Part shown: one piece after another, positions 1 to 64,000 of the stretch | Numbering within the stretch: position 1 is the stretch's first letter | Layout: each line of letters starts with the position of its first letter | NCBI RefSeq assembly: GCF_016863395.1 | Contig: NZ_BOOU01000055.1 | Coordinates: forward strand, 1 to 64,000 | Direction of reading: 5' to 3' | Origin: Sphaerisporangium rufum | Lineage (GTDB): Bacteria; Actinomycetota; Actinomycetes; Streptosporangiales; Streptosporangiaceae | DNA: 64,000 nucleotides | The notes under the pieces: generated by a model | What the model was told of the DNA's origin: nothing | What the model saw: the letters and a program-made list of their open reading frames with translations, nothing else | Databases searched by the model: none | Made by a program: the position numbers and the translations under genes

Positions 1-48
1 AAGGACTCGCTCGGCCAGTGCGCGGCGGAAAGAGGTCATCGTGGTCAT
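1..48 (-). CDS. metH: Methionine synthase MetH, N-terminal 16 codons (cut by window edge)
   Basis: Read on the minus strand from an ATG at 48, the frame gives MTTMTSFRRALAERVL and runs off the window. The FxxALAERVL pattern is how cobalamin-dependent methionine synthases begin, just before the VADGAMGT homocysteine-binding segment. An internal ATG at 39 is an alternative start. The neighbouring PAC2 gene is divergent, an arrangement I recall from Streptomyces near metH. The enzyme would methylate homocysteine from methyl-tetrahydrofolate in the cytoplasm. Only 16 residues are visible, so the call rests on this short match plus context. Confidence 0.55.
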   Translation of the reverse strand, partial: MTTMTSFRRALAERVL

Positions 49-371
49 GTGCCCAAGCCTATCCGGGCTGGACGGCCGGTATCCGGGTGCGGGCCGGCGG
101 GGCGATCAAGGACACGCCCGGCCGGCGGGCGGCCCGGCCGGGCGACGCGCCGCCCGGCCCGCACAAGGGCCGGTCAAGCCGGGGCAACGGGCGCCTTCGC
201 CGCCGGTGAAGGACGCACCGGCTGTCCACCCCGGGCAGGCTGCGCCCGCTCGGTGACACTGAAGGCCCGTCAACGAATAGTCTTAGTCAGGCACAAGGCC
301 GCCGCCGGCGGCCCGGAGGGCGCCTTCGCGAGCCGGCAGGCCCCTCCGCCCAGGTGAGGAGGAGGCGGCGC
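49..371. other. Intergenic region between divergent metH and PAC2 genes
   Basis: This 323-base spacer has no convincing gene. For the plus-strand gene a weak sigma-70-like pair can be proposed: GTGACA at 253-258 and ATAGTC/TAGTCT at 277-283, with an 18-19 base spacer. A purine-rich Shine-Dalgarno tract lies at about 356-363. On the metH side I looked for cobalamin and SAH riboswitch consensus elements and found no convincing B12 box or SAH core. Confidence 0.4.
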
Positions 372-1226
372 GTGATCGAGCTCGAAGGACTTCCCGAGCT
401 CGTCGACCCGGTGCTGATCGCCGCGTTCGAAGGCTGGAACGACGCGGGCGAGGCGTCGAGCGGCGCTCTGTCGCATCTGGAGACGCAGTGGAAGGCCACC
501 CCGCTGGTCGAGCTGGACCCGGAGGACTACTACGACTTCCAGGTGACCCGGCCGATGGTGGAGCTCGGCGACGGGGTCACCAGGTCGATCGTGTGGCCGA
601 CCACCCGGCTGCTGGTGGCCCGCCCGCCCGGCAGCTCGCGGGACGTGGTGCTGCTGCGCGGCATCGAGCCGAACATGCGCTGGCGCACCTTCTGCTCGGA
701 GATCGTGGGCGTCTGCCTGGAGCTGGGCGTGGAGACCGCGGTGCTGCTCGGCGCGCTGCTGAACGACTCACCGCACACCCGGCCGGTGCCGATCGTGGGC
801 GCGGTGAGCGACCCCGGCATCGCCCGCTCGCTGAACCTGGAGGTCACCCGGTACGAGGGGCCTACGGGCATCGTCGGGGTACTGCAGCAGCACTTCGGCA
901 CGGCCGGCGTCACCACGGTGTCGCTGTGGGCGTCGGTGCCGCACTACGTGGCCCAGCCGCCGAACCCCAAGGCCACCCTGGCGCTGCTGCGCCGGATGGA
1001 GGACGTGCTGGACATCCCGATGCCGCTCGGCGAGCTGCCGGAGGAGGCCCAGGCCTGGGAGCACGGCGTGGACGAGCTCGCCGCCCAGGACTCGGAGGTG
1101 GCCGAGTACGTCCGCGAGCTGGAGGAGCGAAAGGACGCCGCCGAGTTGCCCGAGGCGAGCGGTGACGCGATCGCCGCGGAGTTCGAGCGTTACCTGCGGC
1201 ACCGCGACACCGACGATGAGAAGTAG
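372..1226 (+). CDS. PAC2 family (proteasome-assembly-chaperone-like) protein
   Basis: The 284-residue product opens with VIELEGLPELVDPVLIAAFEGWNDAGEA (split: IELEGLPELVDP, then AAFEGWNDAGEA), the typical start of bacterial PAC2-fold proteins (COG2047). Further family features are the LRGIEPNMRWRTF and LGALLNDSPHTRPVP stretches and an acidic, helical C-terminus. I chose GTG 372 because a GAGGAGG ribosome site sits 8-10 bases upstream and because the family starts at IELEGLP; GTG 354 in the same frame is an alternative. The eukaryotic relatives are proteasome assembly chaperones. The bacterial role is not established, although actinobacteria do carry proteasomes. The gene is monocistronic as far as can be seen. 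Confidence 0.9.
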   Translation: MIELEGLPELVDPVLIAAFEGWNDAGEASSGALSHLETQWKATPLVELDPEDYYDFQVTRPMVELGDGVTRSIVWPTTRLLVARPPGSSRDVVLLRGIEPNMRWRTFCSEIVGVCLELGVETAVLLGALLNDSPHTRPVPIVGAVSDPGIARSLNLEVTRYEGPTGIVGVLQQHFGTAGVTTVSLWASVPHYVAQPPNPKATLALLRRMEDVLDIPMPLGELPEEAQAWEHGVDELAAQDSEVAEYVRELEERKDAAELPEASGDAIAAEFERYLRHRDTDDEK

Positions 1227-1233
1227 GGCTTTG

Positions 1234-1252
1234 GCCGTTTAGGCGGCTTTTT
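1234..1252 (+). terminator. Weak intrinsic terminator after PAC2 gene
   Basis: A short GCCG/CGGC stem (1234-1237 with 1244-1247) is followed directly by five T residues. It lies 8 bases past the PAC2 stop codon. The stem is only four base pairs, so this is tentative. Confidence 0.3.
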
Positions 1253-1390
1253 CAACTGATGGGCGGTATTGCCGCTTCGGCGGGATATTCGGGACGCATC
1301 CGGCCACGCGCGGCAACGATTCGATAACGGAGAGAAACACGACTCCGCAAACATCGTGAACCGCACCGGCCGGATGCCGACCCTACTCAT

Positions 1391-2023
1391 GTGACTGCGC
1401 ACCTTGGGATCCCCCTGGCGACCCCGTATTCGGATCCGCACGCCCGGGCACAGGACGCCCGCCGGCGCGTGCTGGACATGGCCCTCGCCATGCGGCGGCA
1501 CGGCGGCGACGAGCCGGCCCACCCGCAACTCGGCGGCACCAGCCCGGCGCGTGCGGTCGAGATGTTCCTGGCCCTGCTGCAGGACCGGTTGCCCGTCTGG
1601 CTGCACGTCCTGGACGACCTGCTGCATCTGGCCGGCCGCGGCCGGGTGGACGGCAACCTGCTGCCGGTGGCGCGGGCGGGAATCGCCTACTACGCCGAAG
1701 TACAGGCGGCGGCGATGCCGGCGTTCGTCTCCCCCGCGGTGACCGTGCGCTTCCGGGAGGCGCTGCGCGAGGCCGGCCTGGGCCCGGGTGTGGAGATCGC
1801 GCCGCTGGCCGGCTACCTGGCCGCCGAGCAGCGGCTCGGCCGGGTGGCGCCGGACGTCGATCCGGCGGCGACCGCCGCGCTGCTGCTGGCGGGCTGCTTC
1901 CGGCACGCCTACGACGAGGCGTTCACCGGTGCGGCCCGAGGCGTGTCCAGGGACGAGGCCGCCGCGGGCATCGTGCGCGGGCTGCGGCTGGCGCCGGATC
2001 CGGCGGTGCTGCCGGCCGGCTGA
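1391..2023 (+). CDS. TetR-like C-terminal ligand-binding domain protein without HTH
   Basis: This GTG-started frame of 210 residues resembles the all-helical ligand/dimerisation domain of TetR regulators: AVEMFLALLQDRLPVWLHVLDDLLHL, an AEVQAAAMPAF segment, then ATAALLLAGCFRHAYDEAF near the end. TetR proteins normally start with a helix-turn-helix of about 50 residues. Here the first 45 residues carry none, and no frame in 1227-1390 encodes one. Either the N-terminus was lost, leaving a remnant, or the protein acts without binding DNA. No good ribosome site is obvious at GTG 1391. Function unknown; family call moderate. Confidence 0.55.
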   Translation: MTAHLGIPLATPYSDPHARAQDARRRVLDMALAMRRHGGDEPAHPQLGGTSPARAVEMFLALLQDRLPVWLHVLDDLLHLAGRGRVDGNLLPVARAGIAYYAEVQAAAMPAFVSPAVTVRFREALREAGLGPGVEIAPLAGYLAAEQRLGRVAPDVDPAATAALLLAGCFRHAYDEAFTGAARGVSRDEAAAGIVRGLRLAPDPAVLPAG

Positions 2024-2071
2024 GCGGCGGCGGCCGCGTCCTACCGCGTCCTGCCGCGTCCTGGCCGGCGC

Positions 2072-3241
2072 TCATCCGGCCTCGCCCCGGTCGCAGGCCA
2101 GGCGGTAGCCGCGCTTGACCACGGTCTCCACGATGCCGGGCGGGCCGAGGGCGCGCCGCAGCCGGGTGATCGCCATCTCGACGGCGTGCTCGGCCGGGTC
2201 GCGCGCCGGGCCGCCGGGCAGCACGGTGCGCAGCTCGGCGCGGCCCACCACGTGCCCCGGCCGCTCGGCGAGGCGCTTGAGCACCGCCATCGGCGCCGGC
2301 GGCAGCGGTTTGAGCTCGCCGCCGACCGCGACCGCGTGCCCGCGGATCTCCAGGTCGTGGCCGCCGGCCACCACCCGGGTGACGGCGTGTTCGGGCAGGT
2401 GCCGGGCCAGGGCGCGGGCGAGCGCGCCCAGCCGCGAGCGGTCGGGCTGGATGACCGGCACGCCGCGGCCGGTCAGCGGAGCGGCGGTGACCGGGCCGAC
2501 GCAGGCCGCCACCACCGGCCCGGAGAACGCGGCGAGCAGTTCCTCCTCCAGGTTCTCGGCCCGGGCGGCGCCGAGCATGGCCAGCACGGCGGGGGCGCTG
2601 GTGAACGCCACCGCGTCCACCGCCCCGGAGATCGTCTGGCTGATCAGCCGGCGCAGCGGCGAGGTGTCACGGTAGGGCAGCCATCGGTAGACCGGGACCT
2701 CGATCACCGTGGCGCCGGCCGCGCGCAGCGCGGCGACGAACCCGGTCAGCGGCTCGCCGTGCAGCTGGACCACGATGCGCCGCCCGCGCAGCTCCTGGCC
2801 GAGGAGATATTCCTTGATCTCCTCGCAGGACTCCGTGGGCGGGGTCCAGTGGTCGGTGAACCCGCCGGCCCGTACCGCGCCGCGGGCCTTGGGGCCGCGC
2901 GGCAGCAGCCGGGCGGCCGACAGCCGCCCGGCCAGCTCGGCGGACATCCCCCAGCCTTCGGCGGCGGCGATCCAGCCGCGAAAGCCCACCCCGGTGGTGA
3001 CCACCACGTCGTCGATCGGTCCGGCGATGCACTCGCGGGTGGCGGCCAGCAGGTCGGCGTCCTCGGCGAGCGGCACCAGCCGGATGGCGGGCGCCCGGAC
3101 CACCCGGGCGCCGCGCCGCTCCAGCAACGCGGCGAACTCCTCGCTGCGCCGGGTCGCGGTCACGCCGACGGTGAACCCGGCCAGCGCGTCCGGGGCGGTC
3201 TCCGGGGTCGCGGGGGGATCGTCCACCAGCGAGCCGGTCAT
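2072..3241 (-). CDS. nnaR: NnaR: uroporphyrinogen-III synthase-like domain fused to winged-helix DNA-binding domain
   Basis: The 389-residue protein has two parts. Residues about 20-270 form a HemD-like fold (GFTVGVTATRRSEEFAALL, VDAVAFTSAPAV, PVVAACVGPVTAAPL). Residues about 300-385 form an OmpR-type winged helix (ELKPLPPAPMAVLKRLAERPGHVVGRAEL, ending VETVVKRGYRLA). This architecture is that of NnaR, an actinobacterial activator of nitrate/nitrite assimilation that works with GlnR. It lies 34 bases downstream of nirD on the same strand, so it is probably the last gene of the operon it helps control. True HemD activity is less likely because no other haem genes are nearby. Start: ATG 3241. 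Confidence 0.85.
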   Translation of the reverse strand: MTGSLVDDPPATPETAPDALAGFTVGVTATRRSEEFAALLERRGARVVRAPAIRLVPLAEDADLLAATRECIAGPIDDVVVTTGVGFRGWIAAAEGWGMSAELAGRLSAARLLPRGPKARGAVRAGGFTDHWTPPTESCEEIKEYLLGQELRGRRIVVQLHGEPLTGFVAALRAAGATVIEVPVYRWLPYRDTSPLRRLISQTISGAVDAVAFTSAPAVLAMLGAARAENLEEELLAAFSGPVVAACVGPVTAAPLTGRGVPVIQPDRSRLGALARALARHLPEHAVTRVVAGGHDLEIRGHAVAVGGELKPLPPAPMAVLKRLAERPGHVVGRAELRTVLPGGPARDPAEHAVEMAITRLRRALGPPGIVETVVKRGYRLACDRGEAG

Positions 3242-3275
3242 CGCGTCCCGCCGGCGGCCGGTCCGGGGAACGGCG

Positions 3276-3665
3276 TCACGCCGCGCTCACCTCGCCGGCG
3301 GTCGCGATGTCGATCTCCACGACCCCGCCGGCGACCCGGACGGGGTAGACCGGCAACGCCGCCATCGGGTCGTCCAGGCAGACCCCGGTGACCAGGGAGA
3401 AGACCTGCTTGTGCATGGGCGCGGCCACCACCGGCTCCGCGCCGCGCGAGCCGACGATGCCGCGTGACATGACGTAGGCGCCGCTGAAGGGGTCGCGGTT
3501 GCCGACGGCGAACACCTCGCCGTCGAAGGTGCGGAACAGCGCGATCTGCCGGCCGAGCACCAGGGCGGCGGCGCCGCGCTCGGGCAGGAGGTCGGCGTAG
3601 GCGCAGACCCGGGTCCAGGTGCGCGCGGCGGCCGGCGGCGCCGGCGCGTGCGGGGCGAGTGTCAT
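3276..3665 (-). CDS. nirD: Nitrite reductase (NADH) small subunit NirD
   Basis: This 129-residue Rieske-fold protein partners with NirB in assimilatory NADH-dependent nitrite reduction in the cytoplasm. Family features include WTRVCAYADLLPERGAAALV at the start and AVGNRDPFSGAYVMSRGIVG in the middle. As in other NirD proteins, the Rieske Cys/His ligands are not conserved: the position gives NRDPF, so no 2Fe-2S cluster is expected. Its ATG overlaps the nirB stop codon as ATGA (3662-3665), which implies translational coupling and matched subunit synthesis. Confidence 0.93.
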   Translation of the reverse strand: MTLAPHAPAPPAAARTWTRVCAYADLLPERGAAALVLGRQIALFRTFDGEVFAVGNRDPFSGAYVMSRGIVGSRGAEPVVAAPMHKQVFSLVTGVCLDDPMAALPVYPVRVAGGVVEIDIATAGEVSAA

Positions 3666-6091
3666 GATCGGGAAACCTCCACGAGAACGGGTTTGATCTG
3701 GTCGCGTTCGGTCTCGAAGACGATCGAGGGATCGGGCACGTCGGGCGCGTTGACGAAGCTGACGAACCGCCGCATCTTGTCGGGGTCGTCGATGGTGGCG
3801 CGCCACTCGTCGAAGTAGCCTTCGACGTGCCGGGCCATCGCCTCGTCCAGGTCGGCGCAGATGCCGAGCGAGTCATCGATGATCACTTCGCGCAGGTAGT
3901 CCAGGCCGATGCCCTCCACCCAGGCCGCGGTGCGCTGCAGGCGGTCGGCGGTGCGGATGTAGAACATCAGGAACCGGTCGATGGTGCGCACCAGCGCCTC
4001 GTCCGACAGGTCGCTCGCCAGCAGGTCGGCGTGCCGGGGCTTGAAGCCGCCGTTCCCGCCGACGTAGAGGTTCCAGCCGTTGTCGGTGGCGATGATGCCG
4101 AAGTCCTTGCTGCGGGCCTCGGCGCATTCGCGGGCGCAGCCGGACACCGCCGACTTGATCTTGTGCGGGGAGCGCAGCCCGCGATAGCGCAGCTCCAGGG
4201 CGATCGCCATCCCCACCGAGTCCTGCACGCCGTACCGGCACCAGGTGGAGCCCACGCAGGACTTCACCGTGCGCAGCGCCTTGCCGTAGGCGTGGCCCGA
4301 CTCGAAGCCCGCGTCGACCAGGCGCCGCCAGATCTTCGGCAGCTGCTCCACCCGGGCGCCGAACAGGTCGATCCGCTGCCCGCCGGTGATCTTGGTGTAC
4401 AGGCCGAAGTCCCGGGCCACCTCGCCGATCACGATGAGCTTCTCCGGGGTGATCTCCCCGCCGGGGATGCGGGGCACCACCGAGTAGGTGCCATTCTTCT
4501 GGATGTTGGCCAGGAAGTGGTCGTTGGTGTCCTGCAGCGCCGCCTGCTCCCCCTCCAGCACGTGCCCGCCGCCGAGCGAGGCCAGGATGGAGGCGATGAC
4601 GGGCTTGCAGATGTCACAGCCGCGACCCCGGCCGTGCTCGGCGATGAGCTGCGAGAAGGTGGTGATGCCGCGGACCCGCACGATGTCGAACAGTTCCGGC
4701 CGGCTGTGGTCGAAGTGCTCGCACAGCGCCTTGGACAGGGTGACGCCCTCGGCGGCGAGGATCGCCGCCAGCGTGGGCACGCAGCTGCCGCAGCTGGTGC
4801 CGGCCCGGGTGCACTTCTTGACGCCGGCGACGTCGGTGACGCCCAGGTCGCTGACGGCCTTGCCGATCTCGCCCCGGGTCACGTTGTTGCAGGAGCACAC
4901 CTGGGCGTCGTCGGGGAAGTCGGCGCCGGTCATGGCTGCGCCGGCACCGGCGAACAGCAGGTCGCTGGGCGAGGCGGTGAGCTCCCGGCCGACCAGCGGG
5001 CGCAGCATGGTGTACGGGGTGGCGTCGCCCACGCAGATCCCGCCGAGCAGGGTGCGCGCGTCGTCGCTGACGAACAGCTTCTTGTAGACGCCGCCGACCG
5101 GGTCCATGTAGGTGACGTCCAGCGCTCCCGACAGCCGTCCGAAGCTGGCCACGTCCACCCCGAGCAGCTTCAGCTTGGTCGAGGTGTCGGCGCCGGTGAA
5201 CGCGACGTCCTCGCCCAGCACCCGGCGGGCGGCGACCTCGGCCATGGTGAAACACGGCGCGACCAGGCCGTACACCGCGCCGCCGGCCAGGGCGCACTCG
5301 CCGATCGCGTAGATCGCCGGATCGCTGGTGCGCATGCCCTCGTCGACCACGACGCCGCCGCGCGGGCCGACGGCCAGGCCGCATTCGCGGGCCAGCTCGT
5401 CGCGGGGGCGGACGCCGGCCGAGAAGACGACCACGTCGGCGGGGATCTCGGTGCCGTCGGCGAGCACCACCCGATCATCCTCGATCCGGTCCAGGCCGAC
5501 CCCGGTGTGCACGGTCAGGCCGAGCCGCTCGATGTGGCCGCGCAGCACCGCGCCGCCGCCCTCGTCGACCTGGCGGGGCATCAGCCACCCGGCCATCTCC
5601 ACCACGTGGGTGGCGAGCCCGAGCCCGCGCAGCGCGTCGGCCGCCTCCAGGCCGAGCAGCCCGCCGCCGATGACCACGCCGCTGGTGGCGCCGGCGGACG
5701 CGGCGCGGATGGCGTCCAGGTCGTCGATGGTGCGGTAGACGAACGCCCGCCCGGCGCCGGGCACCGGCGGCACGAAGGGCGCCGAGCCGGTGGCCAGCAC
5801 CAGCACGTCGTACGGCTCGCGGTGGCCGGCGGCGGTGGTCACCGCGCGGCCCGCGCGGTCGATGGCGGTCACCCGGTCGCCGAGCCGGATGGCGCCGATC
5901 CCGGTGATCTCCGGGTAGGTCAGGTCGACGGTGCCCGGCGGGCCGGACAGGTGGCTGGTGAGCGCCACCCGGTCGTAGGCGTGCCGGGGCTCCTCGCCGA
6001 TGACGGTGAGGGTGCCGGCGAACCCCCGGCCGGTGAGCGTGTCGGCGAACCGGTGGGCCGCCGGCCCGTATCCTGCCACGACGATCTTCAC
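3662..6091 (-). CDS. nirB: Nitrite reductase (NADH) large subunit NirB
   Basis: The 809-residue product reduces nitrite to ammonium with NADH, using FAD, 2Fe-2S, 4Fe-4S and sirohaem. Domains in order are: a pyridine-nucleotide/FAD reductase (VVAGYGPAAHRFA at the start, GGGLLGLEAADAL, YAIGECALAGG), a BFD-type 2Fe-2S segment at about residue 395-435 (VCSCNNVTRGE then GTSCGSC), and the sirohaem/4Fe-4S domain at about 540-760, with CVGSTWC and CARECAEA supplying the CX5C and CX3C ligands. The GTG start at 6091 overlaps the upstream stop as GTGA. Length and cofactor motifs are complete, so I expect an active enzyme. Confidence 0.95.
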   Translation of the reverse strand: MKIVVAGYGPAAHRFADTLTGRGFAGTLTVIGEEPRHAYDRVALTSHLSGPPGTVDLTYPEITGIGAIRLGDRVTAIDRAGRAVTTAAGHREPYDVLVLATGSAPFVPPVPGAGRAFVYRTIDDLDAIRAASAGATSGVVIGGGLLGLEAADALRGLGLATHVVEMAGWLMPRQVDEGGGAVLRGHIERLGLTVHTGVGLDRIEDDRVVLADGTEIPADVVVFSAGVRPRDELARECGLAVGPRGGVVVDEGMRTSDPAIYAIGECALAGGAVYGLVAPCFTMAEVAARRVLGEDVAFTGADTSTKLKLLGVDVASFGRLSGALDVTYMDPVGGVYKKLFVSDDARTLLGGICVGDATPYTMLRPLVGRELTASPSDLLFAGAGAAMTGADFPDDAQVCSCNNVTRGEIGKAVSDLGVTDVAGVKKCTRAGTSCGSCVPTLAAILAAEGVTLSKALCEHFDHSRPELFDIVRVRGITTFSQLIAEHGRGRGCDICKPVIASILASLGGGHVLEGEQAALQDTNDHFLANIQKNGTYSVVPRIPGGEITPEKLIVIGEVARDFGLYTKITGGQRIDLFGARVEQLPKIWRRLVDAGFESGHAYGKALRTVKSCVGSTWCRYGVQDSVGMAIALELRYRGLRSPHKIKSAVSGCARECAEARSKDFGIIATDNGWNLYVGGNGGFKPRHADLLASDLSDEALVRTIDRFLMFYIRTADRLQRTAAWVEGIGLDYLREVIIDDSLGICADLDEAMARHVEGYFDEWRATIDDPDKMRRFVSFVNAPDVPDPSIVFETERDQIKPVLVEVSRS

Positions 6092-7485
6092 GCGTGGACC
6101 TCCTCCTGCTCGCACAGCCAGCCGATGATGCCCTCCACCGCGTCGCGGCAGCTTCCGCAGCCGGTCGTCGCCCTGGTCCGGGCGGTCACCGCGGCCAGGT
6201 CGCGGGCGCCGTCCTCCCAGCAGGCGCGGATCCGGCCCTTGGTCACGTTGTTGCACTCGCACACCCGGGCCGAGTCCGGCATGCGTACCGGGCTGTCGGC
6301 GGGCGTCGCCGCCGACAGCCCCGGGAACAGCAGCCCGGCCGGGTCGCCGGGCAGCGGGCCGCCCCGGTCGAACAGCTGGGTGAGCGTGCCCACCGTGGGC
6401 GCCTCGCCGAGCAGGATCGCGCCCACCAGCCGGTCGTCGCGGATCACCAGCTTCCGGTAGATCCCGCGGGCGCGGTGGGTGAAGCGGACCACCTCGACCT
6501 GGCCGGCGGCGTCCTCGGTCAGGTGGGTCTCGCCCATGGCGGCCAGCTCGACGCTCCTGGCCTTGAGCCGGGTCACCAGTCGCGACCCGCGGTAGCGGGC
6601 CGCCGGATCGGCCCCGGTGACCAGGTCGGCCACCACGACCGCCTGTTCCCAGGCGGGGGCGACCAGCCCGTAGACCCGGCCGTCGTGCTGGGCGCACTCG
6701 CCGATGGCGTAGACGGCCGGGTCGCTCGTGCGCAGCCGGTCGTCCACCACCACGCCGCGGTCCACCGCGAGGCCGGCCTCCCGGGCCAGGCCGACGACCG
6801 GCCGGACGCCGCACGCCAGGACGACCAGCCCGGCGGGCAGCAGCTCGCCGCCGCCGAGCTCCACCCCGTCGGCGCGCACCGCGGTGACATCGGCCCCGGT
6901 GCGCACGGTGACGCCGAGCCCGGCCAGCGCCTCGCCCAGCACCAGCCCCGCCTCGGCGTCCAGCTGCCGGTCCATCAGGTGGCCGGCCAGGTGCAGCAGG
7001 GTGACCGGCATGCCGCGCCCGGCCAGGCCGCGGGCGGCCTCCACCCCGAGCAGGCCGCCGCCGATCACCACCGCCGCCTCGGCGGTGCCGGCCCTGCGCA
7101 GGATGCGCACGCAGTCGTCCATGGTGCGGAAGGCGATGGCGTGTTCCACGCCGGGGACCGGCGGCAGGAACGGCTCGCTGCCGGTGGCCAGCACCAGCAC
7201 GTCGTAGGGCTCCACCTGCCCGCAGGCGGTGCGCACGGTGCGGGCGGCGCGGTCGATCGCGGTGACGGTGACGCCGAGCCGGACGCTCACCCCGGCGGCC
7301 GGCTCGGGCAGCCGGACGTGGTCGGGCGCGGCGGTGCCGGCCAGCACGTTGGACAGCAGCACCCGGTTGTAGGGGGCCCGGGTCTCGGCGCCGAACACCG
7401 TGACGCGGGCGTCCTTGTCGCGGGCGCGCACCTCGTCCACCAGCCGGGCCCCGGCCATGCCGTTGCCGATGACGACCAGCCTCAT
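6088..7485 (-). CDS. FAD/NAD(P)-dependent oxidoreductase with C-terminal BFD 2Fe-2S domain (nitrate reductase electron-transfer subunit)
   Basis: This 465-residue flavoprotein resembles the front half of NirB: VVIGNGMAGARLVDEV at the N-terminus, GGGLLGVEAARGL in the middle, YAIGECAQHDG, and a BFD iron-sulphur segment near residue 405-450 (VCECNNVTKGRIRACW, then TTGCGSC). It lacks any sirohaem domain. Placed between the nitrate reductase catalytic gene and nirB, with 4-base ATGA and GTGA overlaps on both sides, it most likely feeds electrons from NAD(P)H to NasA, as separate flavoprotein subunits do in Klebsiella and Bacillus assimilatory nitrate reductases. It could instead be an accessory reductase for nitrite. 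Confidence 0.85.
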   Translation of the reverse strand: MRLVVIGNGMAGARLVDEVRARDKDARVTVFGAETRAPYNRVLLSNVLAGTAAPDHVRLPEPAAGVSVRLGVTVTAIDRAARTVRTACGQVEPYDVLVLATGSEPFLPPVPGVEHAIAFRTMDDCVRILRRAGTAEAAVVIGGGLLGVEAARGLAGRGMPVTLLHLAGHLMDRQLDAEAGLVLGEALAGLGVTVRTGADVTAVRADGVELGGGELLPAGLVVLACGVRPVVGLAREAGLAVDRGVVVDDRLRTSDPAVYAIGECAQHDGRVYGLVAPAWEQAVVVADLVTGADPAARYRGSRLVTRLKARSVELAAMGETHLTEDAAGQVEVVRFTHRARGIYRKLVIRDDRLVGAILLGEAPTVGTLTQLFDRGGPLPGDPAGLLFPGLSAATPADSPVRMPDSARVCECNNVTKGRIRACWEDGARDLAAVTARTRATTGCGSCRDAVEGIIGWLCEQEEVHA

Positions 7486-9608
7486 GCCGCACGCTCCCGT
7501 CCCGGGCCCGCCGCCGGGCCGCCGCGCGCCAGGTGGACGGCGCAGACCTTGAACTCCGGCATCCGCGACAGCGGGTCCAGCGCCGGGTTGGTCAGGTGGT
7601 TGGCGCCCTCCCAGTGGAAGGGCATGAACACCGTGTCGTGCCGGATGGCCGGGGTGACCCGGGCGGCGGCCTCGGTGGAGCCGCGGCGGCTGGTGATCCG
7701 GACCGGGTCGCCGACGGTGACGCCCAGCCGGGCGGCCAGGTCGGGGTGCATCTCCACGAACGTCTCCGGGGCGGCCTCGTTGAGGGCGGCGATCCGCCGG
7801 GTCTGCGCCCCGCTCTGGTACTGGGCGAGCACCCGGCCGGTGGTCAGGTAGTAGGGGTAGTCGTCGTCCACCTCCTCGGCGGGTGGACGGTGGCCGACCG
7901 GCACGAACCTGGCCCGCCCATCGGGGGTGGGGAACCGGTCCAGGAACGGCCGGGGCGTGCCCGGGTGCCCGCCGGCCGGCGCCGGCCAGAAGACGCCGGT
8001 CTCGGCGGCGATGCGCTCGTAGGTGATGCCCGAATAGTCGGCCGGGCCGCCGGCGGAGGCCCGGCGCAACTCGTCGAACACGATGCCCGGGTCGGCGGAG
8101 AACTTCGCGCCGTGGCCGAGGCGGGCGGCCAGCCCCGCCATCACCGCCAGGTCGCCGCGCACCCCGGGCGGCGGGTCGACGGCCCGGCGGCGCAGCAGCA
8201 CCCGGCCCTCCAGGTTGGTCATCGTGCCGTGCTCCTCGGCCCACTGGGTGACCGGCAGCACGACGTCGGCCAGCGCCGCGGTCTCCGACAGCACCACGTC
8301 GGCCACCACGAGCAGGTCCAGCGCGGCCAGCCGGCCGGCGATGTGCCGGGCGCGCGGCGCCGAGACCACCGGGTTGGAGCCGAACACCAGCAGCGCCCGC
8401 GGGCCGCCGGGGGTGCCGAGCGCGTCCAGCAGTTCGTAGGCCGACCGGCCCGGGCCGGGCAGGTCGGCGGGGTCCACGCCCCAGACCCCGGCGACGTGGG
8501 CGCGGGCGGCCGGGTCGTCGATGCGCCGGTAGCCGGGGAGCTGGTCGGCCTTCTGGCCGTGCTCGCGACCGCCCTGCCCGTTGCCCTGCCCGGTGACGCA
8601 GCCGTAGCCGGAGCCGGGACGGCCGGGGAGCCCCAGGGCGAGCGCCAGGTTGATGAATCCGGTGACGGTGTCGGCGCCCTTGGCGTGCTGCTCGGCGCCG
8701 CGGCCGGTGAGGATCATGGCGGTGCGGGCGCCGCCGAGCAGCTCCACCGCGCGGCGCATGGCCGCGGCCGGGACGCCGGTGACGCGCTCGGCACGTTCGG
8801 GCCACCAGGTGGCCACCGAGGCGCGGACCGCGTCGAAGCCGGCGGTGCGGGCGGCGATGTAGCCGAGGTCGGCGTGCCCTTCGGTGAGCGCGATGTGCAG
8901 CAGGCCGAGGGCGAGCGCCAGGTCGGTGCCCGGGGTGATCTTCAGGTGCAGGGCGGCCTGCCGGGCGGTACGGGTCTCGCGCGGATCCACCACGATCAAG
9001 GTGTTCTTCAGGTGCCGCATGAAGGGCGGCATGGTCTCGGCGACGTTGCCGCCGGCCATCAGCACGACCTCGGCCGCGGCGATGTCGGTGATCGGGAACG
9101 GCAGGCCGCGGTCCAGCCCGAACGCCCGGCCGGCCGCGGCGGCGGCCGACGACATGCAGAACCGGCCGTTGTAGTCGATCTGGGAGGTGCCGAGCGCGAC
9201 CCGGGCGAACTTGCCGAGCTGGTAGGCCTTCTCGTTGGTCAGGCCGCCGCCGCCGAACACCGCGACCGCGTCCGGCCCGTACCGCTCGCGCAGGTCGCGC
9301 AGCCGGTCGGCGACCTGGTCCAGTGCCTCGTCGTAGCCGACCGGCTCCAGCCGGGCGGCCCGGTCCGCGCGGGCCAGCGGGGTGGTGAGGCGGGCGTCCC
9401 CGGTGAGCAGCGCCCCGGCCGTCCAGCCCTTCTGGCACAGGGCGCCGGCGTTGGCCGGCACGTCGTCCCGCGGGGTGATGGTGATCGCGCCGTCGCCGTC
9501 CCGGCGCACGTTCATGCCGCACTGCAGGGCGCAGTACGGGCAGTGCGTCGCCTCCCCCAGGTGGGCCGGGGCCATCACAGCCGCCGGCGGGGAGTGTGAG
9601 ATCGGCAT
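7482..9608 (-). CDS. nasA: Assimilatory nitrate reductase catalytic subunit (molybdopterin oxidoreductase)
   Basis: The 708-residue enzyme reduces nitrate to nitrite in the cytoplasm. Cysteines 23, 26, 30 and 58 (HCPYCALQCGMNV and LCQKGW) form the N-terminal 4Fe-4S site. The molybdo-bis-MGD region follows (GGGGLTNEKAYQLGKF, GRFCMSSAAAA, VTGQGNGQGGREHGQKADQL), then a C-terminal dinucleotide-binding domain ending PLSRMPEFKVCAVHL. There is no fused BFD domain; the adjacent flavoprotein supplies one. No twin-arginine signal is present, consistent with a cytoplasmic assimilatory enzyme. A GlnR-box-like array lies 23 bases upstream of the ATG. Naming varies between actinomycetes (nasA, nasC, narB). 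Confidence 0.93.
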   Translation of the reverse strand: MPISHSPPAAVMAPAHLGEATHCPYCALQCGMNVRRDGDGAITITPRDDVPANAGALCQKGWTAGALLTGDARLTTPLARADRAARLEPVGYDEALDQVADRLRDLRERYGPDAVAVFGGGGLTNEKAYQLGKFARVALGTSQIDYNGRFCMSSAAAAAGRAFGLDRGLPFPITDIAAAEVVLMAGGNVAETMPPFMRHLKNTLIVVDPRETRTARQAALHLKITPGTDLALALGLLHIALTEGHADLGYIAARTAGFDAVRASVATWWPERAERVTGVPAAAMRRAVELLGGARTAMILTGRGAEQHAKGADTVTGFINLALALGLPGRPGSGYGCVTGQGNGQGGREHGQKADQLPGYRRIDDPAARAHVAGVWGVDPADLPGPGRSAYELLDALGTPGGPRALLVFGSNPVVSAPRARHIAGRLAALDLLVVADVVLSETAALADVVLPVTQWAEEHGTMTNLEGRVLLRRRAVDPPPGVRGDLAVMAGLAARLGHGAKFSADPGIVFDELRRASAGGPADYSGITYERIAAETGVFWPAPAGGHPGTPRPFLDRFPTPDGRARFVPVGHRPPAEEVDDDYPYYLTTGRVLAQYQSGAQTRRIAALNEAAPETFVEMHPDLAARLGVTVGDPVRITSRRGSTEAAARVTPAIRHDTVFMPFHWEGANHLTNPALDPLSRMPEFKVCAVHLARGGPAAGPGRERAA

Positions 9609-9630
9609 GGTCCGATGCTCCTTTCGGGCC

Positions 9631-9668
9631 GTTTCGCCGCTGGGTCTCTGCTGTTACCTCTGTGCTAC
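9631..9668 (-). promoter_or_regulatory. GlnR box-like operator upstream of nasA
   Basis: Read on the minus strand, four pentamers sit at exact 11-base intervals: GTAGC, GTAAC, GACCC and GAAAC, each separated by six bases. This matches the known actinobacterial GlnR pattern (gTnAC-n6-GaAAC repeated twice), with the first and third elements degenerate. It ends 23 bases before the nasA start, between nasA and narK. GlnR activates nitrate assimilation under nitrogen limitation in Streptomyces and mycobacteria. The spacing is seen; the binding is inferred. Confidence 0.6.
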
Positions 9669-9731
9669 AAGGCGCCAACCGTGGTCATGCCGGTGCCGGG
9701 CCGGGCGGACGCCGTCGGCCGCCCGGCGGTC

Positions 9732-11096
9732 TCAGATCCGCGCGGCGGCCAGGCTGGGCGCCAGCCGGGAGCCCATCGTGCGCAGGTAGCAGAACCAGGT
9801 GACCGCCCCGCAGATCGCGTAGAAGCCGGCGAAGGCGACCAGCGCCGCGCCGGCGCCGCCGGTGGCCGCGATGGAGGTGCCGAAGCCGCGGTTGATGAAG
9901 AAGCCGCCGAACGCGCCGACCGCGGAGATGATGCCGATCGCCGCGGCGCTGTCGCGCCGGCCGGCCGCGGCGGCGGCCGCGTAGGCGCCGGTGTCGCCGG
10001 CCGGGACGCCGGCGACCGCCTTGGCGGTGAAGATCGCGGGGATCATCCGGTAGGTGGAGCCGTTGCCGACGCCGGTCAGCATGACCAGCACCAGGTAGGC
10101 GGTGAAGAACAGCGCGAACGAGTGGGCGGCCACCCCGGCGGCCACCATGCCGACGGCCCCGGCCATCAGCGCGAAGTTCACCAGGGTGACCCGGGCGCCG
10201 CCCAGCCGGTCCGACAGCCGGCCGCCGAGCGGGCGGATCAGCGAGCCGAGCAGGGCGCCGAGGAAGGCCCAGGTCACGCTCGCGGTGTGCTCGGGGAACT
10301 GGCTCTTGATCAGCAGCGGGAAGGCGGTGGTGTAGCCGATGAAGGAGCCGAAGGTGCCGATGTAGAGCAGTGACATGATCCAGGTCTGCGCCCGGCCGCC
10401 CACCCGCAGCTGCGCGCGGACGTCGGCCCGGGCGGAGGCGAGGTTGTCCATGCCGAAGAAGGCGCAGGCCGCGGCGGCCAGGATGAACGGCACCCAGAAC
10501 AGCCCGGCGGCGGCCAGCCCGAACCCGGTGATCACCAGCGGCATGACGAGCTGTACCGAGCTGACGCCGATGTTGCCGCCCGCGGCGTTCAGCCCGAGCG
10601 CCCACCCCTGCCGCTTCTCGGGATAGAAGTAGGTGATGTTCGCCATGCTGGACGCGAAGTTCCCGCCGCCGAGCCCGGCGGTGGCCGCGATGAGCAGGAA
10701 CGCCCAGTATGGGGTGCCGGGGTCGCTCACCGCGACGGCCAGCAGCACCGCGGGCACCAGCAGCGCCAGCGCGCTGAAGACCGTCCAGTTGCGCCCGCCG
10801 AACCTGGCCGGCGCGAAGGTGTAGGGCAGGCGCAGCGTGGAGCCGACCAGGTTGGGCAGGGACACCAGCCAGAAGAGCTGGTCGGTGGAGAACCGGTAGG
10901 CGCCGAGCTTGACGGCGACGATGCTCCAGACGGTCCACACGGTGAAGCCGAGATGCTCGGCGAAGATCGAGTACGCCAGGTTGCGCCGGGCGATCCGGCT
11001 GCCCGTGGACGCCCAGAAGCCGGGGTCGTCGGGGCGCCATTCGGTTATCCAGCGGCCTTTCGCCGGCGCGGCCTGAGTAGCCTCCGCCACCGTCAC
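9732..11096 (-). CDS. narK: Nitrate/nitrite MFS transporter NarK family
   Basis: The 454-residue polytopic protein has about twelve hydrophobic segments and the nitrate-porter signature: glycine-rich LGGGNFASSMANITYFYPEKRQGWALGLNAAGGNIG in the first half, and GNGSTYRMIPAIF in the second. The N-terminus starts WITEWRPDDPGFWASTG, typical of NarK/NasA porters. It would import nitrate (and possibly export nitrite) for the reductases encoded next to it. About 123 bases including a GlnR-box array separate it from nasA, so nasA probably has its own promoter. Confidence 0.93.
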   Translation of the reverse strand: MTVAEATQAAPAKGRWITEWRPDDPGFWASTGSRIARRNLAYSIFAEHLGFTVWTVWSIVAVKLGAYRFSTDQLFWLVSLPNLVGSTLRLPYTFAPARFGGRNWTVFSALALLVPAVLLAVAVSDPGTPYWAFLLIAATAGLGGGNFASSMANITYFYPEKRQGWALGLNAAGGNIGVSSVQLVMPLVITGFGLAAAGLFWVPFILAAAACAFFGMDNLASARADVRAQLRVGGRAQTWIMSLLYIGTFGSFIGYTTAFPLLIKSQFPEHTASVTWAFLGALLGSLIRPLGGRLSDRLGGARVTLVNFALMAGAVGMVAAGVAAHSFALFFTAYLVLVMLTGVGNGSTYRMIPAIFTAKAVAGVPAGDTGAYAAAAAAGRRDSAAAIGIISAVGAFGGFFINRGFGTSIAATGGAGAALVAFAGFYAICGAVTWFCYLRTMGSRLAPSLAAARI

Positions 11097-11212
11097 GGTG
11101 TCCTCCCTGTTGGCCGATGAGGTCGAGCGGGGTCGAAATTAGCGATCGGGAGGACACCGGCCGGAGACGTACGGCCGATATCGGCGTTACTTTCGACGCA
11201 CCGGCGAAACAT

Positions 11213-11250
11213 GTGAGGCACACGCATCACGGGTGCAACGCGGGCGTAAC
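11213..11250 (-). promoter_or_regulatory. Possible GlnR box upstream of narK
   Basis: On the minus strand the pentamers GTTAC, GTTGC, GATGC and CTCAC occur at exact 11-base spacing, ending about 117 bases before the narK start. The first element matches the GlnR consensus well; the others are weaker. Given the parallel array before nasA, GlnR control of narK is a reasonable inference. Confidence 0.4.
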
Positions 11251-11364
11251 GTGTGCCGCGGCGCCGTCCCGCACACCCGTTCCCGCCGGGGTTGCCGGCG
11301 AGGCCGGCGGGGAATGCCCTAGCGGGTACGCAAGCGCGATCGTCACGACCCCCCGGGAGAGGGC

Positions 11365-11844
11365 ATGACCGGCGTCCGGCAGATCAGGCTCTACTCCGAC
11401 CCGGTGCTGCGCGCCGTGGCGGAGCCGGTGACCTCGTTCGACCGCTCGCTGCGCGAGCTGGTCCGGGCGCTGCGGCTCACCACCCGGGCCGGCGCCGGGC
11501 GGGCCGGGCTGGCGGCGCCGCAGATCGGCGTGCCGCTGCGCGTGCTGGTGTTCGAGCTGGACGGCCGGGCCGGGCACCTGGTCAACCCGCGGCTGGAGCC
11601 GTCGGAGCGCACGGTGCTCGCCGACGAGGCGTGCCTGTCGGCGCCCGGCGTGTGGTGGCCGCTGGAGCGTTCCTACTCGGTGGTGGCCCGGGGGCGTGAC
11701 ATGTACGGCAAGCCGGTCACCGTCCGGGCGATCGGCACGCTGGCCCGGGTGCTGCAGCACGAGGTCGACCACCTGGACGGCGTGCTGTTCGGCGACCGGC
11801 TGCCGGAGGAGGAGCGGGCCCGCTTCCTGGCCGCCGTGGGCTGA
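11365..11844 (+). CDS. def: Peptide deformylase
   Basis: The 159-residue metalloenzyme removes the formyl group from N-terminal methionine. All three signature motifs are present: GLAAPQ (residues 48-53), EACLS (88-92, with the metal-binding Cys90) and QHEVDH (131-136; His132, Glu133, His136). Motif 2 reads EACLS rather than the more common EGCLS, as in several secondary actinobacterial deformylases. The gene stands alone between narK (divergent) and the gas vesicle cluster, so it is probably an additional rather than the sole copy. The ATG at 11365 is preceded by a GGGAGAGGG ribosome site. Confidence 0.93.
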   Translation: MTGVRQIRLYSDPVLRAVAEPVTSFDRSLRELVRALRLTTRAGAGRAGLAAPQIGVPLRVLVFELDGRAGHLVNPRLEPSERTVLADEACLSAPGVWWPLERSYSVVARGRDMYGKPVTVRAIGTLARVLQHEVDHLDGVLFGDRLPEEERARFLAAVG

Positions 11845-11982
11845 GCCCGTCCGCACCGCTTCACCGTCTCCGGCTTCACCCTCTCCGGCTTCCCTGTCTC
11901 CAGCTGCGGGGTTGTCGCGTCACGGCCGGACCGATTTCCGGTGAAGAGCGATGCGTGCTATGTCCATTTTTTCCAGTAGTGC

Positions 11983-12009
11983 GTGTTGTGCACGATTTTT
12001 CGAGGGTAG
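11983..12009 (+). promoter_or_regulatory. Possible stress-sigma-type promoter for gas vesicle operon
   Basis: In the 236-base gap before gvpY, GTGTT (11983-11987) and GGGTAG (12004-12009) are 16 bases apart, close to the SigB-like GNNTN14-16GGGTAY pattern of actinomycetes. A CGTG/CACG repeat overlaps the upstream element and a T-rich stretch precedes it. This is a pattern match only. The rest of 11845-12080 shows nothing else recognisable. Confidence 0.25.
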
Positions 12010-12080
12010 GGCCTCCGGCGAGCCAGAGGCGGCCGCGCCCGGAGACCGAGGGGCCGGCCGCGGACAAGGAGAGAGAGAAC

Positions 12081-12770
12081 GTGAAAGGACCCCAGGTAGC
12101 CCTGTTCGTAGCCATCGGCTACATCCTCGGCCGCCATCGCAGGTTCAAGCTCGCGATCGGTCTCGCCGTCGCCGGCGCCACCGGGCGGCTGAGCGGCGCC
12201 CGCGGCAACCTGCTGGAGCAGGGAATGAAACTCGTCAGCTCCTCTCCCGAGCTGGAGAAGATCGTCGGCAGCGTGCGTGGCGAGCTCTTCGAGGCGGGCA
12301 AGGCGGCCGCCAAGGCGGCCGCCAGCCGGCAGGTCGGCTCGCTCAGCACCAAGCTGCAGGAGCGCGCCGAGGCGCTGCAGCACGCGGCGGACGTGGCCGC
12401 CGGGCTGGAGGAGACCACCGAGCGGGCCGGCGGCGCGGCACGCGCCGCGGGCGGCCGGGTGACCCGGCTGCGCGACACCGCCCGCCGCGGCGGCCGGGCC
12501 CGTCCGCAGGAGGAAGAGGAGCCGTACGAGGACGAGTACGACGAGTACGAGGACGAGGAATACCAGGAGGAGCCCGAGGAGGAGCCCGCTCCCCGGCGTG
12601 GCGCCGCGCGCGAGCGGCCGTCCCGGGGCCGCGCCCGCACCGGCGAGGCGGAGGAGGAGCCCGACGAGCCCGACGAGGAACCCGGTGACGAGGAGGAGCC
12701 GCCACGCGGCCGGGTCGTCCGCGACCAGCCCGCCAAGCGGTCCCGGCCCGTGCGCCGGACGCGAGGGTGA
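12081..12770 (+). CDS. gvpY: Gas vesicle cluster protein GvpY-like
   Basis: The 229-residue protein starts at GTG 12081 behind AAGGAG. It begins with a hydrophobic stretch (VALFVAIGYILGRHRRFKLAIGLAVAG) and has an alanine/glutamine-rich helical middle (residues about 70-120). It ends in a long acidic tail (about 145-210, dense E/D/Y) and a basic tip. This matches the actinomycete-specific GvpY seen in Streptomyces gvpOAFGYZJLSK clusters; such genes are sometimes mislabelled DNA primase. It has no enzymatic motif. Its position, first in a ten-gene run with GTGA-coupled gvpZ, supports a structural or chaperone role. Confidence 0.7.
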   Translation: MKGPQVALFVAIGYILGRHRRFKLAIGLAVAGATGRLSGARGNLLEQGMKLVSSSPELEKIVGSVRGELFEAGKAAAKAAASRQVGSLSTKLQERAEALQHAADVAAGLEETTERAGGAARAAGGRVTRLRDTARRGGRARPQEEEEPYEDEYDEYEDEEYQEEPEEEPAPRRGAARERPSRGRARTGEAEEEPDEPDEEPGDEEEPPRGRVVRDQPAKRSRPVRRTRG

Positions 12771-12775
12771 GCGCG

Positions 12776-13948
12776 ATGGCGGATCGCGCGAACGACACGT
12801 GCGCCGACCCGGCAGGTAAGGCCGGGCAGGGGGCGTCCGGCCTGCTCAAGGACCAGCTTCGCGGCCTGGCCGGCACGGCAGGCAAGCTCGCGCTCGGCGC
12901 GGTGGCGCAGAAGGTCGAGCGCCGGACCGAGCAGCTGCGCGGCTACGCCAGCGGCGACACCCCCAAGCTGGTCGGGCAGCTGGCCGGCGCCGAGGGCGGT
13001 GGCGGCCGGGCCAAGGGCATCGCCAAACTCGCGTTCGGCGGGCTGAAGAAGAAGCTCGGCGGGCTGAAGGACGGGCTGAAGGAGAAGCTCGGCTTCGGTG
13101 GCGGGGGCAAGGGCGGCGGCCAGCAGAAGCTCAAGGTCACCAACATCGTGGAGAGCATCGACATCGGCGCTCCGGTGCGGGTGGTCTACAACACCTGGAC
13201 GCAGTTCCAGGACTGGCCGAAGTTCACCAAGAAGCTGGAGAAGGTCGTCCAGGACAGCGACGAGAAGATCACCTGGCAGGTGAAGATCTGGTGGTCACGG
13301 CGCACCTGGGAGTCGACCATCCGCGAGCAGGTCCCCGACGAGCGCATCATCTGGCGGTCCAAGGGCGCCAAGGGCTACGTCGACGGCGCGGTCACCTTCC
13401 ACGAGCTCGGTCCCGAGCTGACGAGGGTGCTGCTGGTCCTGGAGTACAACCCCAAGGGCATGTTCGAGTACATCGGCAACTGGTGGCGCGCCCAGGGACG
13501 CCGGGTGCGGCTGGAGTTCAAACACATCCGGCGGCACATCATGAGCGAGGTCATGCAGGCGCCGGACGAGGCCGAGGGCTGGCGCGGCGTGATCCACGAG
13601 GGCGAGGTCGTCAAGGACCACGAGACCGCCCTGCGTGAGGAGCAGGAGGACGAGGGCCGCGGTCCCGAGGAGGAGGAGCCCGAGGAGGGCGCCGCCGAGG
13701 ACACCGAGGAGTCGGAGGCCACCGAGGAGGAGGACCTCGAGCCGGAAGAGGGCGAAGAGCCCGAGGAAGAGGACGAGGAAGAGGACGAGGAGGCGGCGGA
13801 GCCCGAGCCGGCCAGGCGCCGGCGCGGCGAGGCCGCCCGCGCCTCACGGCGCCGGCCCGAGAGCCGGGGCGAGCAGGAACCGCCGCGACGCGGCCGGCCC
13901 CGGGGCGGCGAGGGCCGCCCGGCCCGCCGGCGCGCCCGGGAGGAGTAG
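12776..13948 (+). CDS. gvpZ: Gas vesicle cluster SRPBCC-domain protein GvpZ-like
   Basis: The 390-residue protein has a Gly/Lys-rich helical N-terminus (to about residue 110). Next comes an SRPBCC/polyketide-cyclase-like domain of roughly 140 residues ([32 protein letters not shown], ending [12 protein letters not shown]). The tail is about 110 residues, first extremely acidic and then arginine-rich. It corresponds to actinomycete GvpZ. ATG 12776 has a GAGGG site 8 bases upstream; GTG 12767 overlapping the gvpY stop as GTGA is the alternative. The charged tails on both GvpY and GvpZ suggest interaction with one another or with the vesicle surface. Confidence 0.72.
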
Positions 13949-14007
13949 CGGCCGGGGCGGCACCCGCGCCGCGGGTGCCGCCCGCCGCCGTACCAAGGAG
14001 CGAGCGT

Positions 14008-14424
14008 ATGACCATCGTGCAGCCCTCAGCGGGCGGGGCGGCCGGCCGGCCGTCATCCTCGGGCGGCGGCCTGGCCGACGTCATCGACACCATCCTGGAC
14101 AAGGGCCTGGTCATCGACGCCTACGTCAGCGTGTCGCTGGTGGGCATCGAGCTGCTGACCATCAACGCCCGCGTCGTGGTGGCCAGCGTCGACACCTACC
14201 TGCGGTTCGCGCAGGCGGTGAACCGGCTGGACCTGTCCGAACAGCAGAAAGGGCTGCCCGAGGTGATGCAGGACATGACGCAGGGGGTGGCCAAGGGCAA
14301 GACCAAGGGCGTGGCGCAGGGCGCGCTGGAGGCGGCGGGCGACAAGCTCCGCGAGTTCGCCGCCGGCGAAGAGGACGAGGAACCGGTGCCCCGCCGCCGG
14401 CGCCGCAGCCGAGAGGAGTACTGA
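14008..14424 (+). CDS. gvpA: Gas vesicle structural protein GvpA
   Basis: Residues about 20-75 carry the GvpA core that builds the hydrophobic rib wall: [40 protein letters not shown] and [10 protein letters not shown]. The ATG at 14008 follows an AAGGAG site by 7 bases. The 138-residue length exceeds cyanobacterial GvpA (about 70) because of a C-terminal extension rich in Lys/Gln/Ala and ending acidic then basic; such tails occur in actinomycete GvpA. It is the closest match to the main shell protein of the three GvpA/J/S-fold genes here. Confidence 0.93.
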
Positions 14425-14425
14425 G

Positions 14426-15292
14426 ATGACCGGCTCCACCCGCGCCTCCGCGCCCGCCGGACGAGCGGGCGGCAAGAGCGGCGCCAAGACCGCCGGCCGC
14501 CGGGTCCAGACCCGCCGCGCCGGTGCTCCGGACCGGTCGGCCACCCCGGCCGCCCAGGCCACCGCCTGCTACGTCTACGGCGTGCTGCCCGGGGACGTCG
14601 AGGTCACTCCTGAGGGCAGCGGCGTCGCCGGCGGCGAGATCCGGCTGGTCCGGCACGGCGAACTGGCCGCCCTGGTCAGCGAGCTGCGCCTGTCCCGGCC
14701 GCTCGGCCGGCCGGACGATCTGATCGCCCACCAGCGGCTGCTGGACGACGTGGCCGCCGAGGTCCCGGTGCTGCCGATGCGGTTCGGCGCGGTCCTGGAC
14801 GGCACAGAGTCGGTCGCCCGCGAGCTGCTGGCGCCGCACCACGACGAGTTCCGCGCCGCGCTGGACGACCTGGAGGGCCGCGCGCAGTTCGTGGTCAAGG
14901 CGCGCTACCGGGAGGACGCGGTGCTGCGCGAGGTGCTGGCCGAGCACCCGGAGGCGGCCCGGCTGCGCGAGCAGATCCGCGGCCTGCCCGAGGACGCGAG
15001 CTGGGACGCGCGGATCCGGCTCGGTGAGATCATCAACCAGGCGATCGAGGCCAAGCGGGACGCCGACACCCGCGCGCTCGCCGAAGGGCTGGCACCGCAC
15101 GCGGTGGCGGTGGTGATCCGGGAGCCGACCCACGAGGAGGACGCCGCGCACCTGGCGATTCTGGTCGACGATGAGCGACGGCAGGAGTTCGAGGAGGCCC
15201 TGGAGGACTTCGGCCGGGATTGGGCGGAGCGGATCACGCTGCGCCTGATCGGCCCGCAGGCGCCCTACGACTTCGTGGTGACCGGACGGTGA
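14426..15292 (+). CDS. gvpF: Gas vesicle protein GvpF (GvpF/L family)
   Basis: The 288-residue protein has a basic, low-complexity leader of about 45 residues followed by the GvpF/L domain: TACYVYGVLPGDVEV, HGELAALVSELRLSRPLG, VPVLPMRFGAVLDG and the closing RLIGPQAPYDFV. GvpF caps or nucleates assembly by contacting GvpA. It begins one base after the gvpA stop, so translation is probably coupled. A second family member, gvpL, lies 1.2 kb downstream. Confidence 0.93.
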   Translation: MTGSTRASAPAGRAGGKSGAKTAGRRVQTRRAGAPDRSATPAAQATACYVYGVLPGDVEVTPEGSGVAGGEIRLVRHGELAALVSELRLSRPLGRPDDLIAHQRLLDDVAAEVPVLPMRFGAVLDGTESVARELLAPHHDEFRAALDDLEGRAQFVVKARYREDAVLREVLAEHPEAARLREQIRGLPEDASWDARIRLGEIINQAIEAKRDADTRALAEGLAPHAVAVVIREPTHEEDAAHLAILVDDERRQEFEEALEDFGRDWAERITLRLIGPQAPYDFVVTGR

Positions 15293-15299
15293 GTGCGCC

Positions 15300-15521
15300 A
15301 TGGACCTGTTCAAGCTGCTTTTCGGCTGGCCGCTGGCCCCGCTGCACGCGCTGGTCCGGCTGGCCGAGCTGATCGAGGAGCAGGCCGACCGGGAGCTGCA
15401 CGACCCGGCGGCGGTCCGGCGGCAGCTGGAGGAGGTCGCCCGCGCCCGCGAGGCCGGGGAGATCTCCGCCGAGGAGGAGGCCGAGGCCACCGAGCGGATC
15501 CTGGCCCGGATGATCTCCTAG
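15300..15521 (+). CDS. gvpG: Gas vesicle protein GvpG
   Basis: This small 73-residue helical protein has the GvpG signature: MDLFKLLFGWPLAPLHALVRL, an EEQADRELHDP segment, then an acidic helix EAGEISAEEEAEATERIL. GvpG is an accessory assembly protein, often found next to GvpF. The ATG follows the gvpF stop by seven bases. Confidence 0.92.
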   Translation: MDLFKLLFGWPLAPLHALVRLAELIEEQADRELHDPAAVRRQLEEVARAREAGEISAEEEAEATERILARMIS

Positions 15522-15558
15522 CCGGTACCCGCCCGGTCCCGGCGGCGAGAGGAAGGTG

Positions 15559-16026
15559 ATGGGAGTGCCCGGCAGTCGCAGCGGCCGCGAGGACCGCACC
15601 GGCGAGGCCGCCGCACGCGGCACCCGCACCCGTCCCGAGCCCGACGACTACGACGACTACGAGCGGGAGCCGGCGGACGGCGAGTACGGCGGGCCGGAGG
15701 AGTACGAGGAGGACCGGGCGGCGGCCGGGCGGCGCGCCCCGGCCCGGCGGCGGTCCGGCCGCCTCACCGCGCTGACCGCCGGCCGGACCGGCCTGCGTCA
15801 CATCAGCGAGCTCACCGGCAAGGACGTCGAGGGCGTGATCGCGGTGAAGCCGTCCGGCGAGGGGTTCGCCGTCGAGGTCGAGGTCGTGGAGGACCACCGG
15901 GTGCCGTCGTCCGGCGACACGCTCGGCGTCTACCTGGCGGAACTGGACGCCGACGGCGATCTGGTGTCGTATCACCGGATCCGGAGTTTCAAGCGTGCCA
16001 AAGGCGACACGGGCGGGGCGGGGTGA
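15559..16026 (+). CDS. gvpO: Gas vesicle protein GvpO
   Basis: The C-terminal 85 residues form the GvpO domain: LRHISELTGKDVEGVIAVKP, GFAVEVEVVEDHRVPSSGDTLGVYLAELDADG and SYHRIRSFKRAK. The first 65 residues are a charged low-complexity leader rich in Asp, Tyr, Glu and Arg. GvpO is required for vesicle formation in haloarchaea and is the first gene of Streptomyces clusters; here it is sixth. I use ATG 15559 with GAGAGGAAGG just upstream; GTG 15556 and GTG 15565 are also in frame. Confidence 0.9.
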   Translation: MGVPGSRSGREDRTGEAAARGTRTRPEPDDYDDYEREPADGEYGGPEEYEEDRAAAGRRAPARRRSGRLTALTAGRTGLRHISELTGKDVEGVIAVKPSGEGFAVEVEVVEDHRVPSSGDTLGVYLAELDADGDLVSYHRIRSFKRAKGDTGGAG

Positions 16027-16029
16027 GAG

Positions 16030-16479
16030 ATGACCGAGCCGGCGCGAGGCGCGATCTCCTCCGGGTACGGGGCGCGGGCTCCGGCGGCCCGCGAGTCCGG
16101 CGGCAACCTCGGCGACATCCTGGAACGGGTGCTCGACCGCGGGGTGGTGATCGTCGGCGACATCCGGGTGAACCTGCTGGACATCGAACTGCTCACCATC
16201 AAGCTGCGGCTGCTCATCGCGTCGGTGGACACCGCCCGCGAGCTCGGCATCGACTGGTGGGAGCACGACCCGTGGCTGAGCTCGGGCGAGCGCGACCTGG
16301 TGGAGGAGAACCGGCGGCTGCGCCGCCGGCTGGCCGCCGCCGAGGACCTGGCGGAGTTCGCCGAGGAGGAGCCGGGGCGGCGGGAGGCCGTCGAACCGGC
16401 CCGCGGGCCGGGAAGATCCCGGCATCGCGAGGACCCGGGCACCCCCGCCCGCCGGCGGCGCGAGGACCGGGATGGCTGA
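16030..16479 (+). CDS. gvpJ: Gas vesicle protein GvpJ (GvpA-like)
   Basis: The 149-residue protein has the GvpA/J fold at residues about 25-70 (LGDILERVLDRGVVIVGDIR, LLDIELLTIKLRLLIASVDTA), followed by the J-type GIDWWEHDPWLS motif and a charged helical tail. GvpJ is a minor shell or tip protein that influences vesicle shape. Its ATG lies three bases after the gvpO stop, and its last eight bases overlap gvpL. Confidence 0.9.
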   Translation: MTEPARGAISSGYGARAPAARESGGNLGDILERVLDRGVVIVGDIRVNLLDIELLTIKLRLLIASVDTARELGIDWWEHDPWLSSGERDLVEENRRLRRRLAAAEDLAEFAEEEPGRREAVEPARGPGRSRHREDPGTPARRRREDRDG

Positions 16480-17509
16480 CCCCGGCCCGGTCACCGGGGG
16501 TCAGGAGCCGGCCGCCGGCACCGGGACCTACCTATACGCGATCGCGCGCGAGCCGGACCTGACCAGGGCGGCGGCGCCGCAGGAGCGGGCCGGCGCGGGC
16601 CGCCTGGCCGGGGTGCCCGGGGTGGCCGGCACACCGGTCCGGGCCCTTGGCCGCGGCGGGCTGGTCGCCTACGTGAGCACGGTGCCGCTCGACCGGTTCG
16701 GCGAGGAACCGCTGCGGCGCTCGCTGGAGGACCTGGAGTGGCTCGGCGAGACGGCCCGTGCCCACCACCGGGTGGTGGCGGCGGTCGCCGCGCGGGCGGC
16801 CGCCGCGCCGGTCCGGCTGGTCACCGTCTACCGCGACGACGAGCAGGTCACCGCGCTGCTGGAGCGCCGGCACGACGAGCTGGCCGCGCTGCTGGACGAT
16901 GTCGCGGGCCGCCAGGAGTGGGGGGTGAAGATGTACGCCGCCGCCCCGGACGCCGGGACGCCGGCTGCGCCCGGCGGCGGGGCCGGCCGGCATGACGACA
17001 CCACGGCTGAGGGAGCGGCCGGATCGGGCCGGGCCGCGGCGCACCCGTCGGCGCGGGGCACGGCGGCGGTACCGGGAAGACGGCCCGGGACGCCCGCGCC
17101 GGAGACGGGCCGGGCGGCGACCGCACCGCAAGCGGAGCACGCGAGCGGTGCCGCGGCCGACGCGGCCGGCGGACGACCGGGGACGGAGTACCTGCGGCGG
17201 CGCCAGGCGGGGCTGCGCGTCCGGGAACGGTCGCGGCAGGCCGCGGCCGAGCGCGCCGAACGGGCGCACCGAGCGCTGTCGGCGGTCGCGGTGGCGAGCC
17301 GCCGGCACCGGCCACAGGACCCACGGCTGTCCGGCCGCCAGGAGATCATGCTGCTTAACGGGGCCTATCTGGTGGACACCGACCGCGGCGCGGAGTTCGC
17401 CGCCGCCGTGGCCGCGCTGCGCGAGCCGGATGTGGAGTTCGAGCTCACCGGCCCGTGGGCTCCGTACTCGTTCACCGAGACCGCGGCCGGGCCGCCCGAT
17501 GCGCGCTGA
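16472..17509 (+). CDS. gvpL: Gas vesicle protein GvpL (GvpF/L family) with long internal insert
   Basis: The 345-residue protein starts with the GvpF/L fold (GTYLYAIAREPDLTRA, VAYVSTVPLDRFGEEPLRRS, PVRLVTVYRDDEQVTALLE, WGVKMYAA) and ends with the expected FELTGPWAPYSF. Between about residues 160 and 260 a low-complexity Ala/Gly/Arg/Pro insert interrupts the domain before the helical RRRQAGLRVRERSRQAA stretch. Paired with GvpF, it acts in assembly. The insert is in frame and codon use does not change, so I treat it as a natural linker rather than a lesion. Confidence 0.9.
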   Translation: MADPGPVTGGQEPAAGTGTYLYAIAREPDLTRAAAPQERAGAGRLAGVPGVAGTPVRALGRGGLVAYVSTVPLDRFGEEPLRRSLEDLEWLGETARAHHRVVAAVAARAAAAPVRLVTVYRDDEQVTALLERRHDELAALLDDVAGRQEWGVKMYAAAPDAGTPAAPGGGAGRHDDTTAEGAAGSGRAAAHPSARGTAAVPGRRPGTPAPETGRAATAPQAEHASGAAADAAGGRPGTEYLRRRQAGLRVRERSRQAAAERAERAHRALSAVAVASRRHRPQDPRLSGRQEIMLLNGAYLVDTDRGAEFAAAVAALREPDVEFELTGPWAPYSFTETAAGPPDAR

Positions 17510-17586
17510 CCGGGGCCGGGCGGCGCCGGGCGCGGGCCGGCGGCCGGGCCGCCCGGCGGTGGCGGACCGGCGGGAGGCGGCGCGCG

Positions 17587-17979
17587 ATGCGCGATGAACC
17601 ACCGGCCGAGGCGTACCGGGTACCGCCCGAGCGGGTCGCCCTGGTCGACCTGCTGGACCGCCTGCTGGCCGGCGGAGTGGTGATCACCGGTGACGTCGTG
17701 CTGTCCATCGCCGACATCGATCTGGTCCGCATCTCGCTGCGCGCGCTGCTGGTCTCGGTCCGCGCCGGCCCGGCGCTGGAGCTGCCCGGCACCGGGCCGA
17801 CACCCGGCCTGGCGGCGGAGCCGACGGCACCAGGGGCCGCGACCACGATGGCGACAGGGACGGCGACAGGGACGGCGACGGGGGCGGGGACACCGCGCGA
17901 GTCCGGCGGCGGCACCGGGCCGGCCGCGGGCCGGGCCGACCGGCCCGCGGAGGCGAGCGTGCCGTGGAGCCGGCGGTGA
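17587..17979 (+). CDS. gvpS: Gas vesicle protein GvpS (GvpA/J family)
   Basis: The 130-residue protein carries a GvpA-like core at residues about 18-60 (VALVDLLDRLLAGGVVITGD, VVLSIADIDLVRISLRALLVSV), characteristic of actinomycete GvpS, a minor wall component. The second half is low complexity with a Thr-Gly-Thr-Ala repeat (near 17850-17890). ATG 17587 is preferred because the core follows at the usual distance; upstream in-frame starts would add an arginine-rich leader overlapping gvpL. Confidence 0.87.
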   Translation: MRDEPPAEAYRVPPERVALVDLLDRLLAGGVVITGDVVLSIADIDLVRISLRALLVSVRAGPALELPGTGPTPGLAAEPTAPGAATTMATGTATGTATGAGTPRESGGGTGPAAGRADRPAEASVPWSRR

Positions 17980-18344
17980 GCGGCCCCGGCCCGCCGCCTC
18001 CCCCGGTTCCCGGGCCCGGCGGGCCGGCGGGCCCGGGCGAGGAAGGCGGGCGGCCGTGGCGGATCCGGGCCGACCCCGAGTCGGTGGAGCGCGACCTGAC
18101 CCGGCTGGTGCTCACCCTGGTGGAGCTGGTGCGCCAGCTCGTCGAGCGGCAGAGCGTCCGGCGGATGGAGCAGGGCGACCTGTCCGACGATCAGGTCGAG
18201 ACGCTCGGGCTCACCCTGATGCGGCTGGAGGAGGCGATGACCGACCTGTGCGACCGGTTCGGCCTGACCCCGGCCGACCTCAACCTCGACCTCGGCCCGC
18301 TCGGCACCCTGCTGCCCACCGATCCCGCGGCCCCCGAGGAGTGA
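17976..18344 (+). CDS. gvpK: Gas vesicle protein GvpK
   Basis: After a Pro/Gly-rich leader of about 30 residues the GvpK domain fills the rest: IRADPESVERDLTRLVLTLV, ELVRQLVERQSVRRMEQG, LSDDQVETLGLTLMRLEEAM and DLNLDLGPLGTLL. GvpK is an assembly accessory protein and closes actinomycete gvp clusters. GTG 17976 overlaps the gvpS stop as GTGA with GTGGAG six bases upstream; GTG 17964 is an in-frame alternative. The convergent mshC gene ends seven bases beyond. Confidence 0.92.
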   Translation: MSGPGPPPPPVPGPGGPAGPGEEGGRPWRIRADPESVERDLTRLVLTLVELVRQLVERQSVRRMEQGDLSDDQVETLGLTLMRLEEAMTDLCDRFGLTPADLNLDLGPLGTLLPTDPAAPEE

Positions 18345-18351
18345 AGGACGC

Positions 18352-19575
18352 TCAGAGCAGGATCCCGAGCAGCGTGTCGGCGGTGGCGCGGACCAGGGCG
18401 GGGGCGCCGGGATCGGTGCGGTCGCCGGCAGCGGCGCCGGCGGCCCAGGCGTCCACCGCGGCGAGCGCGCCCGGCGCGTCCAGGTCGTCGGCCAGGCGTT
18501 CGCGGACCGCCCGCAGCAGCGCCCGGCCGTCGGGTCCGGCCGGCCCGGATACCGCCGCCCGCCAGGTGGCCAGGCGTCGCTCCGCGGTGTCGATCTGGTC
18601 GGGGGTCCACTCCCAGTCGGCGCGGTAGTGGTGGGCCAGCAGCGCCAGCCGCACGGCCATCGGGTCGTGCCGTTCCCGCATCCGGGAGACGAAGACCAGG
18701 TTGCCCCGCGACTTGGACATCTTCTCTCCGTGCAGGGCGACCATGCCGGCGTGCACGTACGCCTTGGCGAACGGCCACTCCCCGGTGGCGACGTGGCCTT
18801 CGCTCGCGCCCATCTCGTGGTGCGGGAAGATCAGATCCGAGCCGCCGCCGGACACGTCGAACCCGCTGCCGAGGCTGCCGAGCGCGATGGTGGTGCACTC
18901 GACGTGCCAGCCGGGCCGGCCGGGTCCGAGCGGCGAGGGCCAGGACGGCTCGCCGGGGCGCTCGGCGCGCCACAGCAGCCAGTCGAGCGGATGCCGCTTG
19001 CCGGCCCGAGCGGGGTCGCCGCCGCGCTCGGCGAACAGCTCCAGCATCTTCTCCTCGGAGTAGCCGGAGACGGCGCCGAACTTGGGGGCGGCGGCCGTGG
19101 AGAAGTAGACGTCCCGGTCGACCTCGTAGGTCGCGCCCTTGTCCTTCAGCCGCAGGATGAGCTCGGCGACCTGGTCCACCACCTCGGTGACCGCGACGTA
19201 GTCGTCCGGGGGCAGCACGCGCAGCGCCTCCATGTCGGTGCGGAACAGCTGGATCTCCCGCTCGGCGAGATCGCGCCAGTCCACCCCGGTCCGCTCGGCG
19301 CGCTCGAGCAGCGGGTCGTCCACGTCGGTGGCGTTCTGGCAGAAGCGCACGCGGTGCCCCGCGTCGCGCCAGACCCGGTTGACCAGGTCGAACGCCAGGT
19401 AGGTGTTGGCGTGGCCGAGGTGGGTGGCGTCGTAGGGGGTGATGCCGCAGACGTACATCCGGGCCTTCGGCCCCGCGGACGTCTCCCTGATCTGTCGGGA
19501 CGAGGTGTCGTACAGCCGCAGCGGGAGGCCGCCGCCGGGCAGGGAGGACATCTTCGGAGCAGACCACGATCGCAT
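18352..19575 (-). CDS. mshC: L-cysteine:1D-myo-inosityl 2-amino-2-deoxy-alpha-D-glucopyranoside ligase MshC
   Basis: The 407-residue enzyme is a cysteinyl-tRNA synthetase homologue that joins cysteine to GlcN-Ins in mycothiol synthesis. The zinc/cysteine site begins with Cys43 ([19 protein letters not shown]), which also contains the HIGH-like motif. WHVECTTIA supplies another zinc cysteine, and EKMSKSRGN is the KMSKS loop near residue 285. It lacks the long tRNA-binding C-terminal domain of CysS. I start at ATG 19575 ([16 protein letters not shown]), matching MshC N-termini; the frame is open to 19680. Mycothiol confirms an actinobacterial host. Confidence 0.93.
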
Positions 19576-19753
19576 GGTCCTGAGCCTATCCGTGCGGTCT
19601 TGAGGAGCGATGCGCCCGGTGTCTATTCTGCGACAGCAGAAATCAGTGTTGCTGATGATATGAAAAGTTAGTTTCGTCACGTTCCACCGTGGCAGAATCT
19701 TCCCGCACAGTCGGGGGTCCGGCTCAGCAATTCCATGCCGAGGGAGAGCGCAC

Positions 19754-21757
19754 TTGCCGGCTTTCAGGGCGTTAGACCCCGCCGATCCCAGGGAGATCGC
19801 CTCCTATGTGATCACCGGGCGGATCGGCGAAGGCGGTCAGGGCGTCGTGTACGCCGCCGAGGCCCCCTCCGGCGATCGGGTGGCGGTCAAGCTGCTGCAC
19901 CGGCAGCTGTCGGGGGACGCCCAGGTACGCCGGGCGTTCGGCGCCGAGCTGCGCCAGGCGCAGCGGGTGACCAGTCCGCGGGTGGCCCGGGTGCTCGCCT
20001 ACGGCCTGCACGAGCGCCGGCTGTACTACGCGTGCGAGTACATCGACGGTCCCGCGCTGCGAGAGCTGGTGGCCCGGCAGGGGCCGCGCCCGGCGGTGGA
20101 GCAGGCCGAGCTGGCGCTGGCCACGCTGGCCGCGCTCGCCTCGATCCACGACGCCGGCAGCCACCACGGCGACCTGCGCCCCGCCTCGGTGGTGATGGGC
20201 CCGGACGGGCCGCGGCTCATCGACCTGGGCGCGGCCCGCGCGCTGGCGAGCCGCGCGGCGGGCGGCCGGCCGGCCGAGGCGCTGCCGTACACCGCCCCCG
20301 AGCAGCTGGCGGGCACGGCGGCCGACTCCTCGGGCCCGGCGGCCGACATGTTCGCCTGGGCCGGCACCATGATCTTCGCGGCCTCCGGGCGGCCGCCGTT
20401 CGACGGGGACGCCCAGCAGGCGGTGGCCGACCAGATCCTGAACGGCGCCGCGGACCTGTCGGCGCTCGGCGGCCGGATCCGCGACGCGGTGGCCGCCTGC
20501 CTGGACAAGACCCCGTCCCGGCGCCCGGCGGCCCGGCAGCTGCTGGAACGGCTGCAGGGCGTGCGCCTGGACCCGGGGCCGGTCATCCGGCCGGCGGCCG
20601 GCGACCGGCCGGCCGCACCACCCGCCTGGCCGGAGGCTCCGGCCGCCGGGGCGATGCCCGCCACCGGCTCCTACTGGACCCGGCCACCCGCACCCGACGG
20701 ACCGCCCACCCCGGTACCCCTGCCCGAGGGGATGCCCGCCACCGGCTCCTACTGGACCCGGCCGCCCGCACCCGACGGCCCGCCCACCCCGGCGCCCGGC
20801 GGCATGCCGCCCACCCCGGCGCCTCGCGGCATGCCCGCCACCGGCGAGTACCGCATGCCGCCGGACGACTTCGCCGGGCCGGCCACGCCCGCCGAGATCG
20901 TGTCGATGACCGGGGACCACTGGACGCCGCCGGCGCCCCCGGTGCCGGCCGGCGACCCGCTCGCCGCCACCGGGACGTACCGGATGCCGCCCCCGCCCGC
21001 CGGACGCCCCGGCGCCCGGGAGTACCAGGGCCCCATCCCGCTGAGCTCCAGCCCGCTGTGGCCGCGCGACCGGACGCTGCCCACGCCCGCCGAGTTCGCC
21101 ACCGACCCGGCCGAGCGCCCGGGTGGCGGCGTCGCCGCACCGCCGCGACCGGCGGAACTGGTTTTGACCGACCCGCCGCGGCGGGCGGCCCGGCCGGCCC
21201 GCCGCCGGCGCCGCGGCCAGGCGGTGGCGGCGATCGGCGCGGCCGGCGGCCTGCTCGCACTCGCCTTCGCCTTCGGAGCCGGCGGCGACCCCGGCGAGCG
21301 GCCGCCGCGGAACGTCCCGGGCGCCGCCCCGCCGGTCCCGAGCCCGCCCGCCGTCAGCGGCACCCCGGAGGCCGCCTCGTCCGAGCCGCCCACCGCGGTG
21401 CCCTCGCCGTCGGTGTCACCGCCGATGGAGTCGGTGCGGGCGGTGCCGAGCTGGGGCACCAGCACGGTGCGGGCCCCGGAGCCGCGGCTGGTGGTCACCC
21501 CGGTGAAGACCCGGGTCGATTCGGACTTCATCTTCTACGTGAACATCACCCTCAAGGCCCGCGGCGGGCCGGTGAACTGGCGGGCCTCGATCACCGAGGG
21601 GTCGGTGCTCAGCTCGGACCGCGGCACGATCAAGGCCGGCGGCTCCACCGTGATCACCGCCTACGGCCCGACGTTCTGCAGCACCTCGGTGGTGCGGTTC
21701 ACCTCCAACGGCGGCGACCGGACCGTGACGATCACCTGGGGCGGCGTGCTCTGCTGA
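19754..21757 (+). CDS. Transmembrane serine/threonine protein kinase with altered catalytic loop
   Basis: The 667-residue protein has an N-terminal kinase domain (residues about 16-275) with glycine loop [12 protein letters not shown], Lys46 in VAVKLL, catalytic loop [10 protein letters not shown] and DLG (157-159). A proline-rich linker (about 290-480) contains two near-identical 26-residue repeats, then comes one TM helix at about 488-508, then a roughly 150-residue external domain. The usual HRDLKPxN is changed: Arg to Gly139 and Lys to Arg142, with Ser in place of the metal-binding Asn. Asp140 is kept, so activity is possible but may be weak. Start TTG 19754 follows GAGGGAG by 8 bases. 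Confidence 0.85.
20653..20791 (+). repeat. Two 78-base in-frame repeats in the kinase linker
   Basis: About 61 bases beginning GATGCCCGCCACCGGCTCCT at 20653 recur at 20731 with a few third-position changes, a 78-base (26-codon) period. The encoded unit begins [21 protein letters not shown] degenerate third unit ([13 protein letters not shown]) follows near 20830. The repeats lie between kinase domain and TM helix and probably arose by slippage. Confidence 0.8.
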
Positions 21758-21775
21758 GCCGCCCGTCCGCCCCGC

Positions 21776-22513
21776 TCAGCCGGCGGGCAGCACGGGATAC
21801 CAGGCGGACACGTCGGCCGGGCGCGCGCTGAACTCATAGCGCAGCGCGCCCGGCGCCAGCGCGGCCAGCGTGAGCGATGAGGTGCCCCACACCTGCCCGC
21901 CCGGCAGCTCCCGCCGGACCACCAGCGCCCGCGGGTCGGCGGCGGCCAGGCCCGCGCCGGAGGTCAGCTCCCGCCACGGATCCCACGAGCCGTTCCCCGC
22001 GTCCCGCGCCGAGGGGCGCGACGCCGCGGCGAACAGCGGGCGGAAGTACGCGACCCTCGGATGGTCATCGCCACGCGCCCAGCCCGCGTTGACGATCATG
22101 TGCACGCCCGGCGGCAGGTCGCCGCCGGCCAGCCGCTCGCCGTCCCAGCTCCACAGCCGCACCGCGTCCGGGGTGGCCAGCAGCAGGTGGAAGGGGTCGT
22201 AGCGGCTCAGGTCGACCTCGGGCGGGACGCCGGCCGCCGCGGTCCGCAGCGGCAGGTCGCCGCGGGAGCGCCGGCCGGCCGGGTCGGCGGGGCGGCCGTC
22301 GCCGTTCAGCAGCGCCGCCACCCGCGGGGCCGCCGGGTCGGCGGCGAGCCAGGTGCCGCCCGCCGACAGGTCGAGGCCGCCGAACAGCCCGGGAAAGCCC
22401 GGCCAGTGCGCGGCGGGCGGCCGCCACGGGCGGGTGACCAGCTCGTCCCGGACCCCGGCGAGCACCACCGGCGTCTCCGCACCGGGATCGAAGCCGACGA
22501 TGACCGTGCACAC
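21776..22513 (-). CDS. NRDE (TANGO2-like) family protein
   Basis: The 245-residue product starts CTVIVGFDPGAETPVVLAGVRDELVTRPW, matching NRDE-domain proteins. The eponymous Asn-Arg-Asp-Glu is here Val-Arg-Asp-Glu, an accepted variant. A conserved GLDLSAGGTWLAADPA stretch follows at residues about 50-65. Catalytic Cys2 is next to the start, as in N-terminal-nucleophile-like members. GTG 22513 is chosen because GAGGAGGG lies 7 bases upstream and because the family begins at the Cys. Bacterial roles are poorly defined. Confidence 0.82.
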   Translation of the reverse strand: MCTVIVGFDPGAETPVVLAGVRDELVTRPWRPPAAHWPGFPGLFGGLDLSAGGTWLAADPAAPRVAALLNGDGRPADPAGRRSRGDLPLRTAAAGVPPEVDLSRYDPFHLLLATPDAVRLWSWDGERLAGGDLPPGVHMIVNAGWARGDDHPRVAYFRPLFAAASRPSARDAGNGSWDPWRELTSGAGLAAADPRALVVRRELPGGQVWGTSSLTLAALAPGALRYEFSARPADVSAWYPVLPAG

Positions 22514-22594
22514 GTCCGTTCCCTCCTCATCGGTAGAGATGGACAACTTCCGCACGTCATGCCGAATTCCCACCCGCGCCGCGCGGCGGGCACC

Positions 22595-23359
22595 TCAGAT
22601 GGGGGGCCAGGGGATGGCGGGCCAGTCGTCGGAGGGGAAGGGATGGATGCCGGTGCTGAGCAGCCGGCGGACCCGCTCCCAGGTGGCCTCCACCTCGCGC
22701 AGGGTGAGCAGCTCGCGCAGCCGCCGCCCGAGCCGGCCGCGCTCGATGTCCCGCTCCAGCCGGGCCAGCACGTTGACCGCCTCGCGCGGCAGCGGCTTGC
22801 CGCGCCACTGCCACAGCACGGTGCGCAGCTTGTCCTCCGCGGAGAAGCACACCCCGTGGTCCACGCCGTAGACGTGGCCGTCCGGCAGCGGCAGCAGGTG
22901 CCCGCCCTTGCGGTCGGCGTTGTTGACCACCGCGTCGAAGACCGCCATCCGGCGCAGCGCCGGGTTGCGGCCGCGGATCAGCGTCATCAGGTCGGTCTCG
23001 GGGTCGGCGTCGATCCACAGCTGGCACATGCCCGGCCCGAAGGGGCCGTCGCGGTAGACGCTGGGCGGGACGATGCGCCAGCCGGTGGCCGCCGACACCT
23101 CGAAGGCCGCGACCTCGCGGGCCGCCAGCGTCCCGTCCGGGAAGTCCCACAGCGGCCGCTCGCCGCGCACCGGCTTGTACACGCACTCGGCGGTCAGGCC
23201 CTCCAGGCGGATGGTGCAGTAGAGCGTCATGTTGGTCGCCTCGACCAGCCGGCCGGCGACCTCGATGGTGCCCTCGCGCAGCAGGCGCAGGGCGGTGTCG
23301 TCGTCCAGTCCCGACGCACCGGGGATGCTGCTGAGCCGGGGGTCGCTCTCCGCACTCAC
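22595..23359 (-). CDS. SCO1664 family protein (PI3/PI4-kinase-like fold)
   Basis: The 254-residue protein matches an actinobacterial family named after Streptomyces SCO1664. Kinase-like features include GLTAECVYKPVRGERPLWDF (a nucleotide-binding lysine), RMAVFDAVVNNADRKGGHLLPLPDGHVYGVDHG (an NNADRKxxH catalytic-like loop and DHG metal motif) and a helical C-terminus. The GTG start overlaps the DUF3090 stop as GTGA. In many actinobacteria this gene is fixed next to DUF3090, a histidine phosphatase and mshC, as here. The substrate is unknown. Confidence 0.87.
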   Translation of the reverse strand: MSAESDPRLSSIPGASGLDDDTALRLLREGTIEVAGRLVEATNMTLYCTIRLEGLTAECVYKPVRGERPLWDFPDGTLAAREVAAFEVSAATGWRIVPPSVYRDGPFGPGMCQLWIDADPETDLMTLIRGRNPALRRMAVFDAVVNNADRKGGHLLPLPDGHVYGVDHGVCFSAEDKLRTVLWQWRGKPLPREAVNVLARLERDIERGRLGRRLRELLTLREVEATWERVRRLLSTGIHPFPSDDWPAIPWPPI

Positions 23360-23916
23360 GTAAGGCCCCCCCGGTGGCCGTTGAGCCGGACGCAGATATG
23401 ACCTTCGGGATCCAGCGGCTGCGCGCACAGCGGGCAGGGCGGCCGGCCGGCGGCGACCAGTTCCAGGGCGCGCTGGGTGAACGCACGGGCCGCCGCGGCG
23501 CTGATGTGCACCCGCAGCACCGCCGAGTCGGGATCCTCGGCCAGGACGTCCTCGTCGTCCTCGTCGTCATCGGTGGCCTCCTTGGCCTCGATGACGACCT
23601 GGGCGCTGTCGGGGTCCCAGGCCAGCGCCATGGTGCCCACCCGGAAGTCCTCGTCGATCGGCAGGTCGAGCGGCGCCTTGTCGGCCAGCTCCACCGGTGC
23701 CATCGCGGGCACCGGGGCGGTGCCGCCGCTGCGGCGCAGCACCTCGTCCAGCAGCTCGTCCAGCCGATCGGCCAGCACCGCGACCTGGAACTTCTCCAGC
23801 GCCACCGTCGTCATGCGCCCCTGACCACGGGCTTGCAGAAAGAAGGTGCGTGAGCCCGGTTGCCCCACGGCACCGGCCACGAACCTCTCTGGCGGATCGT
23901 AGTCGAAGACCGGCAT
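23356..23916 (-). CDS. DUF3090 family protein
   Basis: The 186-residue actinobacterial protein begins VFDYDPPERFVAGAVGQPGSRTFFLQA. It has an acidic linker (about residues 113-125) and ends with CPLCAQPLDPEGHIC, a CxxC/HxC pattern that could bind zinc. Function is unknown, but co-occurrence with the SCO1664-family gene (4-base overlap) and the histidine phosphatase upstream suggests one pathway. Confidence 0.87.
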   Translation of the reverse strand: MPVFDYDPPERFVAGAVGQPGSRTFFLQARGQGRMTTVALEKFQVAVLADRLDELLDEVLRRSGGTAPVPAMAPVELADKAPLDLPIDEDFRVGTMALAWDPDSAQVVIEAKEATDDDEDDEDVLAEDPDSAVLRVHISAAAARAFTQRALELVAAGRPPCPLCAQPLDPEGHICVRLNGHRGGLT

Positions 23917-23925
23917 AGCCCGACC

Positions 23926-24639
23926 TTACGCGGTCCCGGCTCCGCCGCCGACAGCGGCGTCGCTCTCGGTGGACATTTCTCCGCCGTCCGGCTCCGCCGG
24001 ACGCTCGGCCGATGGGGGTGGAGGTAGGAGATTCTCCACCCCGCCCCCCACATCATTCACCCGGAGGACGAACGGCCGCAGGGTGGTGTACCTGATCACG
24101 GTCAGCGACGCGGGGTCGGCGGTGATCCGCTGGAACTGGTCGAGGTGCACGCCGAGGGCGTCCGCCACGATCGCCTTGATCACGTCACCGTGGCTGCACA
24201 CCAGGTAGACCGCGTCGTCGCCCAGCTTGGCGTTCCAGTGCCGTACCCCGGCGACCGCGCGGCGCTGCACGCCGGCCAGCGACTCCCCGCCCGGGAAGAC
24301 CGCGGCGCTCGGGTGCTGCTGCACCACCCGCCAGAGCGGTTCCTTGGCCAGGTCCGCGAGCGGGCGGCCGGTCCAGTCGCCGTAGCCGCACTCGCCGAAC
24401 CGCTCGTCGCTCTGCACGGTGAGCCCGTCCCGGCCGGCCAGGACCGCCTCGGCGGTCTCCCGGCAGCGTTCGAGCGGGCTGGACACGATCGCGTCGAGGC
24501 GGACCGGCGCCAGCCGCTCCGCCAGGGCCGCCGCCTGTGCCCGGCCGCGCTCGTCCAGATGGACCTTCGGGGTCCAGCCGGCGAGCACCGGCCCGGTCAG
24601 GTCGGTGAGGCCGTGCCGCACCAGGAGCAGAGTGGTCAC
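23926..24639 (-). CDS. Histidine phosphatase family protein (MSMEG_4193-type phosphomutase-like)
   Basis: The 237-residue protein shows the phosphoglycerate-mutase-like core: LLLVRHGLTDLTGP (catalytic RHG), LDAIVSSPLERCRETAEAV (SSPL.R), FGECGYGDWTGRPL and VYLVCSHGDVIKAI (second catalytic His). Its C-terminal 40 residues are Pro/Gly-rich. It heads the DUF3090/SCO1664 group with 9 bases to the next gene, so it probably shares their transcript. The substrate cannot be told from sequence. Confidence 0.9.
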   Translation of the reverse strand: MTTLLLVRHGLTDLTGPVLAGWTPKVHLDERGRAQAAALAERLAPVRLDAIVSSPLERCRETAEAVLAGRDGLTVQSDERFGECGYGDWTGRPLADLAKEPLWRVVQQHPSAAVFPGGESLAGVQRRAVAGVRHWNAKLGDDAVYLVCSHGDVIKAIVADALGVHLDQFQRITADPASLTVIRYTTLRPFVLRVNDVGGGVENLLPPPPSAERPAEPDGGEMSTESDAAVGGGAGTA

Positions 24640-24649
24640 AGATCCCAGC

Positions 24650-25471
24650 TTATTGTGCCGTGATCACCCCAAGGGACAGCAGCGTCAGCAGGAACGCTCC
24701 GGCGAACACCCGGTAGGTGACGAAGACCATGGTGGAGTGCCTGGCGAGGTAGCGCAGCAGCCAGGCGATCGAGGCGTAGCCGACGGCGAAGGAGACCAGG
24801 GTGGCGACGGCGGTGGGCAGCAGGTCGGGGCCGCCGCCCGCGCCGACGTCGCGCAGCTCGAACAGCCCGGACAGCACGACGGCGGGGATGGACAGCAGGA
24901 ACGAGTAGCGGGCCGCGGCCTCCCGGGTGAATCCCAGGAACAGCCCGCCGGTGATCGTGGAGCCGGACCGCGAGGCGCCGGGCACCAGCGCCAGGGCCTG
25001 GAACCCGCCGATGATCAGCCCGTCCCGCAGGGTGAGGCGGTCGATCGGCGCGCGCTGCCGGCCGACCTGCTCGGCGAGCAGCAGGACCAGTCCGAAGGCG
25101 ATCAGGACCGCGGCGTTCAGCCACAGGTTGCGGGCCGGCCCCTCGATCGCGTCCTTGAACACCAGGCCGAGGACGCCGAGCGGGACCGTGCCGAGGCCGA
25201 TGTACCACCCCATCCGCGCGTCGGTCTCCCCGCGCAGGGCCGGGGTCCACAGGCTGCGCAGCCAGGTCCACAGGATGCGGGTGATGTCGCGCCAGAAGTA
25301 GATGACGACGGCCAGCATGGTGCCGAGCTGGATCACCGCGGTGAAGGCCGCGCCCGGGTCGGACCACCCGAGCAGCCGGGGCACGATGAGCAGGTGGGCC
25401 GAGCTGGAGATCGGCAGGAATTCCGTCAGGCCCTGCACGACGCCGAGCACGATCGCTTGCAGTGCGTCCAT
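24650..25471 (-). CDS. uppP: Undecaprenyl-diphosphatase UppP (BacA)
   Basis: The 273-residue integral membrane enzyme recycles the lipid carrier for peptidoglycan by removing one phosphate from undecaprenyl pyrophosphate, and often gives bacitracin resistance. Its two conserved motifs are intact: [17 protein letters not shown] near the N-terminus and [13 protein letters not shown] near residue 165. About seven to eight hydrophobic helices are visible. It lies 10 bases upstream of the phosphatase gene on the same strand. Confidence 0.95.
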
Positions 25472-25554
25472 AGTCGCGCCAGCCTAGGGCAGCGGGCGCG
25501 TCCGAGGGGTGCGGCCGGGGGTGGGACGTTCCAACGCGGTAACCTGGCCGGATC

Positions 25555-26508
25555 ATGGAGCAGCGATTGGTGGGCCGCAGCGGCCTGTCGGTGTCGCGGG
25601 TGGGGCTCGGCACGATGACCTGGGGGCGTGACACCAGTGCCGAGGAGGCCGCCGCGCAGCTCGCCATGTTCGCCGACGCGGGCGGCACGCTGGTCGACAC
25701 CGCCGACGTCTACTCCGGCGGCGACGCCGAGCGCCTCCTGGGCCGGCTGCTGCGCGACGGCGTGCCGCGCGCGCAGGTCGTCGTCGCCACCAAGGCCGTG
25801 CTGACGCCGTACGGTCCGCGCACCAGGGACGCCTCGCGGCGGGGGCTGATCGCCGCGCTGGACGCCTCGCTGGCCCGGCTGGGCCTGGACGAGGTGGACC
25901 TGTGGCAGCTGCACGCGTTCGACCCGGAGGTGCCGCTGGAGGAGACGCTGGCCGCGGTGGACACCGCGGTCTCCACCGGCCGGACGATCTACGCCGGGGT
26001 GTGCAATTACACCGGCTGGCAGCTCGCGGCGGCGGGGGTCTGGCAGCGCGCGGCGGCCGGCCGGGCGCCGCTCGTGGCCGCCCAGGTGGAGTACTCGCTG
26101 CTGGCGCGGGACGCCGAGCGGGAGATCCTGGCCGCCGCCGAGCATGTGGGGGCCGGGGTGCTGGCCTGGTCGCCGCTGGGCCGGGGCGTGCTGACCGGCA
26201 AGTACCGCACGGGCATCCCCGCCGACTCGCGGGCCGCCACCCCGCACTTCGCCGACTTCGTCCAGCCGTACCTGAACGACCGGTGCCGCCGGGTGGTGGA
26301 GTCGGTGACCACCGCCGCCGAGGGGCTCGGGGTCTCGCCGCTGTCGGTCGCGCTGTCCTGGGTGCGCGACCAGCCGGGCGTGGCGGCGGCCATCGTCGGG
26401 GCGCGCGACCGGGCACAGCTCAGCGGGGTGCTGCAGGCCGAGGACCTGACCCTGCCGGTGGAGATCCGCGAGGCGCTGGACGACGTCTCGGCCGTCGACC
26501 AGTCCTGA
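25555..26508 (+). CDS. Aldo/keto reductase
   Basis: The 317-residue TIM-barrel NADPH oxidoreductase has the AKR features VSRVGLGTMTWG, DTADVYSGGDAERLLG (catalytic Asp and Tyr), VVATKAV (catalytic Lys), DLWQLHAFDP (His) and the C-terminal cofactor stretch AAIVGARDRAQL. It is divergent from uppP across an 83-base gap; the pair recurs in actinobacteria. The substrate is unknown. Confidence 0.92.
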   Translation: MEQRLVGRSGLSVSRVGLGTMTWGRDTSAEEAAAQLAMFADAGGTLVDTADVYSGGDAERLLGRLLRDGVPRAQVVVATKAVLTPYGPRTRDASRRGLIAALDASLARLGLDEVDLWQLHAFDPEVPLEETLAAVDTAVSTGRTIYAGVCNYTGWQLAAAGVWQRAAAGRAPLVAAQVEYSLLARDAEREILAAAEHVGAGVLAWSPLGRGVLTGKYRTGIPADSRAATPHFADFVQPYLNDRCRRVVESVTTAAEGLGVSPLSVALSWVRDQPGVAAAIVGARDRAQLSGVLQAEDLTLPVEIREALDDVSAVDQS

Positions 26509-26764
26509 TCTCCGGCGGCCGGGAGCCGCCGCGACGCCCGCCGCGGCCGCCGCCCGGGACGGCCGCTCTCCCCCGCCCATGCCCCGGCCGCCCTCGCGGA
26601 CCGCGCCGCCGGACGGCCGGCCCCCGAACGGGAATCGTGCTCGCGTATCACTACTCGGTACCGTTTCGTCGCTTTTCTCGGAAAGACGGGCTTGGTGCCA
26701 CAAGATGGTCTTGGAGACGCCGGGAGGGGAGCCCGTCGTCCCAGGACGTACATGGAGGCGATCC

Positions 26765-27754
26765 ATGCACAGGAGCACGACCGCCGTGGCGGCCGGGGCA
26801 CTGGCCCTCGCGCTCGGCGGGGGGGCGGCGCCGGCGGTGGCCGGAACGGCCTCGGCGGAGCCCGGCCCGGGCGGCCGGCCGGCCGGGCCGGGCCCGGCGG
26901 CCATCCCGGTCATCATGATCGCCGCCGCGGCCCCGGCCGCCCCGGCGGCCACCGGCGCGCCGGACGGCCCGCCCGACACCGTCAAGGACGTCACCGAGAA
27001 CGTCAGGGACGCCGTGGACGACGTCCGCGACACCGTCCGCGACACCGTGCGGGAGACCGTGCGGGATGTCGAGAAGGACGTCAAGGACACCGGCCGGACG
27101 GTGGACGAGCCGGTGGCCGACGCCACCGACACCGTGTTCGGTGATCGGGGCGCGACGCCGGAGCCGGTCGCCTCGCCACCACCGGCCGCCACCGCCGCGC
27201 CGGCGCCCACCGGCGGCCCGCCGCCCGCCGCGCCGGCCGGACGGGACGGGCCCGGCGCCGGGAAGGTGCCAGGTGACTCCGCCGCCGACGCGGCCGCGCC
27301 GGGAAAGGACCGTTCCAACCACGTCGGCCGGCCCGGCCTGGTTCCTCCGGGCGGCGCCATCTCACCCGCCGTCTCACCCACCGCCTGGCCGGCGGACGGG
27401 GCGGGGCCCGGCGGGGCACGGCGGGGGGGCGCGACGTCCGCCCGTCCGGTGGCCCCCGACGTGGAGACACCGCCTATGGTGCCACTGTGGCCGGGGCAGC
27501 GGCTACCGGTACTGGCCGGCCCGCTCGGCGGGCCGCCGCTGCGGCCGTCCCCGCCGTTCGACATCCCCGGCACCGCGCTGACCGCGGCGCTGCTGCTGTC
27601 GGCGATCCTGGCCGCCCGGGTGCTGCAGGCGCGCAGCGAGGGCGGCCCGCCCGCGTCGATGCCGTTCGGCGGGCTGCCGCGGGCGGCGGCGCCCCGCCGC
27701 GCGGGCTCGCCGCTGTCGCCGGCGGGGCCGGAGGGCGTGCGCCGATCCGCCTGA
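26765..27754 (+). CDS. Secreted, membrane-anchored Pro/Ala-rich protein with coiled-coil segment
   Basis: The 329-residue product begins with a signal peptide (MHRSTTAVAAGALALALGGG, with likely cleavage after AxA near residue 25-30). It then has a heptad-like amphipathic stretch of repeated TVRDTV/RDVEKDV at about residues 72-115, a long Pro/Ala/Gly region, and a C-terminal hydrophobic segment (TALTAALLLSAILAARVL) followed by positive residues. ATG 26765 sits behind a GGAGG site. It looks like a cell-surface stalk. No known family is recognised. Confidence 0.6.
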   Translation: MHRSTTAVAAGALALALGGGAAPAVAGTASAEPGPGGRPAGPGPAAIPVIMIAAAAPAAPAATGAPDGPPDTVKDVTENVRDAVDDVRDTVRDTVRETVRDVEKDVKDTGRTVDEPVADATDTVFGDRGATPEPVASPPPAATAAPAPTGGPPPAAPAGRDGPGAGKVPGDSAADAAAPGKDRSNHVGRPGLVPPGGAISPAVSPTAWPADGAGPGGARRGGATSARPVAPDVETPPMVPLWPGQRLPVLAGPLGGPPLRPSPPFDIPGTALTAALLLSAILAARVLQARSEGGPPASMPFGGLPRAAAPRRAGSPLSPAGPEGVRRSA

Positions 27755-27857
27755 TCACCTGGCGACGATCGGCCCGTCGGCCTGGTCGGGCCGGCCGGAC
27801 GTCCGGTGCGGGTCCTGCCGATGCCCGGCACCGCCGGACCAGCCGGGGCGGCGCGGA

Positions 27858-27891
27858 CCGGCCGGCGAGGTGGTCCGGCCGGCGAGGTGGT
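27858..27891. repeat. Two tandem 17-base repeats next to fabI stop
   Basis: CCGGCCGGCGAGGTGGT occurs twice with no gap (27858-27874, 27875-27891), ending one base before the fabI stop codon. It lies in the convergent spacer between the secreted-protein gene and fabI. It may be simple slippage; no function is evident. Confidence 0.8.
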
Positions 27892-28656
27892 TCAGGCGCC
27901 GATGGCGTGCACGCCGCCGTCCACGTGCACGATCTCGCCGGTGGTCGCCGGGAACCAGTCCGACAGCAGCGCCACGCACGCCTTGGCGGCCGGCTCGGGG
28001 TCGGCCAGGTCCCAGCCGAGCGGCGCCTTGGCCGGCCAGCTCTCCTCGAACTCCTTGAAGCCGGGGATGCTCTTGGCGGCCATGGTGCGCAGCGGGCCGG
28101 CCGCGACCAGGTTCACCCGGATGCCGTGCGCGGCCAGGTCGCGGGCCAGGTAGCGCGAGCAGGACTCCAGGCCGGCCTTGGCCACGCCCATCCAGTCGTA
28201 GACCGGCCAGGCCTTGCTGGCGTCGAAGTCCAGGCCGACCACCGCGCCGCCGTCCTTCATCAGCGGCAGGCAGGCCACCGCCAGCGACTTGAAGGAGAAG
28301 GTGGAGACGTGCAGCGCGGTCGCGACGTCGTCCCAGGTGGTGTTGAGGAAGTTGCCGCCGAGGGCGGTCTGCGGCGCGAAGCCGATGGAGTGGACGATGC
28401 CGTCCAGCCCGTCGAGGTGCTCGCCGACCCGGTCGGCCAGGGTGTCCAGGTGCTCGGTGTTCTGCACGTCCAGCTCGATGACCGGCGGCGGGTCGGGCAG
28501 CCGCCGCGCGATGCGCTCGACCAGGCTGAGCCGGCCGAAGCCGGTGAGCACGATGGTGGCGCCCTCCTGCTGGGCCAGCCGGGCCACCGAGAAGGCGATG
28601 GACGCGTCGGTGAGCACGCCGGTGACCAGCAGCCGCTTGCCGTCGAGGATTCCCAT
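27892..28656 (-). CDS. fabI: Enoyl-[acyl-carrier-protein] reductase FabI/InhA
   Basis: The 254-residue short-chain dehydrogenase uses NADH to reduce enoyl-ACP in fatty-acid elongation. The InhA-like start GILDGKRLLVTGVLTDASIAF contains the FabI-type nucleotide loop. The catalytic Y-x6-K is seen in YDWMGVAKAG. LDFDASKAWPVYDWMG and PLRTMAAKSIPGF are typical of the InhA subgroup. It follows fabG by two bases, reproducing the mabA-inhA operon of mycobacteria. Confidence 0.95.
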   Translation of the reverse strand: MGILDGKRLLVTGVLTDASIAFSVARLAQQEGATIVLTGFGRLSLVERIARRLPDPPPVIELDVQNTEHLDTLADRVGEHLDGLDGIVHSIGFAPQTALGGNFLNTTWDDVATALHVSTFSFKSLAVACLPLMKDGGAVVGLDFDASKAWPVYDWMGVAKAGLESCSRYLARDLAAHGIRVNLVAAGPLRTMAAKSIPGFKEFEESWPAKAPLGWDLADPEPAAKACVALLSDWFPATTGEIVHVDGGVHAIGA

Positions 28657-28658
28657 GA

Positions 28659-29363
28659 TCAGTGCCCCATTCCCAGGCCGCCGTCGACCGGGACGACCGC
28701 CCCGGTGATGTAGGCGGCGTCGTCGCTCGCCAGGAACCGCACGGCCCGCGCGATGTCGGCGCCGCTCGCGGCCCGGCCGAGCGGCACGTTCTTCAAGATG
28801 GCCTCCTGCTGGGCGGCGTCCAGCGCGGCCGTCATGTCGGTCTCCACGAAGCCCGGCGCCACCACGTTGACCGTGATGCCGCGCGAGCCGAGCTCGCGGG
28901 CCAGCGACCGGGCGAACCCCACCAGGCCGGCCTTGGAGGCCGCGTAGTTGCTCTGCCCCGCCGAGCCGGACAGCCCGACGACCGAGGAGATCAGCACGAT
29001 GCGGCCGCGGCGCATCTTCAGCATGCCGCGGCAGGCCCGCTTGGCCACCCGGTAGGCGCCGGTCAGGTTGGTGTCCAGGACCTCGGTGAAGATCTCCTCC
29101 TTCATCAGCGGCAGGAGGGTGTCGCGGGTGATGCCCGCGTTGGCGACGACCACCTCGACCGGCCCGTGCTCGGCCTCCGCCTTGGCGAACGCGGTGTCCA
29201 CGTCCTCGGTGCTGGTGACGTCGCACCTGACGCCGAAGAGCCCTTCGGGGGGTTCTCCCGAGCGGTAGGTGACGGCCACGGCGTCACCGGCCGCGGCCAG
29301 CTCCCGGGCGATAGCCAGACCGATGCCGCGGTTGCCGCCGGTTACGAGTACTGATCGAGCCAT
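28659..29363 (-). CDS. fabG: 3-oxoacyl-[acyl-carrier-protein] reductase FabG/MabA
   Basis: The 234-residue NADPH-dependent reductase of type II fatty-acid synthesis has VLVTGGNRGIGLAIA (nucleotide site), NAGI, the Ser of ISSVVGLSG with Tyr-x3-Lys in SNYAASKAG, and the closing GAVVPVDGGLGMGH. It is the first gene of a two-gene operon with fabI and is divergent from tldD with a 75-base gap that must hold both promoters. Confidence 0.95.
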   Translation of the reverse strand: MARSVLVTGGNRGIGLAIARELAAAGDAVAVTYRSGEPPEGLFGVRCDVTSTEDVDTAFAKAEAEHGPVEVVVANAGITRDTLLPLMKEEIFTEVLDTNLTGAYRVAKRACRGMLKMRRGRIVLISSVVGLSGSAGQSNYAASKAGLVGFARSLARELGSRGITVNVVAPGFVETDMTAALDAAQQEAILKNVPLGRAASGADIARAVRFLASDDAAYITGAVVPVDGGLGMGH

Positions 29364-29438
29364 GGCACGACGGTATCGCCTACTCGCAGGTAAACCCTTA
29401 TCCGCGCCGTACAAGATCACAGGGCTAGGATCGTGGAC

Positions 29439-30938
29439 ATGCGCCAGATCGATCCCGACTTCCTCGCCCTGCCGCTGCGGCGGCTGGCCGACGCGGCCCT
29501 GCAGCGTGCCCGCGAACTCGGCGCCGAGCACGCCGACTTCCGGCTGGAGCGGGTGCGCGGTGAGAGCCTCAACCTGTTCGACGCCCGCCTGGAGGGGTCG
29601 ATGGACGCCGACGACCTCGGGTACGCCGTGCGCGTGGTGCACGGCGGCACCTGGGGGTTCGCCGCGGGCATCGAGCTCACCCCCGAGGCCGCCGCGGCGG
29701 TGGCCGCCCAGGCGGTCGAGGTCGCCAAGGTGGCGGCGCCGGTGAACCGCGAGCCGGTCGAGCTGGCCGCCGAGCCGGTGCACGCCGGGGTGACCTGGGT
29801 GTCGGAGTACGACGTCGACCCCTTCGACGTGGTCATGAAGGACAAGGCCGCCCTGCTCGGCGAATGGTCGGCCGGCCTGCTGGCCGACCCGCGGGTCGAT
29901 CACGTGTCGGCCTCGCTGATGCAGGTCAAGGAGCAGAAGTTCTACGCCGACACCGCGGGCACCGACACCACCCAGCAGCGGGTGCGCGTCCATCCGGTGG
30001 TCACCGTCATGCGGGCGGTGGACGGCCGGTTCGACGACATGCGCACCCTGGCCCCGCCGGTCGGCCGGGGGTACGAGTACCTGACCGGCACCGGCTGGGA
30101 CTTCCCGGCCGAGCTGGCCACCCTGCCGCTGCTGCTGGAGGAGAAGCTCGCGGCGCCATCGGTGACGGCCGGCGCGTACGACCTGGTGGTCCACCCGTCC
30201 AACCTGTGGCTCACCATCCACGAGTCGATCGGCCACGCCACCGAGCTGGACCGCGCGCTCGGCTACGAGGCGGCCTACGCGGGCACCAGCTTCGCGACGT
30301 TCGACCAGCTCGGCACCCTTGAGTACGGCTCGCCGATCATGAACGTGACCGGCGACCGCACCGCCGCGCACGGCCTGGCCTCGATCGGCTACGACGACGA
30401 GGGCGTGGCGACCCGCCAGTTCGACATCGTGCGCGAGGGCCGGCTGGTGGGCTACCAGCTGGACCGGCGGATGGCGCTGCTGAAGGGCCTCGGCCCGTCC
30501 AACGGGTGCGCGTTCGCCGACTCCCCCGGGCACGTGGCGATCCAGCGGATGGCCAACGTGTCGCTGCAACCGGCGCTGGACGGCCCGTCCACCGAGGAGC
30601 TGATCTCCCGGGTGGAGCGCGGCATCTACGTCATGGGCGACAAGAGCTGGTCCATCGACATGCAGCGGTACAACTTCCAGTTCACCGGGCAGCGGTTCTA
30701 CCTCATCGAGGACGGGCGGCTGACCGGGCAGGTGCGCGATGTGGCCTACCAGGCCACCACCACCGACTTCTGGCGCTCGATGGAGGCGGTGGGCGGCCCG
30801 CAGACCTACGTCCTGGGCGGCGCCTTCAACTGCGGCAAGGGCCAGCCGGGCCAGGTGGCCCCGGTGAGCCACGGATGCCCGTCCGCGCTGTTCCGCGGGG
30901 TCAAGATACTCAACACCGTTCAGGAGGGTGGCAAGTGA
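29439..30938 (+). CDS. tldD: Metalloprotease TldD
   Basis: The roughly 499-residue catalytic subunit of the TldD/TldE heterodimeric zinc protease carries the HExxxH motif in HESIGHATELD near residue 260, with a further conserved segment GSPIMNVTGDRT. TldD/E trims small peptides and antitoxins (microcin B17, CcdA) in Escherichia coli. The start is ATG 29439 with AGGAT 7 bases upstream; GTG 29433 is an in-frame alternative. It is coupled to tldE by a GTGA overlap at 30935-30938. Confidence 0.93.
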   Translation: MRQIDPDFLALPLRRLADAALQRARELGAEHADFRLERVRGESLNLFDARLEGSMDADDLGYAVRVVHGGTWGFAAGIELTPEAAAAVAAQAVEVAKVAAPVNREPVELAAEPVHAGVTWVSEYDVDPFDVVMKDKAALLGEWSAGLLADPRVDHVSASLMQVKEQKFYADTAGTDTTQQRVRVHPVVTVMRAVDGRFDDMRTLAPPVGRGYEYLTGTGWDFPAELATLPLLLEEKLAAPSVTAGAYDLVVHPSNLWLTIHESIGHATELDRALGYEAAYAGTSFATFDQLGTLEYGSPIMNVTGDRTAAHGLASIGYDDEGVATRQFDIVREGRLVGYQLDRRMALLKGLGPSNGCAFADSPGHVAIQRMANVSLQPALDGPSTEELISRVERGIYVMGDKSWSIDMQRYNFQFTGQRFYLIEDGRLTGQVRDVAYQATTTDFWRSMEAVGGPQTYVLGGAFNCGKGQPGQVAPVSHGCPSALFRGVKILNTVQEGGK

Positions 30939-32302
30939 CTCCTCAGGAGACCGTCGAGCGTGCCCTTGCGCTCAGCAAGGCCGACGACTGCGTCGTGATC
31001 GTCGACGAGGGGTCGACCGCGAACCTCCGCTTCGCCGGCAACACGCTCACCACCAACGGGGTGGCGCGCTCCTCGCAGCTCACCGTCATCTCGATCACCG
31101 GCCGGGGCGTCGGCGTGGTGTCGCGTTCGGCGGTCCGCCCGGACCAGCTGGCCGAGGTGGTCACCGCCGCCGACCTGGCCTCCCACCAGTCGCCGCCCGC
31201 CGAGGACGCCCGGCCGCTGGTGGGCGGGGCGGAGTCGGCGGACTGGGACCGGCCGGCCGAGACCACCTCCATCGAGGTCTTCGGGCGGCTCGCCCCGGCG
31301 CTCGGTGAGGCGTTCGCGGTGGCCGAGACCGGCGACCGGCGGCTGTACGGCTTCGCCGAGCACAGCATGACCTCGACCTTCCTCGGCTCCTCCACCGGGC
31401 TGCGGCTGCGCCACGACCAGCCGACCGGCCGGCTGGAGTTGAACGCCAAGTCGGCCGACCTGGCCCGCTCGGCGTGGACGGGCGTCGCCACTCGCGACTT
31501 CACCGACGTGGACGTGGCCGCGCTGGACGACGGGCTGGCCCGCCGGCTGGGCTGGGCCAAGCGCCGGGTGGACCTGCCGGCCGGCCGCTACGAGACGCTG
31601 CTGCCGCCGTCCTCGGTGGCCGACCTGATGATCTATCTGTACTGGTCGGCGGGCGCCCGGGACGCGGCCGACGGCCGTACGGTGTTCTCCCGCCCCGGCG
31701 GCGGCACCCGGGTCGGCGAGGTGCTGTCCGGCTCGCCGCTGCGGCTGGCGAGCGACCCGGCCGCCGCCGGCGTCGAGTGCGCGCCGTTCGTGGTCGCGCA
31801 CGCCGGCGGCCGCGAGCGGTCGGTGTTCGACAACGGGCTGCCGCTGGCGGCGACCGACTGGATCAGGGACGGCTCGCTGGCCGCCCTGCTGCAGACCCGC
31901 CACTCCGCCGAGCAGACCGGGCTGGCGGTGACCCCGCCCATCGACAACCTGATCATGTCGGGGCCGGCGGGCGGCGCGTCGCTGGAGGAGATGGTGGCCG
32001 GCACCGAGCGTGGCCTGCTGCTCACCTGCCTGTGGTACATCCGCGAGGTGGATCCGCAGTCGCTGCTGCTGACCGGGCTGACCCGCGACGGGGTGTACCT
32101 GGTGGAGGGCGGCGAGGTGGTCGGCGAGGTGAACAACTTCCGGTTCAACGAGAGCCCGGTCGACCTGCTGGGCCGGCTCACCGAGATCGGCCGCTCGGCG
32201 CAGACGCTGCCCCGGGAGTGGAACGACTACTTCACCCGGACGGTCATGCCGCCGGTGCGGGTGCCCGACTTCAACATGTCGACGGTCAGCCAGGCCAGCT
32301 GA
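30935..32302 (+). CDS. tldE: Metalloprotease partner TldE/PmbA
   Basis: The 455-residue partner of TldD lacks the zinc motif, as expected. Family features are [24 protein letters not shown] at the start, [18 protein letters not shown] in the middle and the C-terminal [32 protein letters not shown] and NNFRFNESP. The GTG start overlaps the tldD stop. A strong hairpin follows seven bases after the stop codon. Confidence 0.92.
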
Positions 32303-32308
32303 CCGGGC

Positions 32309-32340
32309 GTGCCGGTGCCGGGTCGCTCCGGCACCGGCAC
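32309..32340. terminator. Strong bidirectional hairpin between tldE and dodecin gene
   Basis: A perfect 13-base-pair stem (32309-32321 with 32328-32340) closes a 6-base loop. It sits 7 bases past the tldE stop and 26 bases past the convergent dodecin stop. No T tract follows, as is common for GC-rich actinomycete terminators. Confidence 0.65.
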
Positions 32341-32365
32341 CGTGCGGCGCCGGGGGCGGGCCGGT

Positions 32366-32578
32366 TCAGGAGTCCTCCAGCCGGAAGCCCACCTTCATGC
32401 CGACCTGGAAGTGGCCGATCTCGCCGTCCTGGATGTGGCCGCGTACCTCGGTCACCTCGAACCAGTCCAGGTGGCGCAGCGTCTCGGCGGCGCGGCGGAC
32501 CCCGTTGCGGATCGCCTGGTCGATGCTCTCGGGCGACGTGCCGACGATCTCGGTGACCCGATAGGTGCGGTCGCTCAT
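32366..32578 (-). CDS. Dodecin
   Basis: This 70-residue protein matches the small flavin-storing dodecamer: YRVTEIVGTSPESIDQAIRNGV, then a helix, then TLRHLDWFEVTEVRGHIQDG with the flavin-stacking Trp in DWFEV, and GHFQVGMKVGFRLE. Dodecins sequester riboflavin, FMN or CoA. Monocistronic; convergent with tldE. Confidence 0.92.
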   Translation of the reverse strand: MSDRTYRVTEIVGTSPESIDQAIRNGVRRAAETLRHLDWFEVTEVRGHIQDGEIGHFQVGMKVGFRLEDS

Positions 32579-32664
32579 CAGCTTCTCCTTCCGTCCGGCC
32601 TTGATCGTATGACGGGCCGCCGGTCCCCCGCCCGGCGGGTGGCCCGGACACTCCGGGGACTACC

Positions 32665-32985
32665 GTGGGACAGGTGAAGGTATGGCATCGTCGCACGGTC
32701 GTCCATCAGGTCACCGACGCCCGCCCCTCCCTCTCGGCCGACATCGGGCGCCGAGAGAAGATCTATTTCGTGCAGATGAGCATCCGGCTGGTGTGCCTGG
32801 TGCTGGCCGTCGTGCTCAGCGTGCCCTGGCCGGTCCGCGCGCTGCTGGTGGCCGGAGCGATCTTCTTGCCGTACTTCGCGGTGATCGGGGCGAACCAGCC
32901 GAGCCGTGACGCTCCCTCGCCCTTCGCCGGGGAATCACCTAACCAAAGCGAGATACCACGGCACCGACGCGAGATCGGGTCGTGA
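32665..32985 (+). CDS. DUF3099 family small membrane protein
   Basis: The 106-residue product has two hydrophobic helices (SIRLVCLVLAVVLSVPWPVR and ALLVAGAIFLPYFAVIGA). The preceding VTDARPSLSADIGRREKIYF is typical of actinobacterial DUF3099 proteins, which have no known function. The start is GTG 32665, with GTG 32674 as an alternative. The three-hairpin RNA begins about 45 bases after its stop. Confidence 0.85.
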   Translation: MGQVKVWHRRTVVHQVTDARPSLSADIGRREKIYFVQMSIRLVCLVLAVVLSVPWPVRALLVAGAIFLPYFAVIGANQPSRDAPSPFAGESPNQSEIPRHRREIGS

Positions 32986-32992
32986 CAAAGTC

Positions 32993-33024
32993 TTGACGCA
33001 CCCCATGGGTTGTAGGTGTACGCT
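32993..33024 (+). promoter_or_regulatory. Candidate promoter of C-loop small RNA
   Basis: TTGACG at 32993-32998 fits a -35 box, and TACGCT at 33019-33024 fits the TANNNT -10 pattern. The 20-base spacer is long, so the -10 assignment is uncertain. A start near 33030 would place the first hairpin at the RNA 5-prime end. Confidence 0.45.
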
Positions 33025-33029
33025 TTAGG

Positions 33030-33156
33030 CAAGCGCTCTGGTCCCCCGTCAGAGCGCTCGTGCCGGCGTTCCGGGCCCCCGTCGGAACGCCGATGACGCG
33101 ACGCCGGGTGGTTTGCCCCCGTAACCACCCGGCGTCGCCCATTTCCGGGGGTTTTT
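33030..33156 (+). ncRNA. Small RNA with three C-loop hairpins (6C/B11-like)
   Basis: Three consecutive perfect hairpins each expose a 9-base loop containing CCCCCGT. Hairpin 1 has 9 bp (33032-33040 with 33050-33058, loop GTCCCCCGT). Hairpin 2 has 10 bp (33064-33073 with 33083-33092, loop GGCCCCCGT). Hairpin 3 has 16 bp (33098-33113 with 33123-33138, loop TGCCCCCGT), with a T tract at 33152-33156. Actinobacteria encode a conserved 6C RNA (B11 in Mycobacterium tuberculosis) defined by two hairpins with C-run loops, thought to pair with G-rich ribosome-binding regions. This locus has three such hairpins and five C residues per loop. Plus strand is chosen because the loops are C-rich and the T tract follows on that strand. 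Confidence 0.75.
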
Positions 33157-33177
33157 CGGTTTCCGGGCCGCCGCCGG

Positions 33178-33441
33178 TCAGCGGCCGGGCACCTGCTCCC
33201 CGGCGGCCGGCGCCGCCCATTCCCGGGCCATCGCCGCGAGCCGCCCGGCCGCGTCCGGACCCGCGGTGCCCGCGCCCTGGGCCAGCCCGAGCAGGTAGGC
33301 GGTGAGCGGCGCGGCCGGCCGGGCCACCCCGTGCGCCACGTCCCTGGTCAGGTCGAGTACCACATCCCGGTCCAGTTTCTCCGGGTCGATGCCGAGTTCC
33401 TGGCAGACCAGCGCCGTCCATTCCGCGAGTACGTTCACCAT
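33178..33441 (-). CDS. DUF6457 domain protein
   Basis: The 87-residue helical protein (VLAEWTALVCQELGIDPEKLDRDVVLDLTRDVAHGVARPAAPLTAYLLG) matches small actinobacterial proteins encoded next to or fused with MobA. It lies 51 bases downstream of mobA on the same strand, so a role in molybdenum cofactor maturation is plausible but unproven. Confidence 0.8.
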   Translation of the reverse strand: MVNVLAEWTALVCQELGIDPEKLDRDVVLDLTRDVAHGVARPAAPLTAYLLGLAQGAGTAGPDAAGRLAAMAREWAAPAAGEQVPGR

Positions 33442-33492
33442 GCTCCTTTCGGTCGGGTGGCTGATTTTCCCGATAATGCCTTACTGGCCCCT

Positions 33493-34104
33493 TTACCGGA
33501 CATTTCCGTCTTTGTCGGGAAGGTCGTCGGCCAGCCGCCGCCGGGCCACCGCGACGTCCGCCATGGTGTCGCAGTCGAACCATGGCGCCCGCCCGTCGCC
33601 CCCGGGCGGCAGCCGCAGCCGGACCGGCTCCAGCGGCCCGAGCAGCCCGCGCAGCGACCCGCCCCGGTAGCCGGCCAGGGCCCCGGCGAGCGGCTCCCGG
33701 CGCCACACGCCGGTCAGCCACTGCTCCCGGCCCTCCTCGTCCACCAGCAGGGCCCCGGCCCGCTCCCCCACGGCGGCCCGCAGCGCGGCGACGTGCCCGG
33801 GCAGCAGGAAGGGCAGGTCGGCGGCGAGCAGCGCCACCAGCGCAGCCGCGCACCGCGCCAGCCCGGCCCGCAGCGCGGGCACCGGGCCGGCGCCCGGCGG
33901 ATCCTCGCAGGCGAACTCGGCTCCCGGCAGGCCGGGCCGCGGCGGGCCGACCACCACCAGCCGGGCCGCGTGCGGGACCGCGGCCGCGACCCGCTCGACC
34001 AGCGGCCGGCCGCCGACCGGCAGCCCCGGCTTGTCGGCACCGCCGAGCCGGCGCGCGCCGCCGCCGGCCAGCAGCACCGCGTCGTACGCCGGCCGGGGCG
34101 CCAC
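33493..34104 (-). CDS. mobA: Molybdenum cofactor guanylyltransferase MobA
   Basis: The 203-residue nucleotidyltransferase shows the GTP-binding signature AVLLAGGGARRLGGADKPGL, PGAGPVPALRAGL and LVALLAADLPFL. It attaches GMP to molybdopterin to give the MGD cofactor that NasA-type nitrate reductases require, linking it functionally to the nas genes 24 kb away. GTG 34104 starts one base after the moaA stop. Confidence 0.92.
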   Translation of the reverse strand: MAPRPAYDAVLLAGGGARRLGGADKPGLPVGGRPLVERVAAAVPHAARLVVVGPPRPGLPGAEFACEDPPGAGPVPALRAGLARCAAALVALLAADLPFLLPGHVAALRAAVGERAGALLVDEEGREQWLTGVWRREPLAGALAGYRGGSLRGLLGPLEPVRLRLPPGGDGRAPWFDCDTMADVAVARRRLADDLPDKDGNVR

Positions 34105-34105
34105 C

Positions 34106-35095
34106 TCAGCCGCCGATGGCCGACATGGGACGGGCCGGCCGCAGGAACGCCGGATCGTCGATGCCGTGCCCGGCCCGCTTGCCGCGCACCGCGGCGGTCC
34201 ACCGCGCGGCGATCTCGTCGTCTGAGGCGCTGCCGCGCAGCGCGGCGCGCAGGTCGGACTCCTCGGTGGCGAACAGGCAGTTGCGGATCTGGCCGTCGGC
34301 GGTCAGCCGCACCCGGTCGCAGGCGCCGCAGAACGGGCGGGTCACCGAGCCGATCACCCCGACCCGGGCCGGGCCGCCGTCCACCAGGAAGATCTCGGCG
34401 GGCGCGCTGCCGCGCTCGCCGGGTTCGTCGGGAGTGAGCGAGAAGTGCCCGTTCAGCATGCCGAGGATCTCGTCCGCGGTGACCATCGTGTCGCGGCGCC
34501 AGCCGTGCTGGGCGTCCAGGGGCATCTGCTCGATGAAGCGCAGCTCGTAGCCGCGCTCCAGGCAGAAGCGCAGCAGCCCGGCCGCCTCGTGCTCGTTCAC
34601 CCCCCGCATCAGCACCGAGTTCACCTTGACCGGGCGCAGGCCGGCCCGCTCGGCGGCGGCGAGCCCGGCGAGCACGTCCGGCAACCGGTCGCGGTGCGCG
34701 AGCCGGACGAAGGTCTGCCGGTCCAGGGTGTCGAGCGAGATGTTCACCCGGTCCAGCCCGGCGGCGGCGAGGGGCTCGGCCAGCCGGGCCAGGCCGATGC
34801 CGTTGGAGGTGATCGACACCTGTGGCCGGGGGCGCAACGCCGTGGTGCGGGCGACGATCTCGGTCAGCTCGCGGCGCAGCAGCGGCTCGCCGCCCGTGTA
34901 ACGGACCTCGGTGATCCCGAGCCGCCGCACGCCGATCTCCACCAGCCGGCAGATCTCGTCCGCGGTGAGCAGGTCGGGCTTGGGCAGCCAGTCGAGCCCT
35001 TCCGGCGGCATGCAGTAGCCGCACCGCAGGTTGCACTTGTCGGTCAGCGAGACCCGCAGATCGGTCGCCACCCGCCCGAAGGAGTCGACGAGCAC
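34106..35095 (-). CDS. moaA: GTP 3',8-cyclase MoaA
   Basis: This 329-residue radical-SAM enzyme makes the first step of molybdopterin synthesis. Cys21, Cys25 and Cys28 (KCNLRCGYCMPPEG) bind the SAM cluster. A second C-terminal cluster is supplied by CGACDRVRLTADGQIRNC, and the protein ends with the conserved Gly-Gly. I chose GTG 35095 because GGGAGGG lies just upstream and because homologues begin LVDSFGRVATDLRVSLT; the frame is open further back. First gene of moaA-mobA-DUF6457. Confidence 0.95.
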   Translation of the reverse strand: MLVDSFGRVATDLRVSLTDKCNLRCGYCMPPEGLDWLPKPDLLTADEICRLVEIGVRRLGITEVRYTGGEPLLRRELTEIVARTTALRPRPQVSITSNGIGLARLAEPLAAAGLDRVNISLDTLDRQTFVRLAHRDRLPDVLAGLAAAERAGLRPVKVNSVLMRGVNEHEAAGLLRFCLERGYELRFIEQMPLDAQHGWRRDTMVTADEILGMLNGHFSLTPDEPGERGSAPAEIFLVDGGPARVGVIGSVTRPFCGACDRVRLTADGQIRNCLFATEESDLRAALRGSASDDEIAARWTAAVRGKRAGHGIDDPAFLRPARPMSAIGG

Positions 35096-35360
35096 CGGTG
35101 CCCTCCCAGCCGTGCGTACGAGGCGTGATCGGTCAGATGGCCAGCCTATGCCGCGCGGCGCGGCGCCCGGCGTGGCGCATCTCCCCTTCCCCGCCCAACC
35201 ATCGGCGCCCGCGGCCGATTCCCTGGCTCCGACCCCGGCCGCCGGGACGCACTGGGGTTCCGGGCGGACCGCATCGGGGGGACCGCCGGGGTTTACGGGG
35301 CAAGCCACGGGGATAGGGCGAAAGAGGCATTCTCCGCCCTCTGTGACCAGTGTGAAAACG

Positions 35361-35380
35361 AACCAAGCAATCGCTTGGTT
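35361..35380. promoter_or_regulatory. Perfect inverted repeat, likely repressor operator for ehu operon
   Basis: AACCAAGC and GCTTGGTT form perfect 8-base arms around AATC. Size and symmetry are typical of TetR- or GntR-type operators. It lies about 220 bases upstream of ehuB, just before an AT-rich stretch. No regulator gene is adjacent, so the cognate protein is unknown. A terminator is less likely because it does not follow a gene on either strand. Confidence 0.55.
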
Positions 35381-35496
35381 GTTTTATCAACGATTCGGTT
35401 ACAGCCCGGCAAAGCCAGGTAGCCCCCTGTTGCGCCAGTAAGCCACGCTGACCTGGGACGACACTCAAATTTCGGACAGACTGCGCGATTTTTGAT

Positions 35497-35524
35497 CCTC
35501 CGACGATCTCATTACGGTCGGAGG
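35497..35524 (+). promoter_or_regulatory. Hairpin in ehuB leader
   Basis: CCTCCGAC (35497-35504) and GTCGGAGG (35517-35524) form a perfect 8-bp stem with a 12-base loop, preceded by TTTTTGAT. It could be a leader hairpin, an operator or a pause site 79 bases before ehuB. No known riboswitch is recognised. Confidence 0.4.
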
Positions 35525-35602
35525 CCTGGTACGTGTCCAGCGTCCCGACAAGCAGACGACCCACCACGAGCAGCGAGAGCACGAACGAGGAGCGAGAGAC
35601 CA

Positions 35603-36538
35603 GTGGCGGACACTCCCTACACCCGGCGCGGCTTCATGCGCGGCACCGGAGCCCTGATCACCGCGCTGGCCGCGGCCCCGCTGGCGGTCGCCGGTTGCAG
35701 CAAGGCCGAAGGCACCGGCGGTACCGGCGCCACCGGCGACGGCGACACCCTGGAGCGGATCAAATCCACCGGACGGGTCAAGGTCGGCTTCGCCAACGAG
35801 GCTCCCTACGGCTTCCGCGACAAGAGCGGCAAGCTCACCGGCGAGGCCCCCGAACTCGCCCGGGCGATCTTCAAGGGCCTGGGCACCATCGAGCTGGAAC
35901 CGGTGCTGGTCGACTCCTTCGGCGCCCTGATCCCCGGCCTGGTGGCCGGCCAGTACGACCTCATCGCCGCCGGGATGTTCATCACCCCCGAGCGCTGCGG
36001 GCAGATCGCCTTCTCCAACCCCGACTACGCCGGGGCGAGCGCGTTCATGGTCGAGCGGGGCAACCCCAAGGGACTCACCTCCTTCGACAAGGTCAAGTCC
36101 TCCGGGGCCACCATCGCGGTGCTGGAGGGCGCCGCCGAGAAGGGCTACGCCGACGCGGCCGGCGTGGACGGCGGCAAGATCAAGGTCTACCCCAAGGCCA
36201 ACGACGCGGTGCAAGGGCTCGCCGACGGCCGGGTGGACGCGGTCGCGCTGACCGCCATCACGCTGCGCTGGACATTGAAGGAGAACCCCTCCTTCGCCGG
36301 CGCGGGCCTTGAGGTCACCGAAGGGTTCATCCCGGTCGTGAACGGCCAGAAGCAGCTCGGCGCGGGCGGTTTCGGGTTCCGCACGTCCGACACCACCTTG
36401 CGGCAGGCGTTCGACACCGAGCTGAAGAAGCTGCAGGACGGCGGGAAGCTGCTGCCGATCGTCGAGCCGTTCGGGTTCGGCGAGACCGAGGTCGAGACCG
36501 CCAAGACGCTGACCGCCGAGCAGCTCTGCGCGGCCTGA
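35603..36538 (+). CDS. ehuB: Ectoine/hydroxyectoine ABC transporter substrate-binding lipoprotein EhuB
   Basis: The 311-residue product has a twin-arginine-like signal (TRRGFMRG) and a lipobox ending AVAGC, so it is probably a Tat-exported lipoprotein. The mature part is an extracellular amino-acid-type binding protein: VKVGFANEAPYGFRDKSGKL, GALIPGLVAGQYDLIAAGMFITPERC and GRVDAVALT closely follow EhuB. The start is GTG 35603, ten bases after GAGGAG. It heads a four-gene operon in the standard order ehuBCDA. General polar amino-acid uptake is the alternative. Confidence 0.88.
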   Translation: MADTPYTRRGFMRGTGALITALAAAPLAVAGCSKAEGTGGTGATGDGDTLERIKSTGRVKVGFANEAPYGFRDKSGKLTGEAPELARAIFKGLGTIELEPVLVDSFGALIPGLVAGQYDLIAAGMFITPERCGQIAFSNPDYAGASAFMVERGNPKGLTSFDKVKSSGATIAVLEGAAEKGYADAAGVDGGKIKVYPKANDAVQGLADGRVDAVALTAITLRWTLKENPSFAGAGLEVTEGFIPVVNGQKQLGAGGFGFRTSDTTLRQAFDTELKKLQDGGKLLPIVEPFGFGETEVETAKTLTAEQLCAA

Positions 36539-36545
36539 CCGACTC

Positions 36546-37298
36546 ATGATGCTCTCCTTCACCGCGCCGGGCCCGCTCGGCACCGCCGCGGAAGTGCTGC
36601 CGTACCTGCTGGACGGCGCCGTGGTCACCGTCAAGGTCGCGCTGGGCGCCACCCCGGTGGCGCTGGCGCTGGCGTTCATCGCCGGCCTGGCCGGCTGCTC
36701 CGGCAGCCGCTGGGCCCGTGGCGTCTCCCGCGGCTACCTGGAGTTCTTCCGCGGCACCGCGGTGATCGTCCAGATGTACTGGATCTTCTACGCGATGCCC
36801 GCGCTGACCGGCTACCGGCTGGACCCGGTGTTCGCGGGCGTCATCGCGGTCGGGCTCAACCTGGGCGCCTACGGCTCGGAGGTCGTGCGGGGCGCGATCG
36901 CCGCGGTGCCGGTGCCGCAGCGGGAGGCGGGCATCGCGCTGAACTTCGGCCCGGTGCAGCGGATGGTCCGCATCATCCTGCCGCAGGCGTGGGTGGCCAT
37001 GCTGCCGCCGCTGAACAACCTGTGGATCGAGCTGCTGAAGGCCACCTCGCTGGTCTCGGTCATCTCGGTGGCCGACGTCATCGCCGAGAGCCGCACCCTG
37101 CGCAACACCGGATACTCGCCGCTGGTCGTCATGACCCTGGTGCTGCTGATCTACCTGCTCCTGGCGCTCATAATCACCCTGATCATGCGGATGCTGGAGC
37201 GGCGCGCCGCCCACCGGGTCGGCCGCGAGCCGCCCCCGCTGCTGCCCCGGCGCCGTCGCCGGCGTCCCCCGGTGCCGGTGCGGGGGGAGGTCGCCTGA
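36546..37298 (+). CDS. ehuC: Ectoine/hydroxyectoine ABC transporter permease EhuC
   Basis: The 250-residue polar-amino-acid-type permease has about five hydrophobic helices. The HisM/GlnP signature includes EFFRGTAVIVQMYWIFYAMP, the EAA-like loop GSEVVRGAIAAVPVPQREAGIALNFGP, and LIYLLLALIITLIMRMLERR at the end. The C-terminus is extended by an arginine/proline-rich tail of about 30 residues. Its stop overlaps the ehuD ATG by one base (TGATG). Confidence 0.9.
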   Translation: MMLSFTAPGPLGTAAEVLPYLLDGAVVTVKVALGATPVALALAFIAGLAGCSGSRWARGVSRGYLEFFRGTAVIVQMYWIFYAMPALTGYRLDPVFAGVIAVGLNLGAYGSEVVRGAIAAVPVPQREAGIALNFGPVQRMVRIILPQAWVAMLPPLNNLWIELLKATSLVSVISVADVIAESRTLRNTGYSPLVVMTLVLLIYLLLALIITLIMRMLERRAAHRVGREPPPLLPRRRRRRPPVPVRGEVA

Positions 37299-37954
37299 TG
37301 GACTGGGACTGGGATTACGCGCTCTCCATCGCGCCGGAGATGCTGACCACCGGCCTGAAGGTCACCCTGCAGGCCACGTTCGCCGGCGCGCTGGTCGCGT
37401 TCGCGCTCGGGCTGGTGCTCGCCCTGGGGTTGCGTGCCCCATGGTCGGGCATCCGCGGGCCGGTGCGCCTGATCATCGAGTTCGTCCGCAGCACGCCGCT
37501 GGTGGCGCAGCTGTTCTTCGTCTACTACGTCTTCCCCAGCGCCCTCGGGATCAGCATGAGCGCGCTGGCCACCGGCATCGTGGTGCTCGGCGTGCACTAC
37601 GCCGCCTACACCGCCGAGGTGTACCGCTCGGGCATCGACTCGGTGCCGAAAGGCCAGTGGGAGGCGGCCGTCGCGCTCAACCTGAGCCGCCCCCGCACCT
37701 GGACGAGCGTCGTGCTGCCGCAGGCGGTGCGCCGGGTGCTGCCCATGCTGGGCAACTACCTGATCGCCATCTTCAAGGAGACCCCGCAGCTCACGCTGAT
37801 CACCGTGGTGGACATCCTCGGCCTGGGCCGCCAGCTCGGCTCCGAGAACTTCCGCTACCTCGAACCCATCACCATCGCCGGGCTGTTCTTCCTGCTCGTC
37901 GCCATCCCGGCCTCTCTCGTCGTGCGCCGCTTGGAGCATCGCCTTGGAACGTGA
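37298..37954 (+). CDS. ehuD: Ectoine/hydroxyectoine ABC transporter permease EhuD
   Basis: The 218-residue permease pairs with EhuC. Features are ALSIAPEMLTTGLKVTLQATFAG, the RSTPLVAQLFFVYYVFPSAL stretch and the EAA loop YRSGIDSVPKGQWEAAVALN. The ATG at 37298 shares its A with the ehuC TGA. Length is typical for the family. Confidence 0.9.
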   Translation: MDWDWDYALSIAPEMLTTGLKVTLQATFAGALVAFALGLVLALGLRAPWSGIRGPVRLIIEFVRSTPLVAQLFFVYYVFPSALGISMSALATGIVVLGVHYAAYTAEVYRSGIDSVPKGQWEAAVALNLSRPRTWTSVVLPQAVRRVLPMLGNYLIAIFKETPQLTLITVVDILGLGRQLGSENFRYLEPITIAGLFFLLVAIPASLVVRRLEHRLGT

Positions 37955-38765
37955 ACCCGTGCCCGCCCCCGCCGACGCCGCGCCGGCGGCCGGCGACTGG
38001 ATGATCCGCTTCGACCAGGTGGTCAAGCGGTTCGGCGACCTGACCGTGCTGGACCACCTGGACTTCCACGTCCGCGCCAAGGAGCGCGTCACGCTGATCG
38101 GGCCGAGCGGCTCGGGCAAGACCACCATCCTGCGGCTGCTGATGACGCTGGAGCGGGTCACCGGCGGCCTGATCGAGGTCGACGGCCGGCCGTTCAGCCA
38201 CATGCCGGGCCGCGGCGGGCTGGTACCGGCCAACGAGAAGCACCTGCGGGTCGCCCGCCGCAAGATCGGCATGGTGTTCCAGCAGTTCAACCTGTTCCCC
38301 AACATGGACGTCATGCGCAACATCACCGAGGCGCCGGTGCGCTCCCTGGGCCGCTCCCGGGAGGAGGCCGAGACCCGGGGCGCCGAGCTGCTGGAGATGG
38401 TCGGCCTGGCCGACAAGGCGCACGAGCACCCGGCGCGGCTGTCCGGCGGCCAGCAGCAGCGGGTGGCCATCGCCCGGGCGCTGGCGATGGAGCCGGAGAT
38501 CCTGCTGCTGGACGAGGTGACCTCGGCACTGGACCCGGAGCTGGTGGCCGGCGTGCAGTGCCTGCTGCGGGACATCGCGCAGGAGTCGCAGCTGACCATC
38601 CTGTGCGTCACCCACGAGATGCACTTCGCCCGGGACATCTCCGACCGGGTGCTGATGTTCGACCGGGGCCGCATCGTCGAGGACGGCCCGCCCGAGCAGA
38701 TCTTCGGCGAGCCGCGCGAGCAGCGCACCCGCGACTTCCTGCAGGCGGTCATCGAGGCCGGCTGA
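37944..38765 (+). CDS. ehuA: Ectoine/hydroxyectoine ABC transporter ATP-binding protein EhuA
   Basis: The 273-residue ATPase has Walker A GPSGSGKTT, Q-loop VFQQFNLF, signature LSGGQQQR, Walker B ILLLDEVTSALD and the switch His in CVTHEM, all intact. TTG 37944 overlaps ehuD by 11 bases; GTG 37959 in frame is an alternative. Final gene of the uptake operon. No ectoine synthesis (ectABCD) or degradation genes are present in the window. Confidence 0.9.
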   Translation: MEREPVPAPADAAPAAGDWMIRFDQVVKRFGDLTVLDHLDFHVRAKERVTLIGPSGSGKTTILRLLMTLERVTGGLIEVDGRPFSHMPGRGGLVPANEKHLRVARRKIGMVFQQFNLFPNMDVMRNITEAPVRSLGRSREEAETRGAELLEMVGLADKAHEHPARLSGGQQQRVAIARALAMEPEILLLDEVTSALDPELVAGVQCLLRDIAQESQLTILCVTHEMHFARDISDRVLMFDRGRIVEDGPPEQIFGEPREQRTRDFLQAVIEAG

Positions 38766-38807
38766 CCGGGCCGGCGGTCTCGGGCCGGGCTCCCTCCGGG
38801 GCCGGTT

Positions 38808-38873
38808 GGCCGGCCGTCGCGATGGAGCCGGCCGGCCGTCGCGATGGAGCCGGCCGGCCGGCGGGACGGAGCC
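38808..38873. repeat. Three tandem 22-base repeats downstream of ehuA
   Basis: Two identical 22-base units (38808-38829 and 38830-38851, beginning GGCCGGCCGTCGCGATGG) are followed by a third diverged copy (38852-38873). They lie between the convergent ehuA and SMP-30 genes and do not code. Probably slippage; possibly transcript-end structure, since each unit contains a GGCCGGCC palindrome. Confidence 0.8.
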
Positions 38874-38883
38874 GCGGCCGCGA

Positions 38884-38916
38884 CGCTGAGCGCCGAGCGC
38901 GCCGCGGCGCTCAGCG
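38884..38916. terminator. Hairpin terminator overlapping the end of the SMP-30 gene
   Basis: An 11-bp perfect stem (38884-38894 with 38906-38916) brackets an 11-base loop. The right arm contains the SMP-30 stop codon. It lies between convergent genes and could end both transcripts; there is no T tract. Confidence 0.55.
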
Positions 38917-39750
38917 ACGCGCGGCGGGGACGTCGACCGGGACGGACAGCACGCACCCGGTGCCCGGCGGCACCATCTCCGGCACGCCGCGCCATTCGGC
39001 CGCGGTGATGAACAGCGTCGCGCCGTCCGCACCGCCGAGCTCGCAGGCGAACCCGCCCCGGTCCAGCTCCACGGTCCGCGTCACCCGGCCGCCCTCGCGC
39101 ACCCGGACGCACCGCCGGTTGGGCACGTCGGCGTACCAGACGGCACCCTCGGCGTCCAGGCAGATGCCGTCCGGCACGCCACCTCCCAGATCGGCCCAGA
39201 CCCGCGCGCCGGACAGGCCGCCGCCGGGCTCGACGTCGTAGCCCATCAGCCGGCCGGCGTAGGAGTCGGCGACGATCAGCGTCGAGCCGTCGGCTGTCAG
39301 GGCCATGCCGTTGGCGAAGGTGAGGCCGGTGGCGACCTCGCGCGCCGAGCCGTCCGGGCCGACGTAGGCGACGCCGCCCGGCGCGGGTTCGGCGCCGGAG
39401 AGCATGTCGAAGCCGATGCGGTCGACGTAGACCCCGCCGCGGCCGTCGGCGACGACGTCGTTCCAGCCGCCGCCGAGACCGGCCAGGCCGGCGTGGGTCA
39501 CCAGCGATCCGTCGGCCTCCCGGCGCAGCAGCCGCTCGCGGGCGGAGTCCACCAGCAGCAGCCGCCCGCCGGGGAGCCAGGCGATGCACAGCGGCAGCGA
39601 GTCCACCCGGGCGATCACCTCGGGCGTGCCGTCCGGTTCCAGGGCGATCACCTCGCCCGCCGTCCAGTCGGCGAAGTACAGGCGGCCGTCGTGCCACCGG
39701 GGCGACTCCACCAGGCCACGGCCGGTGATCAGGGTCCGCGGTTCGGCCAT
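38911..39750 (-). CDS. SMP-30/gluconolactonase/LRE family protein
   Basis: This 279-residue six-bladed propeller matches lactonases: ESPRWHDGRLYFADWTAGEV (metal-binding Glu), GGWNDVVADGRGGVYV (metal Asn), TFANGMALTADGSTLIVADSYAG and GGVPDGICLDAEGAVWYA (metal Asp). It would hydrolyse a sugar lactone or similar ester; the substrate is unknown. No sugar catabolic genes flank it, so pathway context is lacking. Confidence 0.9.
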   Translation of the reverse strand: MAEPRTLITGRGLVESPRWHDGRLYFADWTAGEVIALEPDGTPEVIARVDSLPLCIAWLPGGRLLLVDSARERLLRREADGSLVTHAGLAGLGGGWNDVVADGRGGVYVDRIGFDMLSGAEPAPGGVAYVGPDGSAREVATGLTFANGMALTADGSTLIVADSYAGRLMGYDVEPGGGLSGARVWADLGGGVPDGICLDAEGAVWYADVPNRRCVRVREGGRVTRTVELDRGGFACELGGADGATLFITAAEWRGVPEMVPPGTGCVLSVPVDVPAARR

Positions 39751-40045
39751 CCGAGCTCCTCAAGGTATCGATGTTCCGCCGCGGCGGGCACCGGGCGACG
39801 TGGCGGCACCGTCCGGCCCGCGGGCGGCTCCCGGTGTCTACACGAACGAGGATGCCGCGGATCGACACCACCGCCGGGGATCCGCACCGGCCCGGACCGG
39901 CGGTTGCGCGCGGATGACAAGAACCGGCGGCAAGCCCTGCGTCCCGCGCGTAGAAACGTGCGCTTTCACACGGATATAACCGGTCGGACGACCTTTCCGG
40001 GTACCCGTCTCCCCCATCGCGTGCGGTGGGACCGAGGAGGAGCGC
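39751..40045. other. Intergenic region between divergent SMP-30 and secreted-protein genes
   Basis: This 295-base spacer must carry two divergent promoters. No gene or conserved structure is recognised. A GAGGAGGAG ribosome site lies at about 40033-40041 for the next gene. Confidence 0.5.
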
Positions 40046-40798
40046 ATGAGCGTTCTCGTCCGGCGGCTCGCCGCCGGCGCCGCGGCCGCCGTGCTGGCGG
40101 CCGGCCTGCCGGCGCCGGCCGCCGCGGCCGCCCCCGGCTACCACCCGAGCGACGCGGACTGGGCCGACTGCCCGCGGCTGCCGAAGGGGGCCACGCCGGA
40201 CACCTGGAGCTGCATATTCATCATCACCGTCGGCGGCACCATGCGGCTCGGCAAGATCGAGCAACCGCTGACCGCGCCGCTGCGCATCACCGTCGCCCAG
40301 GGCAAGACCGCCGGCGGCGGCACCGCGGCCGCGTTCGGCGCCGTCAAGGGTGAGCGGATGAAGGTGCCCGGCGGGCTGATCGGCAAGCCGTTCGAGGTGC
40401 CCAAGCTCACCGACGTGTACGTCGAGACCGAGGGCACCGGGCGGATCGAGGCCGGCCCGATCTTCCCGACCGGCGTCGGCATCAAGATCCGGATGATCCA
40501 CCCGCTGCTCGGCGGGAAATGCTACATCGGCGGCGACTCCCGGCCGATCGTGCTGAACCCGGAGATCGGCTCGCTCGACCTCACCTCGATCGACGGCATC
40601 GCGGTCTTCAAGGCCACCGCCAAGGACGACCGGTTCGCGGTGCCGAAGGCGAGCGGCTGCGGCCTGAACTGGGGTCTGGTCAACAGCGCGGTGAACCTGC
40701 GGGCCGGGCTCCCCTCCGCCGCCGGCCAGAACTCGGCCGACCTGCAGTGGTACGTCCGCGGCAAGTCCTACACCGAACTTCCCGACCTGGTGTCCTGA
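40046..40798 (+). CDS. Secreted protein of unknown function
   Basis: The 250-residue product starts with a clear Sec signal peptide (VRRLAAGAAAAVLAAGLPAPAAAAAPG, with cleavage near residue 29). The mature part contains four cysteines (WADCPRLPKG, WSCIFIITVGG, KCYIGG, SGCGLNWG) that could form two disulphides, and beta-rich sequence. Similar proteins occur in Streptomyces and relatives without assigned function. It ends before two strong hairpins. Confidence 0.75.
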   Translation: MSVLVRRLAAGAAAAVLAAGLPAPAAAAAPGYHPSDADWADCPRLPKGATPDTWSCIFIITVGGTMRLGKIEQPLTAPLRITVAQGKTAGGGTAAAFGAVKGERMKVPGGLIGKPFEVPKLTDVYVETEGTGRIEAGPIFPTGVGIKIRMIHPLLGGKCYIGGDSRPIVLNPEIGSLDLTSIDGIAVFKATAKDDRFAVPKASGCGLNWGLVNSAVNLRAGLPSAAGQNSADLQWYVRGKSYTELPDLVS

Positions 40799-40807
40799 CC
40801 CGCCGGG

Positions 40808-40887
40808 CGCCACGGCCTCCCCTGCCGTGGCGTGCCCACCCCCCACGCGAGCGCCGGCCCATCCCTCCCCCCGGGCCGGCGCTCGCG
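40808..40887 (+). terminator. Two tandem hairpins after the secreted-protein gene
   Basis: Hairpin 1 has a 9-bp stem (40808-40816 with 40824-40832, loop CTCCCCT). Hairpin 2 has a perfect 15-bp stem (40846-40860 with 40873-40887) around a C-rich loop ending CCCCCC. They start 10 bases past the stop codon, so tandem termination is the simplest reading. The C-run loops recall the 33.0-kb RNA. Confidence 0.6.
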
Positions 40888-40970
40888 CGCGTCCGCCCGC
40901 CGCACGCATGCCCATGCCCGGCAAGGGCATGACATGGGTGTCGTCAACAAAGCGAGGCGGGAAATCCCAT

Positions 40971-42041
40971 ATGACGCAGATCGCCGCTGTCCGCGGTGCC
41001 CTTCCCCCGAACCGCTATCCCCAGTCCGAGATCACCGACGCCTTCGCCGGCATGTGCCTGCCGGAGGGCGCCGACCGGCGGCTGCTGGACCGGCTGCACG
41101 CCTCCGCGCGCGTCGGGCACCGCAACCTGGTGCTGCCGCTGGACGAGTACGCCAAGCTCGACGGGTTCGGCACGGCCAACGCCCGCTTCGTCGAGGCCGC
41201 CGTCGATCTCGGCGCGGAGGCGGTGTCCGCCGCGCTCGCCGCGGCCGGGCTGACCCCCGGTGACGTCGACATGATCATGTTCACCTCGGTGACCGGGATC
41301 GCCGCCCCGTCGGTGGACGCCCGGCTGGTGGGCCGCCTCGGGCTGCGCCAGGACGTCAAACGCGTCCCGATCTTCGGGCTCGGCTGCGTGGCGGGCGCCG
41401 CGGGCATCGCCCGCCTGCACGACTACCTGCGCGGCTGGCCGGACCACGTGGCGGTGCTGGTGTCGGTGGAGCTGTGCTCGCTCACCCTGCAGCGGGCCGA
41501 CGCCACGCCGGTCAACTTCGTGGCGAGCGCGCTGTTCGGCGACGGCGCGGCGGCGGTGGTGGCCTGCGGCGCGGAGCGGGCCGCCGGCGAGGGCGCGCCC
41601 GCCGCCGGGCCCACCGTGGTGGCCTCCCGCGGCCGGCTGTATCCCGACTCCGAGGCGGTGATGGGCTGGGACGTCTCCGACACCGGCTTCCGGGTGGTGC
41701 TGGACACCAGCGTCCCGGAGGTGGTGCGCACCTACCTGGCCGGCGACGTGCGGGACTTCCTCGCCGAGCACGGGCTGACCCCGCGGGACGTGTCCGCCTG
41801 GGTGTGCCATCCCGGCGGCCCCAAGGTGCTGGAGGCGGTCGCCGAGACCCTGGAGTTGCCCGACGGCGCGCTGGAGCTGACCTGGCGGTCCCTGGCCGAG
41901 CAGGGCAACCTGTCGTCGGCGTCGGTGCTGCACGTGCTGCGCGACACGCTGGCGCTGCGCCCGCCGCCGCCCGGCACGCCGGGCCTGCTCATCGCGATGG
42001 GCCCGGGCTTCTGCTCCGAGCTCGTCCTGCTGCGCTGGTAG
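40971..42041 (+). CDS. srsA: Type III polyketide synthase (alkylresorcinol/alkylpyrone synthase-like, SrsA type)
   Basis: The 356-residue chalcone-synthase-fold enzyme has Cys139 (FGLGCVAGAAG), His280 (WVCHPGGPK) and Asn313 (EQGNLSSASV) forming the catalytic triad. It condenses malonyl units onto an acyl starter. The next two genes encode an ICMT-like methyltransferase and a flavoprotein with 4-base coupling at the second junction, the same set as srsABC, the phenolic-lipid operon of Streptomyces griseus. The product is therefore probably a methylated alkylresorcinol or alkylquinone. ATG 40971 is used because homologues start near TQIAAVRGALP. Confidence 0.88.
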   Translation: MTQIAAVRGALPPNRYPQSEITDAFAGMCLPEGADRRLLDRLHASARVGHRNLVLPLDEYAKLDGFGTANARFVEAAVDLGAEAVSAALAAAGLTPGDVDMIMFTSVTGIAAPSVDARLVGRLGLRQDVKRVPIFGLGCVAGAAGIARLHDYLRGWPDHVAVLVSVELCSLTLQRADATPVNFVASALFGDGAAAVVACGAERAAGEGAPAAGPTVVASRGRLYPDSEAVMGWDVSDTGFRVVLDTSVPEVVRTYLAGDVRDFLAEHGLTPRDVSAWVCHPGGPKVLEAVAETLELPDGALELTWRSLAEQGNLSSASVLHVLRDTLALRPPPPGTPGLLIAMGPGFCSELVLLRW

Positions 42042-42108
42042 GCGCGGCGTGACCCTGCCGCCCGGGGCGGCGGCCCAGGCCCTCGCCGCTCCCGTATCGT
42101 CGGTGGAC

Positions 42109-42642
42109 ATGTCGCCCTGGTATCTCGTCCTGGTCCTGCTGGTGGGCGCCGAACGCCTCGCCGAACTCGTCGTCGCCCGCCGCAACACCCGCTGGGCCCT
42201 GGCCCGGGGCGGCCGGGTGTCCGGCCGCGGCCACTATCCGTTCATGGTGGTGCTGCACACCGGCCTGCTGGCGGGCTGCCTGCTGGAGACGGCGCTGGCC
42301 GACCGGCCGTTCGTGCCCGCGCTCGGCTGGCCGATGGTCGCGCTGGTCGCCGCGGCGCAGGCGCTGCGCTGGTGGTGCATCACCTCCCTCGGCCGGCAGT
42401 GGAACACCGAGGTCATCGTGGTGCCGGGGCTGCCGCTGGTCCGGCGCGGCCCCTACCGGCTGGGGTGGCTGCGCCACCCGAACTACGTGGCGGTCGCGGT
42501 GGAGGGCGCGGCGCTGCCGCTGGTGCACGGCGCGTTCGTCACCGCCGTGGTGTTCACCGTGCTCAACGCCGGGCTCATGGTGGTGCGCGTCCGCTGCGAG
42601 GAGGCGGCGCTGGCCGCCGTGGCCGGCGAGGCGCCGGCGTGA
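42109..42642 (+). CDS. srsB: Isoprenylcysteine carboxyl methyltransferase-like membrane methyltransferase (SrsB type)
   Basis: The roughly 177-residue protein has four to five hydrophobic helices and the ICMT C-terminal motif VIVVPGLPLVRRGPYRLGWLRHPNYVAV, followed by a Glu-containing VRCEEAAL. In srsABC the equivalent enzyme O-methylates alkylresorcinol. ATG 42109 (MSPWYLVLVLLVGAERLAELVVA) is the family-like start; GTG 42049, seven bases after the PKS stop, is an in-frame alternative that would couple translation. Confidence 0.82.
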   Translation: MSPWYLVLVLLVGAERLAELVVARRNTRWALARGGRVSGRGHYPFMVVLHTGLLAGCLLETALADRPFVPALGWPMVALVAAAQALRWWCITSLGRQWNTEVIVVPGLPLVRRGPYRLGWLRHPNYVAVAVEGAALPLVHGAFVTAVVFTVLNAGLMVVRVRCEEAALAAVAGEAPA

Positions 42643-43655
42643 TCGACGTCCTGGTCGCCGGGGGCGGCCCGGCGGGGCTGTCGACCGCGATCGCCGCCGC
42701 GCTGGCCGGCCTGGAGGCCGTGGTGGTGGAGCCGCGGCCGGCACCGGTCGACAAGGCCTGCGGCGAGGGCCTGATGCCCACCGGCGCCGCGGCGCTGGCG
42801 GCCCTGGGCGTCCGGCCGGCCGGGCATCCGCTGCGCGGCATCCGCTACCTGGACCCGCGGGGCGGCGCCGAGGCGCCGTTCCGGGCCGGCCCGGGTCTCG
42901 GGGTGCGCCGCACCACGCTGCACGCCGCGCTGCACGCCCGGGCCGCCGAGGTGGGCGTCCGGGTGGAGGCCGGCCGGGTGGAGGACGTGCGGCAGGGGCC
43001 CGACTCGGTGCGGGCGGCCGGGATGCGGGCCCGGTGGCTGGTCGCCGCGGACGGGCTGCACTCGCCGCTGCGCCGCCGGCTGGGCCTGGAGCTGCCCGCT
43101 GGCGGCGACCGCCGGTACGGCCTGCGCCGGCACTACGCGGTGCCGCCGTGGTCGGGGTTCGTCGAGGTGCACTGGGCGCCGCGCGGCGAGGCGTACGTCA
43201 CCCCGGTGGGCGGCGGGCTGGTCGGGGTGGCGGTGCTCAGCGCGGAACGGCACGGCTACGACGGGCACCTGGCCGGCTTCCCGGCGCTGCTGGACCGGCT
43301 GGCCGGCGCCGCGCCGGCCACCCCGGTACGCGGCGCCGGGCCGATGCGGCAGCGCGCCCGCGCCCGGGTGGCCGGGCGGGTGCTGCTGGTCGGCGACGCG
43401 GCCGGCTACGTGGACGCGCTCACCGGCGAGGGCGTCTCGCTGGCCGTGCTGTCGGCGCGGGCGCTGGCCGGCTGCCTGCGGGCCGGGCGCCCGGAGGCCT
43501 ACGAGCGGGCCTGGCGGCGGCTGTCGCGGCGGCACCGGGCGCTGACCGGGGCGCTGCTCGCCGCCCGCCGGCACCCGGCGTCGGCCCGGCTGATCGTCCC
43601 GGCCGCCCGCCGGCTGCCCGCCGTGTTCGCCGCCACCGTCAACGCCCTGGCCTGA
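42639..43655 (+). CDS. srsC: FAD-dependent monooxygenase/oxidoreductase (SrsC type)
   Basis: The 338-residue flavoprotein has VLVAGGGPAGLSTAIAAALAG (FAD dinucleotide fold), ACGEGLMPTGAAAL (geranylgeranyl-reductase/hydroxylase-like GEG motif), LVAADGLHSPLRRRLGL and VLLVGDAAGYVDALTGEGVSLA (second FAD motif). In the Streptomyces srs operon the third gene hydroxylates the methylated resorcinol to a quinol. The GTG start overlaps the srsB stop as GTGA. Saturation of a polyprenyl chain is the alternative role. Confidence 0.82.
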   Translation: MIDVLVAGGGPAGLSTAIAAALAGLEAVVVEPRPAPVDKACGEGLMPTGAAALAALGVRPAGHPLRGIRYLDPRGGAEAPFRAGPGLGVRRTTLHAALHARAAEVGVRVEAGRVEDVRQGPDSVRAAGMRARWLVAADGLHSPLRRRLGLELPAGGDRRYGLRRHYAVPPWSGFVEVHWAPRGEAYVTPVGGGLVGVAVLSAERHGYDGHLAGFPALLDRLAGAAPATPVRGAGPMRQRARARVAGRVLLVGDAAGYVDALTGEGVSLAVLSARALAGCLRAGRPEAYERAWRRLSRRHRALTGALLAARRHPASARLIVPAARRLPAVFAATVNALA

Positions 43656-43894
43656 CGCCCCGGGCCCGCGACACCGGCGCCCACGCAGGGATCGAACCGC
43701 CGAGGGAGGACGAGGTCGCCGTCCCGCCGTCCCCACCGCCACGGGCGGCAGCCGGTTCCCGAAGGACCGGCGGCCGGCCGGCGGGGGCCGGTGACCGGCC
43801 CGAGCACCGGCCGCGCCGGCCCTCCGGCGTGACCACCGGGCGGCCTTGCCCCCGGCGCCCCGGGGACCGTCCTGGCGCGGGGCGCCACCGGTCG

Positions 43895-45571
43895 TCAGCG
43901 GGGCTCGAAGCGCTCCCGGCGGACGGTGACCTTACGGCCCTTGATGGTGGTCTGCCGCAGCGAGGAGATCACGTCCTCCACCGCGTGGTCGGGCACCTCG
44001 ACCAGGGAGAACCGGTCCGCGATCTCGATCGCCCCGATCTCCCGCCCGCCCAGGCGCGACTCGCCGGCGATCGCGCCGACCAGGTCGCGCGGCCGGACAC
44101 CCGCGCTGCGGCCGGCGCCGACGAAGATGCGGGTCATGCCGCCGGCCACCGCGCGCGGCCGGCGCTCGCCGCGGCCGGCCGGCTCGCGGCGGCCCCGGTC
44201 CCGGTCGCCGCGCAGCGGCACCTCGGGGATCTCCTCCTCGTCGGCGGCGGCGCCGCTCGCCTCGTGCGCGAGCTTGACCGCGGCCATCGCGATCTCCACC
44301 AGGTCGAACTCGTCCGCGAGGGTGTCCACCACGACCCGGAACTGCTCCAGGTCGTCCTCCAGCATGCTCTCCTCCAGCGCCGAGCGGGTCAGCTCCAGCC
44401 GCCGGGCCCGCAGGTCGGCCACCGTGGGCACCTTCTCGACGGTGATGGCGCTCTTGGTGACCCGCTCGATGGTCTTCAGCATGCGGTGCTCGCGCGGCTC
44501 GGCCAGCGTGATCGCCACGCCCTCGCGGCCGGCCCGGCCGACCCGGCCGATGCGGTGCACGTAGGCCTCCGGCGCGGAGGGGACGTTGTAGTTGACCACG
44601 TGGCTGAGTTGCTCGATGTCCAGCCCGCGGGCGGCCACGTCGGTGGCGACCAGCAGGTCGGCGGTGCCGTTGCGCAGCCGGGCCATCACGCGGTCGCGCT
44701 GCTCCTGCCCCATGCCGCCGTGCAGCGCCTCGGCCCGGTAGCCGCGGCCGTTCATCGTCTCGGTGAGGTGGTCGACCTCCTCGCGGGTGCGGCAGAAGAC
44801 GATGGCCGCCTCCGGCGCCTCCACGTCCAGCACCCGGCCGAGCGCGGCGGGCTTGTGCGCCCGGGGCACCACGTAGGCGCTCTGCCGGACCCGGGGGGCC
44901 TCGCCGGGGGCGGTGGACTCGCGCTCGATCTGGATGCGCACCGGCTCGCGCAGGTGGCGCCGGGCGATGGCGTCGATGCGCGGCGGCATGGTGGCCGAGA
45001 ACAGCACGGTCTGCCGGCTCTCGGGGGTCTCCACGAGGATCGCCTCGATGTCCTCGGCGAAGCCCATGTCCAGCATCTCGTCGGCCTCGTCCAGCACGAC
45101 GATCTCCAGCGCGTCCAGGCGCAGGGTCTTGCGGCCGATGTGGTCCAGCGCCCGGCCGGGGGTGGCGACCACGACGTCCACGCCGCGCTGCAGCTCGCGC
45201 AGCTGGCGGCCGATGGGCTGCCCGCCGTAGATCGGCAGCACCCGGGTGCCGAGCTCGCGGCCGTAACGGTGCACCGCCTCCGACACCTGCACGGCCAGCT
45301 CGCGGGTGGGCACCAGCACCAGGGCGAACGGGTCGCCCGAGCGCTCGCCGGACGGTAGCCGGGCCAGGATCGGCAGCGCGAACGCGGCGGTCTTGCCGGT
45401 GCCGGTGGCGGCCTGGCCGAGCAGGTCGGTGCCGGCCATCAGCGGCGGGATCGCCTCGCTCTGGATGGGCGTCGGCTCCTCGTAGCCCAGCTGTGCCAGC
45501 GCGCGCAGCAGCTCGGGACGCAGTCCCAGCTCGGCGAAGCCGGAGGTGTCCAGGGCGGCGTCGGGGGTCAT
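43895..45571 (-). CDS. DEAD-box ATP-dependent RNA helicase with C-terminal DbpA-type RNA-binding domain
   Basis: The 558-residue helicase has a complete motif set: Q-motif (GYEEPTPIQSEAIP), I (ATGTGKTAAF), Ia (PTREL), II (VLDEADEMLD), III (SATMP) and VI (HRIGRVGRAG). After an acidic/RG linker the last 75 residues form a DbpA-like RNA-binding domain (MTRIFVGAGRSAGVRPRDLVGAIAGES). It is of the DeaD/CsdA type that acts in ribosome assembly and cold adaptation. A 428-base upstream region may hold a long regulated leader. Confidence 0.92.
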   Translation of the reverse strand: MTPDAALDTSGFAELGLRPELLRALAQLGYEEPTPIQSEAIPPLMAGTDLLGQAATGTGKTAAFALPILARLPSGERSGDPFALVLVPTRELAVQVSEAVHRYGRELGTRVLPIYGGQPIGRQLRELQRGVDVVVATPGRALDHIGRKTLRLDALEIVVLDEADEMLDMGFAEDIEAILVETPESRQTVLFSATMPPRIDAIARRHLREPVRIQIERESTAPGEAPRVRQSAYVVPRAHKPAALGRVLDVEAPEAAIVFCRTREEVDHLTETMNGRGYRAEALHGGMGQEQRDRVMARLRNGTADLLVATDVAARGLDIEQLSHVVNYNVPSAPEAYVHRIGRVGRAGREGVAITLAEPREHRMLKTIERVTKSAITVEKVPTVADLRARRLELTRSALEESMLEDDLEQFRVVVDTLADEFDLVEIAMAAVKLAHEASGAAADEEEIPEVPLRGDRDRGRREPAGRGERRPRAVAGGMTRIFVGAGRSAGVRPRDLVGAIAGESRLGGREIGAIEIADRFSLVEVPDHAVEDVISSLRQTTIKGRKVTVRRERFEPR

Positions 45572-45999
45572 GATCGGGCTCCTCGGTCGGTACGGGTGCG
45601 CATGGATCGCCTTGTCGCCATGGTGCGCGTCATGGCATGCTTCCCGTCCGACGGAGGCCGGACCCGGGGCCGCCGCCGCACGGCGCGGCGTCGCGGGCGG
45701 TCCGGGCGCCCCACTCCTGGTGGTGAAGTCCTTCCACATCAACGGGAGGAGCAAAGTTTACTTCAGCCCCCGCCAAGCCCGATCCGCCGCCCCGCGCACC
45801 GGCGCTTCGCCAGGCGGGAACGTCCACCGGATCCCGTCCCGAACGCACGCATCTGGGATGATCCGCATAGCGGCAAAGTCGATCACCAGGAGCTCCCCGG
45901 CACCGCCTGCCGCGGAGCAGGGCGGCGTCGCCGCACCCGGCGCCGGCATGAACGAATCGACTGCCGCTCGCCAAGGCCGGAAACCGAGGGAGCCGTACG
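45572..45999. other. 428-base divergent intergenic region (helicase and Nudix promoters)
   Basis: No gene is supported. The region should contain the promoters of the minus-strand helicase and the plus-strand Nudix gene. An A/T-richer patch at about 45750-45770 is the best promoter candidate. DeaD-type genes often have long cold-responsive leaders, but no conserved element is recognised here. Confidence 0.5.
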
Positions 46000-46539
46000 A
46001 TGATCATGGATGCCGGCGGCGGAGGCCCCCTGCCCGATGACGGCCTGCCGGTCGTCGAACGCGACGTGGTCCGGGTGGTCGTGCTGGACACCGCCGGCCG
46101 GCTGCTGCTGTTCCACACCCGCGACCCCGACCATCCCGATCTGGGCACCTGGTGGGAGCTGCCGGGCGGTGGCATCGACCCCGGGGAGACCTACCGCGAC
46201 GCCGCCGTCCGGGAGCTGCGCGAGGAGACCGGGATCGTCGTGGCGCCCGGCCAGGTCGGGCCGCCGGCCTGGCGGCGTCACTCCTCGTTCCGGCACGGGG
46301 CGGTCCGGCGGCTGCAGCACGAGGTGGTCGCGACGGTGCGCCTGGCCGTCCCCGGTGCGGACATCGACGGGGCAGGGCGCCTGGATTACGAGCACGACGC
46401 CTACTTCGGCCACCGCTGGTGGCCGGTGCCCGAGGTGCTCGGCAGCGGCGACCGCTTCTACCCCGGCCGGCTGCCCGCACTGCTCGGCCCCCTCCTCGAC
46501 GGGCAGGAGGTCGACGAGCCGTTCGAACTGTGGTCGTGA
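46000..46539 (+). CDS. Nudix hydrolase
   Basis: The 179-residue pyrophosphohydrolase shows a perfect Nudix box from Gly57 to Ile79 (GX5EX7REUXEEXGU, seen as GGIDPGETYRDAAVRELREE then TGI). Trp-rich WWELPGGG precedes it and HRWWPVPEVL follows. The substrate among nucleoside diphosphate derivatives is unknown. ATG 46000 has GGGAG seven bases upstream. Confidence 0.9.
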   Translation: MIMDAGGGGPLPDDGLPVVERDVVRVVVLDTAGRLLLFHTRDPDHPDLGTWWELPGGGIDPGETYRDAAVRELREETGIVVAPGQVGPPAWRRHSSFRHGAVRRLQHEVVATVRLAVPGADIDGAGRLDYEHDAYFGHRWWPVPEVLGSGDRFYPGRLPALLGPLLDGQEVDEPFELWS

Positions 46540-46714
46540 ACCTTTCACCTGGGTCACGGACAGGCGAGGTTCCCTGACAAGGGGCGGAACGCAGGCCGTC
46601 CGACTCCCCCGTGCCGGGATCACCGCCCGCCCTTGTCGGCGTACGGCGACCGGCCCAAAATCAATTCAACCTTCAACTACCCGGTTGGAGAGCACCGCAC
46701 GGATGAGGAGAAGC

Positions 46715-47146
46715 ATGAAACGCACCATCTCCGCTCTCACCGTCGCCACCGGCCTCTTCGGCGCCATGCTCACCGGCGCCGGTCCCGCGTCCGCGGACAC
46801 CCCTGCCGTCGACTGCTCCACCGGCGGGTACACCCGGGTGCTGGAAAGCTACATCCCCACCAACTTCCAGCGGGGGGCGGTGGACGGCCGTATCTACAAC
46901 ATCACCGGGCCGGCGACCACCTACGAGGTCTGCCTCGACATCCCCGACACCGAGACCTTCACCATCGAGGTACGTATCCGGGCCTCCGACGGGTCCACCA
47001 GCGTGTTCACCGACGACCGGCCCGGCGACAAGGTCTTCCGCTTCACCCCCGGCGCCATGACCTTCTGGCAGGTCTACGGCACGATGACCGGGCCCGGCAG
47101 CACCTACATCTACTACACCTGGTACGAGAAGCAGATCCCCGCCTGA
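46715..47146 (+). CDS. Small secreted protein of unknown function
   Basis: The 143-residue product has a signal peptide (MKRTISALTVATGLFGAMLT, ending GPASA before DTPAVDC). The mature 115 residues contain two cysteines (VDCSTGG and EVCLDIP) and many aromatic and Thr residues, suggesting a disulphide-linked beta-sandwich. GAGGAG lies just upstream of ATG 46715; ATG 46703 is an in-frame alternative. No family recognised. Confidence 0.7.
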   Translation: MKRTISALTVATGLFGAMLTGAGPASADTPAVDCSTGGYTRVLESYIPTNFQRGAVDGRIYNITGPATTYEVCLDIPDTETFTIEVRIRASDGSTSVFTDDRPGDKVFRFTPGAMTFWQVYGTMTGPGSTYIYYTWYEKQIPA

Positions 47147-47281
47147 CACCGGACGAGCCGGCCCCCTCCCCCGCCGAGGCGGCCGGCCCCACCGCGCAAG
47201 CCCTACCGGCCGATCGCAGCACCGGCGCACATCTCCGGTGATCCCGCCGGGCGATTCGGGCGCCGCTTCCAGAATGCGAAA

Positions 47282-47617
47282 TCAAGCTCCGCGGAGCCAG
47301 ACGCACTCGCCGCCCAAGACCCAGGCCGCCCGCTCGGCACTCCCCCACCGGCCGAACCCGTTGCCACCGACTTCGACAGTGGCGGCGCCACCGTCAGGAA
47401 GCGCCAGGCCGAGCGCCACCACCCTCAAGTCGGACCGCTCGTCCTCCCCGTGACCTTGATCCCGAATGCGGGCGAACACCCGGGGCAGCCCTCCGAGCAG
47501 CCCTTGAACCACCTCTAGCCCGATCTCGTCATCCGCATCCGGCCGTTGCGCAAAGGAGTCGTCACTCCTCGCGCCTCCGGGCGATGACTGACCCAGATCA
47601 CCCCGGCGGCCGAACAT
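47282..47617 (-). CDS. Hypothetical protein at edge of accessory patch (start uncertain)
   Basis: From about 47560 to 47282 the minus strand reads as plausible protein: DADDEIGLEVVQGLLGGLPRVFARIRDQ, DLRVVALGLALPDGGAATVEVGGNGF and AAWVLGGECVWLRGA. The first possible ATG (47617) adds a low-quality leader and overlaps the DUF5753 remnant on the other strand, so the original N-terminus may have been lost. No family is recognised. It may be a truncated gene. Confidence 0.4.
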   Translation of the reverse strand: MFGRRGDLGQSSPGGARSDDSFAQRPDADDEIGLEVVQGLLGGLPRVFARIRDQGHGEDERSDLRVVALGLALPDGGAATVEVGGNGFGRWGSAERAAWVLGGECVWLRGA

Positions 47618-47861
47618 CGAGCTACGCGTCCTGCCATTCACCGCCGGAGCGCACGCCAGCCCCACCGGCGCCTTCCGCGTCTTCACCATGGCGGAGCCGC
47701 TCCCCGAGGTGGGGTACGCCGAGACTCCGAAAGGCGCCATTTACGTGGAAGCTCCGGACAGTCAGCGCTTCGTACGTACGTACGATGAATTGCGAAGTCG
47801 GACGCTCGACCCCGAGCAGTCGGCCAGGATCATCGCCTCGCTGGCAGAGGAGCTCCGGTGA
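47592..47861 (+). pseudogene. C-terminal remnant of a DUF5753 (Scr1-type) transcriptional regulator
   Basis: The frame ending at TGA 47859-47861 encodes RPNIELRVLPFTAGAHASPTG, then AFRVFTMAEPLPEVGYAETPKGAIYVE and TYDELRSRTLDPEQSARIIASLAEELR, the end of a DUF5753 domain. A stop at 47589-47591 closes the frame, and neither an HTH nor the rest of the domain (about 190 residues) is present upstream. The remnant ends in a GTGA overlap with the DUF397 gene, the normal arrangement for this regulator-partner pair. Hence a decayed regulator. Confidence 0.8.
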
Positions 47862-48109
47862 ACGTGACAGAAAATCGTGACGAGTTAGACCGAAACCTCG
47901 TGGCCCGGATCCCGTGGCACATCAGCACGATGAGCGACAACGGCGGCGGAAGTTGCGTAGAAGCCGGCCCGCTCCCCGATGGCAGCGGACGAGTCGCCCT
48001 ACGCCACAGCCATCACCCCGACGGCCCGATCATCCTCTACACCCGTACGGAATGGCATGCCTTCATCTCCGGCATCAAACTGGGCGAATTCGATTTCGCC
48101 GCACCATGA
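47858..48109 (+). CDS. DUF397 domain protein
   Basis: The 83-residue protein matches DUF397: DNGGGSCVEAGPLPDGSGRVALRHS, then a HPDGPIILYTRTEWHAFISGIKLGEFD ending. These small proteins are nearly always encoded after an HTH-DUF5753 regulator in Streptomyces-type actinomycetes and may act as toxin-like or signalling partners. The gene appears intact although its regulator is truncated. GTG 47858 overlaps the remnant stop. Confidence 0.88.
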   Translation: MNVTENRDELDRNLVARIPWHISTMSDNGGGSCVEAGPLPDGSGRVALRHSHHPDGPIILYTRTEWHAFISGIKLGEFDFAAP

Positions 48110-48194
48110 AGATCAATTGATCCGGCGATTTGGCCCTTCGAGTACGCCATGCCGTGCTCGAATGGCCGGCCACCATGCGTGGCGCCCGGGCACA

Positions 48195-48683
48195 TCATGG
48201 GTGTGCGCCCAGTTCGGTGCGGGCGGCCTCCAGGAACTCATGTTGCGGGTCTCGGAGGTGGTGCCACATCGACCCCTCGGCCGCGATCTGATCGGGCAGC
48301 CGCCACAGGACATGATCCACCGCGCTCGCATAGGTCCGGGCGAGCCGGTACAGCCGCGGCGGGAACAGGATCTGGATCATGCGCTCGGCCACCCAGAGGC
48401 GGTCGATGACGCTGCGGCCCGCGGCGAACCACTCCGGCGTTCCCGCGGCGGCCCAGTCCGGGGCCTGATCCCGCTCCTCGGCGACGCGAATGCCCTCCTG
48501 TGCGATCGTGACGAACTCCCGCAGAAGTTCCAACCGCTCCGCTCGCCGGGCTTCGGCCCGCTGCGCCGCCTGCCGCCTCTCCTCGTTACGGCCGGCGACC
48601 CGGACCGTGGTGAACTGCGCCAGATATGACAGCAGCCCGCCCAGCACCACACCGAACAGCGAAGCCCACACCTGCATATTCAT
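48195..48683 (-). CDS. Hypothetical membrane protein with N-terminal TM helix
   Basis: The 162-residue protein has one hydrophobic segment at its start (VWASLFGVVLGGLLSYLAQF). A charged coiled-coil-like stretch (GRNEERRQAAQRAEARRAERLELLREF) and a cytoplasmic helical part ending HHLRDPQHEFLEAARTELG follow. Layout resembles small actinobacterial proteins of unknown role that reside in variable regions. Convergent with DUF397. Confidence 0.6.
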   Translation of the reverse strand: MNMQVWASLFGVVLGGLLSYLAQFTTVRVAGRNEERRQAAQRAEARRAERLELLREFVTIAQEGIRVAEERDQAPDWAAAGTPEWFAAGRSVIDRLWVAERMIQILFPPRLYRLARTYASAVDHVLWRLPDQIAAEGSMWHHLRDPQHEFLEAARTELGAHP

Positions 48684-48702
48684 GGCATTGGTCTATCAAT
48701 GT

Positions 48703-48816
48703 CTAATCGGCTCCGCGCGCCCCGGTGACCGCCGCCAGCCGATCCACCGCGCCTGCCGCCTCCGGTCCGTCGGTCACGCCCACCGCAAAGGGCGCCCCTA
48801 CTCGACCATCTGACAT
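48703..48816 (-). pseudogene. Truncated 37-codon copy of the SRPBCC gene N-terminus
   Basis: The short frame from ATG 48816 to TAG 48703 reads MSDGRVGAPFAVGVTDGPEA, then AGAVDRLAAVTGARGAD. The VTDGPEAAGAVDxLAAVTGA part is identical except one residue to the N-terminus of the SRPBCC gene at 51645-52208. At DNA level 48721-48778 matches 52125-52182 at 55 of 58 bases. The copy stops before the SRPBCC domain, so it is a fragment of a duplicated or recombined gene. Confidence 0.7.
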
Positions 48817-48989
48817 TGCCTGCACCTGCATCATGATCACTAAACCCAACCAACCGGCTGCACGCGGCCGTCATCACCCGCCTTACCGGCTCCGACACCG
48901 ACTTCTCCCGCGGCGTCCAGCCAACGGTTCGTGTTTGGACCGTACAGTCCCAGCCCTGGTCTTCACAGGAAGGAGAATATCGTCATCGC

Positions 48990-50399
48990 TCAGTGAGGCT
49001 CATTCGGGGGCGTGTGCCAAGGACCCGACTCCGGGGTGATGGGTCGCCCAAACGATCGGACCACTTGCACGTCAGGCGTGAAGCCATGCCATTTCCAGTA
49101 CTTGAAATCCTCGGGAGGGGGCATCATCAAGTCAAGGCGCTCATGTTCGTCGATGAGAAATTCCAGCACACGTATAGGTTGCAGCCGCGCTCCCGGCGAG
49201 GCGGCAAGTCGTCGTGCGGCAGCCAGCCGGTGATTCCCGTCGAGTACGATCCTTCGCGGAATCCGGTCGAAACATTTGACCCGGTAGGTTAATACACATA
49301 TAGTGTTCGCGGCGGCCGTCTCCAGAACTCGGCAATGATTCGCGATCGTAGTGTCACGCATGCCGCGCGGAATTTCGGAATGCTTCAACGGGATCGGATG
49401 AACAGGCACCTGTGGTGTATCCGGTATCCGATCGAATCGAGCCGGTTCGTTTGCCAGAGAATGACCGACAACGTTCACCGCTTCAAGCAGTCCGTTGCCC
49501 AGACGTCGCACAAACCATGGCGAAAACCAGTCGTCCGTGTCCCAGATGTCGTGTAGCGCAGCGGAGCACTTCAGCTTCTCAGCATTTTCTTTAAGTACAT
49601 TCCAGTTGTGTGCCACTGTCAGCTCCCGCCGGTACAGAACCTCCAGCCGCGAGACTCGTGACAACGATTCGGAACTTCCACCATATTCCTTGCGCCACAC
49701 TTCTTCGAGATCCCTCGGCGGAGATGTCCCGGTCGGCGTCCGAGTCACCACCTCATCGGCCTCACGCAATTCGCCTCCCATGTCGATCGCGAATCTGACA
49801 TGTTCCACCATGTCCACAAGTTGGCGCTTCCGACTGTGATGTCGACGGCCAGTCCTATCAGCTAATTGCTGCGCGTCGGCAATCACATCGACCGCTCCAG
49901 CCAGCAAGCCGGCCCATATTGATCGAGGAAGCCCGTCCGCGCGACTGAAAGTACCGAACACGAGATCACTATATGAATCAACGATTTTCGATATCAGTCG
50001 ACACTGTTCTTCATATCGGGCTCGCGGGTAATGCTGGAGAGCCGCACGAGCGTCTGCCGCGATTCTGATCGCCTGTGCGTCATTTCCTGCATAGGCACGC
50101 GCGCTGCTCGTCGAGAGAATACCCATCGATGTGATCAGCTCAGCGTTCGCGAGGGCCTCAGAACGCTTCTCACTCTTACGCCCAAATAACGAGGCCAGAG
50201 CAAAGAAGATCACTCCCGCAGCAATCTGCGTGAATTGATTTACCCAATCATTCCAATGCCATTGTTTCGGCTCGCGGGAGATGGCCAACCAGGCAAGCAG
50301 CAGTGGCCCTCCTGCAGCCAATAACATTGCCGCGAGCCATAAAGAACCAGTCTTCACCCACTTGCGCGGATCACCCATCGGCTCACTCTCCCGTGCCAT
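48990..50399 (-). CDS. Two-TM protein with C-terminal ParB/sulfiredoxin-like motif
   Basis: The 469-residue protein starts at ATG 50399 behind GGAGG. Two hydrophobic helices (SLWLAAMLLAAGGPLLLAWLAI and FTQIAAGVIFFALASLFG) occupy about residues 15-80. A large cytoplasmic helical part follows. Near residue 405-430, CFDRIPRRIVLDGNHRLAAARRL matches the ParB/Srx-like nucleotide-binding DGNHRLAA motif. Codon use is less GC-biased than in neighbouring genes, indicating recent acquisition. Membrane-bound ParB-like proteins are not a standard family. Function unknown; a phage-defence or signalling role is speculative. Confidence 0.65.
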   Translation of the reverse strand: MARESEPMGDPRKWVKTGSLWLAAMLLAAGGPLLLAWLAISREPKQWHWNDWVNQFTQIAAGVIFFALASLFGRKSEKRSEALANAELITSMGILSTSSARAYAGNDAQAIRIAADARAALQHYPRARYEEQCRLISKIVDSYSDLVFGTFSRADGLPRSIWAGLLAGAVDVIADAQQLADRTGRRHHSRKRQLVDMVEHVRFAIDMGGELREADEVVTRTPTGTSPPRDLEEVWRKEYGGSSESLSRVSRLEVLYRRELTVAHNWNVLKENAEKLKCSAALHDIWDTDDWFSPWFVRRLGNGLLEAVNVVGHSLANEPARFDRIPDTPQVPVHPIPLKHSEIPRGMRDTTIANHCRVLETAAANTICVLTYRVKCFDRIPRRIVLDGNHRLAAARRLAASPGARLQPIRVLEFLIDEHERLDLMMPPPEDFKYWKWHGFTPDVQVVRSFGRPITPESGPWHTPPNEPH

Positions 50400-51023
50400 G
50401 ACGCCTCCGGCTAGCAGGATAGATGGAAGTGCTCGCATGCGCGCAAGGCCTTCGTGGGCAGGATTCAGTCTGACCTCACCGAGCCTCCTTACCAAGTGTC
50501 TGCACGAGCAGATTGCTCGCGCTGGTCACCGGTTTCCACCAGCCGAGGCCAAGATCAAGCGCTGCAGCGGTCCCGCCCCAGCTCATCTCGCCCCTAGAGC
50601 TCGACAGCTTCGTTGATGTTCGGCGAAAGACGACTAACCTCGCTTTTACCGCGCTTTGGGCACTGTGGCGTACCCGTCTGAAACAGGGCCGAATCAGGCG
50701 TCGCCCTAAAGCTCTATAGTGACCGTCCTCAAAGCTAAACGCCGTTCCTGGAGGAGTGTGTAGACGCGGGCTCTCGCTTCCGAAAGTGAAGAGGGAATGA
50801 CGACCGGTTGCAGTTGGTTTTTTGTCGAGCACATAGCGCAGGCGCCGGGCAGGGGTGGCGCCGAGGGCGAACCCCGCGGCCAGGCGGGTGGATATCGCCG
50901 TTGCGCAGGTCGCCAGGGCGGCATTGCACGGGTCTTCCGCGGCAGAGCCGTCGCTGGACAGACCCTGTCCGCATGGGCCTCGGCCATCGGTGTGATCAGG
51001 TGGTCAGCGGGCACGGGGACGGC
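50400..51023. other. 624-base region without a supported gene
   Basis: The lower-GC segment upstream of the ParB-like gene shows only poor open frames on both strands. One minus-strand stretch near 50830-50930 reads AALATCATAISTRLAAGFALG, which has protein-like composition but no proper start, and may be a gene remnant. A TTTTTT tract at 50818-50823 and the change in GC near 51000 may mark the patch boundary. Confidence 0.45.
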
Positions 51024-51494
51024 ATGAAGAAGTCGAGCCTGGTGAAGACGTCGCTGGCGACGGCGGTGACGGCGGTGGCGGGGAGCCTGGCCACCGATCC
51101 GAAGTCGCGGTGGTACCGGCGGCTGGACAAGCCCTCATGGCAGCCGCCACCCCCGGCCTACGGCGCGGTGTGGACGCCGCTGTACGTGCTGATCGCCTAC
51201 GCCGGGGCGCGGGCGCTGTCGCGGGCCGGGGAGGCCGAGCGGCCGGCCCTGGCCCGGGCCCTCGGGGTCAACCTGGCGCTGAACGCGGCCTGGACGCCGC
51301 TGTTCTTCAAGCTGCGGCGACCGCGGGCGGCACTGGCCGAGTTGGTGGCGCTGAACGTCTCCAACGCCGCGCTGACCCGGCGGACGCTGCGCGCCGACCG
51401 GACCGCCGGGCTGCTGTTGCTCCCCTACGCCGGCTGGACGCTGTTCGCCACCGCGCTGAACGCGGCCATCGTCCGCCGCAATCCCCGCGCCTGA
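51024..51494 (+). CDS. TspO/MBR family protein
   Basis: The 156-residue tryptophan-rich sensory protein has five hydrophobic helices and the signature DKPSWQPPPPAYGAVWTPLYVLIAYAGARAL, then NAAWTPLFF and PYAGWTLFATALNAAIVRRN. TspO proteins bind porphyrins and act in stress signalling. The divergent SRPBCC gene lies on the other side of a 150-base convergent gap. Start: ATG 51024. Confidence 0.9.
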   Translation: MKKSSLVKTSLATAVTAVAGSLATDPKSRWYRRLDKPSWQPPPPAYGAVWTPLYVLIAYAGARALSRAGEAERPALARALGVNLALNAAWTPLFFKLRRPRAALAELVALNVSNAALTRRTLRADRTAGLLLLPYAGWTLFATALNAAIVRRNPRA

Positions 51495-51644
51495 CGGCAC
51501 CCGGACCGGCCGCCACCCGGCGCTCGGCGGTGTGCCACCCGGCACCGGGCGGCGGCGCGCTGCTGGGGGGGCGCCGCGAGCAGCCGGCCGGGGCGGGGCA
51601 CCGCCGTGGTCCTCGACCTCGACGACCGCCACGCCGGTTGTCCG

Positions 51645-52208
51645 TCAGGTGCGGGTCATGGCCTGCAGGGTGTCGGTCATGTGGCGGCGTAGCTCGCCGA
51701 GCCGGACCTCCAGGATGATGGCGGCGATCTCCCGGTTGGCGCGCATCATCTCGCGCAGACCGCTCTCGCCGGGCCCGTGCACGAACGAGTGGCGGACCAG
51801 GGTCCGGCCGGGGCCGGCGGGCGCCAGCTCGTAGCGCCAGCGCGAGGAGGGCCGCTCGGGGTCCTCGGCCCGGTCCAGCACCGACCAGCCGAAGGCGCGC
51901 GGCGCGTCGGCCTCGGTGACCAGGCACGTGACCGTCCACTCGCGGTCCTGCCGCCGGTTGCTGCCCGCGAAGCGCCGGCCGGCCCGCACGCCGCCGTCCG
52001 CGCCGTCCAGCCACTCCGTCTTCCAGCACTCCGGGCTCCACTCGGGGACGCGGGCGACGTCGGTGACCAGCTCCCAGACCCGCTCCGGCGGCAGGTCGAG
52101 GGTGGCCTCCACCTCGACGTGCGCCCCGGTGACCGCCGCCAGTGGATCCACCGCGCCCGCCGCCTCCGGTCCGTCGGTCACGTCCGTCACTCCCACCGCG
52201 TCGTCCAT
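51645..52208 (-). CDS. SRPBCC family protein
   Basis: The 187-residue protein has a leader of about 30 residues (shared with the truncated copy at 48.7 kb) and an SRPBCC/START-like domain: HVEVEATLDLPPERVWELVTDVARVPEWSPEC, GRRFAGSNRRQDREW and LVRHSFVHGPGESGL. Such domains bind hydrophobic ligands. ATG 52208 follows GGGAGGG. The ligand is unknown. Confidence 0.85.
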   Translation of the reverse strand: MDDAVGVTDVTDGPEAAGAVDPLAAVTGAHVEVEATLDLPPERVWELVTDVARVPEWSPECWKTEWLDGADGGVRAGRRFAGSNRRQDREWTVTCLVTEADAPRAFGWSVLDRAEDPERPSSRWRYELAPAGPGRTLVRHSFVHGPGESGLREMMRANREIAAIILEVRLGELRRHMTDTLQAMTRT

Positions 52209-52318
52209 TCGCCCTCCCGGCTCTCCCGGCACCACCCCACGCGGCACCCGACGGCTCACTCGCTTCCACGATGGCCGATCCGGGCGGCGGGCGACAGCCC
52301 CCTATAGGGGTGGTGGTG

Positions 52319-53593
52319 TCAGCAGTACCGCGCCTGCCGGCCGATGATGCGGTACACGCAGTCGGCGTACTCCAGCAGGCGCAGCACGGCCTCCTTGTTG
52401 CGCGAGGTCTGCGGGACGATCTGCTCGTCGGGCGGGTAGAAGCCCGGCAGGAAGGTCCTCGGATACATCTCGAACGTGAAGCCGAAGATCTTGTGGGCGC
52501 CCCACAGCCAGTCGTCGATGCCGCCGTCGGTGATGTACAGGTCGCTGGACTGCTGCGGGGTATAGCCGTTGGCGTCGGCCATGCTTCGGCCGAGGGCGGC
52601 GAAGGCGTCCGCGTCATCCTGACTCATCCCGGGCGCGGCGTCGCCATAGGTGTACCCGTAGGGCCACAGCACCAACTCGCTATAGGTGTGGAAGTCGATG
52701 GCGGCCTTGATCTGCTGCCGGCCGCCGACGACCCGGCCGCGGACGAAGTCGGCCACCGCGCGCACCTCCGGAGTGGACTCGGCGGCCGCGCCGCGGTAGG
52801 TCTCGTCCGGCGGCGAGGCGGAGGATCCGCGGCAGCAGCCCCAGCGGTAGGCCCAGTTGCGGTTGAGGTCGGTGCCGATGTAGGGGGAACCGGGGGTGGC
52901 CTGCCGGTTCTTGCGCCAGGAGCGGTAGGCGCCGGTGGCGATGTCGAACTCGCCGCCGTCGGGGTTGAGATCGGGCAGGATCCAGATCTCCCGGGAGTCC
53001 ACCAGGCGGGTGATCCGGGGGTCGGACCGGTAACCGGTGGTGAGCAGGTTCATCAGGTAGAGGGCCATCTCGACGGTCAGGTGCTCGCGGGCGTGCTGGT
53101 GGGCGGTGAACAGCACCTCGGGCTCGTTCTCGTCGGCCGCCACGTTGTCGCTGATCTTGACGGCGATCAGCGCGCGGCCCTGCGCGGTGGTGCCGTAGCG
53201 GGACCGGCGCGCGATCGCCGGGGACGCGGCGACCAGCCGGTCCACCGCGGCGCTCAGCTCGGGATAGTTGTGGTAACGGGCGTCCTCGCCCGGGAAGTCC
53301 TGCGGCCGGGGCCGCTGCGGCGGCCGCGGGCCGGGCAGCGCGGTCAGCCGGTAGCCGAGCCCGGCGATCCGGTCCGCCTCGGCCCGGGAGGCGGTGACCA
53401 CCACCGAGGAGGCCCTGACCTCGTCGATCGAGGCTCCGGTGCGGGCGACCAGGCTCCGCTGGCGGGCGGAGTCCGGGCCGTCGACACGGTACTGGCGGGC
53501 GGGCGGCGGCTCGGCGGTGGCGCCCGCGCCGGGCGTCAGGCTCGCGCACAGCGCCACGAGCGTCACCAGGGCCGCGAGCAGGCGGCGTCCCAT
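52319..53593 (-). CDS. Secreted zinc carboxypeptidase, M14 family
   Basis: The 424-residue protein has a signal peptide ([21 protein letters not shown]), a propeptide of about 65 residues and an M14 catalytic domain. Zinc ligands are His167 and Glu170 (HQHAREH) and His302 (DFHTYSE); the catalytic Glu375 is in TFEMYP. Substrate-binding LNRNW is also present. It would digest peptides outside the cell. ATG 53593 lies 5 bases after AGGAGGAG. Confidence 0.93.
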
Positions 53594-53854
53594 CGTCTCC
53601 TCCTGATCGCTTGATCGGGCGATCCGGGGGAGATTGTCACGCGCCCGCACTGACGGTCAGGTCGATCGTCGGACACCCCGCGGCCGAATTCAACGACCCG
53701 CCGGGCGTGGCGCCGCAGGACAGAAGCCGGTTCCCACTCCGGACATCAGCCGCAGAACCATGATTAACGCTCGTCGTGGGGGTAACACACAGCCAACCGC
53801 ACCAGCGGCCGCGCCCCCGCGGCCGATGACATCGAACCAGCCAAGGAGTACCTG

Positions 53855-54163
53855 ATGGCCCTCCCCGTGCTCACCCCCGAGCAGCGCCAGGCCGCGCTGG
53901 TCAAGGCAACCGAGGCCCGCCAGGCGCGCGCCAAGGTCCTCGCCCAGCTGAAGAGCGGCGATCTGACCCTCGCCGACCTCCTCAAGCGCGAGGACGAGAC
54001 GGCCAAGAAGATCAAGGTGTCGCAGGCCCTGCGCGCCCTGTCCGGCATCGGCCCGACCAAGGCGGCCGCGCTGATGGAGCGGGCCGGCGTCGACGACAAG
54101 CGCCGCATCGGCGGCCTCGGCGTCCAGCAGCGCCGCAAGCTGGTCGAGGCCGTGTCCGACTGA
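53855..54163 (+). CDS. mihF: Integration host factor, actinobacterial type (mIHF)
   Basis: The 102-residue nucleoid protein shows PVLTPEQRQAALVKATEARQARAKVL, LADLLKREDETAKKIKVSQAL and the helix-hairpin-helix-like LSGIGPTKAAALMERAG. It bends DNA and organises the chromosome; it is unrelated to enterobacterial IHF. The start is ATG 53855. A strong hairpin terminates it 24 bases downstream. Confidence 0.95.
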   Translation: MALPVLTPEQRQAALVKATEARQARAKVLAQLKSGDLTLADLLKREDETAKKIKVSQALRALSGIGPTKAAALMERAGVDDKRRIGGLGVQQRRKLVEAVSD

Positions 54164-54187
54164 CCCCTCGACCGCCCACGGGCCTCG

Positions 54188-54228
54188 GCCGGCGAGGGGG
54201 ACGGGCCGCGAGCCGTCCCCGCGCCGGC
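54188..54228 (+). terminator. Terminator hairpin after mihF
   Basis: Nested stems GCCGGCG/CGCCGGC (54188-54194 with 54222-54228) and GGGGACGG/CCGTCCCC (54197-54204 with 54213-54220) make a long GC-rich hairpin without a T tract, 24 bases past the mihF stop codon. Confidence 0.6.
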
Positions 54229-54312
54229 CGCCGGACAGGCCCGCGCCGTTCCGCGCCGCGGCCGGACGGCATAGTCTCCCGGGGTGACGACATCCCCGGC
54301 GGGAGGCGACCA

Positions 54313-54609
54313 TTGAGCGGGCTCACCGACGACGAGCGCAGGGATCTGGCGGACATCCTGTCCAGCCCCGACCTGAACGATCCCCAGGTGCACGCCGACC
54401 GGGAGGTGGGCCAGCAGCTCGCCGACTTCTTCCGCCGCGACATGCCGGACGTCGACGAGGTGGACATCGGCCGGGTCTTCCTGCGGACCGCGGTCACCAT
54501 CACCCGGCTGGCCGACGCGGGGATGCACCTGGAGCGGATCGCCAACATCCTGACGCTGAGCGCCGTCGACCTGACGGCCCTGGAACTGGCCCGCGACCCC
54601 GGCGAATGA
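54313..54609 (+). CDS. Small hypothetical protein
   Basis: The 98-residue acidic helical protein (LTDDERRDLADILSSPDLND, ADFFRRDMPDVDEVDIGRVFLRTAVTITRLADAG, ERIANILTLSAVDLTALEL) starts at TTG 54313, six bases after GGGAGG. Coding statistics by eye are good and the frame ends just before a hairpin. No family recognised. Confidence 0.65.
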   Translation: MSGLTDDERRDLADILSSPDLNDPQVHADREVGQQLADFFRRDMPDVDEVDIGRVFLRTAVTITRLADAGMHLERIANILTLSAVDLTALELARDPGE

Positions 54610-54628
54610 CCGCGGCCGGAAACGGGCC

Positions 54629-54671
54629 GGCGCCCGGCATCGCGGGGATCTCCCCTCCGACACCGGGCGCC
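54629..54671. terminator. Hairpin between convergent genes
   Basis: GGCGCCCGG (54629-54637) and CCGGGCGCC (54663-54671) form a perfect 9-bp stem between the small hypothetical gene and the convergent secreted-protein gene. The 25-base loop makes it a moderate candidate only. Confidence 0.4.
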
Positions 54672-54713
54672 GGGCCGCCGCCGCGCGGGCGGGGCCGGGC
54701 CGGAGCGGGCCGG

Positions 54714-55541
54714 CTAGCGGACGACCTTCACGTAGTCGGCCGCCGACGAACCGGTCAGGCCGCGCGAGCCGTCGAAGACGACCTTCCAGGTGCCCGACCG
54801 GTAGGCCCGGATCCAGGCGGAGAAGTCGCCGTCGGCATCGGTGTCGATCGAACCCTGGTGGCGCCAGTGCGCGGACCCGGACGGGCGGAAGTACACCTCG
54901 AGGTCCTGCCGGCCGACCTGGTGCCAGCGGTGCCAGCCGCCGCCGTCCCGGCAGCGGGAGCCGCCGACGACGAAGGTGTCACCGTCCCAGTACTGGTCGT
55001 CATGGCACCGTGCGGCCCGCAGGCTGCCGGTCAGCGACAGCTTGCGGCCCTTGCGGACCGGCTCGGGCGCGGCGTTGAAGCGCTCGATCCGGGTGGCCCG
55101 AGGGCCGTGGTACCGGTTCTCGTGCCGGACGAGGAACGAGGCGGTGGCGCTGACCACCTTGCCGTCCTCGCCGGTGGCCTTCACCTTGACCAGCCATCTG
55201 CCGTCCGGGTCGCCCCGGTCCAGCACGATGGACCGGGACCAGACCTGCGGCGAGCCGCCCGCGGACGCCTTCGCCCGGCCGGTGCACGGGTTGCAGTCCG
55301 GCCGGCCACCGTTCCCGGTGGGCTCGAAGCCGATCTCCACCTTCTCGGCTCCCGTGGTCTGGACCGTCGCGGTGACCTCCGCGCGGTCCCGCCCGCGGAG
55401 CACGACCCGGTCCGGGCTGACCCGGACGGAGTCGATGACCGCGGACTCCGGTGCGGGCTCGGCGAACGCCGGGCCCGCCGCCGCGAGCGCGGACGCGCCC
55501 ACGGCCACCGCCACCAGTGCGGTGGCGATCCGTTGCATCAT
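54714..55541 (-). CDS. Secreted protein with two Ig-like/beta domains (paralogue A)
   Basis: The 275-residue product has a signal peptide (MMQRIATALVAVAVGASALA, cleaved near AFA). A first domain (VIDSVRVSPDRVVLRGRDRAEV to ASFLVRHE) and a second domain (RIERFNAAPEPVRKGRKLSLTG to WIRAYRSGTWKVVFDG) follow. The final part, with DTDADGDF and RYRG-like residues, parallels the next gene. No catalytic motif. Likely an extracellular beta-sandwich protein in a family common in Streptomyces and relatives. Start ATG 55541; ATG 55538 is an alternative. Confidence 0.7.
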   Translation of the reverse strand: MMQRIATALVAVAVGASALAAAGPAFAEPAPESAVIDSVRVSPDRVVLRGRDRAEVTATVQTTGAEKVEIGFEPTGNGGRPDCNPCTGRAKASAGGSPQVWSRSIVLDRGDPDGRWLVKVKATGEDGKVVSATASFLVRHENRYHGPRATRIERFNAAPEPVRKGRKLSLTGSLRAARCHDDQYWDGDTFVVGGSRCRDGGGWHRWHQVGRQDLEVYFRPSGSAHWRHQGSIDTDADGDFSAWIRAYRSGTWKVVFDGSRGLTGSSAADYVKVVR

Positions 55542-55696
55542 GCGGAATTCCTCTCCCTGTGGAGAAGGCATCCCCGGATGGGGGCCTACTCCCTAGATGT
55601 CACGAGAGAGAAAAAAGTTGCAGGAAATAACGCGATAAAAGATAACGAATCGGCAACTATCGCCGCCACACCTGGGATGTTGGGACATTTGTCGGC

Positions 55697-56722
55697 CTAA
55701 TGCGGCGCTCGCCGACTTCCGGTATGAGTAGTCGCATAACGGAGGTTTCCTCGATATACAGCACGCCATGCACCTTTTGACCGTTTCACTCGTTCGGTGA
55801 AGTAGCCGTCCGCGTCGGTGCGCGCCGTCCCCACGGTCCGCCACCGGTCACCGTGGTGCCGGCGGAACTGCACGAGCACCCGCTGCCCGGGGAACGACCA
55901 GTAACCGAACCGCCCGCTCGGGTCCACCCGCATGAGCATGCCCGTCATCCGCAGGGCGCGCGGCCGCCCGGGCAGCCGGGTGAGCCGGACGCCGCTGAGC
56001 ATGCTGGCCTTGCGGAACAGGAACGAGCGCTCCACGGTCGCCCGGCGGCCGCCGGCGCCGCGCGCGGTCGCGACCACCCGCCAGCGACCGGCCGGGTACC
56101 ACCGGCTGAGGCCGACCGGCGGGTTGAACCGCCACACCTCCCAGCCGCCGCCCGCCTCGGGCGCCGCGCCGGACCGGCCGGCGGGCCGGCGGCCGCGGGC
56201 CGGCTCGACCCGCACGGTCACCCCGGACGGACCGGTGGCCCCCCGGGCCACCACCTCCACGGTGAGCCGGGCCGCGCCCTTGGGCCCGGCCACCGGCGCG
56301 GCGGGCAGCACCCGCACCGACCGGATGACCGGCCGGCCCTCCGGCGGCGGCCCCTGTCCCCAGGCATCCGCCGCGCCCGAAGCGCCCGCAGCTCGGGAGG
56401 CGGCCGTCGTCCCCGAAGCACCCGCCCTGCTCGCCGTGGCGGCTTCGGCCGCGGCGCCCGACCCGGGGAACGGCCCGGGGCCCAGCACATTTACCAGCAC
56501 GCTCACCAACGCGGTCATCAGCGCGGTCATCAGCGCGGTCATCAGGACGGCGGCCGGCCCGGTGACGAGCCGGCCCTCCGGCACGGCGGCCGGCCCGGCG
56601 GCGGAGACGGCGGCCGGGACGGCGGGATCCGGCCGTACCGCCGGCGCCGGACATCCGGTGGGCCGGGTGCACCGCGCGCGGCGGCCGAAGCGCCGGCCGC
56701 GCCGTTCGATCACTTTTCGCAT
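55697..56722 (-). CDS. Secreted or anchored protein, tandem paralogue B of the preceding gene
   Basis: The 341-residue product begins with an arginine-rich N-terminus, a variable Ala/Pro region and a hydrophobic VLMTALMTALMTALVSVLVNVL segment that could be a TM anchor or a late signal. Residues from about 135 on follow the same plan as the upstream-strand neighbour: IRSVRVLPAAPVAGPKGAARLTVEV, ERSFLFRKASML and TARTDADGYFTERVKRSKGAWRAVYRG. Start uncertain: ATG 56722, GTG 56734 or GTG 56713. The hydrophobic stretch is built from a 12-base DNA repeat. Confidence 0.6.
   Translation of the reverse strand: MRKVIERRGRRFGRRARCTRPTGCPAPAVRPDPAVPAAVSAAGPAAVPEGRLVTGPAAVLMTALMTALMTALVSVLVNVLGPGPFPGSGAAAEAATASRAGASGTTAASRAAGASGAADAWGQGPPPEGRPVIRSVRVLPAAPVAGPKGAARLTVEVVARGATGPSGVTVRVEPARGRRPAGRSGAAPEAGGGWEVWRFNPPVGLSRWYPAGRWRVVATARGAGGRRATVERSFLFRKASMLSGVRLTRLPGRPRALRMTGMLMRVDPSGRFGYWSFPGQRVLVQFRRHHGDRWRTVGTARTDADGYFTERVKRSKGAWRAVYRGNLRYATTHTGSRRAPH
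56511..56546. repeat. Three tandem 12-base repeats in the coding sequence
   Basis: GCGGTCATCAGC occurs at 56511-56522 and 56523-56534, with a near copy at 56535-56546 ending GG. It encodes the repeated Leu-Met-Thr-Ala of the hydrophobic segment on the minus strand. Such repeats expand or contract by slippage and could change the anchor length without shifting frame. Confidence 0.85.
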
Positions 56723-56773
56723 GCGATCGATCACACCACGGCACCGCCGTGCGGGACGCGCCCGGCGCGCCGG

Positions 56774-58615
56774 TCAGTCCCGGTACAGCTCCTCGATGAC
56801 CTCGGCGTACCGGGCGTGGATGACCCGCCGCTTGAGCTTCAGGCTCGGGGTGAGCTCCTCGGTCTCGGCGGTCCACTCCACCGGCAGCAGCCGCCAGCGC
56901 TTGACCTGCTGCACCCGGGCGAGCCGCGCGTTGGCGGCGGCCACCGCGGCCTCGACCTCCTTCAGGACGTCCGGGTGCCCGGCCAGCTCGGCCTGGGTGG
57001 CCGCCTCGATGCCGCGGCCGCGCGCCCACACCGGCGCGAGCTCGCCGTCCAGGGTGAGGATGGCGACCACGTAGGGCCGCCCGTCGCCGTAGGCGAGGGC
57101 CTGCCCGATGAGCGGGTGCTCCTTGAGGAGGTTCTCGGTGTTGGCCGGCGAGATGTTCTCGCCGCCCGCGGTGATGATCAGCTCCTTCTTGCGGTCCAGG
57201 ATGCTGACGAACCCGTCCTCGTCCACCGAGCCGACGTCCCCGGTGCGCAGCCAGCCGTCGGAGTCGAACAGTTCGGCGGTCGCCTCCGGCCGGTTCAGGT
57301 AACCCGCGGTGTTGGCCGGGCTGCGGGTGAGGATCTCGCCGTCGGGTTCGATCCGGACCTCCACCCCCGGGCCGGGGCGCCCCACGGTGCCGAGCTTGTA
57401 GGCGGTGATGGCGTTGGCGGTGAACGCCCCGCTGGTCTCGGTCATGCCGTACACGTCGAGCACCTTCAGCCCGAGGCCGGCGAAGAACCGCTGGACCTCG
57501 GCGGGCATCGGCGCGGCGGCGGTGCCGAGCCAGCCGGCGTTGTCGAAACCGATCATCGACCGGATGATCGACAGCAGCGCGGCGTCGGCCTGCTCGTAGG
57601 CCGCGGTGACCTCCGGGCCGGGCGTGCGGCCGTGCTGGCCGGCCTCCACGTAGGCGAGGCCGGCCGCCATCGCCTCCCGGACGGCGCGCTGCTGCTCCTC
57701 CGGCTGCCCGGCCAGCAGGGCCTGCAGCTTGGCCATCATCTTCTCCCACACCCGCGGCACGCCGAAGAACAGCACCGGCTTCACCCGGCCGAGCACCGCG
57801 CCGAGCTCGGCCGGGTCGGTGCAGAAGTGGATGTGCGACACCTTGAACAGCGGCAGGTAGAGGCTGAGCACCCGCTCGGCGATGTGGGCGTAGGTGAGGT
57901 AGGAGATCTGCGCGCCCTGGGCGGGCAGCGCGGTCATCCGGTCGGTGGCCACCACCTCGTAGAAGATGTTGGCGTGGGTCAGCGGGACGCCCTTGGGGTT
58001 GCCGGTGGTGCCCGAGGTGTACAGCACGCTGAGCACGTCGGCGGAGGTGACCGCCGCGGCGCGCGCCTCGGCGGCCTCGGGGGCGGCGGCCAGCTCGCGC
58101 TCGCCGAGCGCCAGGAAGTCCGCCCAGCTCATGAACAGGTCACCGTCCGGCACGTCCGCCAGCATGATGATCTTACGGAGCCCCGGCAGCCGGTCCAGCA
58201 CCGGCCGCCAGCGGGCCAGCTCGGCGGCGCCGCCGAGTACGGCGATCCGGGCGCCGACGTCCTGCGCGACGAAGGCGACCTGCTCGGGGGCGAAGGTGGC
58301 GTAGATCGAGCAGGAGACCCCGCCGGCGTGCACGGCGCCGAGGTCGGCGAGCACGTGCTCGCTGCGGTTGACCATCATGAGCGCGACCGCCTCGCCGGGG
58401 GCCAGGCCGAGCGCGGTCAGGCCGGCGGCGATGGCGAGCACCCGCTCGCGGGCCTGGCCGTAGGTCAGCGTGGTCCAGCCGTCCCCGGCCGGGTCGGAGT
58501 AGGCGGGCGCGTCGGGGAAGCGCTCGGCCGTCACCCGTAGCTGCTCGCAGATGGTGCGACCGGCGATCTCCCGCTCGATCTCGGAACGTTCCGCGATTAC
58601 TCCGGGTCCGCCCAT
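56774..58615 (-). CDS. Long-chain acyl-CoA synthetase (AMP-binding)
   Basis: The 613-residue adenylate-forming ligase has the P-loop YTSGTTGNPKGVPLTH, YGMTETSGAF, GWLRTGDVGSVDEDGFVSILDRKKELIITAGGENISP and the C-terminal SLKLKRRVIHARYAEVIEELY, all as in FadD15-type enzymes. It activates fatty acids with ATP and CoA. ATG 58615 follows GGGAGG by about seven bases. Confidence 0.92.
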   Translation of the reverse strand: MGGPGVIAERSEIEREIAGRTICEQLRVTAERFPDAPAYSDPAGDGWTTLTYGQARERVLAIAAGLTALGLAPGEAVALMMVNRSEHVLADLGAVHAGGVSCSIYATFAPEQVAFVAQDVGARIAVLGGAAELARWRPVLDRLPGLRKIIMLADVPDGDLFMSWADFLALGERELAAAPEAAEARAAAVTSADVLSVLYTSGTTGNPKGVPLTHANIFYEVVATDRMTALPAQGAQISYLTYAHIAERVLSLYLPLFKVSHIHFCTDPAELGAVLGRVKPVLFFGVPRVWEKMMAKLQALLAGQPEEQQRAVREAMAAGLAYVEAGQHGRTPGPEVTAAYEQADAALLSIIRSMIGFDNAGWLGTAAAPMPAEVQRFFAGLGLKVLDVYGMTETSGAFTANAITAYKLGTVGRPGPGVEVRIEPDGEILTRSPANTAGYLNRPEATAELFDSDGWLRTGDVGSVDEDGFVSILDRKKELIITAGGENISPANTENLLKEHPLIGQALAYGDGRPYVVAILTLDGELAPVWARGRGIEAATQAELAGHPDVLKEVEAAVAAANARLARVQQVKRWRLLPVEWTAETEELTPSLKLKRRVIHARYAEVIEELYRD

Positions 58616-58902
58616 GTCCTGCCTCCCTGGAAATTCCGCCGAGTGGCCTGCATCGCACCACAACGCGCCGATACCGGACAAGTCCCAGGAGGTGGCGATC
58701 CGGCCACGAATATCGCGTCCCACCGCGGCCTCGCCACCACCGGACATGACATAGAGTGAGTGATCCGTCGCGGCGCGTTCAGCCATTTGGTCAAATGCCA
58801 CTTTTTCGGATATCAACCACAAAACACGGCATCTTCTCGTCACGCGCCGGCCGGCGGGGGCCGCCGGCGCGTGCACGGCCATCGGGACGGGGGCGTACCC
58901 GC

Positions 58903-60414
58903 ATGACCACCACGACCGGATCCGCGGCACCGGAGAGAAAGATCTTCGGGCATCCGCGCGGCCTGCTCACGCTGTTCGGCACCGAGATGTGGGAGCGGTT
59001 CAGCTTCTACGGGCTGCGCGCGATCCTGTTCTTCTTCCTCACCGCCGGCGCGGCGAGCGGCGGGCTCGGCCTGCCCAAGGCCACCGCCACCGCGGTCGTC
59101 GGGGTGTACGGGGCGCTGGTCTACCTGGTGGCGCTGCCCGGCGGGTGGATCGCCGACCGCATCCTCGGCGCCCGCCGAGCGGTGCTGGCCGGCGGCGTCA
59201 TCATCATGGCCGGGCACATCAGCATGGCCGTCCCGGTGACCGGGGCGGCGACGATCTGGCTCGGCCTCGGGCTGATCGTGACCGGCACCGGCCTGCTCAA
59301 GCCCAACATCGCCGGCATGGTCGGCCGGCTGTACCCGCCGGACGACAACGCCCGGCGCGACGCCGGGTTCTCCTTCTTCTACCTCGGCATCAACCTCGGC
59401 GCGTTCATCGCCCCCTACGTGGTCGGCGAGCTGGCCAAGGGCGACCGGTGGCACCTGGGGTTCGGCGCGGCGGCGGTCGGCATGGCGCTCGGGCTGACCC
59501 AGTACGTGCTGGGCGGCCGGCACCTGCGCGGCGCCGGCACCGCCCCGGGACACCGCCTGACGCCGGCCGAACGGCGGCGGCTGCTGCTCGTCGCCGGGAC
59601 CGCCGTCCCGGCGGCCGCGCTGGCCATGGCGCTGTGGGCGGCGAGCGGCACGCTCACCGTGGACCGCTTCACCGTCGCGCTCACCGTGCTGATCCTGATC
59701 GTGCCGGTCGCCTACTTCGCCTACATCCTGCTCGGCGCGCACGGGCTGACCACCGGCGAGCGCTCCCGGATGAAGGCCTACATCTGGCTGTTCGCCGCGG
59801 CGGCGATCTTCTGGATGATCTACGACCTGGCACCCACCGTGCTGAACGACTTCGCCGCCACCAGCACCGACCTGACGGTGTTCGGACACCGGATCACCGC
59901 CGCCGCCACCCAGTCGATCAACCCGCTGCTGATCATGTTGCTCGTCCCGGTCTTCGCGGTGCTGTGGGTGAGGCTCGGCGACCGGGTGGGCGCCGCGCAC
60001 AAGTTCTCCTTCGGCCTGTTCATGAACGGAGCCAGCTTCGCGCTGATGGCGCTGGTGGCGAGCATGGCCCAGGCCGGGAAGGTGTCGGTGTGGTGGCTGG
60101 CCCTGGTCTACCTGGTGCAGGTGTTCGGCGAGCTGGCGCTCAGCCCGGTGGGCCTGTCGGTCACCGTCGAACTGGCGCCGCGGGCCTTCCAGAGCCAGAT
60201 GCTCGGCGTGTGGTACCTGTCCTTCGCGGTGGGGGACGCGGTGGGCGGCCAGACCGCGCGCCTGCTCACCTACCTGTCCCGCCCCGCCTACTTCCTCACC
60301 CTGGCCGCCATCGCCGTCGCCGCGTCCCTGGTGCTGCTCGTCTTCGCCCGGCGGCTGCGCGTTCTGATGGGCGAGATCCGGCCGCCCGCGCCGGCGGTCA
60401 CAGGGTCGGGATGA
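58903..60414 (+). CDS. POT family peptide MFS transporter
   Basis: The 503-residue transporter has about 14 hydrophobic helices and the POT signatures GTEMWERFSFYGLRAILFFFL (ExxERFxYY-type proton motif), GGWIADRILGAR, and FSFFYLGINLGAFIAPYVVGEL. It imports di- and tripeptides with protons. The 3-prime end overlaps the convergent yczR-like gene by 17 bases. The start is ATG 58903. Confidence 0.93.
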   Translation: MTTTTGSAAPERKIFGHPRGLLTLFGTEMWERFSFYGLRAILFFFLTAGAASGGLGLPKATATAVVGVYGALVYLVALPGGWIADRILGARRAVLAGGVIIMAGHISMAVPVTGAATIWLGLGLIVTGTGLLKPNIAGMVGRLYPPDDNARRDAGFSFFYLGINLGAFIAPYVVGELAKGDRWHLGFGAAAVGMALGLTQYVLGGRHLRGAGTAPGHRLTPAERRRLLLVAGTAVPAAALAMALWAASGTLTVDRFTVALTVLILIVPVAYFAYILLGAHGLTTGERSRMKAYIWLFAAAAIFWMIYDLAPTVLNDFAATSTDLTVFGHRITAAATQSINPLLIMLLVPVFAVLWVRLGDRVGAAHKFSFGLFMNGASFALMALVASMAQAGKVSVWWLALVYLVQVFGELALSPVGLSVTVELAPRAFQSQMLGVWYLSFAVGDAVGGQTARLLTYLSRPAYFLTLAAIAVAASLVLLVFARRLRVLMGEIRPPAPAVTGSG

Positions 60415-61837
60415 GCGGCGGGCGCGGCGGCCGCCCGGCCGGGCCGGCGCCGGCCGCCCGGGCGGCGGCCAGCCGCCGGACCGCGTCGGTCACCACGGCG
60501 GGCGGCAGGGTGAACGGCAGCCGCAGGTAACGCTCCAGGGTGCCGTCCACGCCGAACCACGGGCCCGCCGCCAGCCGCACGCCCTGGGCCGCCGCCGTCT
60601 CGGCCAGCGGGGTGGCCGCCGGCGAGTCCAGCCGCACCCACAGGAAGCCGCCGCCGGCGGGCACGGTGAACCGCCAGTCGGGCAGCTCGGCGCGCAGCGC
60701 CGCGACCAGGGCGTCCCGGGAGGCGGTGAAGTCGCGGCGGCGCTCGGCCCGGGTCTCCTCGATCCGGTCGAACAGCCGGGCCACCACCAGCTGCTCCAGC
60801 AGCGGGGCGGCGATGTCCACCGACGCGCGCAGCAGGGCCAGCCGGCGGACCAGCGCGCCGGTGCCGCGGATCCAGCCGATCCGCAGCCCGCCCCACCACA
60901 GCTTGGACGCCGACCCGATACTGATCACCCGGCCGTCGGTGTCGTGGGCGGCCATCGGCGCGACCGGCGGTCCGGCGTCCAGCGCCAGCTCCGCCCAGCT
61001 CTCGTCCACCACCAGCGTGGTGTCGTACCGCCGGGCCGCGGCCACCAGCGCGGCGCGGTCGGCACCGGACATCAGCAGCCCGGTGGGGTTGTGGAAGTCG
61101 GGGATCAGGTAGGCGAGGCGGGCGGCGGACTGGCGGAGGGCCCCGGTCAGCAGGTCCAGGTGCCAGCCGCTGTCGGGCACCCCGGCCGGCACCAGGCGCA
61201 CGCCACGCGTGCGGGCCGCGTCCAGCGCGTGCGGATAGGTCGGCGACTCCACCACCACCGGGTCCCCCGGCCCGGCCAGCAGCGTCATGACCAGGTGGAT
61301 CGCGTGCTGGGCGCCCGCGGTGACCAGGATCTGCTCCGGTCGGGTGGCCACCCCGCGGGCGGTGTAGCGGGCGGCGATCGCGGCCCGCAGCGGCGCCAGC
61401 CCCACCGGGTCGTAGCCGGTGCCGAGCCCGTGGCACGGCAGGTCGGTCGCCGCCGCCGCGACCGCGTCCGGCAGCAGCGCGGTGGCGGCCGGCGCCGCGC
61501 AGTGCAGCGGCAGCAGCCCGTCGCCGTCGGCGGCCAGCCAGGGGTTCTCCACGCCCAGCGAGCCGGGCCCGGGCAGCGCCGTCCAGCTGCCCGACCCCTG
61601 GCGGCTGTCCAGGTAGCCCTGGGCGCGCAGCCGGTCGTAGGCGGCGGTCACGGTGGTGCGGCTCACCCCGAGGGCGGCCGCCAGGTGGCGTTCGGCGGGC
61701 ATCCGCACCCGGACCGACAGCCGGCCGTCCAGGATCAGCGCGCGCACCGCCTCGGCGAGCGCCCGGTAGTAGGGCCGGGCACCCGCCGGGACGCCGACCA
61801 GCCGGGCCAGCTGGGGCGCGCTCAGATAACGGTCCAT
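60398..61837 (-). CDS. yczR: MocR/YczR-type GntR-aminotransferase fusion regulator
   Basis: The 479-residue protein has a GntR winged helix (residues about 20-80: RMPAERHLAAALGVSRTTVTAAYDRLRAQGYL) fused to a class I aminotransferase-like domain. The PLP-lysine region is SIGSASKLWWGGLRIGWI; the substrate-side NPTG is in DFHNPTGLL. MocR regulators bind PLP without catalysing transamination. The divergent neighbour is a YczE-like membrane protein, which defines the YczR subgroup. ATG 61837 is used; GTG 61846 is in frame. Confidence 0.9.
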   Translation of the reverse strand: MDRYLSAPQLARLVGVPAGARPYYRALAEAVRALILDGRLSVRVRMPAERHLAAALGVSRTTVTAAYDRLRAQGYLDSRQGSGSWTALPGPGSLGVENPWLAADGDGLLPLHCAAPAATALLPDAVAAAATDLPCHGLGTGYDPVGLAPLRAAIAARYTARGVATRPEQILVTAGAQHAIHLVMTLLAGPGDPVVVESPTYPHALDAARTRGVRLVPAGVPDSGWHLDLLTGALRQSAARLAYLIPDFHNPTGLLMSGADRAALVAAARRYDTTLVVDESWAELALDAGPPVAPMAAHDTDGRVISIGSASKLWWGGLRIGWIRGTGALVRRLALLRASVDIAAPLLEQLVVARLFDRIEETRAERRRDFTASRDALVAALRAELPDWRFTVPAGGGFLWVRLDSPAATPLAETAAAQGVRLAAGPWFGVDGTLERYLRLPFTLPPAVVTDAVRRLAAARAAGAGPAGRPPRPPLIPTL

Positions 61838-61854
61838 CAAGGCCACTTTCCCTT

Positions 61855-61879
61855 ATTGGCCCTTTATCGGCAAGCCAAT
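61855..61879. promoter_or_regulatory. Operator-like inverted repeat between yczR and yczE
   Basis: ATTGGC (61855-61860) and GCCAAT (61874-61879) are perfect inverted arms 13 bases apart in the 64-base divergent spacer, flanked by an A/T-rich stretch. It is the natural binding site for the YczR regulator; PLP-binding MocR proteins use paired short repeats. Binding is inferred. Confidence 0.55.
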
Positions 61880-61901
61880 GGCCGGAAAGATGAGGGCCAT
61901 T

Positions 61902-62507
61902 ATGAGCGAACTCTCCCTCCCCGACCTCGGCTCGTTCCCTGGCCGGCTGGCCCGGCTGTACGCCGGGCTGGCCCTGTACGGGGCCGGCATCGGCCTGCAG
62001 GTGGAGTCCCGGCTGGGCAACGACCCCTGGGACGTCTTCCACCAGGGCCTCGCGGTGCGGACCGGCTGGTCGATCGGCACCTGGATCATCCTGGTCGGCG
62101 CCGCGGTGATGCTGTTCTGGATCCCGCTGCGCCAGCGTCCCGGGATCGGGACGATCTCCAACATCGTGCTGCTCGGCCTGTTCGCCGACGCGACGATCTG
62201 GCTGGCCCCCACCCCGGCGAACCTGGCCGTCCGCTGGGTCTACCTGCTGGCGGCCGTGGTGTTCGTCGCCGCCGCCACCGGGCTGTACATCGGCGCCGGC
62301 CTCGGGCCGGGGCCGCGCGACGGCCTGATGACCGGCCTGCACCGGCTCGGGCTGTCCATCCGGGCCGCCCGCACCCTGATCGAGGTCACCGTGCTGGTGG
62401 CCGGCTGGATCCTCGGCGGCACGGTGGGGGTGGGCACCGTGGTCTTCGCGCTGGCCATCGGCCCGCTGACCCAGTTCTTCATGCCGCTGATGCGCCCTAG
62501 GCCCTGA
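61902..62507 (+). CDS. yczE: YczE-like integral membrane protein
   Basis: The 201-residue protein has five hydrophobic helices and the YczE/YitT-related features LYGAGIGLQVESRLGNDPWDVFHQGL, and LYIGAGLGPGPRDGLMTGL in the middle. Its function is unknown; the divergent yczR regulator probably controls it. ATG 61902 fits best; ATG 61878 and ATG 61890 are in-frame alternatives within the operator region. Confidence 0.85.
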   Translation: MSELSLPDLGSFPGRLARLYAGLALYGAGIGLQVESRLGNDPWDVFHQGLAVRTGWSIGTWIILVGAAVMLFWIPLRQRPGIGTISNIVLLGLFADATIWLAPTPANLAVRWVYLLAAVVFVAAATGLYIGAGLGPGPRDGLMTGLHRLGLSIRAARTLIEVTVLVAGWILGGTVGVGTVVFALAIGPLTQFFMPLMRPRP

Positions 62508-62549
62508 CCTGCGCCGACGTGCGGCGGCATAACCGGCTAGCGTACGGGC

Positions 62550-64000
62550 ATGCGGATCGAGGACTACGCCATGATCGGCGACATGCAGTCGGCCGCCCTC
62601 GTCGGGCGGGACGGTTCGATCGACTGGCTGTGCCTGCCCCGTTTCGACTCCCCCGCCTGCTTCGCCGCCCTGCTCGGCGACGAGCGCAACGGCAGCTGGT
62701 GGATCGGTCCGGCCGGCCCCGACCGCCGGCTCAGCACCCGGCGCCGCTACCGGGGGGACACGCTGATCCTGGAGACCGAGTGGGACACCGAGGACGGCAC
62801 GGTCCGGGTGACCGACTTCATGCCGCCCCGGCAGGCCAACCCCGACCTGGTCCGCATCGTGGAGTGCCTGGCGGGCACCGTGGAGATGGCCACCCAGGTC
62901 CGCATCCGCTTCGACTACGGCCGCATCGTGCCCTGGGTGCGGCGCACCGACGGGCTGCTGCAGGCCATCGGCGGCCCGGACTCGGCCTGGCTGATGTCAC
63001 CGGTACCGCTGCGCGGCGGCGACTACGCCCACCGGGCGACGTTCCGGATGAGCGCCGGCGACCGGCTGCCGTTCGTGTTCACCTGGCACCCCTCGCACTC
63101 CCCCAGCCCCGAGCCGATCCAGCCGTTCGCCGAGCTGGAGGAGACCGAGGCGATGTGGCAGGAGTGGGTGGGCCGCTGCGACCCGCACACCGAGCCGCAG
63201 TGGCGGGACGCCGTCGTCCGGTCGCTGATCACCCTCAAGGCCCTGACGTACGCGCCGACCGGGGGCATCGTGGCCGCGCCCACCACCTCGCTGCCGGAGG
63301 ACCTCGGCGGGGTCCGCAACTGGGACTATCGCTACTGCTGGCTGCGCGACGCCACCATGACGCTGGACGCGCTGCTGTGCGCGGGGTATGTGGACGAGGC
63401 CCGCGACTGGCGCGAGTGGCTGCTGCGCGCGATCGCCGGCCGGCCGCAGGACCTGCAGATCATGTACGGGGTCGCCGGCGAGCGGCGGCTTCCGGAGCTG
63501 GAGCTGCCGTGGCTGGAGGGGTACGAGGAGTCCCGGCCGGTGCGCATCGGCAACGCCGCGGTCGACCAGTTCCAGCTGGACATCTACGGCGAGGTCACCA
63601 ACTGCCTGTTCGTCTCCCGGGCCTCGGGGCTGGCCGCCCTGTCGCGTACCTGGGCCATCCAGCGGTCGCTGATGGACTTCCTGGAGTCGCACTGGGACGA
63701 GCCGGACGAGGGGATCTGGGAGGTGCGCGGCCCTCGCCGGCACTTCGTGCACTCCAAGGTCATGGCCTGGGTGGCCGCCGACCGGGTGATCCGCCAGGTG
63801 TCGCACTTCGGGCAGAGCGGCCCGGTGGACCGGTGGCGGGCGCTGCGCGACCGCATCCACGCCGAGGTGCTGGAGAAGGGCTACGACCCGGTCCGCGAGA
63901 CCTTCACCCAGTCCTACGGCTCGCGCGAGCTGGACGCCGCGCTGCTGCTCATCCCGCAGACCGGCTTCCTGCCGCCGCGCGACCCGCGGGTGGTCGGCAC
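62550..64000 (+). CDS. Glycoside hydrolase family 15 protein (trehalase/glucoamylase-like), 3-prime part beyond window
   Basis: From ATG 62550 the frame stays open to the window end (483 residues seen). It begins RIEDYAMIGDMQSAALVGRDGSIDWLCLPRFDSPACFAAL, the classical N-terminus of bacterial GH15 enzymes. The (alpha/alpha)6 barrel starts with GGVRNWDYRYCWLRDATMTLDALL, including the RxWDYRYCWLRDA substrate-binding motif. Some actinobacterial members are trehalases, others glucoamylases; the sequence seen does not separate them. The second catalytic Glu lies beyond the window. Confidence 0.9.
   Translation, partial: MRIEDYAMIGDMQSAALVGRDGSIDWLCLPRFDSPACFAALLGDERNGSWWIGPAGPDRRLSTRRRYRGDTLILETEWDTEDGTVRVTDFMPPRQANPDLVRIVECLAGTVEMATQVRIRFDYGRIVPWVRRTDGLLQAIGGPDSAWLMSPVPLRGGDYAHRATFRMSAGDRLPFVFTWHPSHSPSPEPIQPFAELEETEAMWQEWVGRCDPHTEPQWRDAVVRSLITLKALTYAPTGGIVAAPTTSLPEDLGGVRNWDYRYCWLRDATMTLDALLCAGYVDEARDWREWLLRAIAGRPQDLQIMYGVAGERRLPELELPWLEGYEESRPVRIGNAAVDQFQLDIYGEVTNCLFVSRASGLAALSRTWAIQRSLMDFLESHWDEPDEGIWEVRGPRRHFVHSKVMAWVAADRVIRQVSHFGQSGPVDRWRALRDRIHAEVLEKGYDPVRETFTQSYGSRELDAALLLIPQTGFLPPRDPRVVG

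Follow-up and report, generated by a model that had tools for sequence, protein, structure and literature searches.

A three-hairpin RNA with like C-rich loops beside a DUF3099 gene of Sphaerisporangium rufum is very probably distinct from 6C RNA

The interval between a DUF3099 gene and a DUF6457 gene of Sphaerisporangium rufum almost certainly holds a conserved structured RNA gene. It lies in the window, which here means the whole analysed stretch of 64,000 nucleotides (NCBI RefSeq assembly GCF_016863395.1, contig NZ_BOOU01000055.1, positions 1 to 64,000). Judged by sequence comparison, the RNA appears to be the three-hairpin form of an sRNA family that is apparently unlisted, and not 6C RNA. 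By analogy with known RNAs, we lean with modest confidence towards a free-standing sRNA gene with its own promoter, whose product would act in trans by pairing of its C-loops with G-rich mRNA. The features of the region are the following, and the position between the two DUF genes, already given in the preliminary description, is confirmed by their Pfam matches.

32665..32985, + strand: DUF3099 gene (PF11298; Pfam E 2.3e-21), upstream of the RNA
32993-32998, + strand: -35-like TTGACG, 20 nt ahead of the -10 hexamer (usual distance 16-18)
33019-33024, + strand: -10-like TACGCT (TANNNT), with GGTG just before it
33030..33142, + strand: core of the sRNA gene as modelled, with the start predicted from the -10 hexamer
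33032-33058, + strand: hairpin H1, 9 bp, with loop GTCCCCCGT at 33041-33049
33064-33092, + strand: hairpin H2, 10 bp, with loop GGCCCCCGT at 33074-33082; probably duplicated in tandem from H1
33098-33138, + strand: hairpin H3, 16 bp, with loop TGCCCCCGT at 33114-33122; probable 3' end
33178..33441, - strand: DUF6457 gene (PF20058; Pfam E 1.3e-23), downstream and convergent; the next two genes after it are mobA-like and moaA-like (Pfam NTP_transf_3 and Radical_SAM/Mob_synth_C)

Direct reading of the letters within 33032-33138 agrees with the preliminary description on the three perfect stems of 9, 10 and 16 bp and on the 9-nt loops, all three of which end in CCCCCGT. The + strand of the window has this heptamer four times, three of them being the loops of H1 to H3, and on the - strand it occurs twice, neither copy inside such a hairpin. 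The stretch 33010-33180 is predicted to fold with -94.7 kcal/mol (z -4.49), and none of 200 shuffled sequences was equally stable. Inverted repeats are common in intergenic DNA, and hairpins of this kind could in principle arise by chance or belong to a mobile repeat (REP-like or of transposon origin); the likelihood of this is negligible given the recurring gene neighbourhood and the covariation described below, and the repeat was rejected because the genome contains a single strong copy, the other matches at E<=10 being the antisense of the same place and one hit of 23.7 bits.

The preliminary description had named a lack of conservation of loops or stems in related genomes as the result that would count against it, and the opposite was found: a DNA search detected the RNA in all 11 genomes of the genus, S. 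rufum included, and in 195 of 200 genomes of the family, representing 65 of 68 genera, with no match in the five family genomes G020, G039, G056, G062 and G151. Mean pairwise identity among the 11 genus genomes is 98.2% in the RNA and 95.1% in the preceding 45 nt, compared with 79.6% in the last part of DUF3099 and 32.5% in the downstream spacer. Forty-eight family loci were inspected, 40 of them representing one further genus each and drawn from the better-scoring family matches listed; three copies of CCCCCGT are present within 100 bases by exact match in 45 loci, the sole difference in the other three (L061, L062, L072) is C for the last T of loop 1, and the C5G core is retained in all three loops of all 48. 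A second sample consisted of at least 118 stretches matching a pattern for hairpin 2, and 100 of 118 were given to R1, a model of the three hairpins built from 33 sequences including the window copy. R1 strongly matched 95 of the 100, from taxa that include Nonomuraea, Microbispora, Streptosporangium, Actinomadura, Thermomonospora, Nocardiopsis, Actinoallomurus and MAGs. Loop 3 is TGCCCCCGT in all 95 pattern-selected loci, and loop 1 has C5G in all 95 (83 GTCCCCCGT, 11 GTCCCCCGC, one ATCCCCCGT); each loop has five C in 95 of 95, a count that carries no evidence on loop 2 because the search pattern fixed it. The five pattern matches in which R1 detected no RNA come from Dermabacter (L085), a Deltaproteobacteria MAG (L127), Glaciihabitans (L148), Subtercola (L161) and Streptacidiphilus (L195), and R2, the two-hairpin model introduced below, gave them a chance-level score or none. 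One family genome, G102, has two strong matches, on contigs C329 and C485 (E 2.0e-53 and 4.1e-47), which are either a second copy or an assembly duplicate.

The covariation among related genomes that the preliminary description had proposed as a check supports the stems. In alignment A2, which comprises 33 of the 45 exact-match family loci, each of the 1150 stem cells is a standard pair, five further cells in H1 having been set aside for gaps, and two-sided changes occur at 11 of 35 pairs, distributed as 4 of 9 in H1, 1 of 10 in H2 and 6 of 16 in H3. The single two-sided change of H2 is from C-G to U-A in 8 of 33 rows, and covariation is present in the aligned sequences of all three stems and is modest in H2. 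Forty-six cells of A2 are changed on both sides compared with a mean of 11.2 after shuffling, none of five covariation measures was reached in 500 shuffles (which ignore relatedness), and sliding the partner by one to three columns lowers pairing to 35-52%. Because the stem cells of A2 include 54 G-U and no A-C, the RNA is assigned to the + strand. Between relatives the linkers show single-base differences, and this speaks against a conserved coding frame in these sequences. In the window itself R1 scores 134 bits (E 1.5e-20), the window copy being among the 33 training sequences.

Judging by the -10 hexamer, the RNA would start just before H1, at about 33030. The flanking promoter-like TTGACG of the preliminary description is present, and it is conserved across the family: in the 93 of 95 pattern-selected loci with 120 nt of upstream sequence, TTGAC at -37 to -33 from the model start (33030) is 88-96% conserved, and TANNNT at -11, -10 and -6 has T at 0.90, A at 0.90 and T at 0.99. 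A standard promoter scan, which accepts spacers of 16-18 only, found none here, where the spacer is 20. This spacer is unusual and is counted against the free-standing reading, as is the conserved position after DUF3099, which may be compatible with a role at the 3' end of that gene. A DUF3099 match precedes the RNA in 35 of 39 loci of the family and in 15 of 20 fetched from other families, and downstream are DUF6457, mobA or moaA in 21 of the 39 and moaA in 16 of the 20. With DUF3099 upstream in 50 of 59 loci in all, convergent DUF6457, mobA or moaA in 37 of 59, and a C/T-rich stretch following the strong stem of H3, the hairpins could, without any regulatory role of their own, be a terminator of the DUF3099 mRNA or its processed 3' UTR, located between convergent genes. 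A simple terminator is nevertheless disfavoured, and this explanation as a whole is unlikely: it requires neither invariant loops nor two further hairpins with the same loop, it requires no conserved promoter-like TTGAC-N20-TANNNT, and the T tract is not conserved. That tract, the other flank noted in the preliminary description, does exist at 33152-33156, but it lies beyond the conserved portion and is not retained across the genus. The terminator scan accepts loops of 3-8 only, compared with the 9-nt loops here. The stretch GAGATCGGGTCGTGAC at 32971-32986 overlaps the end of the DUF3099 gene, and positions -55 to -44 from the model start are kept in the family at 0.62-0.92 per base; it may be a site for a regulator ahead of the promoter, or it may encode a conserved protein tail.

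Membership in the 6C/B11 RNA family, to which the preliminary description had likened the structure, did not hold. 6C (RF01066; B11 in Mycobacterium) is likewise actinobacterial and has stable hairpins with C-rich loops, and some two-hairpin relatives of the three-loop RNA have six C in the terminal loop, so a lineage-specific form of 6C with the same design could be imagined. PMC8388888 describes 6C as a pair of stem-loops, each with at least six C, whereas the RNA of the window has three stem-loops, five C followed by GU, another gene neighbourhood and no match to the 6C model; its relatives in other families have two hairpins or one. Running the RF01066 model on the region, as had been suggested, gave no match at E 10 in 32900-33250, the nine hits there belonging to unrelated families far below their cut-offs, and an Rfam scan of the window gave no hit of any family over its gathering threshold. 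A scan of 16 relatives at E<=1 returned three hits, to a human lncRNA family and to a family of microRNAs, which are implausible, and none to 6C. Furthermore, the genome has a canonical 6C elsewhere (G000:C90:18287-18362, 54.8 bits with a cut-off of 47), the three-loop RNA being on G000:C55, and the ORF after this 6C has a weak match to CobQ/MinD/ParA-type ATPases (CbiA, E 1.1e-6) and is presumably the usual ssd-type neighbour of 6C. Of 27 genomes chosen from carriers of the three-loop RNA, five gave no 6C match and 22 gave one (over the cut-off in 16), and each of the 22 has it away from the three-loop RNA; the two RNAs therefore coexist in the same genomes at different places. On the locus that holds 6C, R2 scored at chance level (E 0.52) and away from the 6C position. 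With no RF01066 match, a separate 6C locus, three loops and five C per loop, 6C membership was rejected, and a lineage-specific form of 6C is very improbable. By analogy of design, the two RNAs likely share a mode of action.

The search for relatives extended beyond the family. With a cut-off of E<=0.01, R1 matched 77 of 394 genomes of the class, 41 in the same family (E<=2.3e-12) and 36 in other families (E 5.3e-7 to 0.0094). Loci were fetched from 20 of these 36, and 19 of the 20 adjoin DUF3099, moaA, dodecin or tldE, the exception being L249. In 15 two-hairpin relatives, six of which come from one much-sampled genus, 98.7% of 315 cells are paired and 10 of 21 pairs have two-sided changes, a result reached in none of 500 shuffles. 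Model R2, built from these 15, recovers the window at H2-H3 (E 7.0e-9). Across the phylum, with stricter filters that make the search insensitive, R2 matched 15 of 396 genomes including that of S. rufum, and neither of two weak hits of this search lies in the conserved neighbourhood; with laxer filters a match at E<=1 was obtained in 25 of 40 chosen genomes of the class. Eighteen of the laxer-filter loci were inspected, and 16 are in the same neighbourhood (five already counted), with L285 and L286 as exceptions. The weak hits L249, L267, L268, L285 and L286, all outside the neighbourhood, were dropped as chance.

A census of perfect stems (loops of 6-12) in 30 out-of-family loci gave 16 loci with two C-loops, 13 with one, a single locus without any and no locus with three, with undercounting of loci that have a stem mismatch (L237, L238, L248). 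Within the loci examined, the three-loop form thus marks the family, in accordance with the earlier suggestion that it is a distinct lineage. A terminal hairpin similar to H3 is present in the relatives of other families; by this comparison H3 is the most widely conserved module of the RNA, and it is probably the 3' end. The preliminary description had held that the stem sequences differ and that the loops alone are under common constraint, which stands for H3 and is too simple for H1 and H2, the stems of which are alike: 12 of 16 positions are identical in the window and 13 of 16 when the majority H1 is used, a level reached by 39 of 20,000 random stem pairs. The single upstream hairpin of the relatives has a stem that is 13/14 like H1 and 12/14 like H2, and H1 and H2 are probably a tandem duplication of that hairpin. 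In four out-of-family loci (L232, L247, L271, L276) a shared stretch resembling TGACATCGATCCGTGCAATACT comes before the RNA, and in 22 of the 30 TGNNAT(A/G)NT occurs in the stretch searched around the hairpins, unlike the promoter type of the window's family.

According to the free-standing reading, an sRNA of about 113-125 nt would be transcribed from the + strand, starting at about 33030 and driven by its own promoter-like sequence. The three stems would lock most of the RNA and leave three copies of CCCCCGU as the main exposed parts; the modelled core in the window has 113 letters, 43 of them unpaired, and 27 of these 43 are in the three loops. Each loop would be a seed for pairing with G-rich stretches (GGGGG, CGGGGG) of mRNAs, this pairing would alter translation or stability of the mRNA, several loops would confer higher affinity or several targets, and H3 would also form a stable 3' end. 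That the loops are invariant while the stems change suggests contact through the loops, and by analogy with 6C an antisense mechanism of the C-loops is judged somewhat probable. The same observations, near-identical loops on covarying stems and unpaired letters concentrated in the loops, would suit a decoy in which repeated CCCCCGU loops titrate a C-loop-binding RNA-binding protein and loop number sets the capacity, as would the variation of loop number by lineage, from three in the family to no more than two counted in any of the 30 out-of-family loci. An example is CsrA, which is titrated by multi-hairpin RNAs with GGA loops; such decoys of the CsrB/RsmY type likewise carry repeated like loops on different stems in variable number, with GGA loops in place of the C-rich loops seen here. 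By this analogy a decoy is conceivable and yet doubtful, since the analysis identified no candidate protein partner and 6C, the precedent, is reported to act by RNA-RNA pairing without chaperones (Mai et al. 2019).

Pairing of the C-loops with ribosome-binding sites, suggested in the preliminary description, was put to a rough test in 0.8 Mb of one sister genome with 412 ORFs. Start guesses were retained when an in-frame stop was present no more than 75 nt upstream, leaving 280, and the 25 nt before each start were searched; the test is weak because the starts are ORF-based guesses. With these crude starts, the full loop complement ACGGGGG preceded none of 280 and had the lowest count among 42 words of equal composition, the mean of which was 1.69. 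Widespread targeting of ribosome-binding sites by the whole loop is not supported by this crude test; the idea of pairing with such sites remains reasonable. Shorter complements were more frequent than in two control stretches: CGGGGG before 5 of 280 starts compared with 1 and 0, and GGGGG before 15 of 280 compared with 6 and 3 of 280. Sites at which short pairing could occur are present, and ordinary Shine-Dalgarno-like G runs would account for them as well. The downstream GGGGG at 33147-33151 was set aside as a partner of the loops because the genus does not retain it.

PMC3765725 describes two groups of Streptomyces sRNAs that have a C-rich loop, scr5583/sar2652/svr5279 and scr1434/sar6912/svr1031, as named after the right-flanking genes SCO5583 and SCO1434 and as detected on Northern blots, with the highest levels in aerial growth and sporulation except for svr5279, which peaks in vegetative growth. 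By description rather than by sequence, these groups are likewise conserved intergenic sRNAs with a C-rich loop. In Streptomyces, moaA presumably lies near SCO1821, which argues against their being the two-hairpin relatives. In the literature searched, no description of the three-loop RNA was recognised and no mention of DUF3099 was found; a Streptomyces relative may already stand in supplementary tables of sRNAs.

A broader account, held with slightly more belief than doubt, is that the RNA belongs to an sRNA family that occurs in many families of Actinomycetes beside DUF3099 and moaA, is absent from Rfam 15, and constitutes a second C-loop regulator next to 6C, with a tandem hairpin duplication having raised the number of like loops from one or two to three in the lineage of Sphaerisporangium, Nonomuraea, Actinomadura and Nocardiopsis. 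If this is true, the evolving trait is the valency of the loops itself. Most antibiotic producers are actinobacteria, and to our knowledge this group has no known Hfq chaperone, which makes target finding by their sRNAs an open question. A single-copy RNA in a constant neighbourhood with one, two or three like loops would be a natural experiment for comparing loop number with the number of targets or the affinity from lineage to lineage. Two further elements were observed in passing: the genome of S. rufum also has the actinobacterial sRNA Ms_IGR-5 (RF02471) over its cut-off at G000:C62:9611-9859, and in one other family a strong G+C-rich inverted repeat directly follows the RNA, at about 1480-1510 of L237.
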